Source of the DNA: Cellvibrio sp. 79
GTDB lineage: Bacteria > Pseudomonadota > Gammaproteobacteria > Pseudomonadales > Cellvibrionaceae
Length of the DNA stretch: 64,000 nucleotides
Assembly (NCBI GenBank): GCA_003056245.1
Contig: MVDH01000001.1
Location: 2,227,757-2,291,756, forward strand
Direction of reading: 5' to 3'
Shown here: one piece after another, positions 1 through 64,000 of the stretch
Numbering within the stretch: the stretch's first letter is position 1
Layout of the letters: the number at the start of each line of letters is the position of its first letter
Made by a program: the position numbers and the translations under genes
Notes under the pieces: model-generated
The model's input: the letters and a program-made list of their open reading frames with translations, nothing else
Databases searched by the model: none
Told to the model about the DNA's origin: nothing

Positions 1-734
1 CCCGCAAGTTTTACTTTCAATCCTTGCACTGGCATTAAGGTTATTCCCATCGCCTGATAACTTAAATCGTCACGCGCGGAAAAACCAATCAACATAAAGT
101 CAACGCGCCGGGTATGCACCATTTTCATCATGCTTTCCCAATGCACATTATCGTGCAGTTTTATTAAACCCAACTGTTGCAATGCATTCCAATCCGGGCG
201 CCATTGCCTGCTCGATACGGCGGTGAGCTTTTGCACATCATCCAGCGTTTTAGTCGAGTTCAACCTGGGGTTTTGTGGACTCATGTAAATCCCGGTTTCC
301 AGTTCACCATAGCGCAACAGCGGTGATGAGATTTTTAGTTGTCGGTCATCCGCAGAGATATCCTCACGCCAAATGCCATTACTGAATACGGCGGCATGAC
401 CTGAACGCAATCTGAGAACTACGCGATCGTAGCTCACGTCATACCAGGGCTCTATAACAACCGGCCGGGAGTTTCCACCCAAAGCCAGGGCACGTCGCAG
501 CAATAGGTAATCAACGAGATCGCGATAAATTCCTGCGCGTGAAAAATCATTAAAAGTTTCAGGCGCTTCATCCCGGCGCAAGAATGCATTGACATTATCC
601 AGTACCGTTGGGGGAACCAAAATAACAACAGGTGCGGGCTGAGAAGATACGGATGAGGAGGAAGTATCAGCCGCGCTTAGCGGGGCAATCACTAGCACTA
701 ACGCTATTACAATAAAATATTGAATGGTTTTCAT
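1..734 (-). CDS. Periplasmic solute-binding-like protein (3' end off the window)
   Basis: An open frame begins at an ATG at 734 and runs leftward out of the window, so only about 244 N-terminal residues are visible. It opens with a signal peptide (MKTIQYFIVIALVLVIAPLSA) followed by a short serine run. The rest reads like a type-2 periplasmic binding fold: a segment near residues 200-230 about a mutant-like 'RRVDFMLIGFSARDDL' stretch resembles the part of SBP_bac_3-type proteins where one lobe returns to the other. No binding residues could be assigned and no transporter gene is next to it. It could instead be a diverged sensor-type binding protein. The exported nature is clear; the family is a tentative call. 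Confidence 0.6.
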   Translation of the reverse strand, partial: MKTIQYFIVIALVLVIAPLSAADTSSSSVSSQPAPVVILVPPTVLDNVNAFLRRDEAPETFNDFSRAGIYRDLVDYLLLRRALALGGNSRPVVIEPWYDVSYDRVVLRLRSGHAAVFSNGIWREDISADDRQLKISSPLLRYGELETGIYMSPQNPRLNSTKTLDDVQKLTAVSSRQWRPDWNALQQLGLIKLHDNVHWESMMKMVHTRRVDFMLIGFSARDDLSYQAMGITLMPVQGLKVKLA

Positions 735-842
735 TGCAATAACGCTCAGTGCAGCGGCAGTAATTGGAAATCAGAAAACAATAGAGATGCGAATCTGATA
801 AGTGTAAAAGGCGCAATCAAAGTAAAGTAGGAAAAACGTTGT

Positions 843-1316
843 TTAGCCAATCGAAATATCAGGTAAAGCTCCAATCGTTAGATGCTGTTTTTGCGCTGGC
901 GCAATAACTTCAGCCACCCCTTTGGCAATTAATTTCCCATCCTGATTATGCGCTTCGCATTCCAGCGTGACCAATTTAATCTTTTCTTTAATTTCACTGA
1001 CAGTGAGCGTAACTGTCACGGTATCACCTGGTTTCACCGGATATTTGAAATTGAGGCTTTGGCTGCGATAAACCGAACCGGGCCCGGGTAATCTCATTGC
1101 AATAGCAGCGGAAACCAGCGCGCCAGTCCACATACCATGGCCAATCGGTTCACCGAATGGTGTTGTTGCCGCGTAATCTTTGTCTAAATGTACCGGATTT
1201 ACATCGCCTGAACAGGCAGCGAACAAAATCACGTCCGCTTGCGTCAGGGTTTTACTGAAAGTTGCCGATTGACCGACGCTGATTTCATTAATGGGATAAT
1301 TTTCAAGCACGCTCAT
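843..1316 (-). CDS. MaoC-like hydratase (R-specific enoyl-CoA hydratase type)
   Basis: A 157-residue protein of the single hot-dog MaoC family, which hydrates enoyl-CoA to (R)-3-hydroxyacyl-CoA. The hydratase-2 signature is visible near residues 33-60: an Asp and His in 'SGDVNPVHLDKDYA' followed by 'FGEPIGHGMWTGAL'. The length is usual for the PhaJ-like subgroup. A longer reading from a TTG at 1328 is possible, but the ATG at 1316 is preferred because GGAACC lies at Shine-Dalgarno distance before it. It stands alone, with the chitinase terminator just upstream. A role in beta-oxidation or in supplying polyhydroxyalkanoate precursors is a family-level inference; no pha genes are in the window. 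Confidence 0.85.
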   Translation of the reverse strand: MSVLENYPINEISVGQSATFSKTLTQADVILFAACSGDVNPVHLDKDYAATTPFGEPIGHGMWTGALVSAAIAMRLPGPGSVYRSQSLNFKYPVKPGDTVTVTLTVSEIKEKIKLVTLECEAHNQDGKLIAKGVAEVIAPAQKQHLTIGALPDISIG

Positions 1317-1372
1317 ACAAGGTTCCAATGATCCTGAAAAAAGAACGCGCAGTTTAATCTATTGCAGGAGCT

Positions 1373-1407
1373 AAAAAAAATCCGGCAATCATGGATTGCC
1401 GGATTTT
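1373..1407 (-). terminator. Rho-independent terminator of the chitinase gene
   Basis: A perfect stem, AATCCGGCAATC pairing with GATTGCCGGATT around a three-base loop (1391-1393), is followed on the minus strand by a run of eight T (A run 1373-1380 on the plus strand). It sits 22 bases past the chitinase stop. Confidence 0.9.
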
Positions 1408-1428
1408 ATCTAACGTTATAAACCAGTC

Positions 1429-3264
1429 TTAACGCATTGAATTGCCGATTACACGAATCAATTCACCATCAGCAGTGTCGCCACTTAACTCCCAGAAGAA
1501 AGTACCGGCCAAACCTTGTTGATGAACATAATCCATTTTTCCTACGAGGGTTTGCGGGGTATCGAAGCTCCACCAATTATTACCACAGAAGGAGTAAGCA
1601 GTGCCACCCACGGTACCCGTTGCAGGGCATTTGGATTTCAACACTTTGTAATCATCAATGCCCGCTTCATAAGTGCCAGCTGCTGCACCGGTAGCAGAAC
1701 CACCAGGTGCTGCTTGTGTTACGCCAGTCCAACCACGGCCGTAGAAACCAACACCCAACAAAATTTTGTTCGCTGGAATACCTTTAGATTTCAACAGCTG
1801 AATTGCATTGTCAGAGTTGTAACCGGCAATTGGAATTCCCGCGTAATCGTAAAGTGCTGAATGTGGAGCGGTTGGGCCAGTTTTGTCCCAGGCACCGAAG
1901 AAGTCGTAGGTCATTGGCATATAGAAGTCGAGGTATTGCGCTGCACCCGCGTAATCAGCCGCATTAATTTTTGCAGTACCGGCACCAATTGCAGAGGTAA
2001 TTAATGCGCTGCTGCCGAAGCGTGCACGTAATGCTTGCATCATATTTTTATAACCGGAGAAGCCGCTGGTGGTATCGCATTTCAAACCACATTCGTTGGG
2101 ATATTCCCAATCGATATCAATACCGTCAAACACATCGGCCCAACGTGCATCTTCAACTAACGCATGGCAAGACTCTGCAAATGCCACTGGATTTTGTGCA
2201 GCTTGTGGGAAACCATCCGACCAGGTCCAGCCACCGAATGACCAAATCACTTTCAAATTCGGATTCAGTTTTTTCAGTTTGCGCAATTGGTTGAAGTTAC
2301 CGCGCAGTGGTTGGTCCCATGCATCCGCAACGCCATCCACACTGCCAGCGGCGTCATAGGCTTTGTCATAAGCGGCGTAGGCATCACCGATAGTACATTT
2401 ACCGTTTTGCACATTACCGAATGAATAAAGGATGTGAGTTAATTGTGCCGCAGAACCACTGGTCGCAATATTTTTCACGTGATAGTTACGGCCATAAATG
2501 CCCCACTCGGCAAAATAACCCACTACTTTTTTGCCACCAACAGTAGCAACTGAACTTGAACTGCTGGATACAATCGCGCTGGATTTTGAACTGGCTGCAG
2601 AACTGATTACCGAGCTGCTGGCTACCGAGCTACTAGCTACCGAACTACTGGCCACACTGCTAACAGAAGTTGCCACTGAACTGGCTACAGAACTTTTTGA
2701 TGAGCTGCTTGAACTAACAGCAATTGAACTGGCAACAGAAGATGCTGATGAAACTACACCGCAATTACCTTTGTTTGCCCATACATCGTAAGCACCGGAA
2801 TTATTGAGCGGGTCTTGCCCTTGGGTCCACCATTTCGCCTGATACAGCGCACCGCTGCGACTAACTTGCAGATTACCTGAATAAGCCGCTGCGGCATTCC
2901 ACTCAGCAACACCATTACAACCTGCCGTTGATGTTACAACAGTGCTGCTTGCGACTGAGCTTTTTACTGAGCTTGCTACCGATGTCACACTGGAAGCAGC
3001 GGATGAAGTTGTGGTACCTGAACATGCACCCAAGCTGGACCATGCATTGCTCCACGCCCAACCCGCTCCCGGCTCATAGGGCCCACCGACCGTACACCAA
3101 CCACCGACGGTACAGGAATACGCATTGCCACCTTTTTGTACAATTGCACCGTTAGCATAAGTACCTTGTTGATAATTGGGCACGCCACTGCAATTGTACG
3201 CTTGCGCTTCGGCAGTCATTAAACCTGCTGCCGACAACAACATAATTAACTTAAGCGATTTCAT
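1429..3264 (-). CDS. Secreted GH18 chitinase with two chitin-binding modules
   Basis: A 611-residue exported chitinase. In order: signal peptide (about 1-22, ending AEAQA); a small Cys/Trp-rich module at about 24-81 with 'GGWCTVGGPYEPGAGWAW', resembling CBM73; a Ser-rich linker; a second module at about 115-168 with 'LYQAKWWTQGQDP', typical of CBM5; a long poly-Ser linker (about 169-244); and a GH18 barrel (about 245-611). The catalytic DxxDxDxE signature is present as DGIDIDWE, with Glu near 387 as proton donor. Start chosen at the ATG at 3264 (GAGGAAAAACC before it, and the signal peptide follows directly) rather than an upstream in-frame codon at 3342. It resembles Cellvibrio japonicus Chi18-type enzymes in architecture. 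It acts outside the cell on chitin. Confidence 0.95.
   Translation of the reverse strand: MKSLKLIMLLSAAGLMTAEAQAYNCSGVPNYQQGTYANGAIVQKGGNAYSCTVGGWCTVGGPYEPGAGWAWSNAWSSLGACSGTTTSSAASSVTSVASSVKSSVASSTVVTSTAGCNGVAEWNAAAAYSGNLQVSRSGALYQAKWWTQGQDPLNNSGAYDVWANKGNCGVVSSASSVASSIAVSSSSSSKSSVASSVATSVSSVASSSVASSSVASSSVISSAASSKSSAIVSSSSSSVATVGGKKVVGYFAEWGIYGRNYHVKNIATSGSAAQLTHILYSFGNVQNGKCTIGDAYAAYDKAYDAAGSVDGVADAWDQPLRGNFNQLRKLKKLNPNLKVIWSFGGWTWSDGFPQAAQNPVAFAESCHALVEDARWADVFDGIDIDWEYPNECGLKCDTTSGFSGYKNMMQALRARFGSSALITSAIGAGTAKINAADYAGAAQYLDFYMPMTYDFFGAWDKTGPTAPHSALYDYAGIPIAGYNSDNAIQLLKSKGIPANKILLGVGFYGRGWTGVTQAAPGGSATGAAAGTYEAGIDDYKVLKSKCPATGTVGGTAYSFCGNNWWSFDTPQTLVGKMDYVHQQGLAGTFFWELSGDTADGELIRVIGNSMR
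2609..2653 (-). repeat. 15-bp codon repeat in the poly-Ser linker
   Basis: Three in-phase 15-base units (2609-2623, 2624-2638, 2639-2653; for example ACCGAGCTACTAGCT on the plus strand) encode successive Ala/Ser-Ser-Ser-Val steps of the chitinase linker. They differ at only a few bases, indicating recent slippage growth of the linker. Confidence 0.75.
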
Positions 3265-3315
3265 TGGTTTTTCCTCGGAATCATTTTTGTTTTTTATTGC
3301 ATCGCCTGTTGCATG

Positions 3316-3349
3316 AAATTTATTGCGAAAAGTCTGTTGCAATAAATTT
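3316..3349 (-). promoter_or_regulatory. Inverted repeat upstream of the chitinase
   Basis: A perfect 11-bp inverted repeat, AAATTTATTGC (3316-3326) and GCAATAAATTT (3339-3349), is separated by 12 bases and lies 52-85 bases upstream of the chitinase ATG. The spacing puts it where an operator or a leader hairpin would lie. No regulator is identified. Confidence 0.5.
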
Positions 3350-3998
3350 ATGCGGCAGCATGCAATCTCCCAGTCTCACAAACGATGCTCGCTTGCAAAT
3401 AACATCTGGCATATCTCCAGCTCTATTTGTCGATAGCATTCGGCAAGCCCGTTTCTCACCTTTTTTCCATTTGTTATTTTTTGTCCGCGAGGACATGGTT
3501 TCCGTTTTTTTACCATCAAGAAAATCATGGCAATCAGATTTTTAAGCAGCTATTTTCAAAATTGTTTTTCACCTTTGGATTCACTATCACAAATTTCAGG
3601 CAAAGCGAGGCCCTGAGCAGTTACCCAATTGTTGAAAAATAAATCTGGAATAAAACGTACCGCTAACCCTGCGCAAGCAGAGTCAAACTACGTCCTGGAA
3701 GAAGTGCAATGAAAGAACAAAGGCCACAGGGAAATTTGTTTTTCACCGTCGGTCCTTGGTTGAACGGATTTGTTGTTATTGTTAAATAGTGTAAAACCAG
3801 AAAACGATCCAAACATACACCTGCATCGACAACGTTGTCAACGATTTATCGGAAGAATGTTTTTGACGTCAAAAATTGGTTAGCAGAAGGGTTTATTGGC
3901 GATGGGAAATGAGCCGATGCTTATAAACGTAAACAATAAAATCCGGGAAAACAACACAGAATTTTTTACTGAAATTTATAAGCAGCCAGCAAATACGA
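3350..3998. other. Long non-coding stretch between djlA and the chitinase
   Basis: About 650 bases with no credible gene on either strand: the short open frames here lack ribosome sites and have low-complexity translations. It holds two palindromes, GACAACGTTGTC at 3828-3839 and TTTTTGACGTCAAAAA at 3860-3875, and presumably the chitinase promoter. Confidence 0.6.
3828..3875. promoter_or_regulatory. Two adjacent palindromes, candidate operators
   Basis: GACAACGTTGTC (3828-3839) is a perfect 12-bp palindrome with a central CG, as in operators of LacI-family regulators, including NagR-type GlcNAc repressors as remembered. Twenty bases further on, TTTTTGACGTCAAAAA (3860-3875) is a perfect 16-bp palindrome. 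With no loop they make poor terminators and look more like protein-binding sites. They are over 560 bases from the chitinase ATG, so the target is uncertain. Confidence 0.4.
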
Positions 3999-4802
3999 TT
4001 AACTGCGGGACTTTTTAATCAAGTCATACGCCGCCTGGATTTCTTGCGAACGTTCGGTGGCGGCTTTGATCATATCTTCCGGCATGCCCTGTCCGATAAG
4101 TTTATCGGGATGGTATTCACTCATTAACTTGCGATAAGCTTTTTTCAAATCGGCATCGGAGATATCTTTTTCTACCCCAAGGGCTTCGTAGGCAAGACCA
4201 AGCTCATCAGCGCGTGGCTGTTGATAACCACCCTGTTGATATCCACCGTGTTGCCCACGATAAAACGCGTTTTGCGCGGTCAACATTCGTAATAGTTGAT
4301 CGAACGCAAAACGGGAAAAACCGAGATAATCTGCAACCTGGCGTAATACCTGCGCTTCCTGTTCATCCAAAACACCATCAGCCATGGACAGGTTTACCAG
4401 ATTAACCAAAAGCATGTTATTCAAATTACCACTGGCGCCACAAATACGCTTGTATTCTGCAAGCGCCGAATCCAGATTGAAGTCGGCAGTTGCGCCAACC
4501 TTGAACAACCGGATGGCTTCGCGACGATGGTCTGCGCTCAAGCCCATTTTGTTCATCAGTGATTCGGTTAGCTGGATTTCCGTTTCACTAACGCGGCCAT
4601 CGGCTTTGGCCAAATAACCCGATACGATAAACACCGTAGTAAAAAAGTTTTCCTGAATTGCGTGCAATTGCTCAGGAGGAATCTTCAACCTGTTACGGCG
4701 TGGTTTATCAATAAAATAGTGTCCTAATATCGCGCCAATAATTGCTGTAAAAGGGTTCAGCAGTGCCAGGCCAATAAAAAAACCAATAATTTTTCCAATC
4801 AT
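3999..4802 (-). CDS. djlA: DjlA-like membrane-anchored J-domain co-chaperone
   Basis: A 267-residue protein with the DjlA layout: an N-terminal membrane segment (about 3-27, Gly and Ile rich), a TerB-like helical domain (about 50-170), a Gln/Gly-rich spacer (about 185-197, GGYQQGGYQQ) and a C-terminal J domain (about 203-265). The J domain keeps the HPD motif ('SEYHPDKL') required to stimulate the ATPase of DnaK. E. coli DjlA is about 271 residues, so length agrees. It acts at the inner membrane facing the cytoplasm. It appears monocistronic, 24 bases past selO. Only the general co-chaperone role is supported; the client is unknown. Confidence 0.93.
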   Translation of the reverse strand: MIGKIIGFFIGLALLNPFTAIIGAILGHYFIDKPRRNRLKIPPEQLHAIQENFFTTVFIVSGYLAKADGRVSETEIQLTESLMNKMGLSADHRREAIRLFKVGATADFNLDSALAEYKRICGASGNLNNMLLVNLVNLSMADGVLDEQEAQVLRQVADYLGFSRFAFDQLLRMLTAQNAFYRGQHGGYQQGGYQQPRADELGLAYEALGVEKDISDADLKKAYRKLMSEYHPDKLIGQGMPEDMIKAATERSQEIQAAYDLIKKSRS

Positions 4803-4826
4803 AATGCTCTACTGCAAAAGAAATAA

Positions 4827-6446
4827 TCAGGAACTACAGGATAACATGGAGCAACCCGCTTTATGCCGCGCCCATTCAGGACGTTTGGCAAAATAATCCT
4901 GATATTCAGGTTGTTCATCATAAGGGTTGCGCAAAATATTCAGGAGTTTTTCTACCTCGGAATAATCACCCGCAGTGGCTTTATCGATAGCCTGCTGCGC
5001 CAGATAATTGCGTAATACATATTTTGGATTGGCTGAATTCATGCGCGCTATTTTTTGCTCATGGGTATTTCCGGTCAACACATAATCCTGTTGCAAACGC
5101 TGCGCATAACGGCGTATCCAGCCAGCGAATTGTGTTTCAACATTTTCGTCCGCAGCAGAATAAAAACTCTCACGCACGATATCAACACATTGGGTATCTG
5201 CATAATGAGAAATGTCATCAGCATTGAGTTGCGCGAGGCTGCGATAAAAAATGGTCATATCGGTTTCAATTAACTGGAAACATTCCAGTAATTGTTCATT
5301 CAGGTATTGATCCTGACCCGGATCAAACTGGCTTAATCCCAATTTCGCCGCCGCATCGCGTTGCGCACAACGTTCATATTCCGCGCGATAATTTTCCAGC
5401 GCTGCTTGCAATGGTTCGACTTCATCAATCAATGGATAAATCGCATTAGCCAATTGCGCAAGATTCCATAACGCCACACGCGGCTGGTTACCATAGCGAT
5501 AGCGTCGCCCCTGGGCGTCGGTGGTATTCGGGGTCCAATCCTGATCGTAACCTTCCAGCCAACCATAAGGGCCGTAGTCGATTGTTAAACCCAGTATCGA
5601 CATATTGTCGGTATTCATCACACCGTGTACAAAACCGACACGCATCCAATGCGCCATCAACTGTGCAGTGCGAATACAAATTTCATTAAACCACCGCAAA
5701 TAATCTGCTTTGGTAAACTCGGCAGCTGGGCCAGGAAACATATCCGCAAAATCAGTGCGCAACGTAAAATTGGTAAATTGTTTTAATAACGCAATATCGT
5801 TACGTGCCGAAAAAATTTCGAAATTACCAAAGCGGGTAAAGGTGGGCGCAACACGACAAACAATTGCACCGGGCTCCAATTCCGAATTGCCATCGTAAAA
5901 CATATCGCGTCTTACCAACTCGCCACTACTCACCAAACTTAATGCACGCGTAGTAGGAACACCTAAATGATGCATTGCTTCACTACATAAAAATTCGCGC
6001 ACTGATGAACGCAAAACGGCAAGTCCATCCGCTGTGCGTGAATAAGGCGTTGGACCAGCGCCTTTAAGTTGCAATGTCCAATGTTCGCCGCGCTGGTTTT
6101 TAACTTCACCTAAATTAATTGCGCGACCATCGCCCAACTGCCCTGCCCAATTGCCGAATTGATGGCCACCGTAAACACAGGCGTGCGGCTCCATTCCGGC
6201 GAGCAATTGATTGCCACCAAAAATTTGCGCGAATTGCGGATCGGTAAAAATAGTTGCCCGCAAGCCAAGTAGCGCCGCTACTTCGGGGGCACCGGCAATT
6301 AACTGCGGATTTTTTACTGGTGTAGGTGCTACTCGCGAATAAACTGCGCCAGCCACCTGGCGGCGATAATTATCTATTTCCTGATCAGCCGGTAATTCGC
6401 GTACCAGGCGATTATCAAACACCAGTTCCTGCAACGAAGAAATCAT
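4827..6446 (-). CDS. selO: SelO (YdiU) protein adenylyltransferase
   Basis: A 539-residue member of the SelO/YdiU pseudokinase-fold family, which transfers AMP from ATP to Ser, Thr or Tyr of target proteins. Family motifs are visible: 'GGHQFGNWAGQLGDGRA' near residues 93-109, 'KGAGPTPYSRTADGLAVLRS' near 128-147, 'GVMNTDNMSILG' and 'DYGPYGWLE' in the active-site region. The C-terminus ends CSMLSCSS, the place where some homologues carry selenocysteine; here both are Cys codons. Its ATG shares one base with the gloA stop (TAATG), so the two are probably translationally coupled. AMPylation linked to oxidative stress is known for the family; the pairing with glyoxalase fits stress defence but is inference. 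Confidence 0.95.
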   Translation of the reverse strand: MISSLQELVFDNRLVRELPADQEIDNYRRQVAGAVYSRVAPTPVKNPQLIAGAPEVAALLGLRATIFTDPQFAQIFGGNQLLAGMEPHACVYGGHQFGNWAGQLGDGRAINLGEVKNQRGEHWTLQLKGAGPTPYSRTADGLAVLRSSVREFLCSEAMHHLGVPTTRALSLVSSGELVRRDMFYDGNSELEPGAIVCRVAPTFTRFGNFEIFSARNDIALLKQFTNFTLRTDFADMFPGPAAEFTKADYLRWFNEICIRTAQLMAHWMRVGFVHGVMNTDNMSILGLTIDYGPYGWLEGYDQDWTPNTTDAQGRRYRYGNQPRVALWNLAQLANAIYPLIDEVEPLQAALENYRAEYERCAQRDAAAKLGLSQFDPGQDQYLNEQLLECFQLIETDMTIFYRSLAQLNADDISHYADTQCVDIVRESFYSAADENVETQFAGWIRRYAQRLQQDYVLTGNTHEQKIARMNSANPKYVLRNYLAQQAIDKATAGDYSEVEKLLNILRNPYDEQPEYQDYFAKRPEWARHKAGCSMLSCSS

Positions 6447-6829
6447 TACTTGATACCTAATAATTCAATTTTGTAGCCATCAGGATCTTCTACAAAAGCG
6501 AGGATGGTTGTGCCATGCATCATCGGCCCCGGTTCACGTGTTATTTTTCCGCCAGCAGCGCGAATTTTTTCGCAAGTTGCATAGACATCATCACAACCCA
6601 ATGCGATGTGACCATATCCTTTACCCAAGTCGTAGGACTCCACACCGTAGTTATACGTAAGTTCAATTACAGTGTTGGTTGCTTCATCGCCATAACCAAT
6701 AAAAGCGAGGGTAAACTTTCCTTCCGGATAATCATGTTGGCGCAACAATTTCATCCCCAGTACTTGAGTATAAAAATTGATGGATCTTTGCAGGTTACCC
6801 ACCCGCAACATAGTATGAAGAATACGCAT
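6446..6829 (-). CDS. gloA: Lactoylglutathione lyase (glyoxalase I)
   Basis: A 127-residue glyoxalase I that isomerises the hemithioacetal of methylglyoxal and glutathione to S-lactoylglutathione in the cytosol. The start at 6829 gives [16 protein letters not shown], matching the N-terminus of E. coli GloA, with AGGA before the ATG; a reading from 6901 would add 24 residues without family support. The four metal ligands are present: His5, Glu in 'VIELTYN', His in 'GHIAL' and Glu in 'YKIELL'. The short form is typical of Ni-dependent bacterial enzymes. Its stop overlaps the selO start by one base. Confidence 0.95.
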
Positions 6830-6900
6830 GCTTATCCTGTGCTGTAAAAATAAATTAAATAGGAAGTCGGGTGAAAGATTGAATGACAATCGGGTAATCA

Positions 6901-6943
6901 AATAAAACGTGAGCGTCAGCGTATTTTACAATACGCCGACGCT
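6901..6943 (-). terminator. Terminator of the Omp85-like gene
   Basis: Stem 6912-6925 with 6930-6943 (AGCGTC, one mismatch, GCGTATT) around a four-base loop, followed on the minus strand by a short T-rich run (complement of AATAAAACGT). It lies just past the stop at 6951. Confidence 0.75.
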
Positions 6944-6950
6944 GGGGGAA

Positions 6951-8669
6951 TTAGAACTTTTGCTGCGCACCAATAGTCAGCTGATATTTATCAACACTGT
7001 CTTTCGCAGCCAATGGTGTAGCAATATCAACATGCACAACATTACCGATACGTACTTTACTGGAGCTTAAACGCAAACCAAAACCAACGTTACTTAGTGT
7101 TGGGCTGTAACCGTATTGCTCCAGTCCCCAGGCTTTACCCACGTCGAAAAATGCTACTGCGCCCAGACGCAATATATTAAACACATGGATATCGGAGAAA
7201 TAACGACGCTCTATAGTGAATACATAGCTTTTTTCTCCGCGCTGGAAATCCGTTGGGTAGCCACGCAAGCCTGTCATATCACCAACCGTTAATTCTTCAT
7301 ATTGGGCCAAGTCCTGACCCATACTGTAATTAACACCCATGTACCAGCGACGCTTCTCATCATCAAAATAATTGTAAGCAATAGTACCCGTTACCACTGC
7401 ACTATTACTTTCGGCCAGATGATTATGATGGCGGCCATCCAGAGTCACTGAAGTTTCTAAAATATGGCGCGCATCAAAATCGAGGATGTAACTGTATTTA
7501 CCAATGTAGCGATAAATATCATCCGGATTATCAAAACTTTTGCCCGCATAGCCAAAACGGAAAACAAGGTTGTGCCCTAACGCAACGTCTTCAGGGCGCT
7601 GGATTTGATTAATATTCTTAAAAACACCGTAGCGATTTTGCAAATATTGATATTCAACCCAGGGATAAACCAGTTTGCGTGGGCCGGGGATTGGCATCAG
7701 GGTTTCATCAGTGGGATAAAATTTATCTTCTTCGTTAGAAATACCTACCACCCAACGCTGGGTATGCGTTTCTTGCACGTCAGTCGCTACACCAAAAAAA
7801 ATCCGGTTAGACATGCTTTGGTGGCGAAACTCGTTAATTTCTTCATCCATGTGGCGAATAGGTAATTCCTGACTCACATCTTGCGTATAAAAGCCAGCGG
7901 ACCAGGGAGTTTCCAGAGAATAAAATGGATGGGAAATATCAACAATAACGTCGCGACCGTCACTGGTATCGGCAAAATATAATTTGGTCGCAATTTGCGA
8001 ATTAAAAATATGCGGGTTGCTAAACTCGTATGACACCAGATTACGTTGGGTATTTTCTTCGTAGCCAATTGTCAGGTTGGTCCCTGTACCAAATACGTTG
8101 CCATCAGAAATTGCAAAACCGGAATTGGTTCCTTCGGATTCTTTACTCACTGAAAATTGTGGTTCCAGTGCCCAGGAATCCTGCGTAACGACCATTAAAT
8201 CTACCTGATTGTCACACACCGTGACCGGCAGAATATAAGCATTGGTCAAGTAGGGGCGCTTGCGTAGGATACGTTCACTTTCCTGCACTTTCTGGATGTC
8301 GAGTGAATCATTTTCACTGAACAACAATTGCGCTTCTATGGTTCCGGGGCGAGTATTAACGTGCAATTTATTTAAAAATAAATAAAGGGAATTGTTTTCG
8401 TCGGGATCGTCTTTATTGAAAACAGAAATGGTGTTGTATTCGATGTGGCGAATTTTTTTCCCTGCCAGCGAATCAAACACTTTTGAGTCTATGCGAGTGT
8501 TTTTTAGATCGTCGATTTTTTCACGATAACCACCAAACGGTTTACAGCTGGGATCAGTTTCCTGAACCTCTTCCGCTTGTGCGCATAAAGCGAGCATAAA
8601 TACAGTGAGAGCACTGCCAGACAGTGCAAATAATCCTTTTGGTAGCCCGGGATACGGGAGTTTAATCAT
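6951..8669 (-). CDS. Omp85-family outer membrane beta-barrel protein
   Basis: A 572-residue exported protein. It has a signal peptide (about 10-32, ending CAQA), a region with at most one POTRA-like unit (about 75-170), then a C-terminal barrel ending in Phe as usual for BAM substrates. The Omp85 signature is visible at about 472-497: 'GLRGYPTDFQRGEKSY' followed by 'ERRYFS', and 'AFFDVGKAW' near 511-519, close to the conserved loop 6 RGY element. It is much shorter than BamA (five POTRA) and lacks an obvious partner such as TamB or a TpsA exoprotein. It may be a small TamA/Omp85-like transporter or a surface hydrolase-free remnant. Function is unassigned. Confidence 0.8.
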   Translation of the reverse strand: MIKLPYPGLPKGLFALSGSALTVFMLALCAQAEEVQETDPSCKPFGGYREKIDDLKNTRIDSKVFDSLAGKKIRHIEYNTISVFNKDDPDENNSLYLFLNKLHVNTRPGTIEAQLLFSENDSLDIQKVQESERILRKRPYLTNAYILPVTVCDNQVDLMVVTQDSWALEPQFSVSKESEGTNSGFAISDGNVFGTGTNLTIGYEENTQRNLVSYEFSNPHIFNSQIATKLYFADTSDGRDVIVDISHPFYSLETPWSAGFYTQDVSQELPIRHMDEEINEFRHQSMSNRIFFGVATDVQETHTQRWVVGISNEEDKFYPTDETLMPIPGPRKLVYPWVEYQYLQNRYGVFKNINQIQRPEDVALGHNLVFRFGYAGKSFDNPDDIYRYIGKYSYILDFDARHILETSVTLDGRHHNHLAESNSAVVTGTIAYNYFDDEKRRWYMGVNYSMGQDLAQYEELTVGDMTGLRGYPTDFQRGEKSYVFTIERRYFSDIHVFNILRLGAVAFFDVGKAWGLEQYGYSPTLSNVGFGLRLSSSKVRIGNVVHVDIATPLAAKDSVDKYQLTIGAQQKF

Positions 8670-8826
8670 AAAACGTATCTCAAATATTTACTCGGAAATT
8701 GCCGGCCAATTTAATCACACGACGTTGGACATAATAAATTCTGTGGAGTTTCAAGTTTAACAGGCGCGCAACTTACCACGCACGTGTAAATTCGCATAGC
8801 AACCAGTTGTTAAGAGTTTTTTGTAC

Positions 8827-9747
8827 TTAGTGTTGGTGATTTACTGAGCTGGATGTCGCTGCGCTAGTGGCTTCTATTTGATCTGAAACGGTTTGCGAGC
8901 GCGCCATATGTTCATGGTGCATGTGGGCGTGATCCATCTGCGAATTATCCATTTGCAAATGATCCATGCTGTTGTGATTCGTATCACTATTGTCCATTTT
9001 TTCGTGGCTCATATGTTCATTCGCCGCATCCGAATGATTATGCACTTCCGCATTGGATGAACCATGATGGCTATGGTCATGACCGGTGTGACCGCCTCCC
9101 CAGATTGTCCAACAGCCGAATAAAATAATCGCCGCCGCTAATGGCCAACGAACCTGTGGCTTGCGTAACCATTTGCCCAATTGTTGTGCAATTAAACCGG
9201 TCGCCAACACTGATGGCAGTGTTCCCAAACCAAACGACAACATCACCATTCCGGCATTAGCCGCCTGCCCTTGTGCCATGGCATAAGCCAATGCGGAATA
9301 AACCAGACCACAAGGCAGCCAACCCCAGATCAATCCCAATAACGTTGCTTTAGCAACTGAATCCACAGGCATCAGTTGCTTGCCGAGCGGTTGGATATAG
9401 GCCCACAGATAGCGACCGGCCGTTTCAAGGTGCGTCAGCCCGCGCCACCAATCAGCCAAATAGAGACCCATCGCGATCAGTAGCAATCCGGCAATCCAAC
9501 GCAGCCAGGATGCCGCGCCCAATTGTGCAAGCTCATTGGCCATAGCACCGGCCAATACACCGATCAAGCTGTAACTGGCGATACGACCGACGTTATAAAA
9601 AAGAAGAATCCACCAACGGCGCGCTTTGGCTTCCGCCGGAATAGCCATACTCAGTGCACCCATAATGCCGCCGCACATGCCAACACAATGAGCACTGCTA
9701 AAAAGGCCGAGCAGAAACGCCGCAACCAGAGGGGACCAATCAAACAT
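8827..9747 (-). CDS. TauE/SafE-like membrane protein with His/Met-rich tail, cbb3 assembly context
   Basis: A 306-residue inner membrane protein with about six hydrophobic helices (about 5-215), of the UreH/TauE-like family often annotated as sulfite exporter or cytochrome biogenesis protein. The N-terminal 'LFSSAHCVGMCGGIMGAL' with paired Cys is typical of the homologues that follow ccoS in pseudomonads. Residues from about 218 on form an unusual tail packed with His and Met (for example 'HTGHDHSHHG', 'QMDHAHMHHEHM'), likely a soluble metal-binding extension. It begins two bases after ccoS ends. A part in copper handling for cbb3 oxidase is inferred from neighbours and tail composition. Confidence 0.8.
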   Translation of the reverse strand: MFDWSPLVAAFLLGLFSSAHCVGMCGGIMGALSMAIPAEAKARRWWILLFYNVGRIASYSLIGVLAGAMANELAQLGAASWLRWIAGLLLIAMGLYLADWWRGLTHLETAGRYLWAYIQPLGKQLMPVDSVAKATLLGLIWGWLPCGLVYSALAYAMAQGQAANAGMVMLSFGLGTLPSVLATGLIAQQLGKWLRKPQVRWPLAAAIILFGCWTIWGGGHTGHDHSHHGSSNAEVHNHSDAANEHMSHEKMDNSDTNHNSMDHLQMDNSQMDHAHMHHEHMARSQTVSDQIEATSAATSSSVNHQH

Positions 9748-9749
9748 AC

Positions 9750-9968
9750 TTAAGGGTTCTTAGTGTCAGATTCCTGAATGGAATCTTCGGAAGAGGACGT
9801 TGTTGCCTGTTTGGATGCCTGTCCGGATTTTTGGGCATCAAACAGAATGCGATGGGCTTCGGTATCGAGATTATCGTACTGGCCATTGTTGATCGCCCAG
9901 AACAACACTTTGATCGCCAGACCAATAAAAATCAGCGCACAGGGAACGAGAAAATAGAGGCTTTCCAC
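9750..9968 (-). CDS. ccoS: cbb3-type oxidase assembly protein CcoS
   Basis: A 72-residue protein with one membrane segment (about 4-26) and the CcoS start 'MESLYFLVPCALIFIGLAI', followed by 'FFWA/FWAINNGQYDNLDTEAHRIL', the conserved part of the family, and a hydrophilic Ser/Gln tail. CcoS is needed for haem or copper insertion into the CcoN subunit of cbb3 oxidase. It lies four bases after ccoI. Confidence 0.93.
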   Translation of the reverse strand: MESLYFLVPCALIFIGLAIKVLFWAINNGQYDNLDTEAHRILFDAQKSGQASKQATTSSSEDSIQESDTKNP

Positions 9969-9972
9969 AGAA

Positions 9973-12417
9973 TTAATCTACCAGGCGTAACGCATTGAAA
10001 ATCACGATCAGGGAACTGGCCGTCATACCTATCGCTGCCAGCCATGGCGGAATCATACCAGCCGCTGCCAATGGCAGGGCGAGCAAATTGTACAGCAATG
10101 AAAAACGTAAATTTTGCTGGATAACCGCCTTGGTGCGCCGCGCGATAATTAACGCTTCAGCAATCACCGCCAATTGGTTATTCAACAACACCGCATCAGC
10201 GCGTGTTTGCGCCAGATCTGACGCAGATGCCATAGCGACTGAAACATCCGCCCCAGCCAATACCGGCACATCATTAATGCCATCGCCAATCATCAGCACT
10301 TTATCACCTGCCAGTTGGCGTGCACTTAAGTGTGACAATTTGTCGCCCGGATTTGCACCAGCAATAAAAGTATCAATCCCTAACTGTTGTGCCAAATAGC
10401 TGACAGCGGCCGGCTGGTCTCCACTCAACAGTTCTATGGCAATTCCCTGCTTTTTCAAGGTTTGAATCAATACTGGCGCATCAGGCCGGATCTCATCCGC
10501 CAGACCAATCCAGGCAAGCAGGTGATTTTCATCGGCCAGCAACAACCAGGTGTGATGGCTTGCTTGCGACAAAGAAGCTTGCGGCAATTCGAGTGTTTGG
10601 TCTGTGCCGAACCATTCCGCCAGAAATGAAATTGTGCCCAAACGGTAAGCTGTATTGTCGATGCGCCCTTCAACGCCAGCGGCGGTGATTTGCCGGATAT
10701 CCGACGCAACGACCCGATCACGCCACGGGTTAAATGCCGCCGCGAGCGGGTGATTGGAACCGGCTTCCAACGCGGCGGCAAGGGCGAGCAATTCATCGCG
10801 CGATAATATTGTCGACGAAACTGGAATAACATTTTCAACTACAAACTGGCCGCGTGTAAGTGTGCCGGTTTTATCGAAGATAACGCGAGTAATATCATTT
10901 AATCCTTCGATCACATGGCCGCGTGCAACCAGAAAACCGCGCTTGCGCAAATTCGCTGTTGCTGCCGATAAGGCAGCTGGCATCGCAAGTGCTAACGCGC
11001 AAGGACAAGTAACGACCAAGACCGACAGCGTGATCCAGAAAGCATCCTCGGGCCGATACCACATCCAGAACGCAAACACTGCGCTACACACTATTAATAA
11101 ACGTGCGATAAAAAACCGCGCAGTGCGATCAGCAGCTAATACTTGTTGTGGTTTTTCTTCTGCGGCCCGTGTTGCCATGCGCTCAATTGCGGATAACTGC
11201 GTTTGCCCGGCAACCGCAATTACTTCAACTTTTAATGGGCTATGTTGATTCATCGTGCCAGCAATAACTCTATCGCCCGCCGCTTTTGTCACTGGATGAG
11301 ACTCGCCGGTCAGTAACGCTTCCACCACTGCACTTTGCCCGGCGATAACGCGGCCATCGCACGGAAACGTTTCACCCGGTTTTACTAAAATAAGATCGCC
11401 GGGTTTCAATACAGTTAATGGCAAATTTTGTTCGATTTCGCAGCCATTTTCTTCACGTAAACAACACGCCGTTAATGGCATTAATTGCGCGAGATTACCA
11501 AATGCCAGGCGATTGCGATGACGCGCGCGCAATTCCACATAGCGCCCCAGTAATAGAAAAAAAGTGAACATCGAAACGGATTCAAAATACACCTCACCGG
11601 TGCTGGTGATAGTGGCCCAAACGCTCGCGAGATACGCCAGACCTATCGCCAACGCAACGGGAACATCCATTACCAAATGCCGCATTTTTACGCTACGCCA
11701 CGCGGATTGAAAAAACGGCCATGCCGAAAAAAATACTACCGGCGTTGCCACCAGCATTGACAGCCAACGCAAAAAATCCAGCCAGAAATCCGTGGCGCCG
11801 GTGTACATTCCCACCGCAACCATCATCGCTTGCATCATGCCAAAACCGGCAACGCCAATACGAAACAGAGCAATGCGATTTTCTTTTTTAATTAATTGTT
11901 GTTGCTGGTCATCCGTAGCCGGGCGCGGTGTATAACCAATTGCGGCGAGCGCACGAAAAATTTCACTGAGTGATTCGCGAGCATCCCAAACGATTGCACA
12001 ACGATGCGTGCTGACATTCACCGTGACCGATTGAATTGCGGGATTTTTTTTGAGATGAGTTTCGATCAACCAGCTGCATGCAGCGCAGGTAATGCCTTCG
12101 AGTAATAAATTGGCTTGTTTGAAAGAATCGTCGAAAGGAACAACAAACTCGGATTGCACTTCCGGTAAATCATAAATAGCAAATCGCTGATCGCCTTGCG
12201 GATTGGTATCAGGACGATCATTCGCTACTGTACGGAACTGATAAAAATTTTCCAGGCCACCATCGACAATTGCCATCGCAACCGCCTGGCAACCCGGGCA
12301 ACACATTAATTGCTCCTGCCCCTGAATTCGCACTGGATAATAGCTGGCTTCAGGAACAGGTAAACCGCAGTGGTAACACGCTTGCGATTTAATCGGTGTT
12401 GCGCCGGTTTCACTCAT
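9973..12417 (-). CDS. ccoI: Copper-transporting P1B-type ATPase CcoI
   Basis: An 814-residue P-type ATPase supplying copper for cbb3 oxidase assembly. Order of domains: an N-terminal Cys cluster ('CYHCGLPVP', 'CCPGCQAV') typical of FixI/CcoI, a heavy-metal-associated domain with 'GITCAACSW' near residue 107, six to eight membrane helices, the metal-site 'CPCALA' in 'VTCPCALALAMP', the phosphorylation motif DKTGTLT, and the hinge 'MIGDGINDVPVL'. All catalytic elements are intact. It is the fourth last gene of the minus-strand run ccoG-ccoH-ccoI-ccoS-tauE-like, starting five bases after ccoH. Substrate Cu(I) is by family. Confidence 0.95.
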   Translation of the reverse strand: MSETGATPIKSQACYHCGLPVPEASYYPVRIQGQEQLMCCPGCQAVAMAIVDGGLENFYQFRTVANDRPDTNPQGDQRFAIYDLPEVQSEFVVPFDDSFKQANLLLEGITCAACSWLIETHLKKNPAIQSVTVNVSTHRCAIVWDARESLSEIFRALAAIGYTPRPATDDQQQQLIKKENRIALFRIGVAGFGMMQAMMVAVGMYTGATDFWLDFLRWLSMLVATPVVFFSAWPFFQSAWRSVKMRHLVMDVPVALAIGLAYLASVWATITSTGEVYFESVSMFTFFLLLGRYVELRARHRNRLAFGNLAQLMPLTACCLREENGCEIEQNLPLTVLKPGDLILVKPGETFPCDGRVIAGQSAVVEALLTGESHPVTKAAGDRVIAGTMNQHSPLKVEVIAVAGQTQLSAIERMATRAAEEKPQQVLAADRTARFFIARLLIVCSAVFAFWMWYRPEDAFWITLSVLVVTCPCALALAMPAALSAATANLRKRGFLVARGHVIEGLNDITRVIFDKTGTLTRGQFVVENVIPVSSTILSRDELLALAAALEAGSNHPLAAAFNPWRDRVVASDIRQITAAGVEGRIDNTAYRLGTISFLAEWFGTDQTLELPQASLSQASHHTWLLLADENHLLAWIGLADEIRPDAPVLIQTLKKQGIAIELLSGDQPAAVSYLAQQLGIDTFIAGANPGDKLSHLSARQLAGDKVLMIGDGINDVPVLAGADVSVAMASASDLAQTRADAVLLNNQLAVIAEALIIARRTKAVIQQNLRFSLLYNLLALPLAAAGMIPPWLAAIGMTASSLIVIFNALRLVD

Positions 12418-12421
12418 CGAG

Positions 12422-12970
12422 TTAGTTTTTTACTCGCGGCGCAAGTTGGGTTGCATCCCCGAGCTGGAAATTAATCTCGCCGCTTATGGTCCAGGGCGCT
12501 TCATTGCGCTGGGCAATATCATTAATGGGATACAGTGTTAAATACCAGGAATACTCCGGCTTCTCCAACAGCTCACCGCGATAATATCCGGGTGAAATAT
12601 ATTTCAGCGTAATTAATTGATCCTTTGCCGCTTTAACCGGGTGCCCCATCATTAATAACAATTCTTGCGGCATCAATTTTTCATCGGCGGGTACATTGGC
12701 AATTTTCAAAATAATATCGCCCGTAGTGAGATCAAAACGTAAATCCCCGCTTAAACCCAGTTCGCTCGCACGCTGGTCTTGCCCTAGTGCCTGATTGATC
12801 ATCCGACCTTCTTTGTAGTAATTGTCAATGATCACATCATCTGCACCTTTAAGTGCAATGGTCACGGTAATCGAACACATAATGATGATGTAGATCAGCG
12901 GAGCAAATACAAACCAGAACCAAAATTCGCGGTACCAGGGTTTTGCAATTTCATCATTGGTATCAGCCAT
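12422..12970 (-). CDS. ccoH: cbb3 oxidase assembly protein CcoH (FixH)
   Basis: A 182-residue FixH/CcoH protein, with the family start 'KPWYREFWFWFVFAPLIYIII' giving one N-terminal membrane anchor (about 18-40), and a periplasmic immunoglobulin-like remainder with 'VIIDNYYKEGRMINQ', the conserved segment after the helix. CcoH is an assembly factor that stays with the oxidase. The ATG at 12970 is preferred over an upstream TTG at 12991 because AGAGGC precedes it. It lies 35 bases after ccoG and just before ccoI. Confidence 0.92.
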   Translation of the reverse strand: MADTNDEIAKPWYREFWFWFVFAPLIYIIIMCSITVTIALKGADDVIIDNYYKEGRMINQALGQDQRASELGLSGDLRFDLTTGDIILKIANVPADEKLMPQELLLMMGHPVKAAKDQLITLKYISPGYYRGELLEKPEYSWYLTLYPINDIAQRNEAPWTISGEINFQLGDATQLAPRVKN

Positions 12971-13005
12971 AGCGGTGCCTCTCGTTTGCACAACAATTTC
13001 CCCAA

Positions 13006-14415
13006 TTATGGACCAATGAAGGTCGTGGTATTAGTTGTCGTAATTTCCGGATTTTCGCGCGCGCGAATACGGAAATGAATTTCGGTTTTTGTGGTTGTCA
13101 GCTCAGTTGCTTTTACTGAAACACGCACGGGCACTGTCAGCACTTCACCTTCAACAGCAGGAATAATTTTGTAACCCTGGATGATAAATGGATAATCGCC
13201 GTCGACTTCCAGATCATAGGTATGAGTGCCGCGATCCATATTACTAATTTTCAAGGTGTACACATTCTGAATCGTATCTTCCACTTCGCGATACATACGC
13301 ACACCGCGATCACGCTGTGCTTCCAGGCCAACCGGAACACGCGTCGCAATTGAATAAACGAACAGCGAAATCATAATCGCGAGCATCAGCCCGTAACCAA
13401 TTAAACGCGGACGAAATACCTGGGTATGGCCAGTGCTGATTGCATCCTCAGTGGTGAAGCTGATCAGACCGCGCGGATAACCCATTTTATCCATGACGGT
13501 GTTGCAAGCATCGACACACAAACCACAATCGATACATTCCGCTTGTAAACCTTCGCGAATATCAATGTCTACCGGGCAGACCTGCACACACCAGGAGCAA
13601 TCAATACAATCGCCCATGCCTTTAGCTTTGTAATCTTCGCCGGCTTTGCGCGGGCCACGTTTTTCACCACGCAAACTATTATAAGAAACCGTCAGTGTAT
13701 CCTTGTCATACATCACCGCTTGAAAACGGGCATAAGGGCAAATGTACTTACAAAATTGTTCACGCATAAAACCGGCATTCATGTAAGTAGCACCGAGGAA
13801 CAGCAAAACCCAGAACAGCGGCACAAGATCGAGACTAAAAGTAAATAACCCGGTGACCAGTTCGCGTGCCGGCATGAAGTAACCAACAAACGTTAATGAG
13901 GTCACCAGGCTGATAGCAATCCATATAAATTGCTTGGCTGATTTGCGCCAGATTTTTTCGAAATTCCAGGGCTGGGCATCCAACTTGATCCGCTTGTTAC
14001 GATCACCTTCACACAGATGCTCCGCCCAGATAAACATTTGCGTCCACACCGTTTGCGGGCAAGTAAATCCACACCATACGCGCCCGACCAGAACGGTAAC
14101 GGTAAACAACAAAAAGGCGGCAATAACCAACAACCAAGCGAGATACATTGCATCTTGCGGCCAAAAAGTTAGCCAAAGGATATGAAACTTGCGTGCAGGC
14201 AAATCAAAAAGAACGGCCGGGCGATCATCAATAACCAACCACGGCAAGAGCAGAAAGCCGAGCATCAGCGGCAAACCGGTGTAGCGACGCAAACGCTGGT
14301 AAAAACCGGTGATACGACGCGTATAGATCTTGTCATCCGCCTCGTAGAGATTTACGTAACGAATACCAGTATCGGGCGATGCCGGTTTTTGCTCTGATGA
14401 AGGTTTCTCAGCCAC
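13006..14415 (-). CDS. ccoG: Ferredoxin-like membrane protein CcoG (RdxA/FixG)
   Basis: A 469-residue polyferredoxin-type membrane protein. Several hydrophobic helices surround 'GFTCPQTVWTQ' and 'CKYICPYARFQ', then two 4Fe-4S clusters are bound by 'CIDCSWCVQVCPVDID' and 'CIDCGLCVDACN' (about residues 265-305), and an Ig-like FixG C-terminal domain follows (about 350-469). CcoG has been described as a cupric reductase in cbb3 biogenesis. Translation starts at a GTG with AGGT upstream. It opens the assembly operon, after the ccoP terminator. Confidence 0.95.
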   Translation of the reverse strand: MAEKPSSEQKPASPDTGIRYVNLYEADDKIYTRRITGFYQRLRRYTGLPLMLGFLLLPWLVIDDRPAVLFDLPARKFHILWLTFWPQDAMYLAWLLVIAAFLLFTVTVLVGRVWCGFTCPQTVWTQMFIWAEHLCEGDRNKRIKLDAQPWNFEKIWRKSAKQFIWIAISLVTSLTFVGYFMPARELVTGLFTFSLDLVPLFWVLLFLGATYMNAGFMREQFCKYICPYARFQAVMYDKDTLTVSYNSLRGEKRGPRKAGEDYKAKGMGDCIDCSWCVQVCPVDIDIREGLQAECIDCGLCVDACNTVMDKMGYPRGLISFTTEDAISTGHTQVFRPRLIGYGLMLAIMISLFVYSIATRVPVGLEAQRDRGVRMYREVEDTIQNVYTLKISNMDRGTHTYDLEVDGDYPFIIQGYKIIPAVEGEVLTVPVRVSVKATELTTTKTEIHFRIRARENPEITTTNTTTFIGP

Positions 14416-14478
14416 AGCTTTACCTCGTTGCTCCCGCCTTTTTGACCACTATTAAGTAGAAAAGGCTAATTGGACGCG

Positions 14479-14507
14479 AAAAAAAAGGCAGGCTTTTAGC
14501 CTGCCTT
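14479..14507 (-). terminator. Terminator of ccoNOQP
   Basis: A perfect nine-bp stem, AAGGCAGGC (14485-14493) and GCCTGCCTT (14499-14507), with a five-base loop, followed by eight T on the minus strand. It separates the structural operon from ccoG. Confidence 0.92.
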
Positions 14508-14521
14508 CCTTGCATCAGGAA

Positions 14522-15436
14522 TCAGTTAGATTCCAATGACAGGCTGTACACGTAAGCAGCCAGCAGATGGATGCGATCTTCTTTCAACAACTCCTGTTGG
14601 GCTGGCATCACCCCACTGCGGCCATCGCGAATGGTTTGACGGATAGTGGCAGCCTTGCCACCGTACAACCAGATTTTATCGGTCAGGTTTGGAGCACCAA
14701 CCAGCGGATTCCCCTTGCCATCCGCGCCGTGGCAAACCACACAATTGGCCGTAAAGAGCTTCGCACCTTTCTCAGCTTTTTCAGCGTCATGTTTGTTACC
14801 GGATATCTGCAAAACATATTCTGCAACATCCACTACGCCTTCTTCACCGATGATGTTACCCCAGGATGGCATGGCTGCCTTACGACCATGAGTGATGGTT
14901 TCCAGGATTTTTTCCGGAGTACCGCCATAAAGCCAGTCTTTGTCGGTCAGGTTCGGGAAGCCAGGGTTACCACCGCCGTCTGCACCATGGCAAACCGCGC
15001 AGTTGTTGGCAAACAAACGGAAACCCATTTTCAATGCATCAGGGTTTTTCGCCACTTCTTCAATAGATTGCTTTGAATAAACACCGTAAGTTTCTGCATA
15101 TACTTTTTCAGCTTCCGCCTGGTGTCCACGTAACTCACCGACAGAGGTCCATGCCGGAGCATCTTTAAACTTCAAACCTTCATAAGAACCATACCCGGGA
15201 TAAATAATCAGGTAGCCAATAGAAAATACGAAGGTCAATAAAAACATGTAGAACCACCAACGCGGCAGAGGATTATCATATTCCTCGATACCATCGTATA
15301 CGTGACCAGTGGTTTTGGCTTCCGTGCTCTCTTCGCCCTGAACCGCCTTTTTACGGTTGGCCATGAGAATCCAGAACAACAGCACCAGATTGGTGGTTGT
15401 CAGGATAATGATCCAAAAACTCCAAAAAGTACTCAT
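14522..15436 (-). CDS. ccoP: cbb3 oxidase di-haem subunit CcoP
   Basis: A 304-residue cytochrome c subunit. Two membrane helices (about 5-27 and 58-80) precede two class I cytochrome c domains with haem-binding CAVCH (near residue 146) and CVVCH (near 235), each followed by a Gly-rich 'GADGGG' or 'GADGKG' turn. Met ligands lie in the 'AAMPSWG' and 'GVMPAQQ' segments. CcoP passes electrons from periplasmic c-type cytochromes to CcoO. It is the last gene of ccoNOQP. Confidence 0.96.
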   Translation of the reverse strand: MSTFWSFWIIILTTTNLVLLFWILMANRKKAVQGEESTEAKTTGHVYDGIEEYDNPLPRWWFYMFLLTFVFSIGYLIIYPGYGSYEGLKFKDAPAWTSVGELRGHQAEAEKVYAETYGVYSKQSIEEVAKNPDALKMGFRLFANNCAVCHGADGGGNPGFPNLTDKDWLYGGTPEKILETITHGRKAAMPSWGNIIGEEGVVDVAEYVLQISGNKHDAEKAEKGAKLFTANCVVCHGADGKGNPLVGAPNLTDKIWLYGGKAATIRQTIRDGRSGVMPAQQELLKEDRIHLLAAYVYSLSLESN

Positions 15437-15459
15437 ATTAAATCCGCCCTAATCGATGA

Positions 15460-15654
15460 TTACTTGCGATCATCTGTCTGGTTGTTATCTGCCTGGGTTG
15501 CGGTCGGCTTGTGCTGTTCATCATCGGCAAAGGGTAACTTCGCATCTTCCTCAAAGCGCTTTTTTAATTTAGGCGAGAACGCCCAGAAGCACACACCGAA
15601 GAAGGCGATGGTTACCAGTACCGTTGAAATTGCGCCGACTGTACCTGCGTCCAT
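15460..15654 (-). CDS. ccoQ: cbb3 oxidase small subunit CcoQ
   Basis: A 64-residue protein with one membrane helix (about 5-27, 'GAISTVLVTIAFFGVCFWAF') and a polar tail ('KLKKRFEEDAKLPFADDE'), matching CcoQ, which stabilises the oxidase. Its ATG shares one base with the ccoO stop (TAATG), indicating coupling. Confidence 0.92.
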   Translation of the reverse strand: MDAGTVGAISTVLVTIAFFGVCFWAFSPKLKKRFEEDAKLPFADDEQHKPTATQADNNQTDDRK

Positions 15655-16265
15655 TAGCGTTTCTCTTTCAGTAATACGCCAAGGTTTTGCAGGTACGCCA
15701 CCACTGCATCCATTTCTGTCGCGCCCTTCACTGCGCGCGCTGCACCGGCCATATCTTCTTCAGTATATGGAACACCCACTTTGGCCAGCGCACGCATTTT
15801 ATCTGCAGTGTGTTTGCCATCGAGTTTGTTGTCATACAACCATGGATAAGCAGGCATGATGGATTCAGGTACAACAATACGCGGGTTGAACAAGTGCACT
15901 TTGTGCCAGTCATCCGAATAACGACCACCTACGCGGGCCAGGTCCGGACCGGTACGCTTGGAACCCCACAGGAACGGATGCTCGTAAACAGATTCACCGG
16001 CAACAGAGTAATGGCCATAACGCTCAACTTCTGCACGTAACGGACGCACCATTTGGGTATGGCAAACGTGGCAGCCTTCACGGATATATACATCGCGACC
16101 TTCCAGTTGCAATGCGGTAAGAGGCTTCAAGCCTTCTATTGGTGTTGTAGTTTGCTTGAGGAAAAACTGCGGAACAATTTCTACCAAACCACCAAAACTA
16201 ATGGCGATAACCATAAACACAGTCATCAGGCCGATATTCTTTTCTACTATTTCATGACCTTTCAC
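15654..16265 (-). CDS. ccoO: cbb3 oxidase mono-haem subunit CcoO
   Basis: A 203-residue membrane-anchored cytochrome c. One N-terminal helix (about 10-35, following '[10 protein letters not shown]') is followed by the haem c site CHVCH near residue 61 in '[15 protein letters not shown]'. '[10 protein letters not shown]' probably supplies the axial Met. Translation starts at a GTG with AAGGGGAA upstream. It lies ten bases after ccoN. Confidence 0.96.
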
Positions 16266-16275
16266 AGCATTCCCC

Positions 16276-17727
16276 TTACACAGCTGGTGCCTGGACAGGC
16301 TGGTTAGTAGCAGCAGCTTCGTTGGCTGCCTTAACGGTGCGATAAGTGTTGTACGCCATTACCAGCATACCGGTCAAGAAGAAAGCACCGCCGATAAAGC
16401 GCATGATGTAACCACCTTTACTGAACACCACAACCTCAATAAAACTGTAAGTCAAAGAACCGTCCGGGTTGAATGCACGCCACATCAGGCCTTGGCCAAT
16501 ACCGTTAATCCACATCGCAACCACATACAGAACGGTACCTACAGTTGCCAACCAGAAGTGGGTATTGATCAACTTCACACTGAACATCTCTTCACGGTTA
16601 AACAGCTTCGGCAGCATGTGATACACAGCACCGATAGAAATCATCGCCACCCAACCCAATGCACCGGAGTGAACGTGACCTACGGTCCAGTCGGTGTTGT
16701 GAGACAAAGCATTTACGTTTTTGATAGCCATCATCGGGCCTTCGAAGGTAGACATACCGTAGAACGACAGGGCTACTACGAGGAAACGCAAAGTTGGGTC
16801 AGTGCGCAATTTGTGCCATGCACCGGACAAGGTCATGATGCCGTTAATCATACCGCCCCAGCTTGGAGCCAACAGAATCAGTGACATCACCATACCCAGA
16901 GATTGGGTCCAATCAGGCAATGCAGAGTAATGCAAATGGTGAGAACCAGCCCAAATGTACAGGGAGATCAACGCCCAGAAGTGAACGATTGACAATTGAT
17001 AGGAGTAAACAGGACGACCTGCTTGCTTGGGTACGAAGTAGTACATCATGCCCAGGAAGCCCGCCGTCAGGAAGAAACCTACTGCGTTGTGACCATACCA
17101 CCATTGCACCATTGCATCGGCAGCACCTGCGTAAGCAGAATAGGATTTGGTCAGGGTAACAGGGACAGCCGCGCTGTTAACAATATGGAGTACAGCAACA
17201 GTTACGATAAAACCACCGTAGAACCAGTTAGCTACATAGATGTGCGAGGTACGACGTTTCACAATTGTGCCGAAAAACACAATTGCGTAGGAAATCCACA
17301 CTATCGCCAACAGGATATCGATTGGCCACTCAAGCTCAGCATACTCTTTGGCGGAGGTCATACCTTGCGGCAAGGTAATAATGGCCAGCAGTATGACCAG
17401 TTGCCATCCCCAGAAAGTAAATGGAACCAACCAACCACCAAATAGCGGCGCCTGGCAGGTACGCTGTACTACGTAATAAGAGGTTGCAAAGAGCGCACTG
17501 CCGCCAAACGCAAATATAACCAGGTTCGTGTGGAGAGGGCGCAGTCGACCGAAGTGTGTAAACGGTTGAAACAGGTCGTTAAGGCCTGGCCATACCAATT
17601 GAGAAGCGATCAGCACACCAACACCCATCCCCAATATGCCCCAAACGATGGTCATAATGGAGAATTTGCGCACTATATCGAAGTCGTATGCTGGTGGATC
17701 TCCAGCAACTGTTGCATGACTACCCAT
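16276..17727 (-). CDS. ccoN: cbb3-type cytochrome oxidase catalytic subunit CcoN
   Basis: A 483-residue haem-copper oxidase subunit I with about twelve membrane helices that reduces O2 at a haem b3-CuB centre with high affinity. Conserved pieces are readable: '[14 protein letters not shown]' (haem b ligand His), '[17 protein letters not shown]' (CuB and Tyr-containing region), 'HYSALPDW' and '[15 protein letters not shown]' (haem ligands). It begins at an ATG with AGGAAAG before it. A perfect FNR/Anr box lies about 165 bases upstream, in line with microaerobic induction. Confidence 0.97.
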
Positions 17728-17887
17728 AGGACTTTCCTATAACTTAAGAGAAATAAAAACTTTTTGTCTCTGACAGCACCAAACTTGTCTCTCAGAACTA
17801 ACGGCAATCATCAAACCTATACCCCTACTTTCGGTGCGGCATTTTGCCTTAAGCGTGGCATTTTGTCTCACCTAACCAGAATAAGGA

Positions 17888-17901
17888 TTGATATTTATCA
17901 A
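17888..17901 (-). promoter_or_regulatory. FNR/Anr box upstream of ccoN
   Basis: TTGATATTTATCAA is a perfect match to the FNR/Anr consensus TTGAT-N4-ATCAA, centred about 167 bases before the ccoN ATG. For a class II site the transcript would start near 17853, leaving a leader of roughly 125 bases. FNR-type control of cbb3 operons is well established. Confidence 0.88.
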
Positions 17902-17919
17902 ATTATTTATGTGCGTTTA

Positions 17920-17968
17920 ACCGGTTTGTAGGATAGTCCATATCTGGATATTTTCTGTACAACCCGGT
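17920..17968. repeat. Long imperfect hairpin next to the FNR box
   Basis: ACCGGTTTGTA (17920-17930) pairs with TACAACCCGGT (17958-17968) with one wobble, and an inner stem TCCA/TGGA (17937-17948) lies within. It is between the argG end and the FNR box. It may end argG transcription, but no T run follows. Confidence 0.4.
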
Positions 17969-17994
17969 ATTTCGGCACTTATTGTTTTTACTTT

Positions 17995-18060
17995 AAGGGC
18001 ACGTCCTTTTTATTTTCAAGGTACGTCCTTTTTTATTTAAGGGTACGTCCTTTATTAGCA
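17995..18060 (-). repeat. 22-bp triplication of the argG 3' end
   Basis: Three adjacent 22-base units (17995-18016, 18017-18038, 18039-18060), each containing ACGTCCTTT on the plus strand, with exact 22-base spacing of the ACGTCC core (18001, 18023, 18045). The unit inside the gene encodes the terminal Lys-Gly-Arg-Thr-Leu-Lys of ArgG. The other two lie past the stop and have diverged slightly. Confidence 0.85.
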
Positions 18061-19250
18061 GCAATACGCATACGCAACGCGTTCAATTTAATGAAACCTT
18101 CCGCATCCTTTTGATTGTATGCACCGGCATCATCTTCAAAAGTCGCGATTTTTTCATCGAACAAACTGTCGGCAGAACGACGACCAACAACACTTACTGA
18201 ACCTTTGTAAAGCTTCACGCGTACATCACCATTCACATGGACTTGTGACTGGTCAATCATCGCCTGCATCATCAAGCGCTCAGGGCTCCACCAGTAACCG
18301 TTGTAAATCATGTCTGCATATTTGGGGATCAAGCTATCTTTCAAGTGAGCAACTTCGCGGTCCAGGGTAATAGACTCAATCGCACGGTGCGCGCGCATCA
18401 TGATGGTGCCGCCAGGAGTTTCGTAGCAGCCACGAGACTTCATACCTACGTAGCGGTTTTCCACGATATCCAGACGACCAACACCGTTCTCTCCACCCAC
18501 TTTGTTCAAGTAAGCCAGCACGGTAGCGGGAGACATTGGTTTGCCATCGATAGCAACGATGTCGCCTTTCTCGTAGGTCAATTCCAGATAAGTTGCTTTG
18601 TCCGGAGCTGCTTCAGGAGCAACAGTCCAGCGCCACATATCTTCTTCAGCTTCGGTCCATGGGTTTTCCAGAACCTTACCTTCGTAGGAGATGTGCAACA
18701 GGTTGGCATCCATTGAGTAAGGTGATTTTTTCTTCTTGGTGTAATCAACCGGGATATTGTGTTTCTCGCAATACTCCATCAGGGTTTCGCGGGAGGTCAG
18801 ATCCCACTCACGCCATGGAGCAATAACTTTGATACCTGGCTTCAGTGCATAAGCACCCAGCTCAAAACGTACCTGGTCATTACCTTTACCGGTCGCACCG
18901 TGGGAGATCGCATCTGCACCCACTTCGTTAGCGATTTCGATCAAACGTTTCGCAATCAACGGACGGGCGATGGACGTACCGAGCAGGTATTCGCCTTCAT
19001 AAATAGTGTTCGCGCGGAACATCGGAAATACGAAATCGCGGACAAATTCTTCACGCAGATCGTCGATATAGATTTGCTTTACACCCAACGCCTCGGCCTT
19101 GGCACGCGCTGGCTCTACTTCTTCGCCCTGACCGATGTCAGCGGTAAAGGTGATCACTTCACAGTTGTAGTTTTCTTGCAGCCATTTAACGATCACAGAG
19201 GTATCCAGGCCACCGGAATAGGCCAGAACCACTTTCTTGATAGAAGACAT
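18033..19250 (-). CDS. argG: Argininosuccinate synthase
   Basis: A 405-residue enzyme that joins citrulline and aspartate using ATP in arginine biosynthesis. The N-terminal PP-loop '[15 protein letters not shown]' (residues 10-24) binds ATP; '[16 protein letters not shown]' (about 116-131) is the second family signature. Length is normal. The C-terminal residues GRTLK are encoded within a 22-bp unit repeated twice more beyond the stop. No ArgR box could be recognised upstream by eye. The gene stands alone, between the ccoN operon and a chemoreceptor. Confidence 0.97.
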
Positions 19251-19427
19251 AGGGGGGCTCCCACTAAAATTCGTTGACGATCCACTTGGGGCAGGTGCTT
19301 ATTCGGGCGCGGAATTGTACTCGCCCGCCGCCAAAATTCCCACACTTCTTGTAGCTAAATGCACGCTTTTATTGCAGCCAAATCCGGTTTTCCGGTGCAA
19401 ATGTAAATAGCTATCAACACTCATCCC

Positions 19428-19455
19428 ATAAAAAAAGCAGCCGTATGGCTGCTTT
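19428..19455 (-). terminator. Terminator of the Cache chemoreceptor gene
   Basis: Perfect stem AAAGCAGCC (19434-19442) with GGCTGCTTT (19447-19455), GTAT loop, and a minus-strand T run of seven. Confidence 0.9.
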
Positions 19456-19479
19456 GGGTCGATAAAAAAGACGCGACAA

Positions 19480-21375
19480 TTACAAACGAAAACTGGACAC
19501 CTTATCGTTAAGTCCCAATGCCAGATCCTGCAAGCTTTTTGCGCGAACCTCACCTTGATTGGCATCAGCCGCCGCTTCGTTCGCAACACGTTGAATCGCG
19601 GTAATGTTGCCCAGCACTTCTTTCACAACATGGCTTTGTTCTTCCGCCGCCGTTGCAATCTGTACCGCCATACCGCTGATTGCGCCCACTGCTGAATTAA
19701 TTTTATCCAGCGATTGCGACGCGCTGTCTGCATTCTGCACACTGCCACTCGCCAGATGACTCCCCTCCTCCATAATCGATACCGCATTTTGCGCAGTCGA
19801 TTGCAACGCGGCAATCATTGCCTGGATTTCTTCCGTGCTCGCATGCGTACGCTGGGAGAGCACGCGCACCTCATCCGCAACCACGGCAAATCCCCTGCCC
19901 TGCTCGCCCGCACGGGCGGCTTCAATGGCGGCATTGAGCGCGAGTAAATTGGTTTGCTCGGCAATACCTTTGATGGTGGCGAGAATTCCGCTGATGTTTT
20001 GTGCATTGTTGTTTAAGGTGGAAATGACCGTGCCCGCCTGATCAACCTTCTTCGCCAACACGACGATGGAATCGCGGGTCTTATCTACCTGATGTTTACC
20101 CTCCTCCGCACTACTCACTGATTCACGCACCGAGTCTGCCGTGTGTTCCGCGTGATGAGCAATCTCGTGAGTTGCATTGGTCATTTCATTCATTGCCTGG
20201 GCAACCATGCCGATTTGCTGTTGTTGCTCCTGTAGTTCACGTACCGATTTCATTGCCGAATCCGCCATCGCACGGGCGTTATCCTGCAAATCATTGGCTT
20301 GCGCGCGAATATGGCGGACCAGATCATTCATATGGTCGACAAACAAATTAAAGTTTTCTGCCAACAATCCCACTTCATCATTAGATGTCACCGATAACCG
20401 CCGTGACAAATCCCCACCGCCCGACGCAATTTGCGATAAGGATTCCGATACATTGTGCAACGGTTGTAGCAGTACGCCGTTAAGCCAATTGAGTGCAAGA
20501 ATCGTTGCCACCAGCAATACCAGAATCGCAGCCAATTGCCCAAGCAATGTAGATTGCACTGGCCCAACTAATAAATCCCGCTCGGATAACATCACTAACG
20601 TTAAATTTGTTTTGGGAATTGTGGATGCAAAAACCTGCATGGATTTTCCGTCAACCTGGATTAAATGCAGATCGTCTTGCACGCGCGTAACTTGTTCAAG
20701 TTTGGCGGTAGTGAGATCGGCAGAAATATCCGTTAACGATTTGCTCAACAAGTTCTTATCAGCGTGCGCAAATACTTTGCCGTGGCGGGCGATAAACATA
20801 TAACCGTTGCCAGGTAAATCGATATCGCGCAGTTGCTGGACGATATCATCGATCACCACATCCACACCCAAAATCGCCTTGATATTGCCACCGGTATCAA
20901 GCACAGCGCGCCCTAGCGACACCACATTTTTACCGGTGGCCGATGCGACGGATGGATTATCGATATAGGTTTCGCGCGGATTTTTATTGGCGGCGATATA
21001 CCAGCCCCACACACGCGGGTCATCGTTGCCTGCTGCCATGACCAGATTATTGGCGTTGTAGAGTTTGCCATCGGCGAAGGCGAGGAAGCTGTTATCCACA
21101 TCCGCCGAAATTTTTACCTGGGTTAAATGTGCGTTGTAATTTTCTTCTGTGGCGCTGGCCGGAAATCCTTCGAGCGCTTTACCTTTCAGCGCAAACCAAT
21201 CACTTACATATTTACTAAAGGTGGCAGAAATACCGGCGATCTGGCGATTAATGTTGACTTCCATCGCCTTCATGGCCGAGGAATAGGAAAGATACGAAAC
21301 AGCGCAGCCGACTAATAAAAGCGAAACCGCGACCGACGCACTGATTTTTTTGCGTAGTGACCAACGAGTAGCCAT
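19480..21375 (-). CDS. Methyl-accepting chemotaxis protein with Cache sensor domain
   Basis: A 631-residue membrane chemoreceptor. Layout: first helix (about 11-32), a periplasmic dCache-like sensor (about 35-270, with '[21 protein letters not shown]' and '[11 protein letters not shown]'), second helix (about 278-300), HAMP (about 300-355) and a signalling domain. The hairpin tip reads '[22 protein letters not shown]', with '[18 protein letters not shown]' following. There is no C-terminal CheR-tether peptide: it ends 'DKVSSFRL'. dCache domains usually bind amino or organic acids; the ligand here is unknown. GGAG lies before its ATG. It is not next to che genes. Confidence 0.94.
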
Positions 21376-21506
21376 TGACTGGACTCCAGAGTAGTGGTTG
21401 ACCTGTACCGGCGGATTATCGTTATGGTGCTATGTGTTTTTTGTTCCGCCGGGTTGACGACCGTCCATGGAATATTGTTGTTATGAACTTATCTGATGTT
21501 TTTCCG

Positions 21507-22970
21507 CTATTGCACTTGTAACCCATCGGCATAAGCTTGTAGTTTCTTGAGCAATAATTGTTGTTGCTCACTAAGACTAGCATCGGCCGCTAACTGCGCC
21601 AGTCGCGCATAAAACTCTTGAAGCGTGAGGCTGGATTGCGCCTCTTTATTGGTTAGTCGCCATTGGCAAAACGTTTTCCAACGCGCTTGCTCGGCAGGAT
21701 TAAGGCTGGAGGGAAAATTACGCGCGCGATAGCGAAACAGGATTTCACCCAAACGCGCATCGCGAAATTCAACAGAAAAATTCGCCAGGGTTTCAGCATC
21801 TGCTTGCCGTACCCTGCTCATTACACGCTTATCCTGGTCATCAAAGAAACCGCTGTAAAGCATCTGCTCAGGATCAGTTTTTTCCGCAAAATTATTTTCG
21901 CTGTAAAGCTGGAATAATGTTTGTTGTAACTGCTGTTGTTCGATCAAGGTCAAATTGCGCAGCCGATTCCAATGCAGCTCACACACCGATTTATCAATCT
22001 GCAAACGCTGTGCGGTTACATCATCCAACATCGTTGCTGGCAGTAACATCGGGGTTTTATTGAAATGAATTTCCTTGAGTGCCAAACGCTCCACCCCTTC
22101 CGGCAAATCTTCCGTGCGCGTGTATAAACGCAAGCGCAATTCATCAGCAGAGAGCGACAGCAATGCGGAGGGGTCAGTCGCCAAATTAAATGCAATAACC
22201 GAATTCTTATTGGTGGGGTGCATCGCCAACGGCAGTACCAAAGCCGCATTGCCATTTTCAGAAGGAAAACGCGATGAAATATGCAGCAATGGTTTGTGAC
22301 TATCGATATCAATCATGCTGGCGACAAAACGTTTATCGCGCAACTTATACGCATAATCATACAGTTTGGGCTGGCGGGTTTTGATCAATTTGGCCACGGC
22401 GATAGTGGCATGAACATCCGACAACGCATCGTGCGCCGCTTCGTGCAGAAAACCATTGGCTTTGGTCAGCATTTCCAATTTAAAACAGGGGCGACCATCG
22501 TCATAATTGGGCCACTCAATTCCTTCCGGACGCAACGCGCGCGTCATGCGCACCATATCGATAATGTCCCAACGCGAATTGCCATTGCGCCATTCGCGCT
22601 CATAGGGATCATAAAAATTACGGTAAAGCGTATAACGGGTTACTTCGTCATCAAAACGAATGGAATTAAACCCTACCCCGCAAGTACCGGGGCGGGATAA
22701 TTCAGCATGGATACGGGCAATAAACTGATATTCCGGCAGGCCCTTTTCCTCCGCCACTTCCGGCAATAATCCGGTGATTAAACAGGCTTCCGGCTTGGGC
22801 AATACATCGGGTGCGGGCTTGCAATAAATCATTAATGGTTCGCCGATAATATTCAGGTCTTCATCCGTGCGCACCCCGGCAAATTGCGAAGGCCGATCTA
22901 CTGCCGGTACCTCGCCCCAGGTTTCGTAGTCGTGCCAATAAAGTGTGTTTTGCTGCTCGCCCTTGGTCAT
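21507..22970 (-). CDS. sbcB: Exodeoxyribonuclease I
   Basis: A 487-residue 3'-5' single-strand DNA exonuclease of the DEDD family, used in recombination and mismatch repair. Exo motifs: 'WHDYETWG' (Asp and Glu near residues 12-14), 'GFNSIRFDDEVTRY', and 'AAHDALSDVHATIAVA' carrying the final His and Asp. The SH3-like and C-terminal helical parts follow as in E. coli ExoI. The ATG at 22970 is chosen over a GTG at 22982 since GGTGGA precedes it. It is divergent from the carbonic anhydrase gene with 163 bases between start codons. Confidence 0.95.
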   Translation of the reverse strand: MTKGEQQNTLYWHDYETWGEVPAVDRPSQFAGVRTDEDLNIIGEPLMIYCKPAPDVLPKPEACLITGLLPEVAEEKGLPEYQFIARIHAELSRPGTCGVGFNSIRFDDEVTRYTLYRNFYDPYEREWRNGNSRWDIIDMVRMTRALRPEGIEWPNYDDGRPCFKLEMLTKANGFLHEAAHDALSDVHATIAVAKLIKTRQPKLYDYAYKLRDKRFVASMIDIDSHKPLLHISSRFPSENGNAALVLPLAMHPTNKNSVIAFNLATDPSALLSLSADELRLRLYTRTEDLPEGVERLALKEIHFNKTPMLLPATMLDDVTAQRLQIDKSVCELHWNRLRNLTLIEQQQLQQTLFQLYSENNFAEKTDPEQMLYSGFFDDQDKRVMSRVRQADAETLANFSVEFRDARLGEILFRYRARNFPSSLNPAEQARWKTFCQWRLTNKEAQSSLTLQEFYARLAQLAADASLSEQQQLLLKKLQAYADGLQVQ

Positions 22971-23039
22971 TGTTATATCCACCGGTAGAAATTAATTCGC
23001 CATTACTGCTGGAACAAAAACTGCAATGTAACACCCACA

Positions 23040-23097
23040 GGTCGCTTTCCCCTATACTGCCGCCCCAAATCCCGTTAAACCTGAAGTCAAAGCGACC
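23040..23097. promoter_or_regulatory. Inverted repeat in the sbcB-can divergent region
   Basis: GGTCGCTTT (23040-23048) and AAAGCGACC (23089-23097) form a perfect nine-bp inverted repeat spaced by 40 bases. TATACT at 23053-23058, a good -10 hexamer for can, lies inside; no clear -35 was seen. Confidence 0.4.
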
Positions 23098-23133
23098 CCA
23101 AATTATTAGTTACAAGAGAGATTGGAGCCTGCC

Positions 23134-23763
23134 ATGAGCGATTTAGAGAGCCTGTTTGCCGCCAACATTAAATGGGCGGAGGACATCAAACGCGAAGACC
23201 CCGAGTTTTTTTCCACCCTTGCCAAACAGCAAGCTCCGGAATATTTATGGATCGGCTGCTCCGACAGCCGTGTACCCGCCAACCAGATTCTTAACCTGGC
23301 GCCTGGCGAGATTTTCGTGCACCGCAATGTGGCAAACGTCGTAATCCATACTGATTTGAATTGCATGACGGTATTGAATTACGCCGTAGAGTTTTTGAAA
23401 GTAAAGCATGTGATGGTCACTGGCCACTACGGTTGCGGCGGTGTGAGAGCAGCACTGGAAAATCGCAAACTGGGTTTGATTGATTATTGGCTGCGCAATA
23501 TTCGCGATGTGTATTACAACAACAAAGAAGTTGTCGATCAGTTGAGCGACATGGATGAGCGGGTCAATCGCCTGTGCGAACTTAATGTGATCCAGCAAGT
23601 GGATAATATTTCACGCAGCAACATCGTACAGAATGCCTGGTCGCGCGGTCAGGAATTAACCATCCATGGCTGGATTTACGATATTCACGACGGCATCCTG
23701 CACAAGCTGACACCGCCAATCGACTCCATCGAACAAATTCCCGAACAATATCGGTTGTATTAA
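23134..23763 (+). CDS. can: Beta-class carbonic anhydrase
   Basis: A 209-residue zinc enzyme that interconverts CO2 and bicarbonate. Zinc ligands and the Asp-Arg dyad are present: 'GCSDSRVPAN' (Cys near 42, Asp near 44) and 'GHYGCGG' (His near 98, Cys near 101). Length and motifs match E. coli Can. Start at the ATG at 23134 with GGAG seven bases before it. It converges on phhB with 14 bases between the stops. Confidence 0.96.
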   Translation: MSDLESLFAANIKWAEDIKREDPEFFSTLAKQQAPEYLWIGCSDSRVPANQILNLAPGEIFVHRNVANVVIHTDLNCMTVLNYAVEFLKVKHVMVTGHYGCGGVRAALENRKLGLIDYWLRNIRDVYYNNKEVVDQLSDMDERVNRLCELNVIQQVDNISRSNIVQNAWSRGQELTIHGWIYDIHDGILHKLTPPIDSIEQIPEQYRLY

Positions 23764-23777
23764 TTCTTTATTATTTG

Positions 23778-24137
23778 TTAGCACTTCAAGTCGGCCGCAA
23801 ACCGGGCATTAAAAAGCTCCCCGGTTTTTGCGGCCATAATGGCGTCATTCTCATGAAGCCCTTTTATTTTGTGCGTCCACCAACTCACCTTTACTTTGCC
23901 CCACTCTGTTAACAGCGCCGGGTGATGCCCGTACTCTTCTGCTAACGCCCCGACCCCCTGGGTGAATGCCATCGCCTGCACAAAATTTTTGAACTGAAAC
24001 GTTTGGGTTAATTGGTTGATACCAGCAACCGGCTCTACCGTCCAGCCGGGCAATTCCTTCAAGGCAAGCTCCAATTCTTGTTGGCTCAATAGCGGCGAAT
24101 CGCCCCGGCATGCGCTACAGTTTTTTTCACTTAGCAT
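23778..24137 (-). CDS. phhB: Pterin-4a-carbinolamine dehydratase
   Basis: A 119-residue PCD/DCoH protein that dehydrates 4a-hydroxytetrahydrobiopterin, regenerating the pterin cofactor of phenylalanine hydroxylase. The family's active segment is seen near residues 69-90: 'AEEYGHHPALLTEWGKVKVSWWTH', with the paired His and the later His. An N-terminal 'CSACRGDSPLLS' is usual in proteobacterial copies. No phhA is nearby. GGAG lies ten bases before the ATG and overlaps the ribosome site of the divergent kinase gene. Confidence 0.93.
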   Translation of the reverse strand: MLSEKNCSACRGDSPLLSQQELELALKELPGWTVEPVAGINQLTQTFQFKNFVQAMAFTQGVGALAEEYGHHPALLTEWGKVKVSWWTHKIKGLHENDAIMAAKTGELFNARFAADLKC

Positions 24138-24163
24138 AATTTTTTACTCCTTCAGGGGTGGTG

Positions 24164-26167
24164 ATGATTTTCACTGGGCAAGATCACGCAAGCGCAGTGT
24201 CAGGTGACATTAGCAAACGCACACGCTGGCTCAAGCTCGCCAGCCTTGTATTGCCAATAATATTGCTCATTTTTATGGTCAGCGCCCTGGAATTGGCAAT
24301 CAAGGGCAACCTCAGTCAATTACGTAATCAGCAGCTACAACAATTGGGAAAAGATATTGCCGACATCAGCCGCTTGCTCGATCAGGAACTCAATGCATCC
24401 ATTTATTTAGTCAACGGTTTGCAAGCCTACGTGGAATCCAAATCCGGCAATCTGGTGGCCGGCGAAATTGCACCGTGGCTCACCAATCTGCAAGCGCGCG
24501 GCCGTCATATTCGCAACATCGGCATAGCACCCGACAATCGTATTACCTATATGTTCCCGCTCGCCGGTAATGAAAAAGCACTCGGGCTTTATTATCCCGA
24601 CAATCCCAAACAATGGCCTGACGTTGAAAAAGTTATTCAAACACGCAAAGCAATTCTGGCTGGCCCTCTTTCGCTGGAACAAGGTGGGCAGGGTTTGATA
24701 TATCGCTCGCCAGTATTTATAGAAGACGATCATTACTGGGGAATCATCAGTGTCGTTATCAACGCCGATACATTATTTCAACGGCTTCTTGCTGAAGCTG
24801 ATGAACATAATCTGGCGCTAACAATTGTCGATCTGGATTCAGGCAAAACGGTATTGAGTAGCAAGATTACTTCAGCTGCAATCGACGCCCGGCAAATTCT
24901 ATATGTTCCGGGACATCGCTGGGAAGTCACCGGAACAGTAACGCCATTACCGATGAATTCAACCCTGATTGGTTTACGGTTAGGCGGTTGGTTCGTGGCA
25001 CTTCTCACCGTAATGTTGCTTGCGCGTTTTTTGCGCTCTGTAAAAGCCCATGCCCAAACCTTGCTTGCGTTACGCGAAAACCAGGAGCGTTTTGCGCGTA
25101 TGTTTACTACATCGCCACAAGGTTTAGCGTTGCTGGATGATGAGATCCAATGGATTGAAATTAATCCCAGCCTCTGCAACCTGCTGGGTTATAGCAGGCA
25201 AGATTTTAACGAACTGCGCTTAATTGATTTATTTGCGCCTGAAGCCCAGGCAAAAACACTGGCGCAAATGGAAGAAGTCCGCAGCACGTACCAAGCCATC
25301 ACTGACCACAGCCGCCAGTTTGAAGCACAATTATTACGCGCTGATGGCCAATTATTAACGGGGTTTATCACATTAGGAATTTGCTATCGCAGTAACGATG
25401 AAACCCACTGGTTATTGCAGGTCCTGGATATCAGCGAACGTACACGGCTGGATCAATTAAAAAATGAATTTGTTTCTATTGTCAGTCACGAATTGCGCAC
25501 GCCGCTAACCGCGATTATGGGTTCGTTAAAATTAATGGCGAGTGGCAAGCTGGAACAAAGTGGAGCTGCGAATGAAAAAATTTTACAGATCGCGGTGCAA
25601 AACAGTGACAAGCTGGCGCGGCTGATTAATGATTTATTGGATATGGATAAATTGATTGCCGGGAAAACGGAATTTGATTCAACGCCGCAAGCGTTATTGC
25701 CGCTGGTTGAAAAAGCGCTTGAAGCCAATCAATCTTATGCACAGCAATACCAGGTCAGCTATCGACTCCAATCACCTGCCGAACAGATACATGTTGCTGT
25801 GGATGCCATGCGCCTGCAACAAGTGCTCACCAATTTATTATCCAATGCGGCAAAATTTTCGCCGCCGCTCAGTGAAATCCTCATTTCATTTTCGCTCGAA
25901 CCGGCCTCGGTAAAAGTGCAAATACAAGATCAGGGATCAGGAATTGCGCATGAAGAGCAACATAAGTTATTTAAAAAATTCTCCCAAATCGATTCGTCAT
26001 CAACCCGCCAAAAAGGCGGAAGCGGATTGGGGCTTGCCATCAGTAAAGAATTAATTGAGCGCATGGGTGGCAACATTGGTGTTAGTTCCAGCCCCGGCAA
26101 CGGCAGTTGTTTTTACTTCAGTTTGCCGCGGATACACATCGGAGCCACCGACCAATCCCGCACGTAA
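24164..26167 (+). CDS. CHASE-PAS sensor histidine kinase
   Basis: A 667-residue membrane histidine kinase. Helix 1 (about 20-40), an extracytoplasmic CHASE-type domain (about 65-250, with 'RNIGIAPDNRITYMFPLAGNE' and 'GPLSLEQGGQGLIYRSPVF'), helix 2 (about 270-295), a PAS domain (about 310-430), HisKA with an intact phospho-acceptor 'SIVSHELRTPLTAIMG' (about 440-455), and HATPase with N box 'NLLSNAAKFS', 'DQGSGI' and 'GGSGLGLAIS'. The ATG at 24164 follows AGGGG; two GTG codons just upstream are alternatives. No receiver domain or adjacent response regulator, so the partner is unknown. A degenerate kinase follows on the same strand. Confidence 0.92.
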   Translation: MIFTGQDHASAVSGDISKRTRWLKLASLVLPIILLIFMVSALELAIKGNLSQLRNQQLQQLGKDIADISRLLDQELNASIYLVNGLQAYVESKSGNLVAGEIAPWLTNLQARGRHIRNIGIAPDNRITYMFPLAGNEKALGLYYPDNPKQWPDVEKVIQTRKAILAGPLSLEQGGQGLIYRSPVFIEDDHYWGIISVVINADTLFQRLLAEADEHNLALTIVDLDSGKTVLSSKITSAAIDARQILYVPGHRWEVTGTVTPLPMNSTLIGLRLGGWFVALLTVMLLARFLRSVKAHAQTLLALRENQERFARMFTTSPQGLALLDDEIQWIEINPSLCNLLGYSRQDFNELRLIDLFAPEAQAKTLAQMEEVRSTYQAITDHSRQFEAQLLRADGQLLTGFITLGICYRSNDETHWLLQVLDISERTRLDQLKNEFVSIVSHELRTPLTAIMGSLKLMASGKLEQSGAANEKILQIAVQNSDKLARLINDLLDMDKLIAGKTEFDSTPQALLPLVEKALEANQSYAQQYQVSYRLQSPAEQIHVAVDAMRLQQVLTNLLSNAAKFSPPLSEILISFSLEPASVKVQIQDQGSGIAHEEQHKLFKKFSQIDSSSTRQKGGSGLGLAISKELIERMGGNIGVSSSPGNGSCFYFSLPRIHIGATDQSRT

Positions 26168-26231
26168 TTTGCTGTAACTGCAATCTGCATCAACACCGGT
26201 TAGACTTTTAAACGACAAATCGAATCAGGCA

Positions 26232-28607
26232 ATGTCTAGAAAGCCCGCAAGCCTGTTCTATACTAGAAACAGTTTTGTTTCCGCGCGGCAGGTTCATCGC
26301 CCGTATTCACCATTATTCATTCTACCGGGGCGCCCGATGCAAGAGTTGCCGCAACATCATTTCGCGCAAAATGAACCCGCAAATGAATGGACCCTAACCC
26401 AGGAACAAGTTAATTCGCTCTACCATAGCCTGCCAGTTTCCTTGCTTTCATCAATTGTTATTGCGTTGATTCTCAGTTTGTCGCACTGGAAAATCATTGG
26501 GCAGGCAGAAATTATCCTGTGGAATTTATTGCTGGGGGGCACGTTGCTGGCACGCCTGACACTGTGGATATTCTGGCAAAACACCTGGCAACTTTACTCG
26601 GCGCGATTTTGGTTGTGGTGCTTTCGCATCGGAGTCTGGTTCACCGGCGCAGCCTGGGGTACAACCGCTTTATTACTATTTGCCGATGACAATGCTATTT
26701 ACCAGGCTCTACTCGCCTTCTCTCTCGCCGGTGTCGCCGCCGGATCAATGACTTCGCTCAATGCCGATAAATATTCCTCGCTCGGATTTGTGATCCTGGC
26801 GATCTCGCCACTCAGTGTATTTATTTTTTTAGAAGAAGGACCAACGGCTATAGCAATGTCGAGCATGACTTTATTATTTATTTTCTTTGTCATCGCTAGC
26901 AGCACGCGTACCCGACGCAATATGGAAGAACAAATCCAGAAGAACCAGCATTTACTGCAACTCACAACTGAGCTCAATTACAAACAACAGTTGGAAAAAA
27001 TAATTAATAATGCGCAATCAATTTTTATCAGCGAAAACGACATTAAATCTGCATTGCAAAACCTGCTGTGGGAAACATTACCAGCGTGTGACAGCGAACT
27101 GGGTTTCATTGGATTGGTAGCTCAGGATTCCAACGGCAAGCCTTTTATGCGGGCATTGGTATTTGGCAGCACTCAAAAAGATAATCGCAGCCTGGACAGT
27201 TTTCGTAAAACCCATCTTCCGGAAAATGGCGAATATCGCAACCTGAATAATTTATTCGGCACAATCATGCAATCGGATCGCCCCATCATTAGTGCTAACC
27301 TGGCGCGCGATATGCGTGCCGGCCCACTCCCCGAAGGGCACCCGAAGATCAGCAATTTTATCGGCATTCCCATTTTTAGCGGACGCGAACAAATTGCCAT
27401 TCTTGGTTTAGCTAATTCACCCAATGCTTATCACACAGACGATGCAACAAAGCTTGAACCGATCCTGAAAACGATCGCCCAGTTTGTGCAAACCATGAAT
27501 CATGAACAACGCCATGCGCAGGATCGCGCTGCGCTGGAAGCCAGCACCCAACACACCCAAACTATTTTAAACGATATTGCCGATGGCATTATCACGATTG
27601 ACAAGCGCGGCCTTATCCAATCCTTTAATCACGCGGCCGAAACAATCTTTGGTTATCGCGCCCGGCAAATTGTTGGGAAAAATATTAACGAGTTAATGCC
27701 CGAACCTTACAAATCCATGCACGAAGAATATATTCGTAGCCATCTACTGACCGGTAAAAAAAATGTTCTTGGAATTGGTCGGGAAGTTATCGGTGTGCGC
27801 CGCAATGGCAACCAGTTCCCAATGGATTTAATGGTGTCGCGCGTTTTCCAAAATGGCGATCCGGTCTTTATTGGTATAGTGCGCGACATTACCGACAAAA
27901 AACATGCCGACGAACTGCGCAATCAATTTATTAACAGCGCTAGCAAGGAAATTCTGGGCCCGCTCAACTTGATCGGTGAGGCGATATTGCGCTTGAAAAA
28001 TAAAGAGCAAAAAAACCTGCCGGACTCGATAAAACATGTGGTAGATATCGCCCATACGAACAGCCTGCGTTTACAACAGCTCATGCATGACCTTATAGAA
28101 ATTCAAAACATATCGAAAGACGATACCAGCTTTCGTTTTGAAACCTCGCTGGCGCTGCCACTGGTTGAAGAGGTTGTCAGGCGCAATAAAACGTTCGGGG
28201 ATATCTATCAAAATAAAGCAACGATCAACACCAGCGCGGATGACTTAACTATCCATATTGATGTCACACGTTTTTACCAGGCATTTGCACAACTACTCCA
28301 ATACGCTTTTAAAAATTCACCGCCGAATACTGAACTTTCCATTCGCATCAATGAGGAACGAAGCCGGGTGAATATTAGCATCCACTTCAATAATCGCAGT
28401 TTATCGGAGGAGCAACGCAAGAGCCTCTGCGAGCATTTTAGCAGTGCAGCGGAAAGCAATAACCGGGACAAAATAGAATTGGGGGATTTAGGAATAGTGA
28501 TTGCAAAAGAAATCATTGAAAAAATGCACGGAAAAGTTCACAGCGAAAACAAAGAAGATTTCTGTTACTTCCAAATTGATTTCCCTCGCGCCGTTAACCA
28601 GTTTTAA
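26232..28607 (+). CDS. Membrane GAF-PAS protein with degenerate histidine kinase module
   Basis: Up to 791 residues. About six hydrophobic helices (about 65-225) form a membrane sensor region, followed by a GAF domain (about 260-420), a PAS domain (about 445-560, 'DGIITIDKRGLIQSFNHAAE') and a HisKA/HATPase-like end (about 563-791). The phospho-acceptor His is replaced: where the upstream kinase has SHELRTPL this protein has SKEILGPL (Lys about 572). Both N-box Asn are lost (QLLQYAFKN against NLLSNAAKF) and the G1 box is absent. It is therefore probably inactive as a kinase and may act as a regulator or scaffold. The start is uncertain: an ATG at 26337 would drop 35 unusual residues, and TATACT at 26259-26264 could be a -10 inside them. 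Confidence 0.85.
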   Translation: MSRKPASLFYTRNSFVSARQVHRPYSPLFILPGRPMQELPQHHFAQNEPANEWTLTQEQVNSLYHSLPVSLLSSIVIALILSLSHWKIIGQAEIILWNLLLGGTLLARLTLWIFWQNTWQLYSARFWLWCFRIGVWFTGAAWGTTALLLFADDNAIYQALLAFSLAGVAAGSMTSLNADKYSSLGFVILAISPLSVFIFLEEGPTAIAMSSMTLLFIFFVIASSTRTRRNMEEQIQKNQHLLQLTTELNYKQQLEKIINNAQSIFISENDIKSALQNLLWETLPACDSELGFIGLVAQDSNGKPFMRALVFGSTQKDNRSLDSFRKTHLPENGEYRNLNNLFGTIMQSDRPIISANLARDMRAGPLPEGHPKISNFIGIPIFSGREQIAILGLANSPNAYHTDDATKLEPILKTIAQFVQTMNHEQRHAQDRAALEASTQHTQTILNDIADGIITIDKRGLIQSFNHAAETIFGYRARQIVGKNINELMPEPYKSMHEEYIRSHLLTGKKNVLGIGREVIGVRRNGNQFPMDLMVSRVFQNGDPVFIGIVRDITDKKHADELRNQFINSASKEILGPLNLIGEAILRLKNKEQKNLPDSIKHVVDIAHTNSLRLQQLMHDLIEIQNISKDDTSFRFETSLALPLVEEVVRRNKTFGDIYQNKATINTSADDLTIHIDVTRFYQAFAQLLQYAFKNSPPNTELSIRINEERSRVNISIHFNNRSLSEEQRKSLCEHFSSAAESNNRDKIELGDLGIVIAKEIIEKMHGKVHSENKEDFCYFQIDFPRAVNQF

Positions 28608-28617
28608 CGGGTTAACG
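28592..28617. terminator. Inverted repeat between convergent stops
   Basis: CGTTAACC (28592-28599) and GGTTAACG (28610-28617) flank the stop of the pseudo-kinase gene and abut that of cheB. It may end both transcripts, although no strong T run follows. Confidence 0.45.
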
Positions 28618-29685
28618 CTATAAACGATTGCCACTGCCTAACGCCTTTATTTTATCCAGCAGCACCTGCCCCATTTTATCCAGCGGAACAGTTTGATCTA
28701 CACCACCCATCGCAACCGCTTCTTTCGGCATCCCGTAAACAACACAACTGGCTTCATCCTGCGCGATGGTATAACCACCTTGATTGCGAATGGCTACCAT
28801 ACCTTTTGCACCATCCTTTCCCATACCGGTAAGCAAAACACCAATCACATTCTTACCACCAATTTGCGCTACTGATTCCATCATAATATCCACAGCGGGT
28901 CGGTGGCGATGAAGGGGTTCGGCATCAGAAAGTTTTACCCGATAATCTGCACCGGAACGAACAACCACCAAGTGATAACCGCCCGGTGCTAAAAATGCGT
29001 GCCCGGGTAGGATGCGTTCGCCGCCCTTTGCTTCGACAACATGCAAACGCGTATTTTTATTTAATCGTTCAGCAAAAGTGCGCGTAAAACCCGGTGGCAT
29101 ATGCTGCGTCATCACAATGCCTGGAACCGCCGCGGGTAATTGCACCAATAAATCTTTAATCGCCTCGGTACCTCCCGTTGAAGCACCTATTGCAATAATT
29201 TTTTCTGTACTCTGTAAACTTGCTGATACCGATAGCTTCTGCTCGCCACTAAATTCCGGGCGATTCTTCTTCACTAATGGTTTTACTTTGATCGACGCCG
29301 CAGCACGGATTTTTTCAATAATAATGTCCGCATATTCACGAATACCGCTGGTCACACCCAATTTGGGCTTGGGGATAAAATCCAGCGCGCCCAACTCCAG
29401 CGCACGCAAAGTTGCATCCGCGCCCTCCTCCGTTAAAGTGGAAATCATTACTACCGGTGTCGGGCGTGCAGCCATCAGTTTTTCCAAAAACGCCAGCCCG
29501 TCCATACGCGGCATTTCAATATCCAGCGTTATGACATCGGGGGTAAATTGATTCACCATATCCCGCGCAACATAGGCATCGGGAGCTGCACCGACCAATG
29601 TCATATCCGGTGTGTCGCGAATAATTTCTGCAAGCAAACTGCGCACTAATGCAGAATCATCTACTACAAGAACCTTGATCGCCAT
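28618..29685 (-). CDS. cheB: Chemotaxis methylesterase/glutaminase CheB
   Basis: A 355-residue response regulator. Receiver domain (about 3-125) with 'VDDSALVRS', phospho-acceptor in 'VITLDIEMPRMDG' and Lys in 'FIPKPKLG'. A linker leads to the methylesterase (about 165-350) with its catalytic triad: Ser in 'IGASTGGTEA', His in 'TQHMPPGFT' and Asp in 'LTGMGKDGAKGM'. It removes methyl groups from receptors. Last gene of the chemosensory cluster, 35 bases after cheD. GGGAG precedes the ATG. Confidence 0.97.
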   Translation of the reverse strand: MAIKVLVVDDSALVRSLLAEIIRDTPDMTLVGAAPDAYVARDMVNQFTPDVITLDIEMPRMDGLAFLEKLMAARPTPVVMISTLTEEGADATLRALELGALDFIPKPKLGVTSGIREYADIIIEKIRAAASIKVKPLVKKNRPEFSGEQKLSVSASLQSTEKIIAIGASTGGTEAIKDLLVQLPAAVPGIVMTQHMPPGFTRTFAERLNKNTRLHVVEAKGGERILPGHAFLAPGGYHLVVVRSGADYRVKLSDAEPLHRHRPAVDIMMESVAQIGGKNVIGVLLTGMGKDGAKGMVAIRNQGGYTIAQDEASCVVYGMPKEAVAMGGVDQTVPLDKMGQVLLDKIKALGSGNRL

Positions 29686-29720
29686 AATGGGTAACTCCCT
29701 TCAAAAAACACCGGCACCAT

Positions 29721-30332
29721 TCAATCAAACAATTCCACATCACCGCTTTTAGGGGTGAATTTCACCCGCATGCGATACTCGCTCTCGCGATCAGAAATAG
29801 TGCTGTTATGCAATGTTCTTATTTTTTTTACTAACACCTGGCCAGTATCCGGAAAAAAATATACTTTCCGTGGAAACTCACCCAATAGATCTTGCGCGAC
29901 TATGGGAATTTGTTCTGTATGAAGATAATCCAACACAAATTCAGCATTACGTTGACCAACATTGTTTACGGTCATACCACGTAATACATTCCCACCACCA
30001 AAAATTTTTGCCTCAAAGCGAGCACGCGATGTTCCCATTTTCAGCAGGTGGTTTACCAACAATTCCATTGCATATACACCGTAACGCGCAGACTCAGTGA
30101 AGAGCCCCGTTTCACTAGAGCCATCATTAGGCAACAAAAAATGATTCATGCCCCCAACCCCAGTCATTTTATCGCGCAAGCATACTGCTACGCAGGAACC
30201 CAACACTGTTACGATTAATTTATCCCCTGAGGTAACAAAATATTCCCCCGGTAGAATTTTAACGGCTTGCCGTTCAAAGTGCCGGTCATAATAAACATTG
30301 GGGGCAAGATGAACGTTATTATCGTAGTTCAT
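29721..30332 (-). CDS. cheD: Chemoreceptor glutamine deamidase CheD
   Basis: A 203-residue CheD. Catalytic Cys and His are in 'TVLGSCVAVCLRD' and 'GVGGMNHFLLP', and the Thr/Ser element follows in the family pattern. It deamidates Gln residues of receptors. The ATG at 30332 overlaps the cheR stop as ATGA, which fixes the start over an upstream TTG and indicates coupling. A C-terminal 'RVKFTPKSGDVELFD' is a modest extension. Confidence 0.95.
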   Translation of the reverse strand: MNYDNNVHLAPNVYYDRHFERQAVKILPGEYFVTSGDKLIVTVLGSCVAVCLRDKMTGVGGMNHFLLPNDGSSETGLFTESARYGVYAMELLVNHLLKMGTSRARFEAKIFGGGNVLRGMTVNNVGQRNAEFVLDYLHTEQIPIVAQDLLGEFPRKVYFFPDTGQVLVKKIRTLHNSTISDRESEYRMRVKFTPKSGDVELFD

Positions 30333-31177
30333 TGGCTGCAATCCTTTTTTCCATGAACAGCCAATTGATAAGTTGTTTTTCCAATCAGATTAACCAGATG
30401 CGTTGCGTGAGAGAAACTTTCAGAATGCCCGGCAATGTACAAACCATCCGGTGTTAGAAACTGGATCATGCGCTCCAGCAATTTCAGCTGTGTTGGTTTA
30501 TCAAAATAAATCATCACATTGCGGCAGAAAATAACATCGAACTTCCCAGTGATTGGCCAATGTTTATCGAGCAAATTTATCTGGTGAAAATCAATCAGCT
30601 TTCGTAGTTCTTCTATCGCTTTTGCTTTACCGCTATTTTCACCTTTACCCCGTAAGAAAAATTGTTTCTTTTGTTCAAGGCTTAATGCTGATAACCGTTC
30701 CAGGGAATAAACACCGGCAGCAGCCGTATTTAACACCTGGCTATCAATATCCGATGCAATAATTTCCACCGGTGGTTTATAGCTTCCATAAGCTTCTACT
30801 AAAGTCATCGCGATGGAATAAGGTTCTTCACCGGTACTGGATGCGGTACACCAAACGCGGCAGGGTTTATTGTGACGATGTTTTTTAATAAATTCCGCAA
30901 GCACATCAAAGTGATGGCTTTCGCGGAAAAACGCAGTGAGGTTTGTCGTTAACGCATTAATGAATTCTTGCAACTCGGCGGGTGTTGCTTCGAGATAATC
31001 CAGATAAGCGCCAAAGCTGTCGAGATTAAGTACCCGTAAGCGGCGCGCGAGGCGGCTGTAAACCAGCTGCTTCTTACTATCGGCAAGGTTAATACCCGCC
31101 TTGCGATATATAGCCGCTTTTACCCGCGCAAAATCAGCATCCGCATATTCAAATTCGCGTACCGAATTTTCTGTCAC
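30329..31177 (-). CDS. cheR: Chemotaxis protein methyltransferase CheR
   Basis: A 282-residue SAM-dependent methyltransferase that methylates Glu residues of chemoreceptors. N-terminal helical domain (about 10-80) with 'KKQLVYSRLARRLRVL', then the catalytic domain with the SAM motif 'CRVWCTASSTGEEPYSIAM' (about 108-126) and 'FDVIFCRNVMIYFD' (about 213-226). Translation begins at a GTG. The stop overlaps cheD by four bases. Confidence 0.96.
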   Translation of the reverse strand: MTENSVREFEYADADFARVKAAIYRKAGINLADSKKQLVYSRLARRLRVLNLDSFGAYLDYLEATPAELQEFINALTTNLTAFFRESHHFDVLAEFIKKHRHNKPCRVWCTASSTGEEPYSIAMTLVEAYGSYKPPVEIIASDIDSQVLNTAAAGVYSLERLSALSLEQKKQFFLRGKGENSGKAKAIEELRKLIDFHQINLLDKHWPITGKFDVIFCRNVMIYFDKPTQLKLLERMIQFLTPDGLYIAGHSESFSHATHLVNLIGKTTYQLAVHGKKDCSQ

Positions 31178-31259
31178 TCTACTCTTCCCGATTCAACAAT
31201 CCATTTAACAGCGATTAAAGTGGCAACAGGGTTGCCACTCGTGTTGGAGATTGAGTCGA

Positions 31260-34028
31260 TTAGAATTGCTCCCATTCATCCTCGGCAGATGAGCTGGGTG
31301 GAGCTAACTTTTTGCCCGCTTGCGGAGCCTTGTGTGAAACTGTTTTTGCTGGTGTTCTTGCATGAGCAGACGCAGGTGCCCTTGCCGCCGGTTTGGGTGC
31401 AGCTAACCGCGTGGTGGTTGCCGGTTGTTCATAATTTTCATCAAGACGGAATTGCCCCACATTGCGATTTAATTGATCCGCTTGCGACTGCAAACTTTCC
31501 GCTGCTGCCGCTGCCTGCTCGACTAACGCCGCATTTTGCTGGGTCATTTCATCCATCTGCGATACAGCGGTAGATACTTCCTCTATACCCGTGGATTGTT
31601 CAGCCGACGCAGCGGCAATCTCCGCCATAATATCGTTCACACGTTTAATCGCATTCACAATTTCTTTCATGGTATCGCCCGATTTTCCAACCAGGCTATT
31701 GCCACTATCAATTTTTTGTACTGAATCGGATATCAACGATTTAATATCTTTTGCCGCATTGGCAGAACGCTGCGCGAGCGTACGCACTTCAGAAGCCACT
31801 ACCGCAAAACCGCGCCCCTGATCACCGGCACGCGCCGCTTCTACTGCTGCATTGAGTGCAAGGATATTGGTTTGGAAGGCAATACCATCAATTACACCAA
31901 TGATGTCGGAAATTTTTCGTGCTGATTCATTAATCGCGTTCATGGTAGTAACCACTTGTTGAATCAAGGTTCCGCCATCAACAGCCACGGTAGATGCCTG
32001 CTCAGCCAATACATTGGCTTGCTTGGCATTGTCAGCATTTAATTTCACCGTAGACGTTAACTCTTCCATTGATGAAGCCGTTTCTTCCAGATTCGCAGCT
32101 TGCTGTTCAGTTCTGCTGGATAAATCCGCATTGCCCTGCGCGATCTCACTGGAAGCAGTGAAAATCATATCGGCTGCACTGCGAATGTCGCTCAGCATTT
32201 TGGTTAAGCTTTCTGTGGTTTCATTGCAATAATTTTTTAAATCGCCAAACGTGCCGGTGTAATCAGCGTGAATTCGCTCAGTGAGATCCCCCTTTGCAAT
32301 CGCACCAAGTACACGCGCAACATCATTAAGCCCTTTATCAGCTGTAGTCACCAGGCTGTTTAATCCTTCTGCTAATTTCAGGAAGAAACCTTCTTTGCCT
32401 TCCACACTGATTCGCTCGCTGAAATTACCGGCCGCTGCTGCGCCAACAAGGGCACTTACTTCAGTCTCAACACCGACTTCAATAGTTCTGTCTTGCCACT
32501 CCACGACAGAGCCTAAACGAGTTCCACCTTTATTAAAAATAGGATTGGCCACCAAACGGAAGTGACGTTTCCCCACCACGATATTTGAAGTGTAAGTCGT
32601 AGTAAGATTTTCCAGCAGTTTCATTTGGTGCATAGGATTTTTATGGAAAATATCCATATTACTACCCACAATTTTATCCACTGCAAAATGCGGCAACACT
32701 GAACGGATATCGGCTTCAGCACCGCGCAACATACTTTCCACGGATTTATTCATGTAAATAATTTTTCGATCAATATCCGCGATCATCACGTTGGTGGTTG
32801 TAGTTTCCAGTGCACCCAAAATACGGCTTAACTCATGCTCGGAGGCAACCTCTTTCGTGCGATCAACCCACTCAACCACAGTGCCCAAGCGCTCACCGGA
32901 ATCGGCAAAAATCGGGTTTACAATCAAACGGAACACAATACCTGCAACGGTAATTTCACTGGCGTAAGTCTCCTTCAGGTTTGCCAGCAATTGCATTTGA
33001 TGCGCGGGATTACGATGGAATATATCGATATTGCTACCAATCACTTTATCCACTGCAAAATGTGGCAATGCTTTACGCAATTCCGGCTCTACTGCACGCA
33101 ACATTTTTTCAACGGACTTGTTCATATAAATAATATTGCGCCCGGGATCTGCCACCATTACGTTGGATGATGTGGAATCAAGCGCTCCCAAAATGCGGCT
33201 CATTTGGTGCGCGGCAGCAACCTCTTTGGTTCGATCAACCCATTCAACCACAGTGCCTAGTCGCTCGCCGGAATCGGCGAAAATCGGGTTTACAATCAAA
33301 CGGAATACAATACCAGCCACAGTAATTTCACCGGTATAGGTATCGTGCAGATTTGCTAGCAGCTGCATTTGATGCGCGGGGTTTTTATGGAAAATATCAA
33401 TATTGCTGCCGATGATTTTGTCCACGGAAAAATGTGGCAATGCCTTGCGCAATTCCGATTCTGCAGCGCGTAACATTTTTTCTACGGCGCGATTCATATA
33501 AACAACCCGGCGCTCAGGATCAGCAACCATAACATTGGACGATGTCGAATCCAGCGCGCCGATAATTTGTTGCATTCTTCGCTCTGTATTTAATTTTTTG
33601 AGCGCATCCGCGGTAATGTCTGTTGCGTATTTCACCACTTTAAACGGCCGCCCATCCGGCCCCAAAATTGGATTGTAACTGGCTTGTATCCATACTTCCT
33701 TGCCATTTTTTCCAATGCGCTTATATTGGCCTGCCTCAAATTCTCCACGTGCAAGCCGGTCCCAAAAAAGCCGATATTCCTGGCTGGAACGATAAACAGA
33801 GTCGACAAAAACACTGTGGTGCCTGCCTTTTATTTCATCGAGGTTGTAACCCATAACGTCGAGAAAATTTTGATTTGCGGAGAGAATGGTCCCATCCAGC
33901 GCAAATTCAATAACAGCCTGCACCCGGTTAATCGCCGCCAGCTGGCCGCGCATATTGTCAAATTCGCGCTCATCGACTTTAATTTGTTTACTCGCGGAAT
34001 TTGCATTAAACATACTGATAATATTCAT
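31260..34028 (-). CDS. Soluble PAS-rich chemoreceptor with CheR-tether peptide (Aer2/McpB-like)
   Basis: A 922-residue receptor without membrane helices. An N-terminal PAS (about 30-145), then three tandem PAS-like units of 124 residues (about 155-278, 279-402, 403-518), each with 'NVMxAD' and 'PHFxVDKxxGSNxDIFH'; a HAMP-like stretch (about 525-620); and the signalling domain with tip '[22 protein letters not shown]'. An Ala/Pro linker leads to C-terminal EWEQF, resembling the tethering pentapeptides (NWETF, GWEEF) bound by CheR. In Pseudomonas Che2 the receptor Aer2 is in the same position, between cheW and cheR. Haem or flavin binding cannot be judged here. AGGAG precedes the ATG. Confidence 0.93.
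32475..33566 (-). repeat. Triplicated 372-bp PAS-coding repeat
   Basis: Three successive units (33195-33566, 32823-33194, about 32475-32822) inside the soluble receptor gene. By eye the first two are roughly 80-85 percent identical in protein and the third is more diverged, so the last duplication is fairly recent. Confidence 0.88.
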
Positions 34029-34040
34029 CGCGTTTTCTCC

Positions 34041-34535
34041 TTATGCCCTGGCGCCGGTTGCTTCAGGTGTATCAAATAAGCCGAGTTCTTCGCTCGATAT
34101 GAGCTCGTTGATATCCACCAAAATAATCATTTGTTCATTTACAGTTGCCAGCCCCAATAAATAACGACTATTAAAGGCTACTCCAAAATCCGGTGGTGGC
34201 CGCAACTGCTCTTTACTTAAACTCACCACATCGGAAACACCATCCACCACTATGCCAACAATACGATTGTGGATATGCAGAACTATCACAATCGTAAATT
34301 CATCGTAAGTTACATTACCGACATCAAATTTAATTCGCAAATCTACAATGGGCACTATGTCACCGCGCAAATTAATTACTCCTTTGATAAAGGGCGGTGC
34401 ATTCGCAATTTTGGTTACCGATTCGTAACCGCGAATTTCCTTTACGGTGAGAATATCGATCGCATAATTTTCATCGCCCAGGGTGAACGTTAAAAATTCC
34501 TGTGCGATGTTTATTGCTGTGCCCGTCCCGTCCAT
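34041..34535 (-). CDS. cheW: Chemotaxis coupling protein CheW
   Basis: A 164-residue CheW that links receptors to CheA. The core '[21 protein letters not shown]' (near 13-33) and '[16 protein letters not shown]' (near 53-68) are classical. ATG at 34535 is chosen with AGG ahead; a GTG at 34565 would add ten residues. Between cheA and the soluble receptor, with short gaps on both sides. Confidence 0.96.
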
Positions 34536-34573
34536 AATGCCTACCTGCTGAAAAAATAAATTCACTTTAGCGG

Positions 34574-36607
34574 CTAAACCGCAGTAGCCAGAGTCACATT
34601 GTGATTAACACTCAACGCCAGCGATTCAACATCAAGAATCAACGCCACACTGCCATCACCCATGATGGTTGCCCCGGCAATCCCCTGCACACGTTTGTAA
34701 TGTTGCTCAAGGCTTTTAATCACAACCTGTTGTTGCCCAACCAACGCATCCACAAACAAAGCGAAACGATATTTGGTCGTTTCAATAAGCACCACTATGC
34801 CTTTACTGGCATCGATAAATTGCGATTCCAACTGCATTACTTTATAGAGCGGTAATATTGGCCAGTATTCATTGCGCACATGCAGTAATTGGTCATCTCC
34901 GGCGAGTGTTTTTATATCTTTCGCAGCGGGTTGCATGGACTCAACAATGTGAACCAAAGGCACAATAAAAGTTTGGTTGCCGACAGCGACACACATACCG
35001 TCGACAATAGCGAGTGTTAATGGTAGATGGATAGTAAATGTTGCGCCCTGCCCGGCGCGCGATTCGATATCAATTCGCCCACCCAGACTTTGCACATTGC
35101 GTTTTACAACATCCATGCCCACACCGCGGCCGGATACATCAGTAACTTCGGCGGCGGTGGAAAACCCGGGTGCAAAAATTAATTGCCAGACATCCTCATC
35201 GCGCGGATTATCGCCGATGGGAATATTATTTTCGCGCGCTTTGGCAAGAATTCTTTCGCGATTTAATCCACCGCCATCATCGCTAATACTAATTACGATA
35301 TTTCCACCCTGCTGGGCCGCGCGCAGCACAACGGTTCCGGTAGCATTTTTACCGCGCTGTACCCTGACGTCTGCCGCTTCAATGCCATGATCAATACTAT
35401 TGCGCACCAAATGGGTTAATGGATCAACCAGCTTTTCGGTAAGGCCTTTGTCCAGTTCTGTTTCACCGCCTTCAATAATCAAATCAATTTGCTTGCCCAA
35501 CTTATTTGATAAATCCCGTACAACACGTGGAAAACGGTTAAATACGAATGATACTGGCAACATGCGAATAGACATTACCGCTTCCTGGATTTCACGTGTG
35601 TTGCGCTCCAGTTCATTAGCCACTGTTTGAAATTTTTCCGCCAAAGCGCCTTCCAGGCTCTTACCCAATAAATTCATCATGGATTGGGTGATAACAATTT
35701 CACCAACCAGATTGATTAGTTGATCCACTTTTGCCACATCAACACGGATAGATGAACTTTCCACGCTTACATGATCACTGGATTTTTGCTTTGGTGTGGA
35801 TTGGGTTTGTTTTGGTTCGGCTACTACGGTTACTGGTTGAGGGATTGGTTCGGGGAATTTTTTTATTTCCGCAACTACGGGTTGTACTGCTGGCGCACTG
35901 CTAATTGATGGTATGTTTTCCGATGGATGAGAGACGACCGTAGCAGCAGGTTCCAGTAACTCTTCAAAAAAACCAAACACGGCATCACTTGCAGCCTGTA
36001 CAGGATTTTTATTTGCTTCAACTAATGATGCAGCGGGCTCCGGCAAATCCTCGAAAAAACCAAAGCTATCATCCGCAACCGGCTCGTCAAAAAAACCAAA
36101 ACTTTCATCGTCAGCGGGTCTCTCAAAAAAACCGTAGGCGTCTTCAGGAATTACAGATTCAGTTTTTGGAAAAAAACCATAACCCTGCTTTTTTTCCTGA
36201 TCAGCAACATCTGGCTGCTTTCCTGCGGTTACCAGCTCCAGTTGTTGGGTAAGCTGATGGACATTTGCCCAATCAATAGCTTCATTAGTGCGATAGGAAT
36301 GCAAAATATCTTTTAATTGGTCTACTGAACTTAAAAATAAATCAACCATGCTCGCGGCGATGGCCATTTGGCCCTTGCGAATTTTATCGAGCAGATTTTC
36401 CATAATATGGGTAACGCTGCCTAACGCATCAAAACCAAAAATGCCGCTGCCGCCTTTTATAGAATGGGCAGCACGAAAAATACTGTTGAGCATTTCCGGA
36501 TCTGGATAATCAATATCCAGCTCCAGTAACAGCTGTTCCATTTCCTCAAGGTGCTCCTGACTTTCCTCAAAGAAAACAGCATGAAATTGTTGCATGTCGA
36601 TAGACAT
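34574..36607 (-). CDS. cheA: Chemotaxis histidine kinase CheA with repeated GFF motifs
   Basis: A 677-residue CheA. HPt domain (about 5-110) with phospho-acceptor His in '[12 protein letters not shown]' (near 48); a long linker (about 125-285); dimerisation (about 288-350); ATPase with '[12 protein letters not shown]' and '[10 protein letters not shown]'; and a CheW-like regulatory domain at the end. A typical P2 domain is not obvious. Instead the linker has five short YGFF/FGFF motifs in acidic surroundings. The ATG at 36607, after GGACG, is chosen over a GTG at 36613. It phosphorylates CheY and CheB. Confidence 0.95.
35954..36181 (-). repeat. Five GFF linear motifs in the CheA linker
   Basis: The codons give YGFFPK, YGFFER, FGFFDE, FGFFED and FGFFEE at about residues 143, 158, 170, 182 and 211 of CheA, each in an acidic Pro/Asp/Glu context. 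The spacing is irregular (about 10-29 residues). Confidence 0.8.
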
Positions 36608-36703
36608 ATTCACGTCCTTCGAAATTACCGGGCTTATGCTTTGTTACTGATTTTTTTGCTGTAACTATCACAGCTCGCAATGGTTCTGGATTTTTATCAA
36701 TGA

Positions 36704-37069
36704 TTAACCCATTACTTTTTTTGCAATCTCCAATAACTTGGCGGGATCAAAGGGCTTTACCATCCAGCCTGTTGCACCGGCCGCCCGCCCCTGGGCTTTC
36801 ATCGCATCACTGGCTTCCGTGGTTAATACCACAATCGGTGTGCGCAAATGCGCGGGCAATGCGCGCGTTGATTTTATAAAGGTCAGGCCATCCATATTCG
36901 GCATATTTTGATCCGTTAAAATAAAATCAAAGCTGCGTGTTTTACAGATATTAAATGCCTCAAGGCCATCTTTTGCAGCAGTGACTATGTAGCCCGCCGA
37001 TTTCAAAGTGGCCTCGACCATTTGCCGCACAGATACTGAATCATCCACAATTAATACTTGCTTGCTCAT
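36704..37069 (-). CDS. cheY: Single-domain response regulator CheY
   Basis: A 121-residue receiver with all phosphorylation residues: 'LIVDDSVSVR' (acidic pair near 9-10), 'DFILTDQNMPNMDG' (acceptor Asp near 53), Thr in 'VVLTTEAS' and Lys in 'WMVKPFDP'. AGGAAAAC precedes the ATG. It is between the PP2C regulator and cheA. Whether its output is the flagellar motor or something else is unknown. Confidence 0.95.
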   Translation of the reverse strand: MSKQVLIVDDSVSVRQMVEATLKSAGYIVTAAKDGLEAFNICKTRSFDFILTDQNMPNMDGLTFIKSTRALPAHLRTPIVVLTTEASDAMKAQGRAAGATGWMVKPFDPAKLLEIAKKVMG

Positions 37070-37093
37070 AAATGTTTTCCTAAACGATTTATA

Positions 37094-38809
37094 TTAAGTG
37101 GTACTAATTACCGCCTCTATACGATTTCCTGGTGGAAATATTTCTACATGCCTTGAAAGGTTTTTAATCATTCTCAAGCCGCGTCCTGACAATAAGTCAT
37201 CGCGCTGTAACCATGCGTCGGAATATCCGTAGCCTGCGCCGGTATCCTCAACACTAACCACTAATTGCGCACCCGAAGGTTTTGGCTCCCAACGCAATTT
37301 CAATTCAATAGCATCAGCGTTGGTTAATCTGGCAAGGCGGGCTTCACGTTCCTGAAAGTAACGGGAAAAACCCTCCAGCTCTTCTTTCATATGGGAATCC
37401 AGACGCAATATTCCGTGATCCAGTGCATTGCTTATCATTTCACTGACAATTAAAAAAACAATCTGGCAAAAACTTTGTTTAACACCAATATGTTGTAAAA
37501 ACTTATTGCACAAGGGCGGCAACTCACAATTAGATAATTTTTTTCCACTAATACGCACTTGCCAAAAAAAATCTGAAAGCTCTTCCTCTATATGCCCATG
37601 ACTGGACTTTTCATCCTGCAAGAAATAACTTGCTGCCGGAATCAACGCTGGAGTCAGAATGCATACAGATACATCATCCCGATAAGACGATGCTCCTGAG
37701 TGAGATGCTAACGCATTAATAACATCAGCCTGCAAATCATCGGGATCGGAATAAATAATATCGAGCAGGCGTTCCTTGGAAAAACATTCGCCCTGTGCAT
37801 TAACCTCTTCTAACAAGCCATCACTGCACGCAAAAAAATCGCCGTCCCTGCCCATTTTCCAGGTTTCGACATTTGCATCAAATTGTTCATCTTCCAGAAT
37901 GCCCAAGGCCATGTGCCGCGATTTAAATTGTTGTGCAATTTCTCCATTTGCAATCCAATAAGCCGTTGGCATACCGCCATTCCATATATGTATTTCATTG
38001 CGCTGCTTTTCTATCTGGACGGCTATAGCAGCAACAAAACGATCATGGGGTGTGTCACGCACCAATTTGCGGTTCATTTCAATAACTATAGGTTGCAGGT
38101 CAAATCCCTTGGTCACCATGGTGTTAAAAATGGATACCACGGGCATTACTGTAATGGCGGCAGACAAACCATGGCCGGTTGCATCTGCCAGCAAAAAAAA
38201 TAAATCCCCTCCCGGAGAAACCTTTGCAATTGCAATATCGCCACTAAATGATGTGGACGGTTTCAACCACAGGTTTACGCCATCAATTACCTGGCTGTTA
38301 TGCCGCAAAAGATATTCATAGGTAAATTTTGCAACAGCTTCCTCACGTTCGGCTTCCTGCTTAAAACGGGCCAGCTCAATATTTTGTAAACTGATCAAAC
38401 GCTGCAATGCAACAGATCGAATTAGTGCACTCACTTTTAACGCGAGCAAAGAAAGATTTACCGGTTTAATTACATAATCCGCCACACCCGCTTCAAAACA
38501 ACGCTCCAGAAAAACAGGATCTTCATTAGTGCTCACCATAATGACTGGTGGCATATTGTTTTCCGAAACCAGTTTCAGTTTCGCCAGGAAATCCAGACCT
38601 GTTCCATCCCCCAGGTTATAGTCGAGCAAAATCAAATCCGTTTCTTTTTCTGTTTCGATAACATTAACGGCTTCACCCAAACTATTGGCACTATGGGTAA
38701 TGAAACCTTTACTTTGTAAAAATTGGCAAAACAATTCATTAAGGAATAGATCATCATCCACCACGAAGATGCTATTAGAGAAACCTGCCTGAAGCGCATC
38801 AATTGTCAT
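37094..38809 (-). CDS. REC-PP2C-ATPase partner-switching regulator (HsbR/RsbU-like)
   Basis: A 571-residue protein combining three activities. Receiver (about 15-130) with 'FVVDDDLFLN', acceptor Asp in 'LILLDYNLGDG' and Lys in 'YVIKPVNLS'; a PP2C/SpoIIE phosphatase (about 170-390) with metal-site 'LLADATGHGLSAAI' and 'FFACSDGLLEE'; and a C-terminal GHKL ATPase like anti-sigma kinases (about 430-570) with 'SEMISNALDHGI' and 'VEDTGAGYGYSD'. Pseudomonas HsbR has the same layout and switches the phosphorylation of a STAS partner. Two STAS genes stand immediately upstream, the obvious partners. No clear ribosome site; the start may differ. Confidence 0.9.
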   Translation of the reverse strand: MTIDALQAGFSNSIFVVDDDLFLNELFCQFLQSKGFITHSANSLGEAVNVIETEKETDLILLDYNLGDGTGLDFLAKLKLVSENNMPPVIMVSTNEDPVFLERCFEAGVADYVIKPVNLSLLALKVSALIRSVALQRLISLQNIELARFKQEAEREEAVAKFTYEYLLRHNSQVIDGVNLWLKPSTSFSGDIAIAKVSPGGDLFFLLADATGHGLSAAITVMPVVSIFNTMVTKGFDLQPIVIEMNRKLVRDTPHDRFVAAIAVQIEKQRNEIHIWNGGMPTAYWIANGEIAQQFKSRHMALGILEDEQFDANVETWKMGRDGDFFACSDGLLEEVNAQGECFSKERLLDIIYSDPDDLQADVINALASHSGASSYRDDVSVCILTPALIPAASYFLQDEKSSHGHIEEELSDFFWQVRISGKKLSNCELPPLCNKFLQHIGVKQSFCQIVFLIVSEMISNALDHGILRLDSHMKEELEGFSRYFQEREARLARLTNADAIELKLRWEPKPSGAQLVVSVEDTGAGYGYSDAWLQRDDLLSGRGLRMIKNLSRHVEIFPPGNRIEAVISTT

Positions 38810-38826
38810 AAACGCTACTATCGAAC

Positions 38827-39111
38827 TTAAATAAATTCAAAAATGCGCTGCATATTGGCCATTTCAAGTATCTGGGCGGTTGCTCCCTTGGCACCTTTAA
38901 TTGACATTTTTTTATTGGCAGCGGTAGCCCGGCGTTGCCACATGAGCATCATTCCGAGAGCCGCACTGTCGACATATTCGACGCGACTGAAATCGAAAAT
39001 CACACCGCTTACAGCAGCGTTCTCAATATGCTCGGTGCATTGCCGCTGGAAATCCTTGTGATAACCATAATCAAACCTACTGGGTAATATAACGGTTGCC
39101 ATTGTTGTCAT
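38827..39111 (-). CDS. STAS-domain anti-sigma factor antagonist
   Basis: A 94-residue single STAS domain. The phosphorylatable Ser is in 'YVDSAALGMML' (near 53), as in SpoIIAA and HsbA. The start at the ATG at 39111 follows GGTGGA; a GTG at 39123 is an alternative. 17 bases before the regulator gene whose ATPase and PP2C domains could phosphorylate and dephosphorylate it. Confidence 0.9.
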   Translation of the reverse strand: MTTMATVILPSRFDYGYHKDFQRQCTEHIENAAVSGVIFDFSRVEYVDSAALGMMLMWQRRATAANKKMSIKGAKGATAQILEMANMQRIFEFI

Positions 39112-39156
39112 AGTTAAATCCACCTGCGTTCCAGTTCATTTATCAATGAATAATTT

Positions 39157-39435
39157 TCAATGGATGTCGATAATTTTTTGCAAATTTGCCAAATAAAGGA
39201 TTTCTTTAGGTGCTGTTTTCAGATTAATAATTACTAATTTTGAATTGCGCGATTGTGCTTTTTTTTGCGACATCACCAGCAGACCAATACCGGCGCTATC
39301 AATATATTCAAGATCGATACAATCCAGTGTAATCGTTCCAGATTGTTCCAACGCATTGGCAATTGCACCGTTAAATTCACCACTGGAAGAATAATCAAAA
39401 CGCTTTGGCATTCTTATTACTGCAGAACTGCTCAT
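39157..39435 (-). CDS. Second STAS-domain anti-sigma factor antagonist
   Basis: A 92-residue STAS domain with the Ser site 'YIDSAGIGLLV' (near 49). It is similar in length to its neighbour but clearly diverged, so the two probably have different partners. GGAGT lies five bases before the ATG. Confidence 0.9.
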   Translation of the reverse strand: MSSSAVIRMPKRFDYSSSGEFNGAIANALEQSGTITLDCIDLEYIDSAGIGLLVMSQKKAQSRNSKLVIINLKTAPKEILYLANLQKIIDIH

Positions 39436-39450
39436 GAAATACTCCGATAG

Positions 39451-39495
39451 TAGTTATCAAAATAGTAGCTATCAAAAAAGTAGCTATCAAAAAAG
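39451..39495 (-). repeat. 15-bp triplication at the 3' end of the receptor gene
   Basis: Three 15-base units (39451-39465, 39466-39480, 39481-39495) with the core TAGCTATCAAAA (TAGTTATCAAAA in the first) on the plus strand. One unit overlaps the last codons and stop of the receptor; the other two fill the gap before the STAS gene's ribosome site. Confidence 0.85.
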
Positions 39496-40641
39496 ATCCA
39501 CACTCCCGCTCGCTACCGATGTAGCGGAAACCGGGTTATGTTTGTTACGTAATTCATTCGTTTTATAGTGTTCCAAAGCAACTCCCAACCGATAAAAATC
39601 AGCTGATGGATCCCTCAGTAAATCGCTGACAGGCAGGAGTTCATCCAGGCGCTGAATCATGTATTGCATATTCTGGGTAGACATATCTTCAAATTGCATT
39701 GCCCGTATTGCTTTATGCAATGCATCCACCAAGCTGGCAACCTGCTGTTCCATTGCCTCGGTAACCACCTGATCCTTATCAGCTTTATGTATTAAATTAC
39801 TGCTAATTTTTTGCATTTCACCTTTTGCTTGCAGTACATAAGTCATATCTTGCGATGCAACTTCACCAACGGTTTTGGTTAAATCATCAATTGCGGTTGC
39901 AATCGCACGTAATTGCCGTTGAATATCCAGGCTGAAGCCAGCTGATCGTGTTGAAAGCGCGCGCACCTCATCCGCGACCACTGCAAAACCTCTCCCGCTT
40001 TCGCCCGCGCGCGCCGCTTCAATAGCCGCATTCAATGCAAGAAGATTTGTTTGCGATGCGATTTGATCGATATCTTTCAACGCTTTTAAAACCTGTGGCA
40101 TCTGTTCGGCAATCGCCCCCACTTTTTCTACCAGCTCCATAGAAGAGGCACTCATATTGACGGTAGTATCAACAAACCGGTTGAGCAGGTTGTAGGTGTT
40201 TTCTGCAAACAAGCTCATTCGTACAGAAATGGTATCTGCACTTTGATCATCCTCAACTTCATACAACAAACGTTTTACATCACGCTGCTGCGCGTCGAGT
40301 AAATCTTTTATTTGTTGGAATGCATTGGTAAGTGTATTAACTGCATCGGTTTGAATGCCGATTTGCGCCTGCAAGTTTTCTTTACTTTCCTGCAACACCT
40401 GATTGAAAAGAGTGCTCGCCTCTTGCAGCGGTGAAATTAATTTAACTGCAGCAGAAGGATTATTATCTTGAGCGGTAACAGACGAACCAGGCGGTACAGA
40501 AAACTCTTTCACCAACAAAATAATACATGTGGCTACAGGTCCAGCCAGCGGGGAAACGAAGTAGGAAATAAGGCAGCCGCCAAGACCGGCAACCAGAAAA
40601 AACGCGATTCTTTTTGCCTGCATACGCGCATTCAACTCCAT
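39487..40641 (-). CDS. Small membrane methyl-accepting protein
   Basis: A 384-residue receptor-like protein. One or two close hydrophobic helices near the N-terminus (about 10-45) are followed by a long coiled region and a signalling tip '[22 protein letters not shown]' with '[18 protein letters not shown]'. It lacks a sizeable periplasmic domain, so it probably senses through the membrane or serves another receptor. The start is uncertain: ATG at 40641 (GGAATC before it), an inner ATG, or a GTG at 40683. First gene of the cluster, comparable in place to the Che2 receptor gene ahead of cheY in Pseudomonas. Confidence 0.88.
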
Positions 40642-40860
40642 GATTCCATCGCAATTATTATGATAGCGGCCAAACACTATCACTCAGGAATGATTTAAAA
40701 GTAGCAGGTTTATTCTTTAATGCTGTGTTTGCATGGGGTTTGGCAAAAAAATTATTGGCACCCAAAACGAATGATATTTTTAAAACAAGCCGTATACATT
40801 AAATACATCTAGTAATAGATTTTTTATTCATTCATTTTATAAAAATAACTTTTTTTGCAT

Positions 40861-40893
40861 AAAAAAAGCGGCAGTTATTAGCTGCCGCTTTTT
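40861..40893 (-). terminator. Terminator of the fumarase gene
   Basis: AAAAAGCGGCAG pairs with CTGCCGCTTTTT around 40875-40881, with a minus-strand T run. It is 40 bases past the fumarase stop. Confidence 0.9.
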
Positions 40894-40933
40894 AGAGGAT
40901 AATTGAATCAGTAAAAAGTTTTATTGAACGACC

Positions 40934-42454
40934 TTACTGAACCTCTACTACGCCTTCTTCGATTTTGGCTTTCCAGATTTTTGGCCCCGTGGTATGTACT
41001 GATTCACCGCGTGAATCCACTGCTACGGTAACGGGCATATCTTTCACATCAAACTCATAAATTGCTTCCATACCCAACTCCGGGAAGCCGAGTACTTTAG
41101 ACGATTTAATTGCTTGCGCCACTAAATAAGCGGCGCCACCAACCGCCATCAGGTATACAGATTTGTTATCCCGAATCGCTTCAATCGCAATAGGACCACG
41201 CTCGGATTTGCCAATCATGCCCAGCAAACCGGTTTGCTCCAACATGGTGCGGGTAAATTTATCCATACGAGTTGCGGTAGTCGGGCCTGCCGGGCCAACG
41301 ACTTCATCACGTACCGGATCAACCGGACCTACGTAATAAATGAAGCGACCTTTCATATCTACTGGTAAGGGTTCACCTTTCGCCAATAAATCAGTCATCT
41401 TTTTATGCGCTGCATCGCGGCCGGTTAACATTTTTCCGGAGAGCAAAATGGTTTCACCGGTTTTCCACTCGAGTACATCTTCCGGCGTCACAGTGTCCAT
41501 ATTCACGCGGCGGACGCTGTCGCCGACTTCCCAGGTAATGTCCGGGTAATCTTCCAACGCCGGTGGGGTCTGGAATGAAGGACCTGAGCCATCCAATACA
41601 AAATGCGCGTGACGGGTTGCAGCGCAGTTGGGAATAATGGCAATCGCTTTGTTGGCGGCGTGCGTTGGATAATCTTTGATTTTGATATCCACCACAGTAG
41701 TTAAACCACCCAGGCCTTGCGCACCAATTCCAAGACGATTCACTTTGTCGAATAATTCAAGGCGCAATTCTTCGTAGCGATCACTTGCACCGCGCTCTTT
41801 TAATTCCTGGATATCTACTGGATCAAGCAGTGCTTCTTTAGCGAGCAACATGGCTTTTTCTGCGGTACCACCGATGCCAATTCCCAGCATTCCCGGAGGA
41901 CACCAACCAGCGCCCATTTCCGGAACCACTTTCAACACCCAATCCACAACAGAATCCGATGGGTTTAACATCGCAAATTTGGTTTTTGCTTCCGAGCCAC
42001 CGCCTTTTGCAGCGACGTGAACATCAACCGTGTTGCCAGGGACAATGTTGTAGTGAATTACGGCTGGCGTGTTATCGCCGGTATTTTTACGCGCACCATC
42101 CGGATCAGACAAAATAGATGCACGCAGTACGTTATCGGGATTGTTGTACGCGCGACGCACACCTTCATTAACCATGTCGGTGAGGCTCATTTGCGCATCC
42201 CATTGCACATCCATACCTACTGTTACGAATACCGTTACGATGCCGGTGTCCTGGCAAATCGGGCGATGCCCCATGGCGCACATGCGCGAGTTAATCAGGA
42301 TTTGCGCCATCGCATCTTTAGCGGCTTTGTTTTGCTCGCGCTCGTAGGCTTTATGGATAGCCTGGATAAAATCAACGGGATGATAGTAGGAAATAAATTG
42401 CAGCGCATCGGCGACGCTGTCGATAAGATCTTGTTGGCGAATCACGGTTGGCAT
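40934..42454 (-). CDS. fumA: Class I fumarate hydratase
   Basis: A 506-residue oxygen-sensitive 4Fe-4S fumarase converting fumarate and malate in the TCA cycle. Both halves are present in one chain: the N-terminal half with 'RPICQDTGIVTVF' and 'GAGWCPPGMLGIGIGG' (cluster Cys) and 'IIPNCAATRHAHFVLDGSG', and the C-terminal half with 'GKMLTGRDAAHKKM' and 'GPTTATRMDKF'. Length is usual for FumA/FumB. The ATG at 42454 has GAGA at good spacing; an ATG two codons upstream is possible. sodB lies two genes upstream, which suits an enzyme damaged by superoxide, but that is only context. Confidence 0.95.
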   Translation of the reverse strand: MPTVIRQQDLIDSVADALQFISYYHPVDFIQAIHKAYEREQNKAAKDAMAQILINSRMCAMGHRPICQDTGIVTVFVTVGMDVQWDAQMSLTDMVNEGVRRAYNNPDNVLRASILSDPDGARKNTGDNTPAVIHYNIVPGNTVDVHVAAKGGGSEAKTKFAMLNPSDSVVDWVLKVVPEMGAGWCPPGMLGIGIGGTAEKAMLLAKEALLDPVDIQELKERGASDRYEELRLELFDKVNRLGIGAQGLGGLTTVVDIKIKDYPTHAANKAIAIIPNCAATRHAHFVLDGSGPSFQTPPALEDYPDITWEVGDSVRRVNMDTVTPEDVLEWKTGETILLSGKMLTGRDAAHKKMTDLLAKGEPLPVDMKGRFIYYVGPVDPVRDEVVGPAGPTTATRMDKFTRTMLEQTGLLGMIGKSERGPIAIEAIRDNKSVYLMAVGGAAYLVAQAIKSSKVLGFPELGMEAIYEFDVKDMPVTVAVDSRGESVHTTGPKIWKAKIEEGVVEVQ

Positions 42455-42543
42455 AATCATTTCTCGTCTTGCTGAAGAAAGTACAACTCAATAAATGTAT
42501 TAAACACTTTCAAAAAATCTTGCGGTAAAACCAAAAGCTGTAG

Positions 42544-42571
42544 AAGTAAAACGCCCGCCATTGGCGAGCGT
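42544..42571 (-). terminator. Probable terminator of the coiled-coil protein gene
   Basis: ACGCCCGCC and GGCGAGCGT (42551-42571) pair with one mismatch around ATT; a short T-rich stretch follows on the minus strand. Confidence 0.55.
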
Positions 42572-42587
42572 GTTATAGAGCAGATAA

Positions 42588-43373
42588 TTATTTTGGAGCG
42601 GTGCCTAATTGTTGCTTGATTTGCAGGATTTCACGATTAGTGCTGCGACGGTAATCGTCAATGGCAGAAATGGCTTCTTCATTATTTTTGGTCCGCGACG
42701 CAAGGCTATCCAGCGCGGTCAGCTCCAGCGCCATTTTATCCAGTTCTTCTTTCATGTTTTGCAGGCGCTGCGTTTGCTGGCTAACGCCGGAACTCATACC
42801 ATCAATTTTTGCGATTGCTGCATCCGCCACTGTTTTGTTGGTGGATACATCTTGCTTAAGCGCCGCCAAACCCGTTTTCGTGTCAGCAATTGCTTTTTGT
42901 GCATTGGCTGTATCGCGGCCCACAGCAGAAATTTTTTCGGCATTGGCAGCAAGACTTTTTTGATGCTCTTCTACCACACCCGCAATCCGGCGCACTTCAC
43001 CATCCAGTTTTTTCAAATTGGATTGCAAACCAACAACCGATGCGCTCGATTCTTCCGAGGTCAAACTCAGTTGTTGCTCCAAGCCTTTAATACGTTCGTC
43101 AGCCTGCTTGAGATGTTCTTGCGCCTGGATTAATTGCCATCCCAAAAAGCCGGCACCACCAACACCGAGAAGGGCAACTACAAGTGCTATCGCTGGCAAG
43201 CTGCTGGATGGAGGTGGTGCATAGGCGGCGGTTGATGTCGGTGTAGGTCTGCGTGCCGGACGGGCGGTCGGGATATCGTGATCGTCGTGATCTGGTATGG
43301 GGGATTGTTGACGGCGCGGCTCGGGCTGCTCGGATATTCCGCCGGTGGACAGTGTGGGTTCTCTGCGTTCCAT
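42588..43373 (-). CDS. Membrane-anchored coiled-coil protein of unknown function
   Basis: A 261-residue protein not recognised. Residues 1-57 are hydrophilic and rich in Pro, Arg and Ser, including 'DHDDHD'. One membrane helix is at about 59-80 ('LPAIALVVALLGVGGAGFLGW'). The remainder (about 83-255) is a long predicted coiled coil dominated by Ala, Lys, Glu and Gln with heptad-like spacing. The topology would place a short tail in the cytoplasm and the coiled coil in the periplasm. Its place between fumarase and sodB gives no functional clue. Confidence 0.75.
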   Translation of the reverse strand: MERREPTLSTGGISEQPEPRRQQSPIPDHDDHDIPTARPARRPTPTSTAAYAPPPSSSLPAIALVVALLGVGGAGFLGWQLIQAQEHLKQADERIKGLEQQLSLTSEESSASVVGLQSNLKKLDGEVRRIAGVVEEHQKSLAANAEKISAVGRDTANAQKAIADTKTGLAALKQDVSTNKTVADAAIAKIDGMSSGVSQQTQRLQNMKEELDKMALELTALDSLASRTKNNEEAISAIDDYRRSTNREILQIKQQLGTAPK

Positions 43374-43505
43374 AACAACAATACCTTAAACAATTCGGTG
43401 ATCTGGTTAATATTCCGGGTGAGGTAAATCAGTGTGCGCGCATTTTATAGCAGCGGCCAGTACAAACATAGGCCAGTATCAGTAATAAACTTTGTACAAA
43501 AACCA

Positions 43506-43533
43506 TAAAAAAACGGGCATGAAGCCCGTTTTT
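43506..43533 (-). terminator. Terminator of sodB
   Basis: AAAAACGGGC (43509-43518) pairs perfectly with GCCCGTTTTT (43524-43533), with A/T tracts on both flanks. Confidence 0.9.
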
Positions 43534-43563
43534 AGTGATATCACCAACAATATTGCCAAGTAA

Positions 43564-44148
43564 CTACTTGGCGAAGTTGGCGTTCACAAATTCCCAATTA
43601 ACCAATGACCAGAATGCGCCAATGTAGTTTGGACGCGAATTGCGGTAATCAATGTAGTACGCGTGCTCCCACAAATCCAAAGTCAGGATTGGGGTCACAG
43701 AAGAATCAGTCAGTGGGGTTGCCGCGTTGCTGGTATTCACAATCGCTACACCGCCGTCTGCTTTTTTAACCAACCAGGTCCATGAAGAGCCGAAGTTGTT
43801 GATAGCAGAATTGGTGAAATCTTCTTTGAATTTATCGAAAGAACCAAATGCTTTGGTGATAGCTTCTGCAACAGCACCGGTTGGAGCGCCACCGCCGTTA
43901 GGGCTCAGGCAGTTCCAGTAGAAAGTGTGGTTCCAGATTTGCGCCGCGTTATTGAACACCGGACCGGTAGAAGATTTGATGACATCTTCCAGGCTCTTGC
44001 CTTCAAATTCGGTACCAGGAACCAGAGTGTTTAATTTATCTACGTATGCTTTGTGGTGTTTGCCGTGGTGATAATCCAGAGTTTCAGCAGAAATGTGCGG
44101 CGCCAGGGCGTCTTTTGCATAAGGCAGTGCAGGTAATTCAAAAGCCAT
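43564..44148 (-). CDS. sodB: Iron superoxide dismutase
   Basis: A 194-residue Fe-SOD converting superoxide to peroxide and oxygen in the cytosol. The metal ligands are His27 ('YHHGKHH' region), His in 'IWNHTFYW', and Asp and His in 'LDLWEHAYYIDY'. 'AQIWNHTFYWNCL' and 'NNFGSSWTWLV' are of the Fe type. AGGAGAACCATC precedes the ATG. A likely promoter with a palindrome across its -10 lies just upstream. Confidence 0.97.
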   Translation of the reverse strand: MAFELPALPYAKDALAPHISAETLDYHHGKHHKAYVDKLNTLVPGTEFEGKSLEDVIKSSTGPVFNNAAQIWNHTFYWNCLSPNGGGAPTGAVAEAITKAFGSFDKFKEDFTNSAINNFGSSWTWLVKKADGGVAIVNTSNAATPLTDSSVTPILTLDLWEHAYYIDYRNSRPNYIGAFWSLVNWEFVNANFAK

Positions 44149-44183
44149 GATGGTTCTCCTAATTCACGGTTGGAAAAAACGTT

Positions 44184-44216
44184 GCAGATTGTATCTGCTA
44201 AAAATAGATTTGTTAG
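44184..44216 (-). promoter_or_regulatory. sodB promoter with palindrome over the -10
   Basis: On the minus strand CTAACA (44211-44216), a 17-base spacer and TACAAT (44188-44193) form a sigma-70-type promoter about 40 bases from the ATG. GCAGAT and ATCTGC (44184-44198) make a perfect inverted repeat across the -10. Confidence 0.5.
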
Positions 44217-44240
44217 CTAAATCTTATTAATTTTTCATTT

Positions 44241-44272
44241 CGTAGAGGGGCGCAATAAATTGCGCCCCTACG
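44241..44272. repeat. First of two related hairpins after groEL
   Basis: AGGGGCGCAAT (44246-44256) and ATTGCGCCCCT (44259-44269) are complementary. The same pattern, with G/C changes on both arms, recurs at 44321-44344. Confidence 0.75.
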
Positions 44273-44320
44273 TTTCACACCGGGATTAATTACCCCGGAT
44301 TTACCAAACCCTAAAACGAA

Positions 44321-44344
44321 AAGGGCGCGATAAATCGCGCCCTT
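44321..44344 (-). terminator. Second related hairpin, probable groEL terminator
   Basis: AAGGGCGCGAT (44321-44331) and ATCGCGCCCTT (44334-44344) lie 14 bases past the groEL stop. On the minus strand the arm is followed by TTCGTTTT, a weak T tract. The two related hairpins share the AATAAAT or GATAAAT centre. Confidence 0.7.
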
Positions 44345-44357
44345 ACGAGTTGCATGA

Positions 44358-46007
<1,650 letters not shown>

Positions 46008-46060
46008 TTATACCTTTAAAAATTCGTTTTGATATTGGGAAAATTGTCGAAACGGTGGAA

Positions 46061-46351
46061 TTATTCCAATACCGCTTTAATGTCAGATTCACTCAGAATC
46101 ACCAGCTCTTCACCGTCGATAGTGATAGTGTCGCTGCCAGCATATTTGCCGAACACCACTACATCACCCACTTTCACATCCAGCGGACGCAGCTCGCCAC
46201 TGGTCAATACACGGCCATTACCTACTGCAACGACTTCACCCTGATTTGGCTTTTCTTTGGCAGAACCAGACAGAATGATGCCACCGGCAGTTTTGGTTTC
46301 TTCTTCTTTGCGGCGAACCACAACGCGATCATGCAATGGACGAATTTTCAT
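46061..46351 (-). CDS. groES: Co-chaperonin GroES
   Basis: A 96-residue lid protein of the GroEL ring. It begins '[18 protein letters not shown]', with mobile loop '[16 protein letters not shown]' (about 18-33) and roof-type '[12 protein letters not shown]'. The ATG at 46351 has TAGGAG ahead and matches family length; a longer reading from 46375 is not supported. A heat-shock promoter lies upstream. Confidence 0.98.
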
Positions 46352-46434
46352 GAAGCTATGTCTCCTAACAATCAATTTTTACTAAACAGGGAATCCGGCT
46401 CAGGTAGGCTGAGCGAAGCGACTCCAGCGTGAGG

Positions 46435-46463
46435 TTTATAGGGATAGTCTTGAAAGTTTCAAG
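46435..46463 (-). promoter_or_regulatory. Sigma-32 heat-shock promoter of groESL
   Basis: On the minus strand CTTGAA (46458-46463), 14 bases, then CCCTATAAA (46435-46443) match the sigma-32 pattern CTTGAA-N13-15-CCCCATnTA well. The start point would be near 46428, giving a leader of about 77 bases. The -35 is one arm of a near-perfect palindrome (about 46442-46470) whose core is CTTGAAAGTTTCAAG. Confidence 0.8.
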
Positions 46464-46579
46464 GCTATCCAGGTGGCCGCCGATATTCCGGAGCTTCCGG
46501 AAACCGGTGGCCGAAAGCGGTGACACCTATCTGGGGCTGGCTTTGGGGATTTCAACGGGAAAAATGAAAAAATCCTGAA

Positions 46580-47110
46580 TTAAGGCTTTTTAGTATCAGA
46601 TGGGTTGGAATTATCCCGCGATTGGGACTTTTCTTGCTCAATTAGCACACCGCTACGCTGGCTATTGGCATCGGTTCGAGCAGATCCATCGTGATCATAA
46701 ATATTTCCAGCGCCATACGGATCACGGCCAAACGGAGATTGTTGGCTGGCAAAACCGGCGGCACGAACGGTCATTTTCGCCACCCAGCGCTTGATAAGCA
46801 GACGACGGAACCAGGGGATAAAACAAATCAATGCCAGGAAATCAGTGATGAAGCCCGGGATGATTAGCAATATTGCGCCTATAGCCTTGAACAAACCCTC
46901 GGCGATGGCAACACCGGGCAATTCCCCAGTGCGCGCATTTTGTGCAACTTTTAACATGCTCGCAGCGCCGAGATAACGCAGCAGGTTTATACCTACCACA
47001 ATCATCGCCACCAGCCACAGAATAACGGCCAATGCCCCTACTTCATCGCCGATCACAATCATCAACCAGAGTTCAAGGAAGGGAAACACTAACAGGGGCA
47101 AAAGGCGCAT
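46580..47110 (-). CDS. fxsA: FxsA family membrane protein
   Basis: A 176-residue inner membrane protein of the FxsA family (E. coli FxsA counters phage T7 exclusion by F). Four hydrophobic segments (about 3-20, 25-45, 72-98 and close by), with the typical start 'LLPLLVFPFLELWLMI' and 'GVNLLR/GINLLRYLG' stretch, then a polar tail (about 125-176). The position just upstream of groES is conserved in E. coli and other gammaproteobacteria, which supports the call. The C-terminal tail is variable. Confidence 0.92.
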   Translation of the reverse strand: MRLLPLLVFPFLELWLMIVIGDEVGALAVILWLVAMIVVGINLLRYLGAASMLKVAQNARTGELPGVAIAEGLFKAIGAILLIIPGFITDFLALICFIPWFRRLLIKRWVAKMTVRAAGFASQQSPFGRDPYGAGNIYDHDGSARTDANSQRSGVLIEQEKSQSRDNSNPSDTKKP

Positions 47111-47146
47111 TGGCGATCAATCCACAACAATAAATGGGCGGCTAGT

Positions 47147-48166
47147 CTACCACTTGTAACTCACACCCAGCGACATACGGGTATCCACGCTTTTACGTGT
47201 GGGTTGTGGCTCATTGTCTAACCAGTAATCCACTTTAAATTCAGAATAGATGCGCTTGAGGATCATCGAACTCAACCCCGTGGAGGTTTTCAAACGCCAG
47301 TTAGGTTTGTCTTCTGCCGATTGTAAAACTTCATTGTTATGGAAAAATCCGACTCCCCATGGCATAGCGTAACGAAAATCCGTGGCGAGGCGCAGCGCTA
47401 TAAACTCATCTTCGGTAGCGAACTCCTCAAGATGTTGCGGGACAATATATTGTTCATCCATATAAGCCGCGCCGGTTTTTAACGAGAGCGCCGATTTCTG
47501 ATTCTCAAAAAACTGATAGCCCGCCCCGGAACCCAGGCTGCGGTAGCTGTCCATACCCCGTTGCGGATCAGCCCCGGCAAGCAAACTGTTATACCAAAAC
47601 CAGTGCTCGGCTAAAAACCAATCCAGTGAATAGCGGCTATTCCAACGGTCTTGCGCCGGCGCATAATTCCAGGATGCACGCGCAAACTCCCCGCCAATCA
47701 CATGGCGGAAATCACTGCGGCGAAATTCCATTTCGGTTTGCAAATTCCATTCGTCGCGCACTTCGTTGCCACGCGAATAAGCGCCCCATAAATTCAAACG
47801 CCCGCGGTGCACAAACGCGCCTTTTTTATAATCTTCGTAAGGCATGAGCGTTTTAATGGTTAGTAGCGATGCGCGACGAATACGTGCAGAGCTTTCACAT
47901 TGATAAACCAGGTCCTCACCTTCCATCGCCTGCACCAGACAAGGCGACTTGCTGCCATTCACTTTTAGTGGCCGCGATGACTGGATATTTTTGATTTTAT
48001 TTTTTGCAATCCACTGCTCGCCAAAATTGCTGGATTTCCATACCAGGTGCTCCTTATCCAGACGAACCAAATCACCCTCCAGACGATCGCCATTGGTAAG
48101 CTCGATCATTCCTGCTTGTGTACCAATCGCAAACAACAAGCCGAATAAAATGACAAAATGCTTCAC
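47147..48166 (-). CDS. DUF481 outer membrane protein
   Basis: A 339-residue exported protein. Signal peptide (about 1-18, ending GTQA), a small N-terminal domain beginning 'IELTNGDRLEGDLVRLDKEHLVWKS' (about 20-115), and a C-terminal DUF481 (YdiY-like) beta-barrel region (about 120-339) with alternating aromatic strands and a final aromatic residue (SYKW). Translation probably begins at a GTG. Function of the family is not established; a salt- or surface-induced outer membrane protein is the usual annotation. No partner is adjacent. Confidence 0.82.
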   Translation of the reverse strand: MKHFVILFGLLFAIGTQAGMIELTNGDRLEGDLVRLDKEHLVWKSSNFGEQWIAKNKIKNIQSSRPLKVNGSKSPCLVQAMEGEDLVYQCESSARIRRASLLTIKTLMPYEDYKKGAFVHRGRLNLWGAYSRGNEVRDEWNLQTEMEFRRSDFRHVIGGEFARASWNYAPAQDRWNSRYSLDWFLAEHWFWYNSLLAGADPQRGMDSYRSLGSGAGYQFFENQKSALSLKTGAAYMDEQYIVPQHLEEFATEDEFIALRLATDFRYAMPWGVGFFHNNEVLQSAEDKPNWRLKTSTGLSSMILKRIYSEFKVDYWLDNEPQPTRKSVDTRMSLGVSYKW

Positions 48167-48318
48167 AATTAACCCGCCGGTTTTACCTGAATAGAGATAT
48201 TCATTAAAGTAACCGGCATCCAGCGCTGCAATGCCAGAAATGTTAATAGTGTAAATATTGGTTAGGCGGGGGTTTAGGCGAGTTAATACCAGTCAATTTT
48301 CCGCATTTTGGTAGTGCT

Positions 48319-48690
48319 ATGAAAAAAACGGCAAAAGCATCGGCGAAAGTAGTGGATACAGCAGAAAAATCGGCTGACACTGCGTTCGCGCAAAACAAAG
48401 CGGCAATTTATTTGGCATTGATGAATATTCCGCAAGGAAAAGTCATCGCCTATGGCCAGTTGGCAAAACTGGCTGGTTTGCCGGGGAACGCTCGCCTCGC
48501 GGGAAAAGTACTCTCGGGTTTGCCAAAAAATACCGAATTGCCGTGGCACAGGGTAATTAATTCGCAAGGGAAAATTTCACTACCGGAAGATTCACCGGGC
48601 TATAAAGAACAAAAACGTCGCCTGGAAGCGGAAGGCGTTGTATTTAAAAACAATAAAATCAGTCTGCGTATTTACGGTTACAATAACTAG
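48319..48690 (+). CDS. Alkyltransferase-like protein (ATL, MGMT fold without the acceptor Cys)
   Basis: A 123-residue protein of the O6-methylguanine-DNA methyltransferase fold. The usual PCHRV acceptor motif is PWHRV here (near residue 75), so it cannot accept an alkyl group. ATL proteins bind alkylated guanine and hand the lesion to nucleotide excision repair. The helix-turn-helix 'GKVIAYGQLAKLAGLPGNAR' is intact. An N-terminal Lys/Ala-rich extension (about 1-25) is unusual for E. coli YbaZ-like members, so a later start is possible. Confidence 0.9.
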   Translation: MKKTAKASAKVVDTAEKSADTAFAQNKAAIYLALMNIPQGKVIAYGQLAKLAGLPGNARLAGKVLSGLPKNTELPWHRVINSQGKISLPEDSPGYKEQKRRLEAEGVVFKNNKISLRIYGYNN

Positions 48691-48735
48691 TCATTACCAG
48701 CAACCAATCACCGAATATTAAAAGCATCCCGCCCT

Positions 48736-50025
48736 ATGACTTCATCACCCGATAGCAACGAAAATAATTACAAAGGCTGGAGCGGAATTAAACGTGCGTT
48801 CGCCACGCCGTCTGCACTGACGTTATTTTGCTTTGGCGTGGGTTCAGGCCTACCTTTTTTATTAGTGGGTGGAATGACCCTGTCGACCTGGCTACGCGAT
48901 GTCGGCTTTGAATTAAGTGTGATTGGCTTAATAAGCTTCGCCGGTTTTTTTTACGTACTCAAATTTTTATGGGCACCGTTGATTGATAGATACAGCTTGC
49001 CTTTTTTAGGGCGCCGCAAAGGCTGGCTGGTGGTATCCCTCATAGTACTAATTGTTTCACTGGTAGCAATTGCGTTGCAGGGGCCAACATCATCGCTGAG
49101 TTTTTTTATTGTTTTAGTTGGTTTGGCCGCATTTGCTGGCGCTACCTTGGATACCGTGATTGATGCTTATCGTATTGAAATTGCACCCATAGAATTTCAG
49201 GCTGCGTTGGCCTCAACTTATATTTTGGGTTATCGCATTGCGCTGATTTTATCCGGTGCAGTTGCTTTCTATATCGCTGAACTTTTTAGCTGGACCAGCG
49301 CCTATTTAGCAATGGCTCTCTTCCTGGTCATTCCATTAATTGCCGCCATTACTTGCAAAGAGCCAGACGCTGGGCGCGCTCTTGAGGTACGCGATGTTCA
49401 TGTGATTGATGCTTTTATAAAACCCTTTCAGGAATTTTTTTCGCGTAATGGGATTATGCTGGCATTGGCATTATTACTTTTTGTCGGCTTGTTTAAATTG
49501 CCCGATCAAATGATTGGGGTGATGGCCGGACCTTTTTATCTGGACTCGGGTTACACCAAAGCCGATATAGCAACGGTATCCAAATTATTTGGTGTGTGGG
49601 TGGGAATCGCCGGTGCATTTCTAGGGGGAATTTGCATAGCCGCATTCAGTATGCGGAGCATGTTGGTAGTAGCCACCATTATCGTTTCACTATCGAATAT
49701 CGCTTATTTATTGATGGCAAATAACCCCGGCCAGGAGTGGGCATTTTTTGCCACCATCAGTGCCGATAATATTTCCCAGGGATTTGCCGGTGTTGTTTTG
49801 GTTGCATTTATGTCCAGCCTGACTAACCAGAATTTCACTGCAACGCAATATGCACTGCTCGCATCGCTGGCGAATTTGCCAGGCAAATTTATTGGTGGAC
49901 TTTCCGGTTATATTGTTGAAGCAACCAGCTATTCCTGGTTTTATATTTTTAGCAGTCTGTCGGTGATACCCACTTTATTATTGTTGGCATGGCTGTGGAA
50001 GAAAATTCATATAGAAAATAAATAA
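48736..50025 (+). CDS. ampG: AmpG muropeptide permease
   Basis: A 429-residue major facilitator protein with about twelve membrane helices, of the PAT family. AmpG imports GlcNAc-1,6-anhydroMurNAc peptides for cell-wall recycling. Family features: 'GVGSGLPFLLVGGMTLSTWLRD' near the N-terminus and 'LKFLWAPLIDRY' (about 75-86), followed by 'LGRRKGW'. ampD and ampE are further right in the window. No strong ribosome site was seen at the ATG. Confidence 0.92.
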   Translation: MTSSPDSNENNYKGWSGIKRAFATPSALTLFCFGVGSGLPFLLVGGMTLSTWLRDVGFELSVIGLISFAGFFYVLKFLWAPLIDRYSLPFLGRRKGWLVVSLIVLIVSLVAIALQGPTSSLSFFIVLVGLAAFAGATLDTVIDAYRIEIAPIEFQAALASTYILGYRIALILSGAVAFYIAELFSWTSAYLAMALFLVIPLIAAITCKEPDAGRALEVRDVHVIDAFIKPFQEFFSRNGIMLALALLLFVGLFKLPDQMIGVMAGPFYLDSGYTKADIATVSKLFGVWVGIAGAFLGGICIAAFSMRSMLVVATIIVSLSNIAYLLMANNPGQEWAFFATISADNISQGFAGVVLVAFMSSLTNQNFTATQYALLASLANLPGKFIGGLSGYIVEATSYSWFYIFSSLSVIPTLLLLAWLWKKIHIENK

Positions 50026-50028
50026 CTG

Positions 50029-50058
50029 AAAAAACTGCGCTAACGAATTAGCGCAGTT
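50029..50058 (-). terminator. Terminator of the redox operon (also after ampG)
   Basis: AACTGCGCTAA (50033-50043) and TTAGCGCAGTT (50048-50058) with a CGAA loop; six T follow on the minus strand. It lies between the convergent stops of ampG and the dehydrogenase fusion. Confidence 0.88.
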
Positions 50059-50085
50059 GAAGACCTTACCCATTTCCCTTAACGA

Positions 50086-53000
50086 TTAGCTGCGCCCATT
50101 AGCCCTTTTCAGGACAGGCAACGCAAAACCAAATAGTGATAGCAATAGCAGTTCAATCCAGGCAACTGCCCCACCTCCCCCACCACTACCTTTGTCACCA
50201 CCAGTTGATGCAGCGCTGCTTGATGCAACGCTACTCACAACCACTGAAGAACTTATCGACGAAGAGCTACTAACAACAGAACTTGAACCCATAGCACTGG
50301 AAATTCGCGTCGAACTGATGCTGCTTGCTCCTGCACGCGATGAAACTGAACTTGATGCCACGCTACTTGATACAACCGAACTTGAACTCGATAGTGTTTT
50401 GCTCGAACTCGAAGAACTTACCGGATTAACAATAACAGCCGAACTTGAAGAACGCGACGAACTTGCCACCGAACTTGTCACGACGGAAGAACTTGCAGAG
50501 CTGACACTGGATGACCGCGAACTGGAGGCGACTACCAGTGAACTACTTGCCCGTGATGATGAGAACAACGACGAGCTGGATGAGGACAACGACGAGCTGG
50601 ATGAGGAAACAACCGGCTTCAGGTTCGATGTCCATTCAATCGCTTTACGAATCATCTCTATCATTTTGGGATCGGCAAAATTCGCTTCAACGTGCCCAAC
50701 AGCAGTATAAAAGGTTCGGCCTTTTCCAATACTGTTGGTATAAATCACCGGATGATCTGCCACCGGATAATTAGAGGTATAACTGCTGCGATCCAAAGTA
50801 CCGAGCACTTCCACACCGCTACTTGCGCGCGGATTGTTATTCCAGAAATACCATTCATCACTCAACATCCATTCAGTGCCGATGTGATTAACCAATACGT
50901 TGGTCGTTTTTTCGATAACGACTTTTGCACGTGGAATTCCATCACCGTGGTGAATAAATTCACCGCCACCTAACAACGTGTCGGTATACCAATCCCAATT
51001 GTGCTCGGTATCGGCAGCAGCGTGGGTGCCGACAAATCCGCCACCATTTTCGATGTAGGATTTAAATGCAGCGCGTTGATCCGCCGTGAAAATATCGCCG
51101 GTGGTATTCATAAAAACAATCGTGGAATATTTCGCCAGGTTCGCTACGGTGAACAACGTGGAATCTTCCGAAGCCGTCACGGTAAAACCATTATCAGCGG
51201 CAATCTGTTGCACCATCGCAATACCTGCCGGAATGGAATCGTGACGGAACCCAGCGGTTTTGGAAAAGATCAGCACATTCGGGCAGGCACTACCGCAACT
51301 TACGCGGAACTTACGTGTTCTCGGTACACCCACTTCATTGCCATTGCTGTCGATGAGACTCACACGAATACTGTGTTGACCGGTAGGTAAAATACCCAAA
51401 TCAATTTCATTGGTATTACCTGCAACGATTGCAGGTGCATTATCCAATGAATAAACAAAACCATTGCTATTCAACCAATCGGGATCGGTAATATCCACTT
51501 TTAATTTTATGGATTGTGTTTGATCAACCACTGCATTTGAAATGGGTGCAGCAATATCAATCAACGCAATGTTGTTAACCGCCTCCAAACCATAAGCTTC
51601 AAACTCCCACAATGAATAGCCGTAATCTGTCGCACGTACTGTACCGTGCATGCGAATGTAGCGGCCTTTTTGTCCATCAAGTGCAATGGTTTCCACTCCG
51701 CCGCGACCTGTCGTTGTGGTGTAGGCGTTTTTCCAGGTATCACCATCTTCTGATACATCGATAGTGTATGACTTCGCGTAAGCAGGTTCCCAACGCAAAA
51801 CCACTTGTGTGAAGTAAATATTTTTACCCATGTCGAGTTGCAAATATTGCGGATCAATTTTCGCCTGGCTTTCCCAACGAGTGGCGATATTGCCATCAAT
51901 ACCGGCAGCCGCATTATTGCCACCAAGGATTGAAGACGCAGTTGCTGTTACCGGCGTTAATTCTCCAGGCACACCAGGCACTACTGATGGTGTTCCGAGC
52001 GATGTAATCCATTGATCCAATAACGCAATATATTCCTTATGCTCTATTGCACGGCCAATAGGTGGCATACGGTCATTGGGATCAATACTTTTATCACGTA
52101 AATATAAAATGGAATTTTTTACATCACCGGCCGCAATCACTTTTGCAGCCGTAATACCGTAATCCGCTTGATAATCACGAATGCCGGTTGTGCCTGCATT
52201 GATAATTTTCATTTGGCTAACCGGTGTATTAAAACGCGCATCCCATTGCGAACCGCCATTACCGGTGCCATGGCAATGTGCGCAGTTTGCATCAAGGTAA
52301 GATTTAACACGCTTTTCCAATGAGGCACTGGTATCACTGAGCGCTGCCAACTTATCAAGCGAGCCAACCTGCGCGTTGTTTAATGCAGGAGAAAATAATC
52401 CCAGATTATTCCAGCGCACCAATTGGTTTTCTGTTTTATCCGCGTAAGTGTAATTGCCGTTAAGCTGGCGTGTACTCGCACCGAGAATTTTACTGGATGC
52501 CTGGTTGTGGCAACTTAAACAATCTGCCGGGCTTGGGTAGTGCCAGGTTTGGGTTGCAGTAGAACCATCGGCATTGGTGATAGAAAATGTTTGTTGATCA
52601 CCGCTCGTGAGTAAATCCGCATCGCTATTATCCGCACGCCATTTATAAGTTACGCCATAGATGGTGCCGTCGGCCTTAGTGACAATCAAACGCGTTTCGA
52701 GTCGCTTGGTGATAGAAGGATTGCGCGCATCAACTGGCAAATCAAATTGTTTGATTGCAACCGTTCCTTCGGGGAAGATCCAACTATCTTTTGCGCTCCA
52801 TTGGATTTTTGTATCTTTCGGCAACGAAATCCAGCGGAACTTTTCTGCACGATCTGACCACAGCGGGCTATTGGGAGTAAAAGGTAAAAGATGCGTCGCC
52901 GGTGTTACCGTACTTACATTTATAAACGCGCCGGTCTGCGATAATAATTTAGGAACGCCGGTAAAACTGGCATCCAGTGTGCGCGGCATATTGAGGTAAG

Positions 53001-54765
53001 CGTGTTCAGTCAGTGGCTTTTCCGGCTCAACTTCTTTCGCCGCATACACTTCAAGTTCGTAAAACGAATGGCCATAGTTAGTCGCACGCTCAAGTCCGCT
53101 GAAGCGAATATATTTATACGCGTTGGTATTACTGATGATATGCAATTCCGTTTTGCCACCGCCTTTATTTTGCGTGACCAACGTATCCCAATTCGTACCA
53201 TCAGCAGAGGCTTCAATTAAATATTTGGAACTGTAAGCCGCTTCCCACTTGATTACGATGGTGCCAATCACGGCGCTTTGTGTGAGCGTGAGTTCAAATG
53301 TTTGTGGATTGGAACTCGCACTTTCCCAACGCGAGTTTACATCGCCATCAACTGCTTTCGCGGCGGTATTGCCACCAGCATTGGAAGAAGCATTAACTGT
53401 TGCACCCAACGCGAGATTGGGACCATTATCGCGATCACCAATATAATCGTAGCGATAAATAACACCGTTGCCAAAGGGCTCTTTATCGCAGCAACCCGAT
53501 CCCCATTGCATGACATAAAGTTGATGCGTACGCGGATCAAGTTCCGCATCAATTGCACCCATTACCCCACCGGTGTTGATCGGCATATCTTCTGCGACAG
53601 GTGGGTTATCAGTTGCGGCGAGATTAATGGTTGAAAATTTACTGCTATTGAAATCCCAAAAAATTAAACGGCCGTCGTAGTACGCCGGTAATTTGAAATC
53701 ATTTTCTATCGCATCATCAAAACGATAAACAGGTCCCGCCATGGTTGCCTGGTGGCGAATAGTCCAGAGTGCCGGTTTCGCCGCCGGAAGATTTTTTGCA
53801 CCGGTGTTGCCGCTTGCATTATTAACGATGGTGGTTGCGTTGTAGCCGGCATAAGGTTGGTTGTAACCGATAATGTATGGCCATCCATAGTTGCCCGCTT
53901 CACGCAGCTCGTTCAATTCATCAAGACCGCCAGGGCCTTCTGCACTGTCTGCCGAGGCATCAGGGCCTATATCACCGAGATATAGATAACCGGTTGCTGG
54001 ATCTATATTGATGCGAAAGGGATTGCGAAAACCCATGCCGTAAATTTCTGCGCGATGTGTTGCATCGGCGGGAAATAAATTCCCCGCCGGAATTGTGTAA
54101 CCACCTGCAGCGGTAGGTTTAATACGCAACACTTTACCGCGCAAATCGTTGGTATTACCCGATGTGGTTTGCGCACCGGCCGCAAAATAACCCGACGCCG
54201 CATTGTTATCACCGGTAGTGATAATTAAATTGCCATCATTATCAAATACCAAACTGCCGCCCATATGGCCATGGGCTTCGTTGCCAGTAATCCATTCAAG
54301 GAGAATTTTTTCCGAAGCAGTGTCCAGCGCATTATTGGCTTGCACGGTAAAACGCGATACGCGGGTTTTACTGCCTGGTGACGTGTATTGAACATATACA
54401 TAACCATTTTGGGTAAATTGCGGATCAAGGGCGACGCTCAGCAAACCATCCTCAAATACACAACGCACATTGGGTACGGTGGATGTTTGGGTGGCAACAC
54501 CGCCGTCCAGATTCCAACCATAAAATTTACCGCATTTGCTGACAACAAAAATACGGCCATCTTTTGAAATCGCAAATTCCATCGGCAAATCCAAACCTTC
54601 CGCAACCACTACCCGCTGGAAATCAACAGCTGTTGGCGCTTGCGCCATTGCAACAGGTGCACCGAAAAATGCCATCGAAAAAGAGGCAATGAGTGCGGTT
54701 CGGCAACGATTCGGGATCGCTAGTAAATTGCGCAAAATAGTGGATGAATTACATAAACGATTCAT
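50086..54765 (-). CDS. Giant exported glucose/sorbosone dehydrogenase-haem c-ThuA fusion with GlyGly-CTERM tail
   Basis: About 1559 residues. Signal peptide (about 22-42, ending AMAQA); a beta-propeller of the glucose/sorbosone dehydrogenase type (about 45-442) with 'HGHMGGSLVFD' carrying the probable catalytic His and 'GFRNPFRINIDP'; a discoidin-like F5/8 C domain (about 449-577); a di-haem region (about 588-922) with CLSCH and CAHCH, resembling Shewanella SO_2930 as remembered; a second F5/8 C (about 933-1059); an Ig-like stretch; a ThuA domain (about 1163-1379, 'GGGFVGTHAAAD'); a long poly-Ser linker; and a GlyGly-CTERM-like end (Gly run, hydrophobic helix, KRANGRS). ATG at 54765 has GAGAGG before it. 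Second gene of an operon. It may oxidise extracellular sugars and pass electrons to the haems; substrate is unknown. Confidence 0.85.
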   Translation of the reverse strand: MNRLCNSSTILRNLLAIPNRCRTALIASFSMAFFGAPVAMAQAPTAVDFQRVVVAEGLDLPMEFAISKDGRIFVVSKCGKFYGWNLDGGVATQTSTVPNVRCVFEDGLLSVALDPQFTQNGYVYVQYTSPGSKTRVSRFTVQANNALDTASEKILLEWITGNEAHGHMGGSLVFDNDGNLIITTGDNNAASGYFAAGAQTTSGNTNDLRGKVLRIKPTAAGGYTIPAGNLFPADATHRAEIYGMGFRNPFRINIDPATGYLYLGDIGPDASADSAEGPGGLDELNELREAGNYGWPYIIGYNQPYAGYNATTIVNNASGNTGAKNLPAAKPALWTIRHQATMAGPVYRFDDAIENDFKLPAYYDGRLIFWDFNSSKFSTINLAATDNPPVAEDMPINTGGVMGAIDAELDPRTHQLYVMQWGSGCCDKEPFGNGVIYRYDYIGDRDNGPNLALGATVNASSNAGGNTAAKAVDGDVNSRWESASSNPQTFELTLTQSAVIGTIVIKWEAAYSSKYLIEASADGTNWDTLVTQNKGGGKTELHIISNTNAYKYIRFSGLERATNYGHSFYELEVYAAKEVEPEKPLTEHAYLNMPRTLDASFTGVPKLLSQTGAFINVSTVTPATHLLPFTPNSPLWSDRAEKFRWISLPKDTKIQWSAKDSWIFPEGTVAIKQFDLPVDARNPSITKRLETRLIVTKADGTIYGVTYKWRADNSDADLLTSGDQQTFSITNADGSTATQTWHYPSPADCLSCHNQASSKILGASTRQLNGNYTYADKTENQLVRWNNLGLFSPALNNAQVGSLDKLAALSDTSASLEKRVKSYLDANCAHCHGTGNGGSQWDARFNTPVSQMKIINAGTTGIRDYQADYGITAAKVIAAGDVKNSILYLRDKSIDPNDRMPPIGRAIEHKEYIALLDQWITSLGTPSVVPGVPGELTPVTATASSILGGNNAAAGIDGNIATRWESQAKIDPQYLQLDMGKNIYFTQVVLRWEPAYAKSYTIDVSEDGDTWKNAYTTTTGRGGVETIALDGQKGRYIRMHGTVRATDYGYSLWEFEAYGLEAVNNIALIDIAAPISNAVVDQTQSIKLKVDITDPDWLNSNGFVYSLDNAPAIVAGNTNEIDLGILPTGQHSIRVSLIDSNGNEVGVPRTRKFRVSCGSACPNVLIFSKTAGFRHDSIPAGIAMVQQIAADNGFTVTASEDSTLFTVANLAKYSTIVFMNTTGDIFTADQRAAFKSYIENGGGFVGTHAAADTEHNWDWYTDTLLGGGEFIHHGDGIPRAKVVIEKTTNVLVNHIGTEWMLSDEWYFWNNNPRASSGVEVLGTLDRSSYTSNYPVADHPVIYTNSIGKGRTFYTAVGHVEANFADPKMIEMIRKAIEWTSNLKPVVSSSSSSLSSSSSSLFSSSRASSSLVVASSSRSSSVSSASSSVVTSSVASSSRSSSSAVIVNPVSSSSSSKTLSSSSSVVSSSVASSSVSSRAGASSISSTRISSAMGSSSVVSSSSSISSSVVVSSVASSSAASTGGDKGSGGGGGAVAWIELLLLSLFGFALPVLKRANGRS

Positions 54766-54815
54766 GATTCCTCTCAACCTGGACGGCAAATTTTTTAATA
54801 ATTAATAAATTTTTC

Positions 54816-57257
54816 TTACAGTGACTGAAGAAATTTAATCAACGCACCACGATCAGTCTGGCTCAAATCACTGTAAGCCTGCGCAGACTCAAGACCTTCA
54901 CCGCCGTGCCACATAATCGCTTCGTGTAAAGTCCGTGCGCGCCCATCGTGCAAATAATTCGCACTGGGATTACATTTTTCGCCGCCGTCAACGCCGTCCG
55001 CACTGCCGCCACGTGAACCAGTGACACCGCCCGTTACACAAGGCGATAATCCAATCCCCCACAAAGGCGGCGTGCGCCACTCGGAACCGGATGCTTCACC
55101 TTCGCGCAGGTTGTCGGCGAGGCCGGTGCCCATGTCATGCAACAAAAGGTCGGTGTAAGGATGAATAACCTGGTCGCGCACTTCAGAAAGTGGTGCGTAG
55201 GTGCTGGTGGTAAATGTTTCAACGTGACAAGCGGCGCAGCCCACATCGGTAAACATTTTTTTGCCACGAATAACATCTGCGTCCTGGTAATCGCGTTGCG
55301 AACGCACGCCGAGCAACTGAATATATTTCACAAGATTATTAAGATGTGCTTCGGAAAGTTCAGAGCCGGATGAATTTTCACAACCATTTTGTGCAGAGCC
55401 GCAATCCGGTGTGGGAATTACTGATGTCATCACCCCCATATCGGTATTTAATGCGATTGCAACCTGATGACGCACGCTCGCCGCTGTTGCTTTGTAACCA
55501 AAGCGGCCAAGGCGCCATTGTTTTGTTTCAGGCTCAAATACTTTTTGCGCCCTGCCGGAAATGCCATCACCATTCGCATCGTCTTCGTCGACGAGTGCAA
55601 GAATTGCTGATTCCGGAATAGCTTCCAGCAATCCCATACCGACAAGTTGCGGAGCAATGCGCGCGGAAAATTGTGCGGGAGCACCCTGCTCAAAGGTGAA
55701 GTTGGGTTTGCGTAATCCATCGGTTTCCGTGAAGGAAGTGATGAACACATTTCCCTCCCCTTGTGTTCCATTATTTGCATGTTGTGGTTGCAAAACGCGC
55801 CCGATATCCGGAAGCGGATTGCCATTCGCATCGGCAACTTTGAAAACCCATTTTGTTAATGGCTCCGCTACCGCTGCAACCGGCGCACGACCATTTCTGT
55901 TGTGGCACATCACGCATGAGCCATTAATAAAATAAGGGCCGGCTTTACCAATCATTTCATCGAAATGACCATTCTCTTCCGATTCATCATGGCGGCCATC
56001 AGTAAATTCTGTGTGCGCCAAACGACGACCCAATACAAATGGTTGGCCGTTGTCATAACCAAGGCCATACGCCATTTGCATAAAATGATCATCGGGTTCC
56101 GCCGAAATCTGGCGATTCAAACTGTGCTTTCCACCGAGCATCGCTGCAGCAGGTAATTCAATCGAATCGCGCTGATACGTTTTACCCTGGACAAAGGGCG
56201 CCATATCAGTCACGTCCCACGGAACCAAACCTTTTCCAACAACATATAAAAAAGTACTACCGTAATAGTGATCGCGACCGCGCGGCAATACGGTCTTGTC
56301 CATAAATTGGCTAATTTCGATTTCCAATTTATCGCCAATTTGAATGGGGCGATTTTCCCGGCAGTTGTAATTGGATTCTTTCCAATAATGGGTTTGGTCA
56401 ATCACATTCATCACACCGTTGCCGCAAAATTCCGCGAGCGTATTTTTTCCGATATACCACCATCTATTTTCTGCTTGCAGGTCATCCAGTTTGCTCAGGG
56501 TGGTGACATTCATGCGAATGCCGCTACCGCCTTTGGCGACGTAATCGATAATCTCAACGGAAGCGGTACGATTTTCCCAATAGAACGCGAGGTAATGATC
56601 GTGTAATTGAAAATGGTTTTCCTTGGCATGGCGGTCGCGCGCGCGATCAGAAAAACGGGTAACTAACGCATCGCCGCGATCAAACTGGATATCCGCCTCT
56701 AACACTGTATTTTGATTAAAAAGTGGAACCAGTGTGATCGCACTTGCCGCACTGGAAGATGAAACAGAATTAATCGACGAAGCAATTGAACTTGACGATA
56801 CGAGCGAGCTTGATGATGAAAGCACACTCGATGATGACGAGCTTTTACTTGAACTAATTGACGATGAACTAATTAACGATGAACTAAGGACCGAGCTTGA
56901 ACGCGAACTTGAAACTGCCAGGCTGGATGAACTTGATTTAATGCTCGAACTTGCCACAACAAGGACAGAAGAAAACGCACTGGATTTGCTGCTCACGGAT
57001 AAGCTTGATAACTGGACTACCGAACTGGAAACACCCACAGAGCTGCTCGATAATGAACTACTTATAATCGAACTGATACTAACAGCAGTGGACGATGCAA
57101 CAGTGGATGAAACCGAAATGGATGAAACCAAGCTGGATGAAACTGAAGAACGGGAAACTGCTGGTTGCCCTGAATCATCACTGCCACCGCCTCCACCACA
57201 CGCAGTGAGTAACAATGTAAAACTGCTCAATAATCCTATCGAAGATAAAACACGCAT
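54816..57257 (-). CDS. Poly-Ser lipoprotein with di-haem oxidoreductase (DHOR) domain
   Basis: An 813-residue exported protein. Lipobox LTAC puts the lipid Cys at 20, followed by GGGGG and a poly-Ser spacer of about 140 residues (34-172). The rest includes a family-typical DHOR/COG3488 region with haem c motifs CVMCH (448-452) and CAACH (674-678), and signature stretches 'GDGISGRAQKVFEPE', 'RLGRFGYKA' and 'LHDGRARTLHEAIMWHGGE'. Such proteins are described as putative thiol oxidoreductases or peroxidase-like. The spacer could hold the domain away from the membrane. First gene of the operon, 50 bases before the dehydrogenase fusion. AGGAG precedes the ATG. Confidence 0.87.
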   Translation of the reverse strand: MRVLSSIGLLSSFTLLLTACGGGGGSDDSGQPAVSRSSVSSSLVSSISVSSTVASSTAVSISSIISSSLSSSSVGVSSSVVQLSSLSVSSKSSAFSSVLVVASSSIKSSSSSLAVSSSRSSSVLSSSLISSSSISSSKSSSSSSVLSSSSSLVSSSSIASSINSVSSSSAASAITLVPLFNQNTVLEADIQFDRGDALVTRFSDRARDRHAKENHFQLHDHYLAFYWENRTASVEIIDYVAKGGSGIRMNVTTLSKLDDLQAENRWWYIGKNTLAEFCGNGVMNVIDQTHYWKESNYNCRENRPIQIGDKLEIEISQFMDKTVLPRGRDHYYGSTFLYVVGKGLVPWDVTDMAPFVQGKTYQRDSIELPAAAMLGGKHSLNRQISAEPDDHFMQMAYGLGYDNGQPFVLGRRLAHTEFTDGRHDESEENGHFDEMIGKAGPYFINGSCVMCHNRNGRAPVAAVAEPLTKWVFKVADANGNPLPDIGRVLQPQHANNGTQGEGNVFITSFTETDGLRKPNFTFEQGAPAQFSARIAPQLVGMGLLEAIPESAILALVDEDDANGDGISGRAQKVFEPETKQWRLGRFGYKATAASVRHQVAIALNTDMGVMTSVIPTPDCGSAQNGCENSSGSELSEAHLNNLVKYIQLLGVRSQRDYQDADVIRGKKMFTDVGCAACHVETFTTSTYAPLSEVRDQVIHPYTDLLLHDMGTGLADNLREGEASGSEWRTPPLWGIGLSPCVTGGVTGSRGGSADGVDGGEKCNPSANYLHDGRARTLHEAIMWHGGEGLESAQAYSDLSQTDRGALIKFLQSL

Positions 57258-57284
57258 TCAGTAGGTACTCCTTAACTTCAATTT

Positions 57285-57333
57285 TTAAAAACAAAAAATC
57301 CGTACCGGTTTGGGGGTCAAATGACCAAACCGG
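57285..57333 (-). terminator. Terminator-like hairpin in the leader of the redox operon
   Basis: CCGGTTTG (57305-57312) and CAAACCGG (57326-57333), with inner GTCA/TGAC, form a stem with a small bulge. On the minus strand it is followed by GGATTTTTTGTTTTT, a strong T tract, then the ribosome site and ATG at 57257. No gene reading into it lies closer than 470 bases, so it looks like an attenuator. Confidence 0.65.
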
Positions 57334-57804
57334 GAAATAGCTGCTTACCGGGGATAAAGCCGAAGAATGAAGGATCAATATGAAGAAAATGGTGACACAG
57401 TAACGTAGAAAGCTCGTCCCACTTTTGTGGATTTGCGGCATTAAATGCTTGGGAAAATGGCGTTTAAAGATCGTTTAAGTGGATTTAATTCGTACCGATA
57501 TATTGGTTCTCACAAGAAGTGAGATGCGCATCGCAATAAAAAACCGACCGTAACTTAACTGCAATAAATAACAATTGGTGAGCGAAGCTGGCAAAGACTG
57601 TGTCTCGAAAAATGAACGTGCAACACGTCACAAAAATTTTGCTGAAGATTTCAGGGCGAATTCAAATGAGAGGGAGAAAAATTTTTTACAACACAAGTTA
57701 CCTGCCCCAACCGGATGCGAATGAGGCAGGCTTGCACAATGATAGACAGCAATTAAAGGAGAACCATCAACGGGATAAAATGTGCGCGCACTAAATGCGG
57801 GCAA
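57334..57804. other. Non-coding stretch upstream of the redox operon
   Basis: About 470 bases without a credible gene. Contents seen: the leader part nearest the attenuator, a minus-strand hairpin CCAC-AAAA-GTGG followed by GACG (near 57414-57430), a small TCTCAC/GTGAGA hairpin near 57506, and CCTGCC/GGCAGG near 57700-57733. The promoter of the redox operon should be here, but none was convincing. Confidence 0.5.
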
Positions 57805-58287
57805 CTAATCGCGGAAATTTTCAAACTGCATGGGCATGCCCAATTCAGCAGCGCGCAACGCAGCGATGCATTCCTGCAAATCATCGCGCTTTTTGCCGGT
57901 AACACGAACTTGTTCACCCTGGATGCTGGCTTGAACTTTTAACTTCTTATCTTTCACTAATGCGACTATTTTCTTGGCCAGGTCTTTGTCGATGCCGGTG
58001 CGCACAGTGACTTCACGTTTCACTTGCTTGCCCGCGCTTTTAACTTGACCAATTTCCAGACAACTCACATCAATGCCATTCTTAGCCATAGCGGGTCTAA
58101 GAACGTCCAGCATTTGATCAAGTTGCATTTCAACATCAGAGGTAAGCGTAATTTCATATTCCTTAAGTTCGAAACTTGCATTCACACCTTTAAAGTCAAA
58201 GCGATTGGTAATCAAACGCTGGGCCTGGTCAACCGAATTGGTCAACGCGTGTTTATCCACTTCCGAAACCACATCAAACGATGGCAT
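57805..58287 (-). CDS. yajQ: YajQ family nucleotide-binding protein
   Basis: A 160-residue YajQ (DUF520) protein that begins '[22 protein letters not shown]' as in E. coli. The family binds nucleotides; a Xanthomonas member binds cyclic di-GMP. Two similar alpha/beta halves are visible, ending '[14 protein letters not shown]'. The ATG at 58287 with GAGG before it is preferred to a TTG at 58299. It lies 37 bases after ampE. Confidence 0.94.
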
Positions 58288-58324
58288 AACTAACCTCAAT
58301 CTCTTTTAAATTAATTCTTAACTA

Positions 58325-59308
58325 TTAAACAATCAGCGTCGCAAACGCGATGGCACATACCCAAAACAACAGCGCACGCGTATAAAGCGGCACACTGGAT
58401 TTAATCAGCGCAAAGGAATACGCGGGCTCCGAGTGGGTAGTAATTACATCGCCAGTCAGGTCCTCGATAATATCCTGGGTTTCCTCTTCCATCTCTTCTT
58501 GCATTTCTGCCTTTTGTTCAGGATTCAAGGTGGCCAATTCCTGTGCAGAACATTCTGTCGGTGCACCCAACGCGCCACGCAAACATTCGTTCAATACGTG
58601 CTCTGAAGAACTCTGCACATCCAGTAAATTATTACGCAGTGGGCAGGTCTCAAAATTACCAACAAAAGCCCAGGTTACGCCCATTAAGCGCACAGAAGGA
58701 AATTCCAGCAGCCATAACCATTTGCTGGCCATTTTGGCAGCTTCACTGTCATGCTCGGAAAAGTCGCGGTACAAAACACTCAGGCGATACAACAGCGCCC
58801 CAAACGGCCCCGCAATAAAAAACCAGAACAGCACGGCAAACGTACGCTCAAAACCACGATAGGCAATTATTTTCAATGCTTCGGTGTGCAATGTGCGCCA
58901 ATCGGAAACATCACCGACTACCGGGTCTACATCACTATTGCCGCGCAAGCGATCCAGCAACTGGGCCGCCGCCACGGAATCACCACGCGTCGCCAGCTCA
59001 ATATATTCTTTAACATCTGCCACTATGTTGCCGCGCCCCAAGCTGTAGAGCAGCACAATGGAGTACAGCAGAAATAACCCAAACCAGGGATTATCAAATG
59101 CCTGGTTGATGATCACAAATAAAACGACTATCACCGCCAAAGGAATCACTAATGAAAGTGCCAGTGGTAAACCGGGTACTGAGGAAAAACCGGGTACTTT
59201 TTGCAGGCGATTAATTAGCCAGCGGAACCAACCGTCGTAGTGCAACACACTGGCTGATCCCAACCAATATACGATCCCAAGTACCACGACCAAACTAAGA
59301 AAAATCAT
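58325..59308 (-). CDS. ampE: AmpE membrane protein
   Basis: A 327-residue inner membrane protein of the AmpE family. Helices at about 1-20, 47-68, 73-92, 152-175 and 300-327. The conserved middle 'FAVLFWFFIAGPFGALLYRL' and 'EHDSE' region match AmpE/CobD-like proteins. AmpE is encoded with AmpD in many gammaproteobacteria and is linked to beta-lactamase induction, though its activity is not defined. Here it follows ampD by 76 bases. A Glu-rich segment ('EEMEEETQDIIED') is visible near 270. Confidence 0.9.
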   Translation of the reverse strand: MIFLSLVVVLGIVYWLGSASVLHYDGWFRWLINRLQKVPGFSSVPGLPLALSLVIPLAVIVVLFVIINQAFDNPWFGLFLLYSIVLLYSLGRGNIVADVKEYIELATRGDSVAAAQLLDRLRGNSDVDPVVGDVSDWRTLHTEALKIIAYRGFERTFAVLFWFFIAGPFGALLYRLSVLYRDFSEHDSEAAKMASKWLWLLEFPSVRLMGVTWAFVGNFETCPLRNNLLDVQSSSEHVLNECLRGALGAPTECSAQELATLNPEQKAEMQEEMEEETQDIIEDLTGDVITTHSEPAYSFALIKSSVPLYTRALLFWVCAIAFATLIV

Positions 59309-59384
59309 AATGGTTAACTCTTGATGTTTAACGCCTGATATTTAACGCTTAAGTGACATGTGAATCAGAAATGGCGAATCAGGT

Positions 59385-59948
59385 TCACAGCGATGCGGAA
59401 AAACGCAGCCAATCAAATGCGGGGCCCGGATCCGTTTTGCGCCCGGGAGCGATCTGCTCATGGCCAGTAATACGCGCAGGTGTAAGTGTAGGATAAGTCA
59501 GCAGCAACTGGCGAGTCACTTTCACAAGGGCCGCATATTGTTCATCGGTGTAAGCAAGTACGTCAGTGCCTTCCAACTCTATGCCAATCGAATAATCGTT
59601 GCAGTTGGCAACCCCATCAAAACTGGAGGCGCCCGCATGCCACGCACGCTGGTCAAAACCTACGAATTGCGTGACATTACCATCGCGTTCGATGAATAAA
59701 TGCGCAGAAACCTGCAAAGAAGCGATGGTTGCAAAATAAGGGTGCTGGTTTGCATCCAGATGATTTTGAAAAAATTGTTGCACATAACCACCGCCAAACT
59801 CACCGGGTGGCAAACTGATATTGTGAATAACCAATAAACTGATCGGTGTATTTTCCGGACGCTGGTTAAAGTTGGGTGATGGCACTTTATGCGCACTGTT
59901 TAACCAATGATCAACTATGGCGATGTCGTGCTCATGCGTGGATGTCAT
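59385..59948 (-). CDS. ampD: 1,6-anhydro-N-acetylmuramyl-L-alanine amidase AmpD
   Basis: A 187-residue zinc amidase, which cleaves anhydromuropeptides in the cytoplasm during cell-wall recycling. Zinc ligands: His in 'LLVIHNISLPPGEFGG' (near 42), His and Asp in 'ITGHEQIAPGRKTDPGPAFDW' (near 160 and 170). Catalytic region 'SAHLFIERDGNVTQFV' and 'YSIGIELEG' agree with the family. Length like E. coli AmpD (183). First gene of ampD-ampE. Confidence 0.96.
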   Translation of the reverse strand: MTSTHEHDIAIVDHWLNSAHKVPSPNFNQRPENTPISLLVIHNISLPPGEFGGGYVQQFFQNHLDANQHPYFATIASLQVSAHLFIERDGNVTQFVGFDQRAWHAGASSFDGVANCNDYSIGIELEGTDVLAYTDEQYAALVKVTRQLLLTYPTLTPARITGHEQIAPGRKTDPGPAFDWLRFSASL

Positions 59949-59964
59949 GCATTAAACCTGATTT

Positions 59965-59986
59965 GCCCTCCCGATAACGGGAGGGC
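59965..59986. repeat. Perfect GC-rich hairpin between the AAA gene and ampD
   Basis: GCCCTCCCG and CGGGAGGGC are perfectly complementary with an ATAA loop. No T run follows on the minus strand, so it is a weak terminator candidate for the AAA gene. Confidence 0.6.
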
Positions 59987-60000
59987 CGGATAAGAATAGA

Positions 60001-61482
60001 TTACGCCGGAATTGTGCGGTCTTCAGCCCAAACGCGCAACTGTGAGATCTGCTCAGACATCACCACCGATAACGGGCTAGTCGCGGTAATTTCACGCAGC
60101 AATATCTCCGTACTGACAGGCTTATCCTCAGCCGAAGCAGAATAAAGCGCAGCGATAACTGCTTGCTCTATTTCCGAACCGGAGAAACCCTGGGTTGCAA
60201 CGCTTAATTTTTCCAGATCAAAATTCGGCAACAGGCAATCGCGCTTGCGCAGATGAATCGCAAAAATATCTTTGCGTACCGCTGGCTCCGGCAAATCCAC
60301 AAAAAAGATTTCATCCAGGCGGCCCTTACGAATTAATTCCGGTGGCAAACGCGAAATATCATTGCTAGTCGCAACGATAAATACCCGTGTGCGCCGCTCG
60401 GCCATCCAGGTTAACAAGGTGCCGAGTAACCGTTGCGATACGCCATTATCGTTGCCATCCTGTGCCATGCCTTTTTCTATTTCATCCAGCCATAACACAC
60501 AAGGCGACATCGCATCGGCCAGCCTTAACGCTTCACGCAAATTGCGTTCAGTTTCACCATGGAATTTATTGTAGAGCGCGCCCACGTCCATCCGCATTAA
60601 TGGCAAGCCCCATAAACCCGCAACCGCTTTTGCGGCAAGACTTTTACCACCGCCCTGCACGCCCAGCAATAAAATGCCTTTGGGTCTATCGAGTTTGGAG
60701 TCGTCATCGTTAAACGCATCGCGACGTGTCAGCAGCCAGCGCTTTAAATTGTGCAAACCACCCACGTTGGAAAAATCTTCCGTTTGTTGTTCAAAGCTGA
60801 CAACGCCCTCCATATCCAGCAACGCAAATTTTGCTTTATTGATACGCGGCAAATCATCTTCATTTAAAGAACCATCGTTCCAGATCGCACCGCGTACCAA
60901 CCGGCGCACATCGCTGGCATTCATACCCTGCAAATTATTAACGAGTTTTTTAAGCGTAATATTGTCGGTTTTTACCCGCGCACCAACATGCCGATCAGAC
61001 CAATCTTTGGCTTCCTCACGAATAATTTCCATAATTTTATCGTCATCGGGCAAGGTCAACGCATAGCTCGCACTGTAGCGGGATAATTCGGCAGGCAAGC
61101 GCAATTGATGACTCAGAAAAACCAGAGTGTGCGGAACAGCAAAGTGATTCAGGGCGATATCTTTTAACAGGCGAACAATTTGTGGTTGATCGACGAGGAA
61201 TGGATGTATATCGCACAACGCGTACATCCCCGGTTGCATTTGCTGCTTGATGTGGCGAAGCATTTCTTCTGCTTCATTTAATTCCGATCCTTTGGGAACC
61301 AGTTGCGGACCAAAATTGAGGCGCGACAAGCCATCAGTCACTGACCAGCGATGTAAATCCTTGCTGTGTTTGTTTGCAACTTTCAGCAGCACATCCAGCG
61401 CTTTCTTTTCTTCGTAAGTTTCGATCACCAGCAACGGGATACGGGAATCCAGCAACAGTTTGATCTCATCAACATCTTGCAC
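60001..61482 (-). CDS. Ycf46-like AAA ATPase
   Basis: A 493-residue AAA protein. N-terminal half (about 1-215) is the Ycf46-type region with no assigned activity. The AAA module (about 225-400) has Walker A 'LLGVQGGGKSLAAKA', Walker B 'CVLWLDEIEKGM', sensor 1 'VFIVATSND', and Arg fingers in 'LPPELIRKGRLDEIFF'; a lid domain follows. Plastid and cyanobacterial Ycf46 has been associated with CO2 use, but the bacterial role is open. Translation starts at a GTG with AGGAG seven bases before. Gene lies upstream of ampD on the same strand. Confidence 0.9.
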   Translation of the reverse strand: MQDVDEIKLLLDSRIPLLVIETYEEKKALDVLLKVANKHSKDLHRWSVTDGLSRLNFGPQLVPKGSELNEAEEMLRHIKQQMQPGMYALCDIHPFLVDQPQIVRLLKDIALNHFAVPHTLVFLSHQLRLPAELSRYSASYALTLPDDDKIMEIIREEAKDWSDRHVGARVKTDNITLKKLVNNLQGMNASDVRRLVRGAIWNDGSLNEDDLPRINKAKFALLDMEGVVSFEQQTEDFSNVGGLHNLKRWLLTRRDAFNDDDSKLDRPKGILLLGVQGGGKSLAAKAVAGLWGLPLMRMDVGALYNKFHGETERNLREALRLADAMSPCVLWLDEIEKGMAQDGNDNGVSQRLLGTLLTWMAERRTRVFIVATSNDISRLPPELIRKGRLDEIFFVDLPEPAVRKDIFAIHLRKRDCLLPNFDLEKLSVATQGFSGSEIEQAVIAALYSASAEDKPVSTEILLREITATSPLSVVMSEQISQLRVWAEDRTIPA

Positions 61483-61830
61483 GCTTGTCTCCTTTCTATC
61501 CGACAGTTTTTATTGTCCAACAGTTGTAGTAAACAAGCATGCAGCGACTACCAGCGCCTTGCAATAGTTTTAATGCAAACTGTTACGGTGCCATAACGTC
61601 AATCACCTGCCGCAGCGGAATATCGCTGCTGCACTGCACGCAGCTCTTTTAAGGCTCTGGTCCGTATTTGCGCGCTGTGGCTGCGCAAACACTTCGCTAA
61701 CTGCCAGGAATCGCCAGAAAATTTTATTATTTTTTGACTGTAGTCATAGCATTGCTTGTATACAAGAAAATTGGGGTTAAGCCCGTGCTGGATTTCTGTT
61801 TTAATAACGCATCTTCTGCGGAGAATAATT
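61483..61830. other. Divergent non-coding region between the AAA gene and coq7
   Basis: About 350 bases without a supported gene. It holds a hairpin CAGCG/CGCTG near 61615-61630 and a candidate coq7 promoter. A minus-strand frame across its right part is just the antisense of coq7. Confidence 0.6.
61734..61764 (+). promoter_or_regulatory. Candidate coq7 promoter
   Basis: TTGACT (61734-61739) and TATACA (61759-61764) are separated by 19 bases; an alternative -10 two bases left gives 17. It is 67 bases before the coq7 ATG. Confidence 0.45.
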
Positions 61831-62475
61831 ATGTCCCGGCATCTCAGTCTTATCGACAATTTCATCATTAATGCTGATCGCGCACTGCGCACCCTGACAG
61901 CGGGAAGCGATATGACGTGCGAACGCCCTTCACCTGCCAAGCCACTGGATGAAGCGGATCTAAATGATAGCGAGCGTAAACAAGCAGCCGCGCTGATGCG
62001 TGTTAATCACACCGGGGAGGTTTGCGCCCAGGCGCTTTACCAGGGCCAGGCACTCACAGCGAAATTGCCGCAAGTGCGCAGCGAAATGGAACACGCAGCG
62101 GAAGAGGAAATTGATCATTTGGTATGGTGTCAGGAGCGAATAGATGCGCTAGGGAGCCATACCAGTTATCTCAATCCGGTTTGGTACGGGTTATCTTTTG
62201 CGATTGGCGCTGGCGCAGGTTTGGTGAGTGATAAGGTCAGTCTGGGATTTGTCGCCGCCACCGAAGATCAGGTATGCAAGCATCTGCAAAGTCATTTGGA
62301 GCAACTGCCGGTTACAGACTTGCGCAGTCGTGCTGTGGTTGAACAAATGTTGCAAGATGAAGCACGCCATGCGGATATGGCATTGAGTGCGGGCGGTTAC
62401 AATTTCCCGACACCGGTAAAAGGGATAATGACGCTGGTTTCGAAAGCGATGACACAAACCAGTTATTACATTTAA
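61831..62475 (+). CDS. coq7: 3-demethoxyubiquinol 3-hydroxylase Coq7
   Basis: A 214-residue di-iron hydroxylase of ubiquinone biosynthesis. The two ExxH iron motifs are visible in a four-helix core: '[17 protein letters not shown]', '[19 protein letters not shown]', '[20 protein letters not shown]' and '[13 protein letters not shown]'. This is the bacterial Coq7 form found in many gammaproteobacteria in place of UbiF. GGAG precedes the ATG at 61831. It supplies the quinone of the respiratory chain, but is not linked to the cco genes. Confidence 0.96.
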
Positions 62476-62510
62476 CAAACTTATATTGCGAACGCTATCG
62501 AATTACCGCT

Positions 62511-62538
62511 GTTGGAGTTGCTTTACAACAACTCCAAC
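62511..62538. terminator. Bidirectional terminator between coq7 and the OsmC gene
   Basis: GTTGGAGTTG (62511-62520) and CAACTCCAAC (62529-62538) form a perfect ten-bp stem with a CTTTACAA loop, between convergent genes. Confidence 0.75.
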
Positions 62539-62569
62539 ACTGTAAAACCCGCTGTTAAAATACAAACAA

Positions 62570-62989
62570 TCAGGCTTCACGAATCTCATAAGAATGAGTA
62601 ATTTCAACCCCGCCCGCTTCCAGCATAATTGACGCCGAGCAGTATTTAGTCGCCGATAATTCAACAGCGCGCTTAACCTGGGTTTCTTTCAGTTCTTTAC
62701 CAGTTACCAGGAATTTCATATGGATTTTGGTAAATGGCGATGGCACACCTTCAGCGCGCTCTGCATCCAGCTCGCAACGGCAATCTGTAACTTGTTGGCG
62801 AGCTTTGGTCAAAATACTCATCACATCAAACGAAGAACAACCACCCAATCCCAATAACAACATTTCCATCGGGCGCACACCAGTATTGCGGCCACCATGG
62901 TCTGGTGGACCATCCATTAATACCGCATGACCACTGCCGGATTCACCCAGAAACTGGGCGCCATCAACCCACTTCACAACTGCTTGCAT
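62570..62989 (-). CDS. OsmC family peroxiredoxin-like protein (YhfA-like)
   Basis: A 139-residue OsmC/Ohr fold protein. The two redox Cys are in 'LLLGLGGCSSFDVMSIL' (near 51) and 'ATKYCSASIML' (near 117). The subgroup is that of E. coli YhfA, also encoded beside crp, which supports the assignment. OsmC proteins reduce organic peroxides; the natural substrate of YhfA-type members is unknown. Confidence 0.9.
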   Translation of the reverse strand: MQAVVKWVDGAQFLGESGSGHAVLMDGPPDHGGRNTGVRPMEMLLLGLGGCSSFDVMSILTKARQQVTDCRCELDAERAEGVPSPFTKIHMKFLVTGKELKETQVKRAVELSATKYCSASIMLEAGGVEITHSYEIREA

Positions 62990-62999
62990 AATTCATCCA

Positions 63000-63266
63000 C
63001 CCGGTATATACCGCTCATTCAAGAAGGCGCGTAGCCTACCATATTAAAAGTGCAAAGCCGAAATGTCGCATTATTCAACATATACTGTTAAGAAAGTCAT
63101 TTTTTCTAGACAATTCAATTAACTAGGCTTATAACTGCATCACAAATTTTCAGGATGTTACGGCCGCTCTATAGCCGCCGAGCGCCCTTGTCGTCATAAT
63201 AAATTTCATATGTGAATTAATCATATAAAAACCCTCTCAACCATTACAAAAATCAGGAGCCACACC
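63000..63266. other. Divergent region between the OsmC gene and crp
   Basis: About 265 AT-rich bases. A CGGC/GCCG hairpin lies near 63160-63180. TGTGA near 63213 looks like one half of a CRP site, but the second half is off pattern. No promoter could be fixed. Confidence 0.5.
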
Positions 63267-63902
63267 TTGGTCGCTGTCTCGCTAACGCCGCACATTAAGA
63301 ATGTGGAAGAGTTTCTAGTTCATTGTCACCGTCGCCGTTATCCCGCCAAAAGCACCATTATTTACGCGGGCGACAAGAGTGATTCCCTGTACTACATCGT
63401 CAAAGGATCAGTGACCGTACTGATTGAGGATGACGAAGGCCACGAAATGATCGTTGCCTATTTGAACGATGGCGACTTCTTTGGGGAGATGGGCCTGTTC
63501 GACGAAAAAGATTCCCGTAGCGCCTGGGTGCGCGCTAAATCCGAATGTGAAGTTGCTGAAATCAGCTATGCCAAATTCCAGGAAATTTCCGAATCCCATC
63601 CTGAATTCCTGTTTGCACTGGGCAGCCAGATGGCTCGCCGTTTGCGTGCGACCACTCGCAAAGTGGGTGACCTTGCCTTTCTCGATGTAACTGGTCGTGT
63701 TGCGCGTACACTGCTGGAGCTCTGCAAAGAACCCGATGCAATGACTCATCCGGATGGTATGCAAATCAAAATTACCCGCCAGGAAATTGGCCGTATCGTT
63801 GGCTGTTCACGCGAGATGGTTGGCCGTGTACTTAAAACCTTGGAAGATCAAGGGTTGGTGCTGGTGAAAGGTAAAACGATGGTGGTTTACGGCACGCGTT
63901 AA
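63267..63902 (+). CDS. crp: CRP/Vfr-family transcription regulator
   Basis: A 211-residue cAMP receptor protein. The cAMP-binding domain (about 1-135) has '[10 protein letters not shown]' and '[18 protein letters not shown]' (the Arg-Ser of the phosphate cassette); the long C helix and the HTH '[21 protein letters not shown]' follow (about 168-190), ending 'VVYGTR'. It is closest in wording to Pseudomonas Vfr. Translation starts at a TTG with AGGAG seven bases before; the resulting MVA start matches Vfr. It should be a global regulator of carbon use and surface functions. Confidence 0.95.
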
Positions 63903-63920
63903 TTACCCTGAACAGAATAA

Positions 63921-63953
63921 AAATAAAGCCCGCATTTGCGGGCTTTATTTTTT
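63921..63953 (+). terminator. Terminator of crp
   Basis: AAATAAAGCCCGC (63921-63933) and GCGGGCTTTATTT (63938-63950) form a perfect stem with an ATTT loop, followed by T (63951-63953). Confidence 0.92.
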
Positions 63954-64000
63954 GGCCGATAGAACGATCAAACGAAAAACTCTGCTAGCGCCTGCCCGGG

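Follow-up and report, generated by a model that had tools for sequence, protein, structure and literature searches.

We found two adjacent genes, here called A and B, in a 64-kb stretch of DNA (the window) that may encode a co-transcribed surface oxidoreductase pair acting on beta-glucan, working like the fungal AA12 enzymes and cellobiose dehydrogenase (CDH). We give this reading a probability of roughly 0.38. It draws on the domain architecture of both proteins, the operon-like layout of the genes, the predicted fold of A, the beta-1,3-glucanases to which relatives of A are fused, and the adjacency of A and B at three loci.

Both genes lie on the minus strand, as do the features of the pair given below, and both ORFs are intact. 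Gene A encodes a DHOR lipoprotein of 813 aa (54816-57257), and the ORF of gene B, which encodes a GSDH/di-haem/ThuA giant, spans 50086-54789 and gives 1567 aa when counted from the TTG at 54789. The ATG at 54765 is most likely the start of B rather than this TTG, giving a gene at 50086-54765, a protein of 1559 aa and a gap of 50 nt after the A stop; residues of B are numbered from the TTG throughout. A promoter/terminator scan found a terminator-like stem of 11 pairs directly past B (50033-50058), no such stem in the gap between A and B, and nothing promoter-like ahead of A. Over the whole scan both kinds of site were fewer than in shuffled sequence (terminator-like, 7 versus 9.9; promoter-like, 7 versus 14.6). 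The layout is operon-like, and A and B may be transcribed as one unit, which agrees with the two-gene operon proposed in a first-pass annotation of this DNA.

The A protein starts with a lipoprotein signal carrying an LLTAC lipobox (57198-57257), read from the sequence, followed by a poly-Ser tether (residues 33-162; 56772-57161), a beta-sandwich domain (56220-56675) and a di-haem domain (54819-56153). The di-haem domain matched DHOR (PF06537) at 243 bits (cut-off 22), over profile positions 212-499 of 499 only, and contains the haem c motifs CVMCH (55902-55916) and CAACH (55224-55238), which begin at residues 448 and 674. In the predicted model it has the BCCP/MauG fold. The conserved N-terminal domain that precedes the DHOR match, the beta-sandwich, matched no Pfam family at E 0.01, PF22184 (CBM56) included, and Foldseek found no structure for it at E <= 0.001; we call it CBM56-like by likeness of its predicted fold only.

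The B protein begins with a Sec-type signal peptide (54643-54765), also read from the sequence, and continues with a GSDH beta-propeller (residues 51-450; 53440-54639, the end being an estimate) that matched PF07995 over residues 66-319 with 146 bits (cut-off 25). F5_F8_type_C was matched in two stretches (131 bits in Pfam), giving domain 1 (53020-53418, limits approximate and set by way of domain 2 and paralogs) and domain 2 (51604-51945). Between them lies an SO2930-like di-haem domain (51997-52953) with the motifs CLSCH (52507-52521) and CAHCH (52270-52284) beginning at residues 757 and 836; it covers model positions 2-314 of 314 of TIGR03806 with 240 bits, below the curated 313.3. A probable Ig-like spacer (51295-51582), similar to stretches that recur in relatives, leads to a ThuA domain (50629-51279; PF06283, 211 bits, cut-off 33.4), a poly-Ser linker (residues 1393-1499; 50293-50613) and a GlyGly-CTERM-like anchoring tail (50089-50202). 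Every part of the earlier description was found, both the poly-Ser-tethered lipoprotein with DHOR and two haem c motifs and the fusion of GSDH, F5/8C, two haem c motifs, ThuA and poly-Ser. Pfam and NCBIfam matches confirmed the named domains and support the exported haem/dehydrogenase architecture, and the domain search left neither GSDH nor haem c missing, with two CxxCH motifs in each protein.

A surface location for both proteins, as first proposed, is likely, judging by the lipobox in A and by the tail of B together with a rhombosortase gene in the host genome. The B tail runs from Gly-rich to hydrophobic to basic, a tripartite form common to B and its counterpart at locus L046. The TIGR03501 (GlyGly-CTERM) HMM did not match the B tail alone, and its four genome-wide matches at E <= 1 did not include B. 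The rhombosortase gene scored 136.9 bits and three further matches to its model in the same genome each fell below the cut-off; the model had matches in 14 of 14 control genomes, over the cut-off in none. The first-pass annotation had overlooked the tail. Both proteins would be anchored, A by lipid at its N terminus and B through its C terminus.

PDB profile searches matched the B propeller to sGDH and Asd, and also to hedgehog-interacting protein, a non-enzyme. Aligned to sGDH, the residues corresponding to the catalytic His, the Arg-Asn pair and the Ca loop (H175, R255, N256, G285-P286 and D290-E291) were invariant in 13 of 13 sequences. The RxRD arginines of E. coli Asd and the Lys near its C terminus, which anchor PQQ, are lost in B, where the aligned positions read G-A-I-D and N. 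The match of B to NCBIfam TIGR03606 (68 bits) did not reach the cut-off of 434.55. PqqC was found in none of 21 genomes of the genus, and the 14 control genomes were also without a match; a search of the family, which served as positive control, gave PqqC over the cut-off in 11 of 144 genomes. The best PqqE match in the host genome had 59 bits against a cut-off of 381. Because the anchoring residues are lost and PqqC was not found in the genus genomes, B is doubtful as a PQQ-dependent enzyme, and the latter result is a warning not to take propellers of this kind for PQQ enzymes. The sugar-oxidising step of the first-pass annotation, although its GSDH domain is present, is doubtful if taken as PQQ-dependent. 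The same two results, with the likeness to hedgehog-interacting protein, would suit a catalytically dead propeller, in which case B would be a binding scaffold and its haems would serve unrelated electron traffic. The invariant residues argue against this, as does AA12, which manages PQQ binding through a partly different residue set; for sGDH the anchors named are Arg408 and Lys377 (PMC6881789). We regard a dead propeller as unlikely. At profile level, the Pfam output for A and B contained no AA12 family, which has His/Trp/Asn contacts to PQQ of its own.

We also considered a PQQ receptor at these loci and rejected it. A TonB receptor follows 7 of the 17 giant loci (L006, L047, L048, L049, L050, L052 and L059), but the three receptors tested were closer to BtuB, below its cut-offs, than to PqqU, and the next gene on that side in the window is not a TonB receptor.

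ThuA is linked to 3-keto sugars, and fusions of ThuA with GSDH and haem c occur in at least three different orders. These fusions favour a reading in which B makes keto-sugars: its GSDH domain would oxidise a glycoside at a ring hydroxyl and ThuA would process the keto product, with the haems removing electrons and A acting as the outlet. The genome has four matches over the cut-off to DUF1080 (3-keto-disaccharide hydrolase), but none of the four places is near the A-B pair. Pathways for 3-keto glycosides that combine a LacABC-type dehydrogenase with DUF1080 are described, but ThuA is unmentioned in the available part of that source (PMC9007349), and our literature search found no work joining ThuA to GSDH. 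That B makes keto-sugars in this way seems to us improbable.

The relatives of A point to a polymer. GH16 laminarinases and CBMs were found on the same polypeptide as the A-family unit in 14 of 18 ORFs examined, most of them picked for length. These ORFs come from 17 regions, 16 chosen for the length of their frames and one taken from the host genome itself; two (L096 and L213), on contigs of equal length, are apparently one gene, and the count leaves out other long frames such as G041 and G065. The GH16 and CBM56 fusions point to beta-1,3-glucan as the polymer of the A family. Adjacency of A and B is rare, at 3 of the 17 giant loci (at L049 the upstream coverage was limited to about 3 kb). 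A tree of 41 rows, including two identical pairs and one long-branched row (L006_C8), requires two changes to account for it. One comparison among loci took in 32 of at least 80 loci plus the window, L117 (57 stops) and L121 (1 stop) being excluded. The genes flanking the window pair differ from those at the other two A-B loci, compared as ORFs of at least 180 aa in flanks of about 17 kb for the window pair, 11 kb for L046 and 12 kb for L059; of the ten rows for L055 in this comparison, one is an antisense ORF.

The fold predicted for A, that of BCCP and MauG, and the Pfam annotation of DHOR as a putative peroxidase would also fit a role in protection and not attack, in which A would clear H2O2 as a peroxidase at the surface and B would reduce it at the expense of sugar. 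However, the laminarinase and CBM fusions in the A family are unnecessary for detoxification, and we hold this function to be a less probable one. The fusions bear as well on the first-pass suggestion of the pair as a possible electron donor for LPMOs. Six LPMO10 genes are present in the genome, but none lies within the window, the closest being about 30 kb away from A and B, and the A family is tied to GH16 hydrolases and CBM56. Reduction of Lpmo10B can be initiated by X183, a c-type haem domain in Cbp2D (PMC12542752), but in TERTU_3803 neither the cytochrome domain nor the GSDH domain was reportedly able to donate electrons to an LPMO (PMC12055684). A specific LPMO link therefore appears very unlikely. 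The chitin link, drawn from likeness of style to a nearby chitinase, also falls away, as the GH18 chitinase (1432-3342) is about 47 kb from the pair.

Under the surface-pair reading, A would be held at the outer surface by its N-terminal lipid behind the poly-Ser tether and B by a GlyGly-CTERM-type lipid anchor. A sugar or sugar end would give electrons to the B propeller, which would pass them to the SO2930-like di-haem domain while the F5/8C domains and flexible linkers keep B on carbohydrate. The MauG/BCCP-type di-haem centre of A could accept these electrons, and A, placed on beta-1,3-glucan through its CBM56-like domain, would spend them with H2O2 or O2 on a reaction at or beside the polymer. 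A broader and rather speculative proposal is that the DHOR unit of A, of about 640 residues, represents a class of polysaccharide-active di-haem enzymes, often fused to GH16 or GH26 hydrolases, that would be to beta-1,3-linked glucans and xylans a haem-based equivalent of the LPMOs. The window operon would then be a version with its own surface-anchored, sugar-driven reductase.

Precedents for GSDH-cytochrome-CBM and for DHOR-glycosidase proteins are known, but separately. No A-B pairing and no GH16-DHOR architecture came up among the literature matches listed, which is weak evidence of absence. Teredinibacter turnerae TERTU_2567 / E7_MBN_03865 resembles B in joining GSDH to a c-type haem domain, and was found in the secretome, but it has CBM5/CBM10 where B has F5/8C and ThuA (PMC12055684). 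L222, which mass and domains make its likely equivalent, has the architecture GSDH-SO2930, and unlike in the window no DHOR gene is among the ORFs listed in its 9-kb stretch. Xyn65 of Gilvimarinus xylanilyticus (GH26-CBM31-CBM6-Big-DHOR) shares with A the joining of DHOR to a beta-1,3-linked polysaccharide system, but there DHOR is fused to a 1,3-xylanase, whereas A is a lipoprotein of its own, encoded next to a dehydrogenase-like giant (PMC9638140). Cbp2D and Cbp2E of Cellvibrio japonicus, apparently of the same genus, are likewise exported modular haem proteins; the comparison with them made earlier holds for style, but they carry CBM2, X158 and X183 modules, and a Pfam scan found no CBM2 in A or B. 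MauG and BCCP, which function in the periplasm or on a partner protein, share the predicted fold of the C-terminal domain of A, whereas relatives of A are fused to glycosidases and CBMs. This repeated fusion of the DHOR family to laminarinases makes putative direct action of a haem enzyme on polysaccharides a testable question. As of 2024 no bacterial enzyme in the CDH role had been identified, according to the available part of one source (PMC10916295). Fungal AA12 CcPDH and CDH share with the window pair the plan of dehydrogenase, cytochrome and carbohydrate-binding module, but theirs is a b-type haem with an established cofactor, a quinone (PMC6881789, PMC8981238) or, in CDH, a flavin, where A and B have c-type haems and PQQ is doubtful. 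The proposed plan would parallel theirs with a di-haem enzyme as the partner, and the A-B locus offers a concrete, testable candidate for such a surface redox pair.

Both open reading frames proposed in the first-pass annotation are intact on the minus strand: a gene for an 813-residue DHOR lipoprotein (A, 54816-57257) and a gene for a giant protein (B, 50086-54765). Pfam confirms all four domain types named there (GSDH, F5/8C, ThuA and DHOR), and the two haem c motifs claimed for each protein are borne out by two CxxCH motifs in A and two in B. An SO2930-family di-haem model also matches B along its entire length, with a score below its curated cut-off. The most likely start codon of B is ATG 54765, 50 nt past the stop of A. 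An 11-pair terminator-like stem lies directly downstream of B, and our promoter/terminator scan found no such stem between A and B and no promoter-like site 5' of A. Since shuffled sequence gave more sites in total than the real one and no promoter-like site was seen upstream of A, we grade a single transcription unit, judged from layout, as likely and no firmer. Elsewhere in the window, cbb3 oxidase genes (CcoN, CcoP, FixG-like) adjoin a heavy-metal P-type ATPase (9976-17727).

Our best reading, held at a probability of about 0.38 since we infer the cofactor, the substrate and the reaction of A, is a surface-anchored pair in which B would oxidise a sugar and A would spend the resulting electrons at beta-1,3-glucan. 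The DHOR unit of A was matched in 92 of the 144 Cellvibrionaceae genomes, with four matches in the source genome (E <= 1e-40). A genome scan confirmed at least 597 relatives; the best 80, which were kept, include Alteromonadales, Planctomycetota, Verrucomicrobiota and Myxococcota, and in many of these 80 the match is confined to the di-haem half. It is improbable, in our judgement, that A removes peroxide, and we favour electron use at the glucan. Along the same polypeptide, relatives of A carry CBM6/35, CBM56, F5/8C or thrombospondin repeats. We found an N-terminal GH16 in 14 of 18 DHOR frames from 17 regions, 16 chosen for long frames and one from the source genome; one such end, when tested, proved similar to laminarinases of solved structure (8xph, E 1.2e-28). 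GH16 was also present in three of six additional scanned proteins, and one of these three, L096, seems to be the very gene listed as L213. The published 1,3-xylanase Xyn65 is GH26-CBM31-CBM6-Big-DHOR, and in the sections cited here its authors knew of no earlier DHOR in glycosidases and guessed at an oxidoreductase or binding role (PMC9638140). Together, the GH16 laminarinase fusions, the CBM partners and the Xyn65 architecture point to beta-1,3-linked polysaccharides as the target of the A family. Laminarinase and di-haem oxidoreductase share one chain, GH16-(CBM)-DHOR, at loci L205-L218, L099 and L101, in Cellvibrionaceae-type genomes and marine relatives. Another genome (G024, locus L219) holds two DHOR genes near each other, one with two CBM56 stretches.

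The core of B was matched in 94 of the 144 family genomes (E <= 1e-30), mostly partially, and the GSDH-F5/8C-SO2930-...-ThuA chain is present at 17 of the loci examined (the window, L006 and L046-L060). ThuA lies ahead of GSDH-SO2930 at L061 and L062 and ahead of GSDH-PKD-cytochrome c at L064 in the source genome, and ThuA and GSDH lie together in a single frame of 1201 aa in the L147 genome. That these modules recur in different orders suggests one shared pathway for ThuA, GSDH and haem c. Keto-sugar chemistry involving ThuA, which four DUF1080 matches in the source genome would favour, seems unlikely to us. That the pair feeds electrons to LPMOs is quite doubtful; the source genome has six LPMO10 genes, and some 30 kb separate the pair from the closest of them. 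We retain the reading in which electrons from B pass to A. At seven of the 17 loci (L006, at 15247-17145, L047-L050, L052 and L059) the giant gene is followed by one for a BtuB-like TonB receptor. The source genome also encodes a 2192-aa protein (L007:10550-17128) with three CBM26, GSDH, SO2930, Big_2, cytochrome and planctomycete-type PSD/PSCyt (DUF1592/1588) domains, followed by a frame that we take to be DUF1552-like from its appearance. The GSDH-SO2930-PA14-CBM10-CBM5 protein L222 (1324 residues, 142.6 kDa) fits, on mass and domains only, a protein secreted by T. turnerae (143,269 Da, bearing CBM5 and CBM10) that is likened to AA12 in the cited part of that report (PMC12055684).

Residues H175, R255, N256, the G285-P286 Ca loop and D290-E291 of B (numbered from TTG 54789) line up with sGDH and are unchanged in 13 of 13 sequences; they have presumed roles in catalysis and Ca binding. 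These invariant His, Arg-Asn and Ca-loop residues would count for PQQ use by B. The RIRD of E. coli Asd corresponds to G-A-I-D in B and its Lys to Asn, on which profile and multiple alignment agree. PqqC was found in none of the 21 Cellvibrio genomes (16 of them >= 90% complete and <= 5% contaminated), its model exceeding the cut-off in 11 of the 144 family genomes, and the best PqqE match in the source genome reached 59 bits against a cut-off of 381. Loss of RIRD and Lys, the failure to find PqqC in these 21 genomes and the weak PqqE match would count against PQQ use. The bacterial residue set is lost in B, yet this is not decisive, since AA12 is described as using a partly different one (PMC6881789). 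A T. turnerae propeller with the same annotation is reported, in the text cited, to have failed to bind PQQ (PMC10916295). An inert propeller in B is improbable in our estimate, and we prefer sugar oxidation.

A DHOR gene lies directly before the giant gene at three of the 17 loci (the window, L046 and L059), and about 4 kb from it at L006 and L048. No common genes were detected between the flanks of the window and those of L046 or L059; the same comparison with L055 matched ten rows. On a 41-unit tree the paired label requires two changes, forced by starred branches, and 23 of 500 label shuffles did as well. Two separate pairings in differing settings argue for a working partnership, and the rarity of pairing argues that A and B each also act alone. 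Among the best 80 of at least 597 DHOR loci with flanks, only L131 has GSDH and SO2930 nearby. The L055 giant, in genome G015, is tail-less, lies between genes labelled by eye as coq7-like and CRP-like, and sits a few kb from the position corresponding to the window pair.

After its poly-Ser stretch, B has a Gly-rich, then hydrophobic, then basic tail that the first-pass annotation overlooked. The ortholog of B at L046 (genome G022) ends in the same kind of tail; the other giants terminate at ThuA, leaving two of 17 with the tail. Poly-Ser-Gly tails occur on two further proteins of the source genome (L012, L015), which has a rhombosortase gene (136.9 bits against a cut-off of 84). Since the TIGR03501 model does not match the tail of B, we call it an apparent likeness to GlyGly-CTERM and not HMM membership. 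In Vibrio cholerae, according to the sections cited, rhombosortase cuts such a tail and a glycerophosphoethanolamine-containing moiety is attached; type II secretion carries the protein to the surface (PMC6219818). We did not come across the pairing of A with B, their proposed double anchoring or the breadth of the GH16-DHOR fusion in the literature searched; the component parts of the system are already known.
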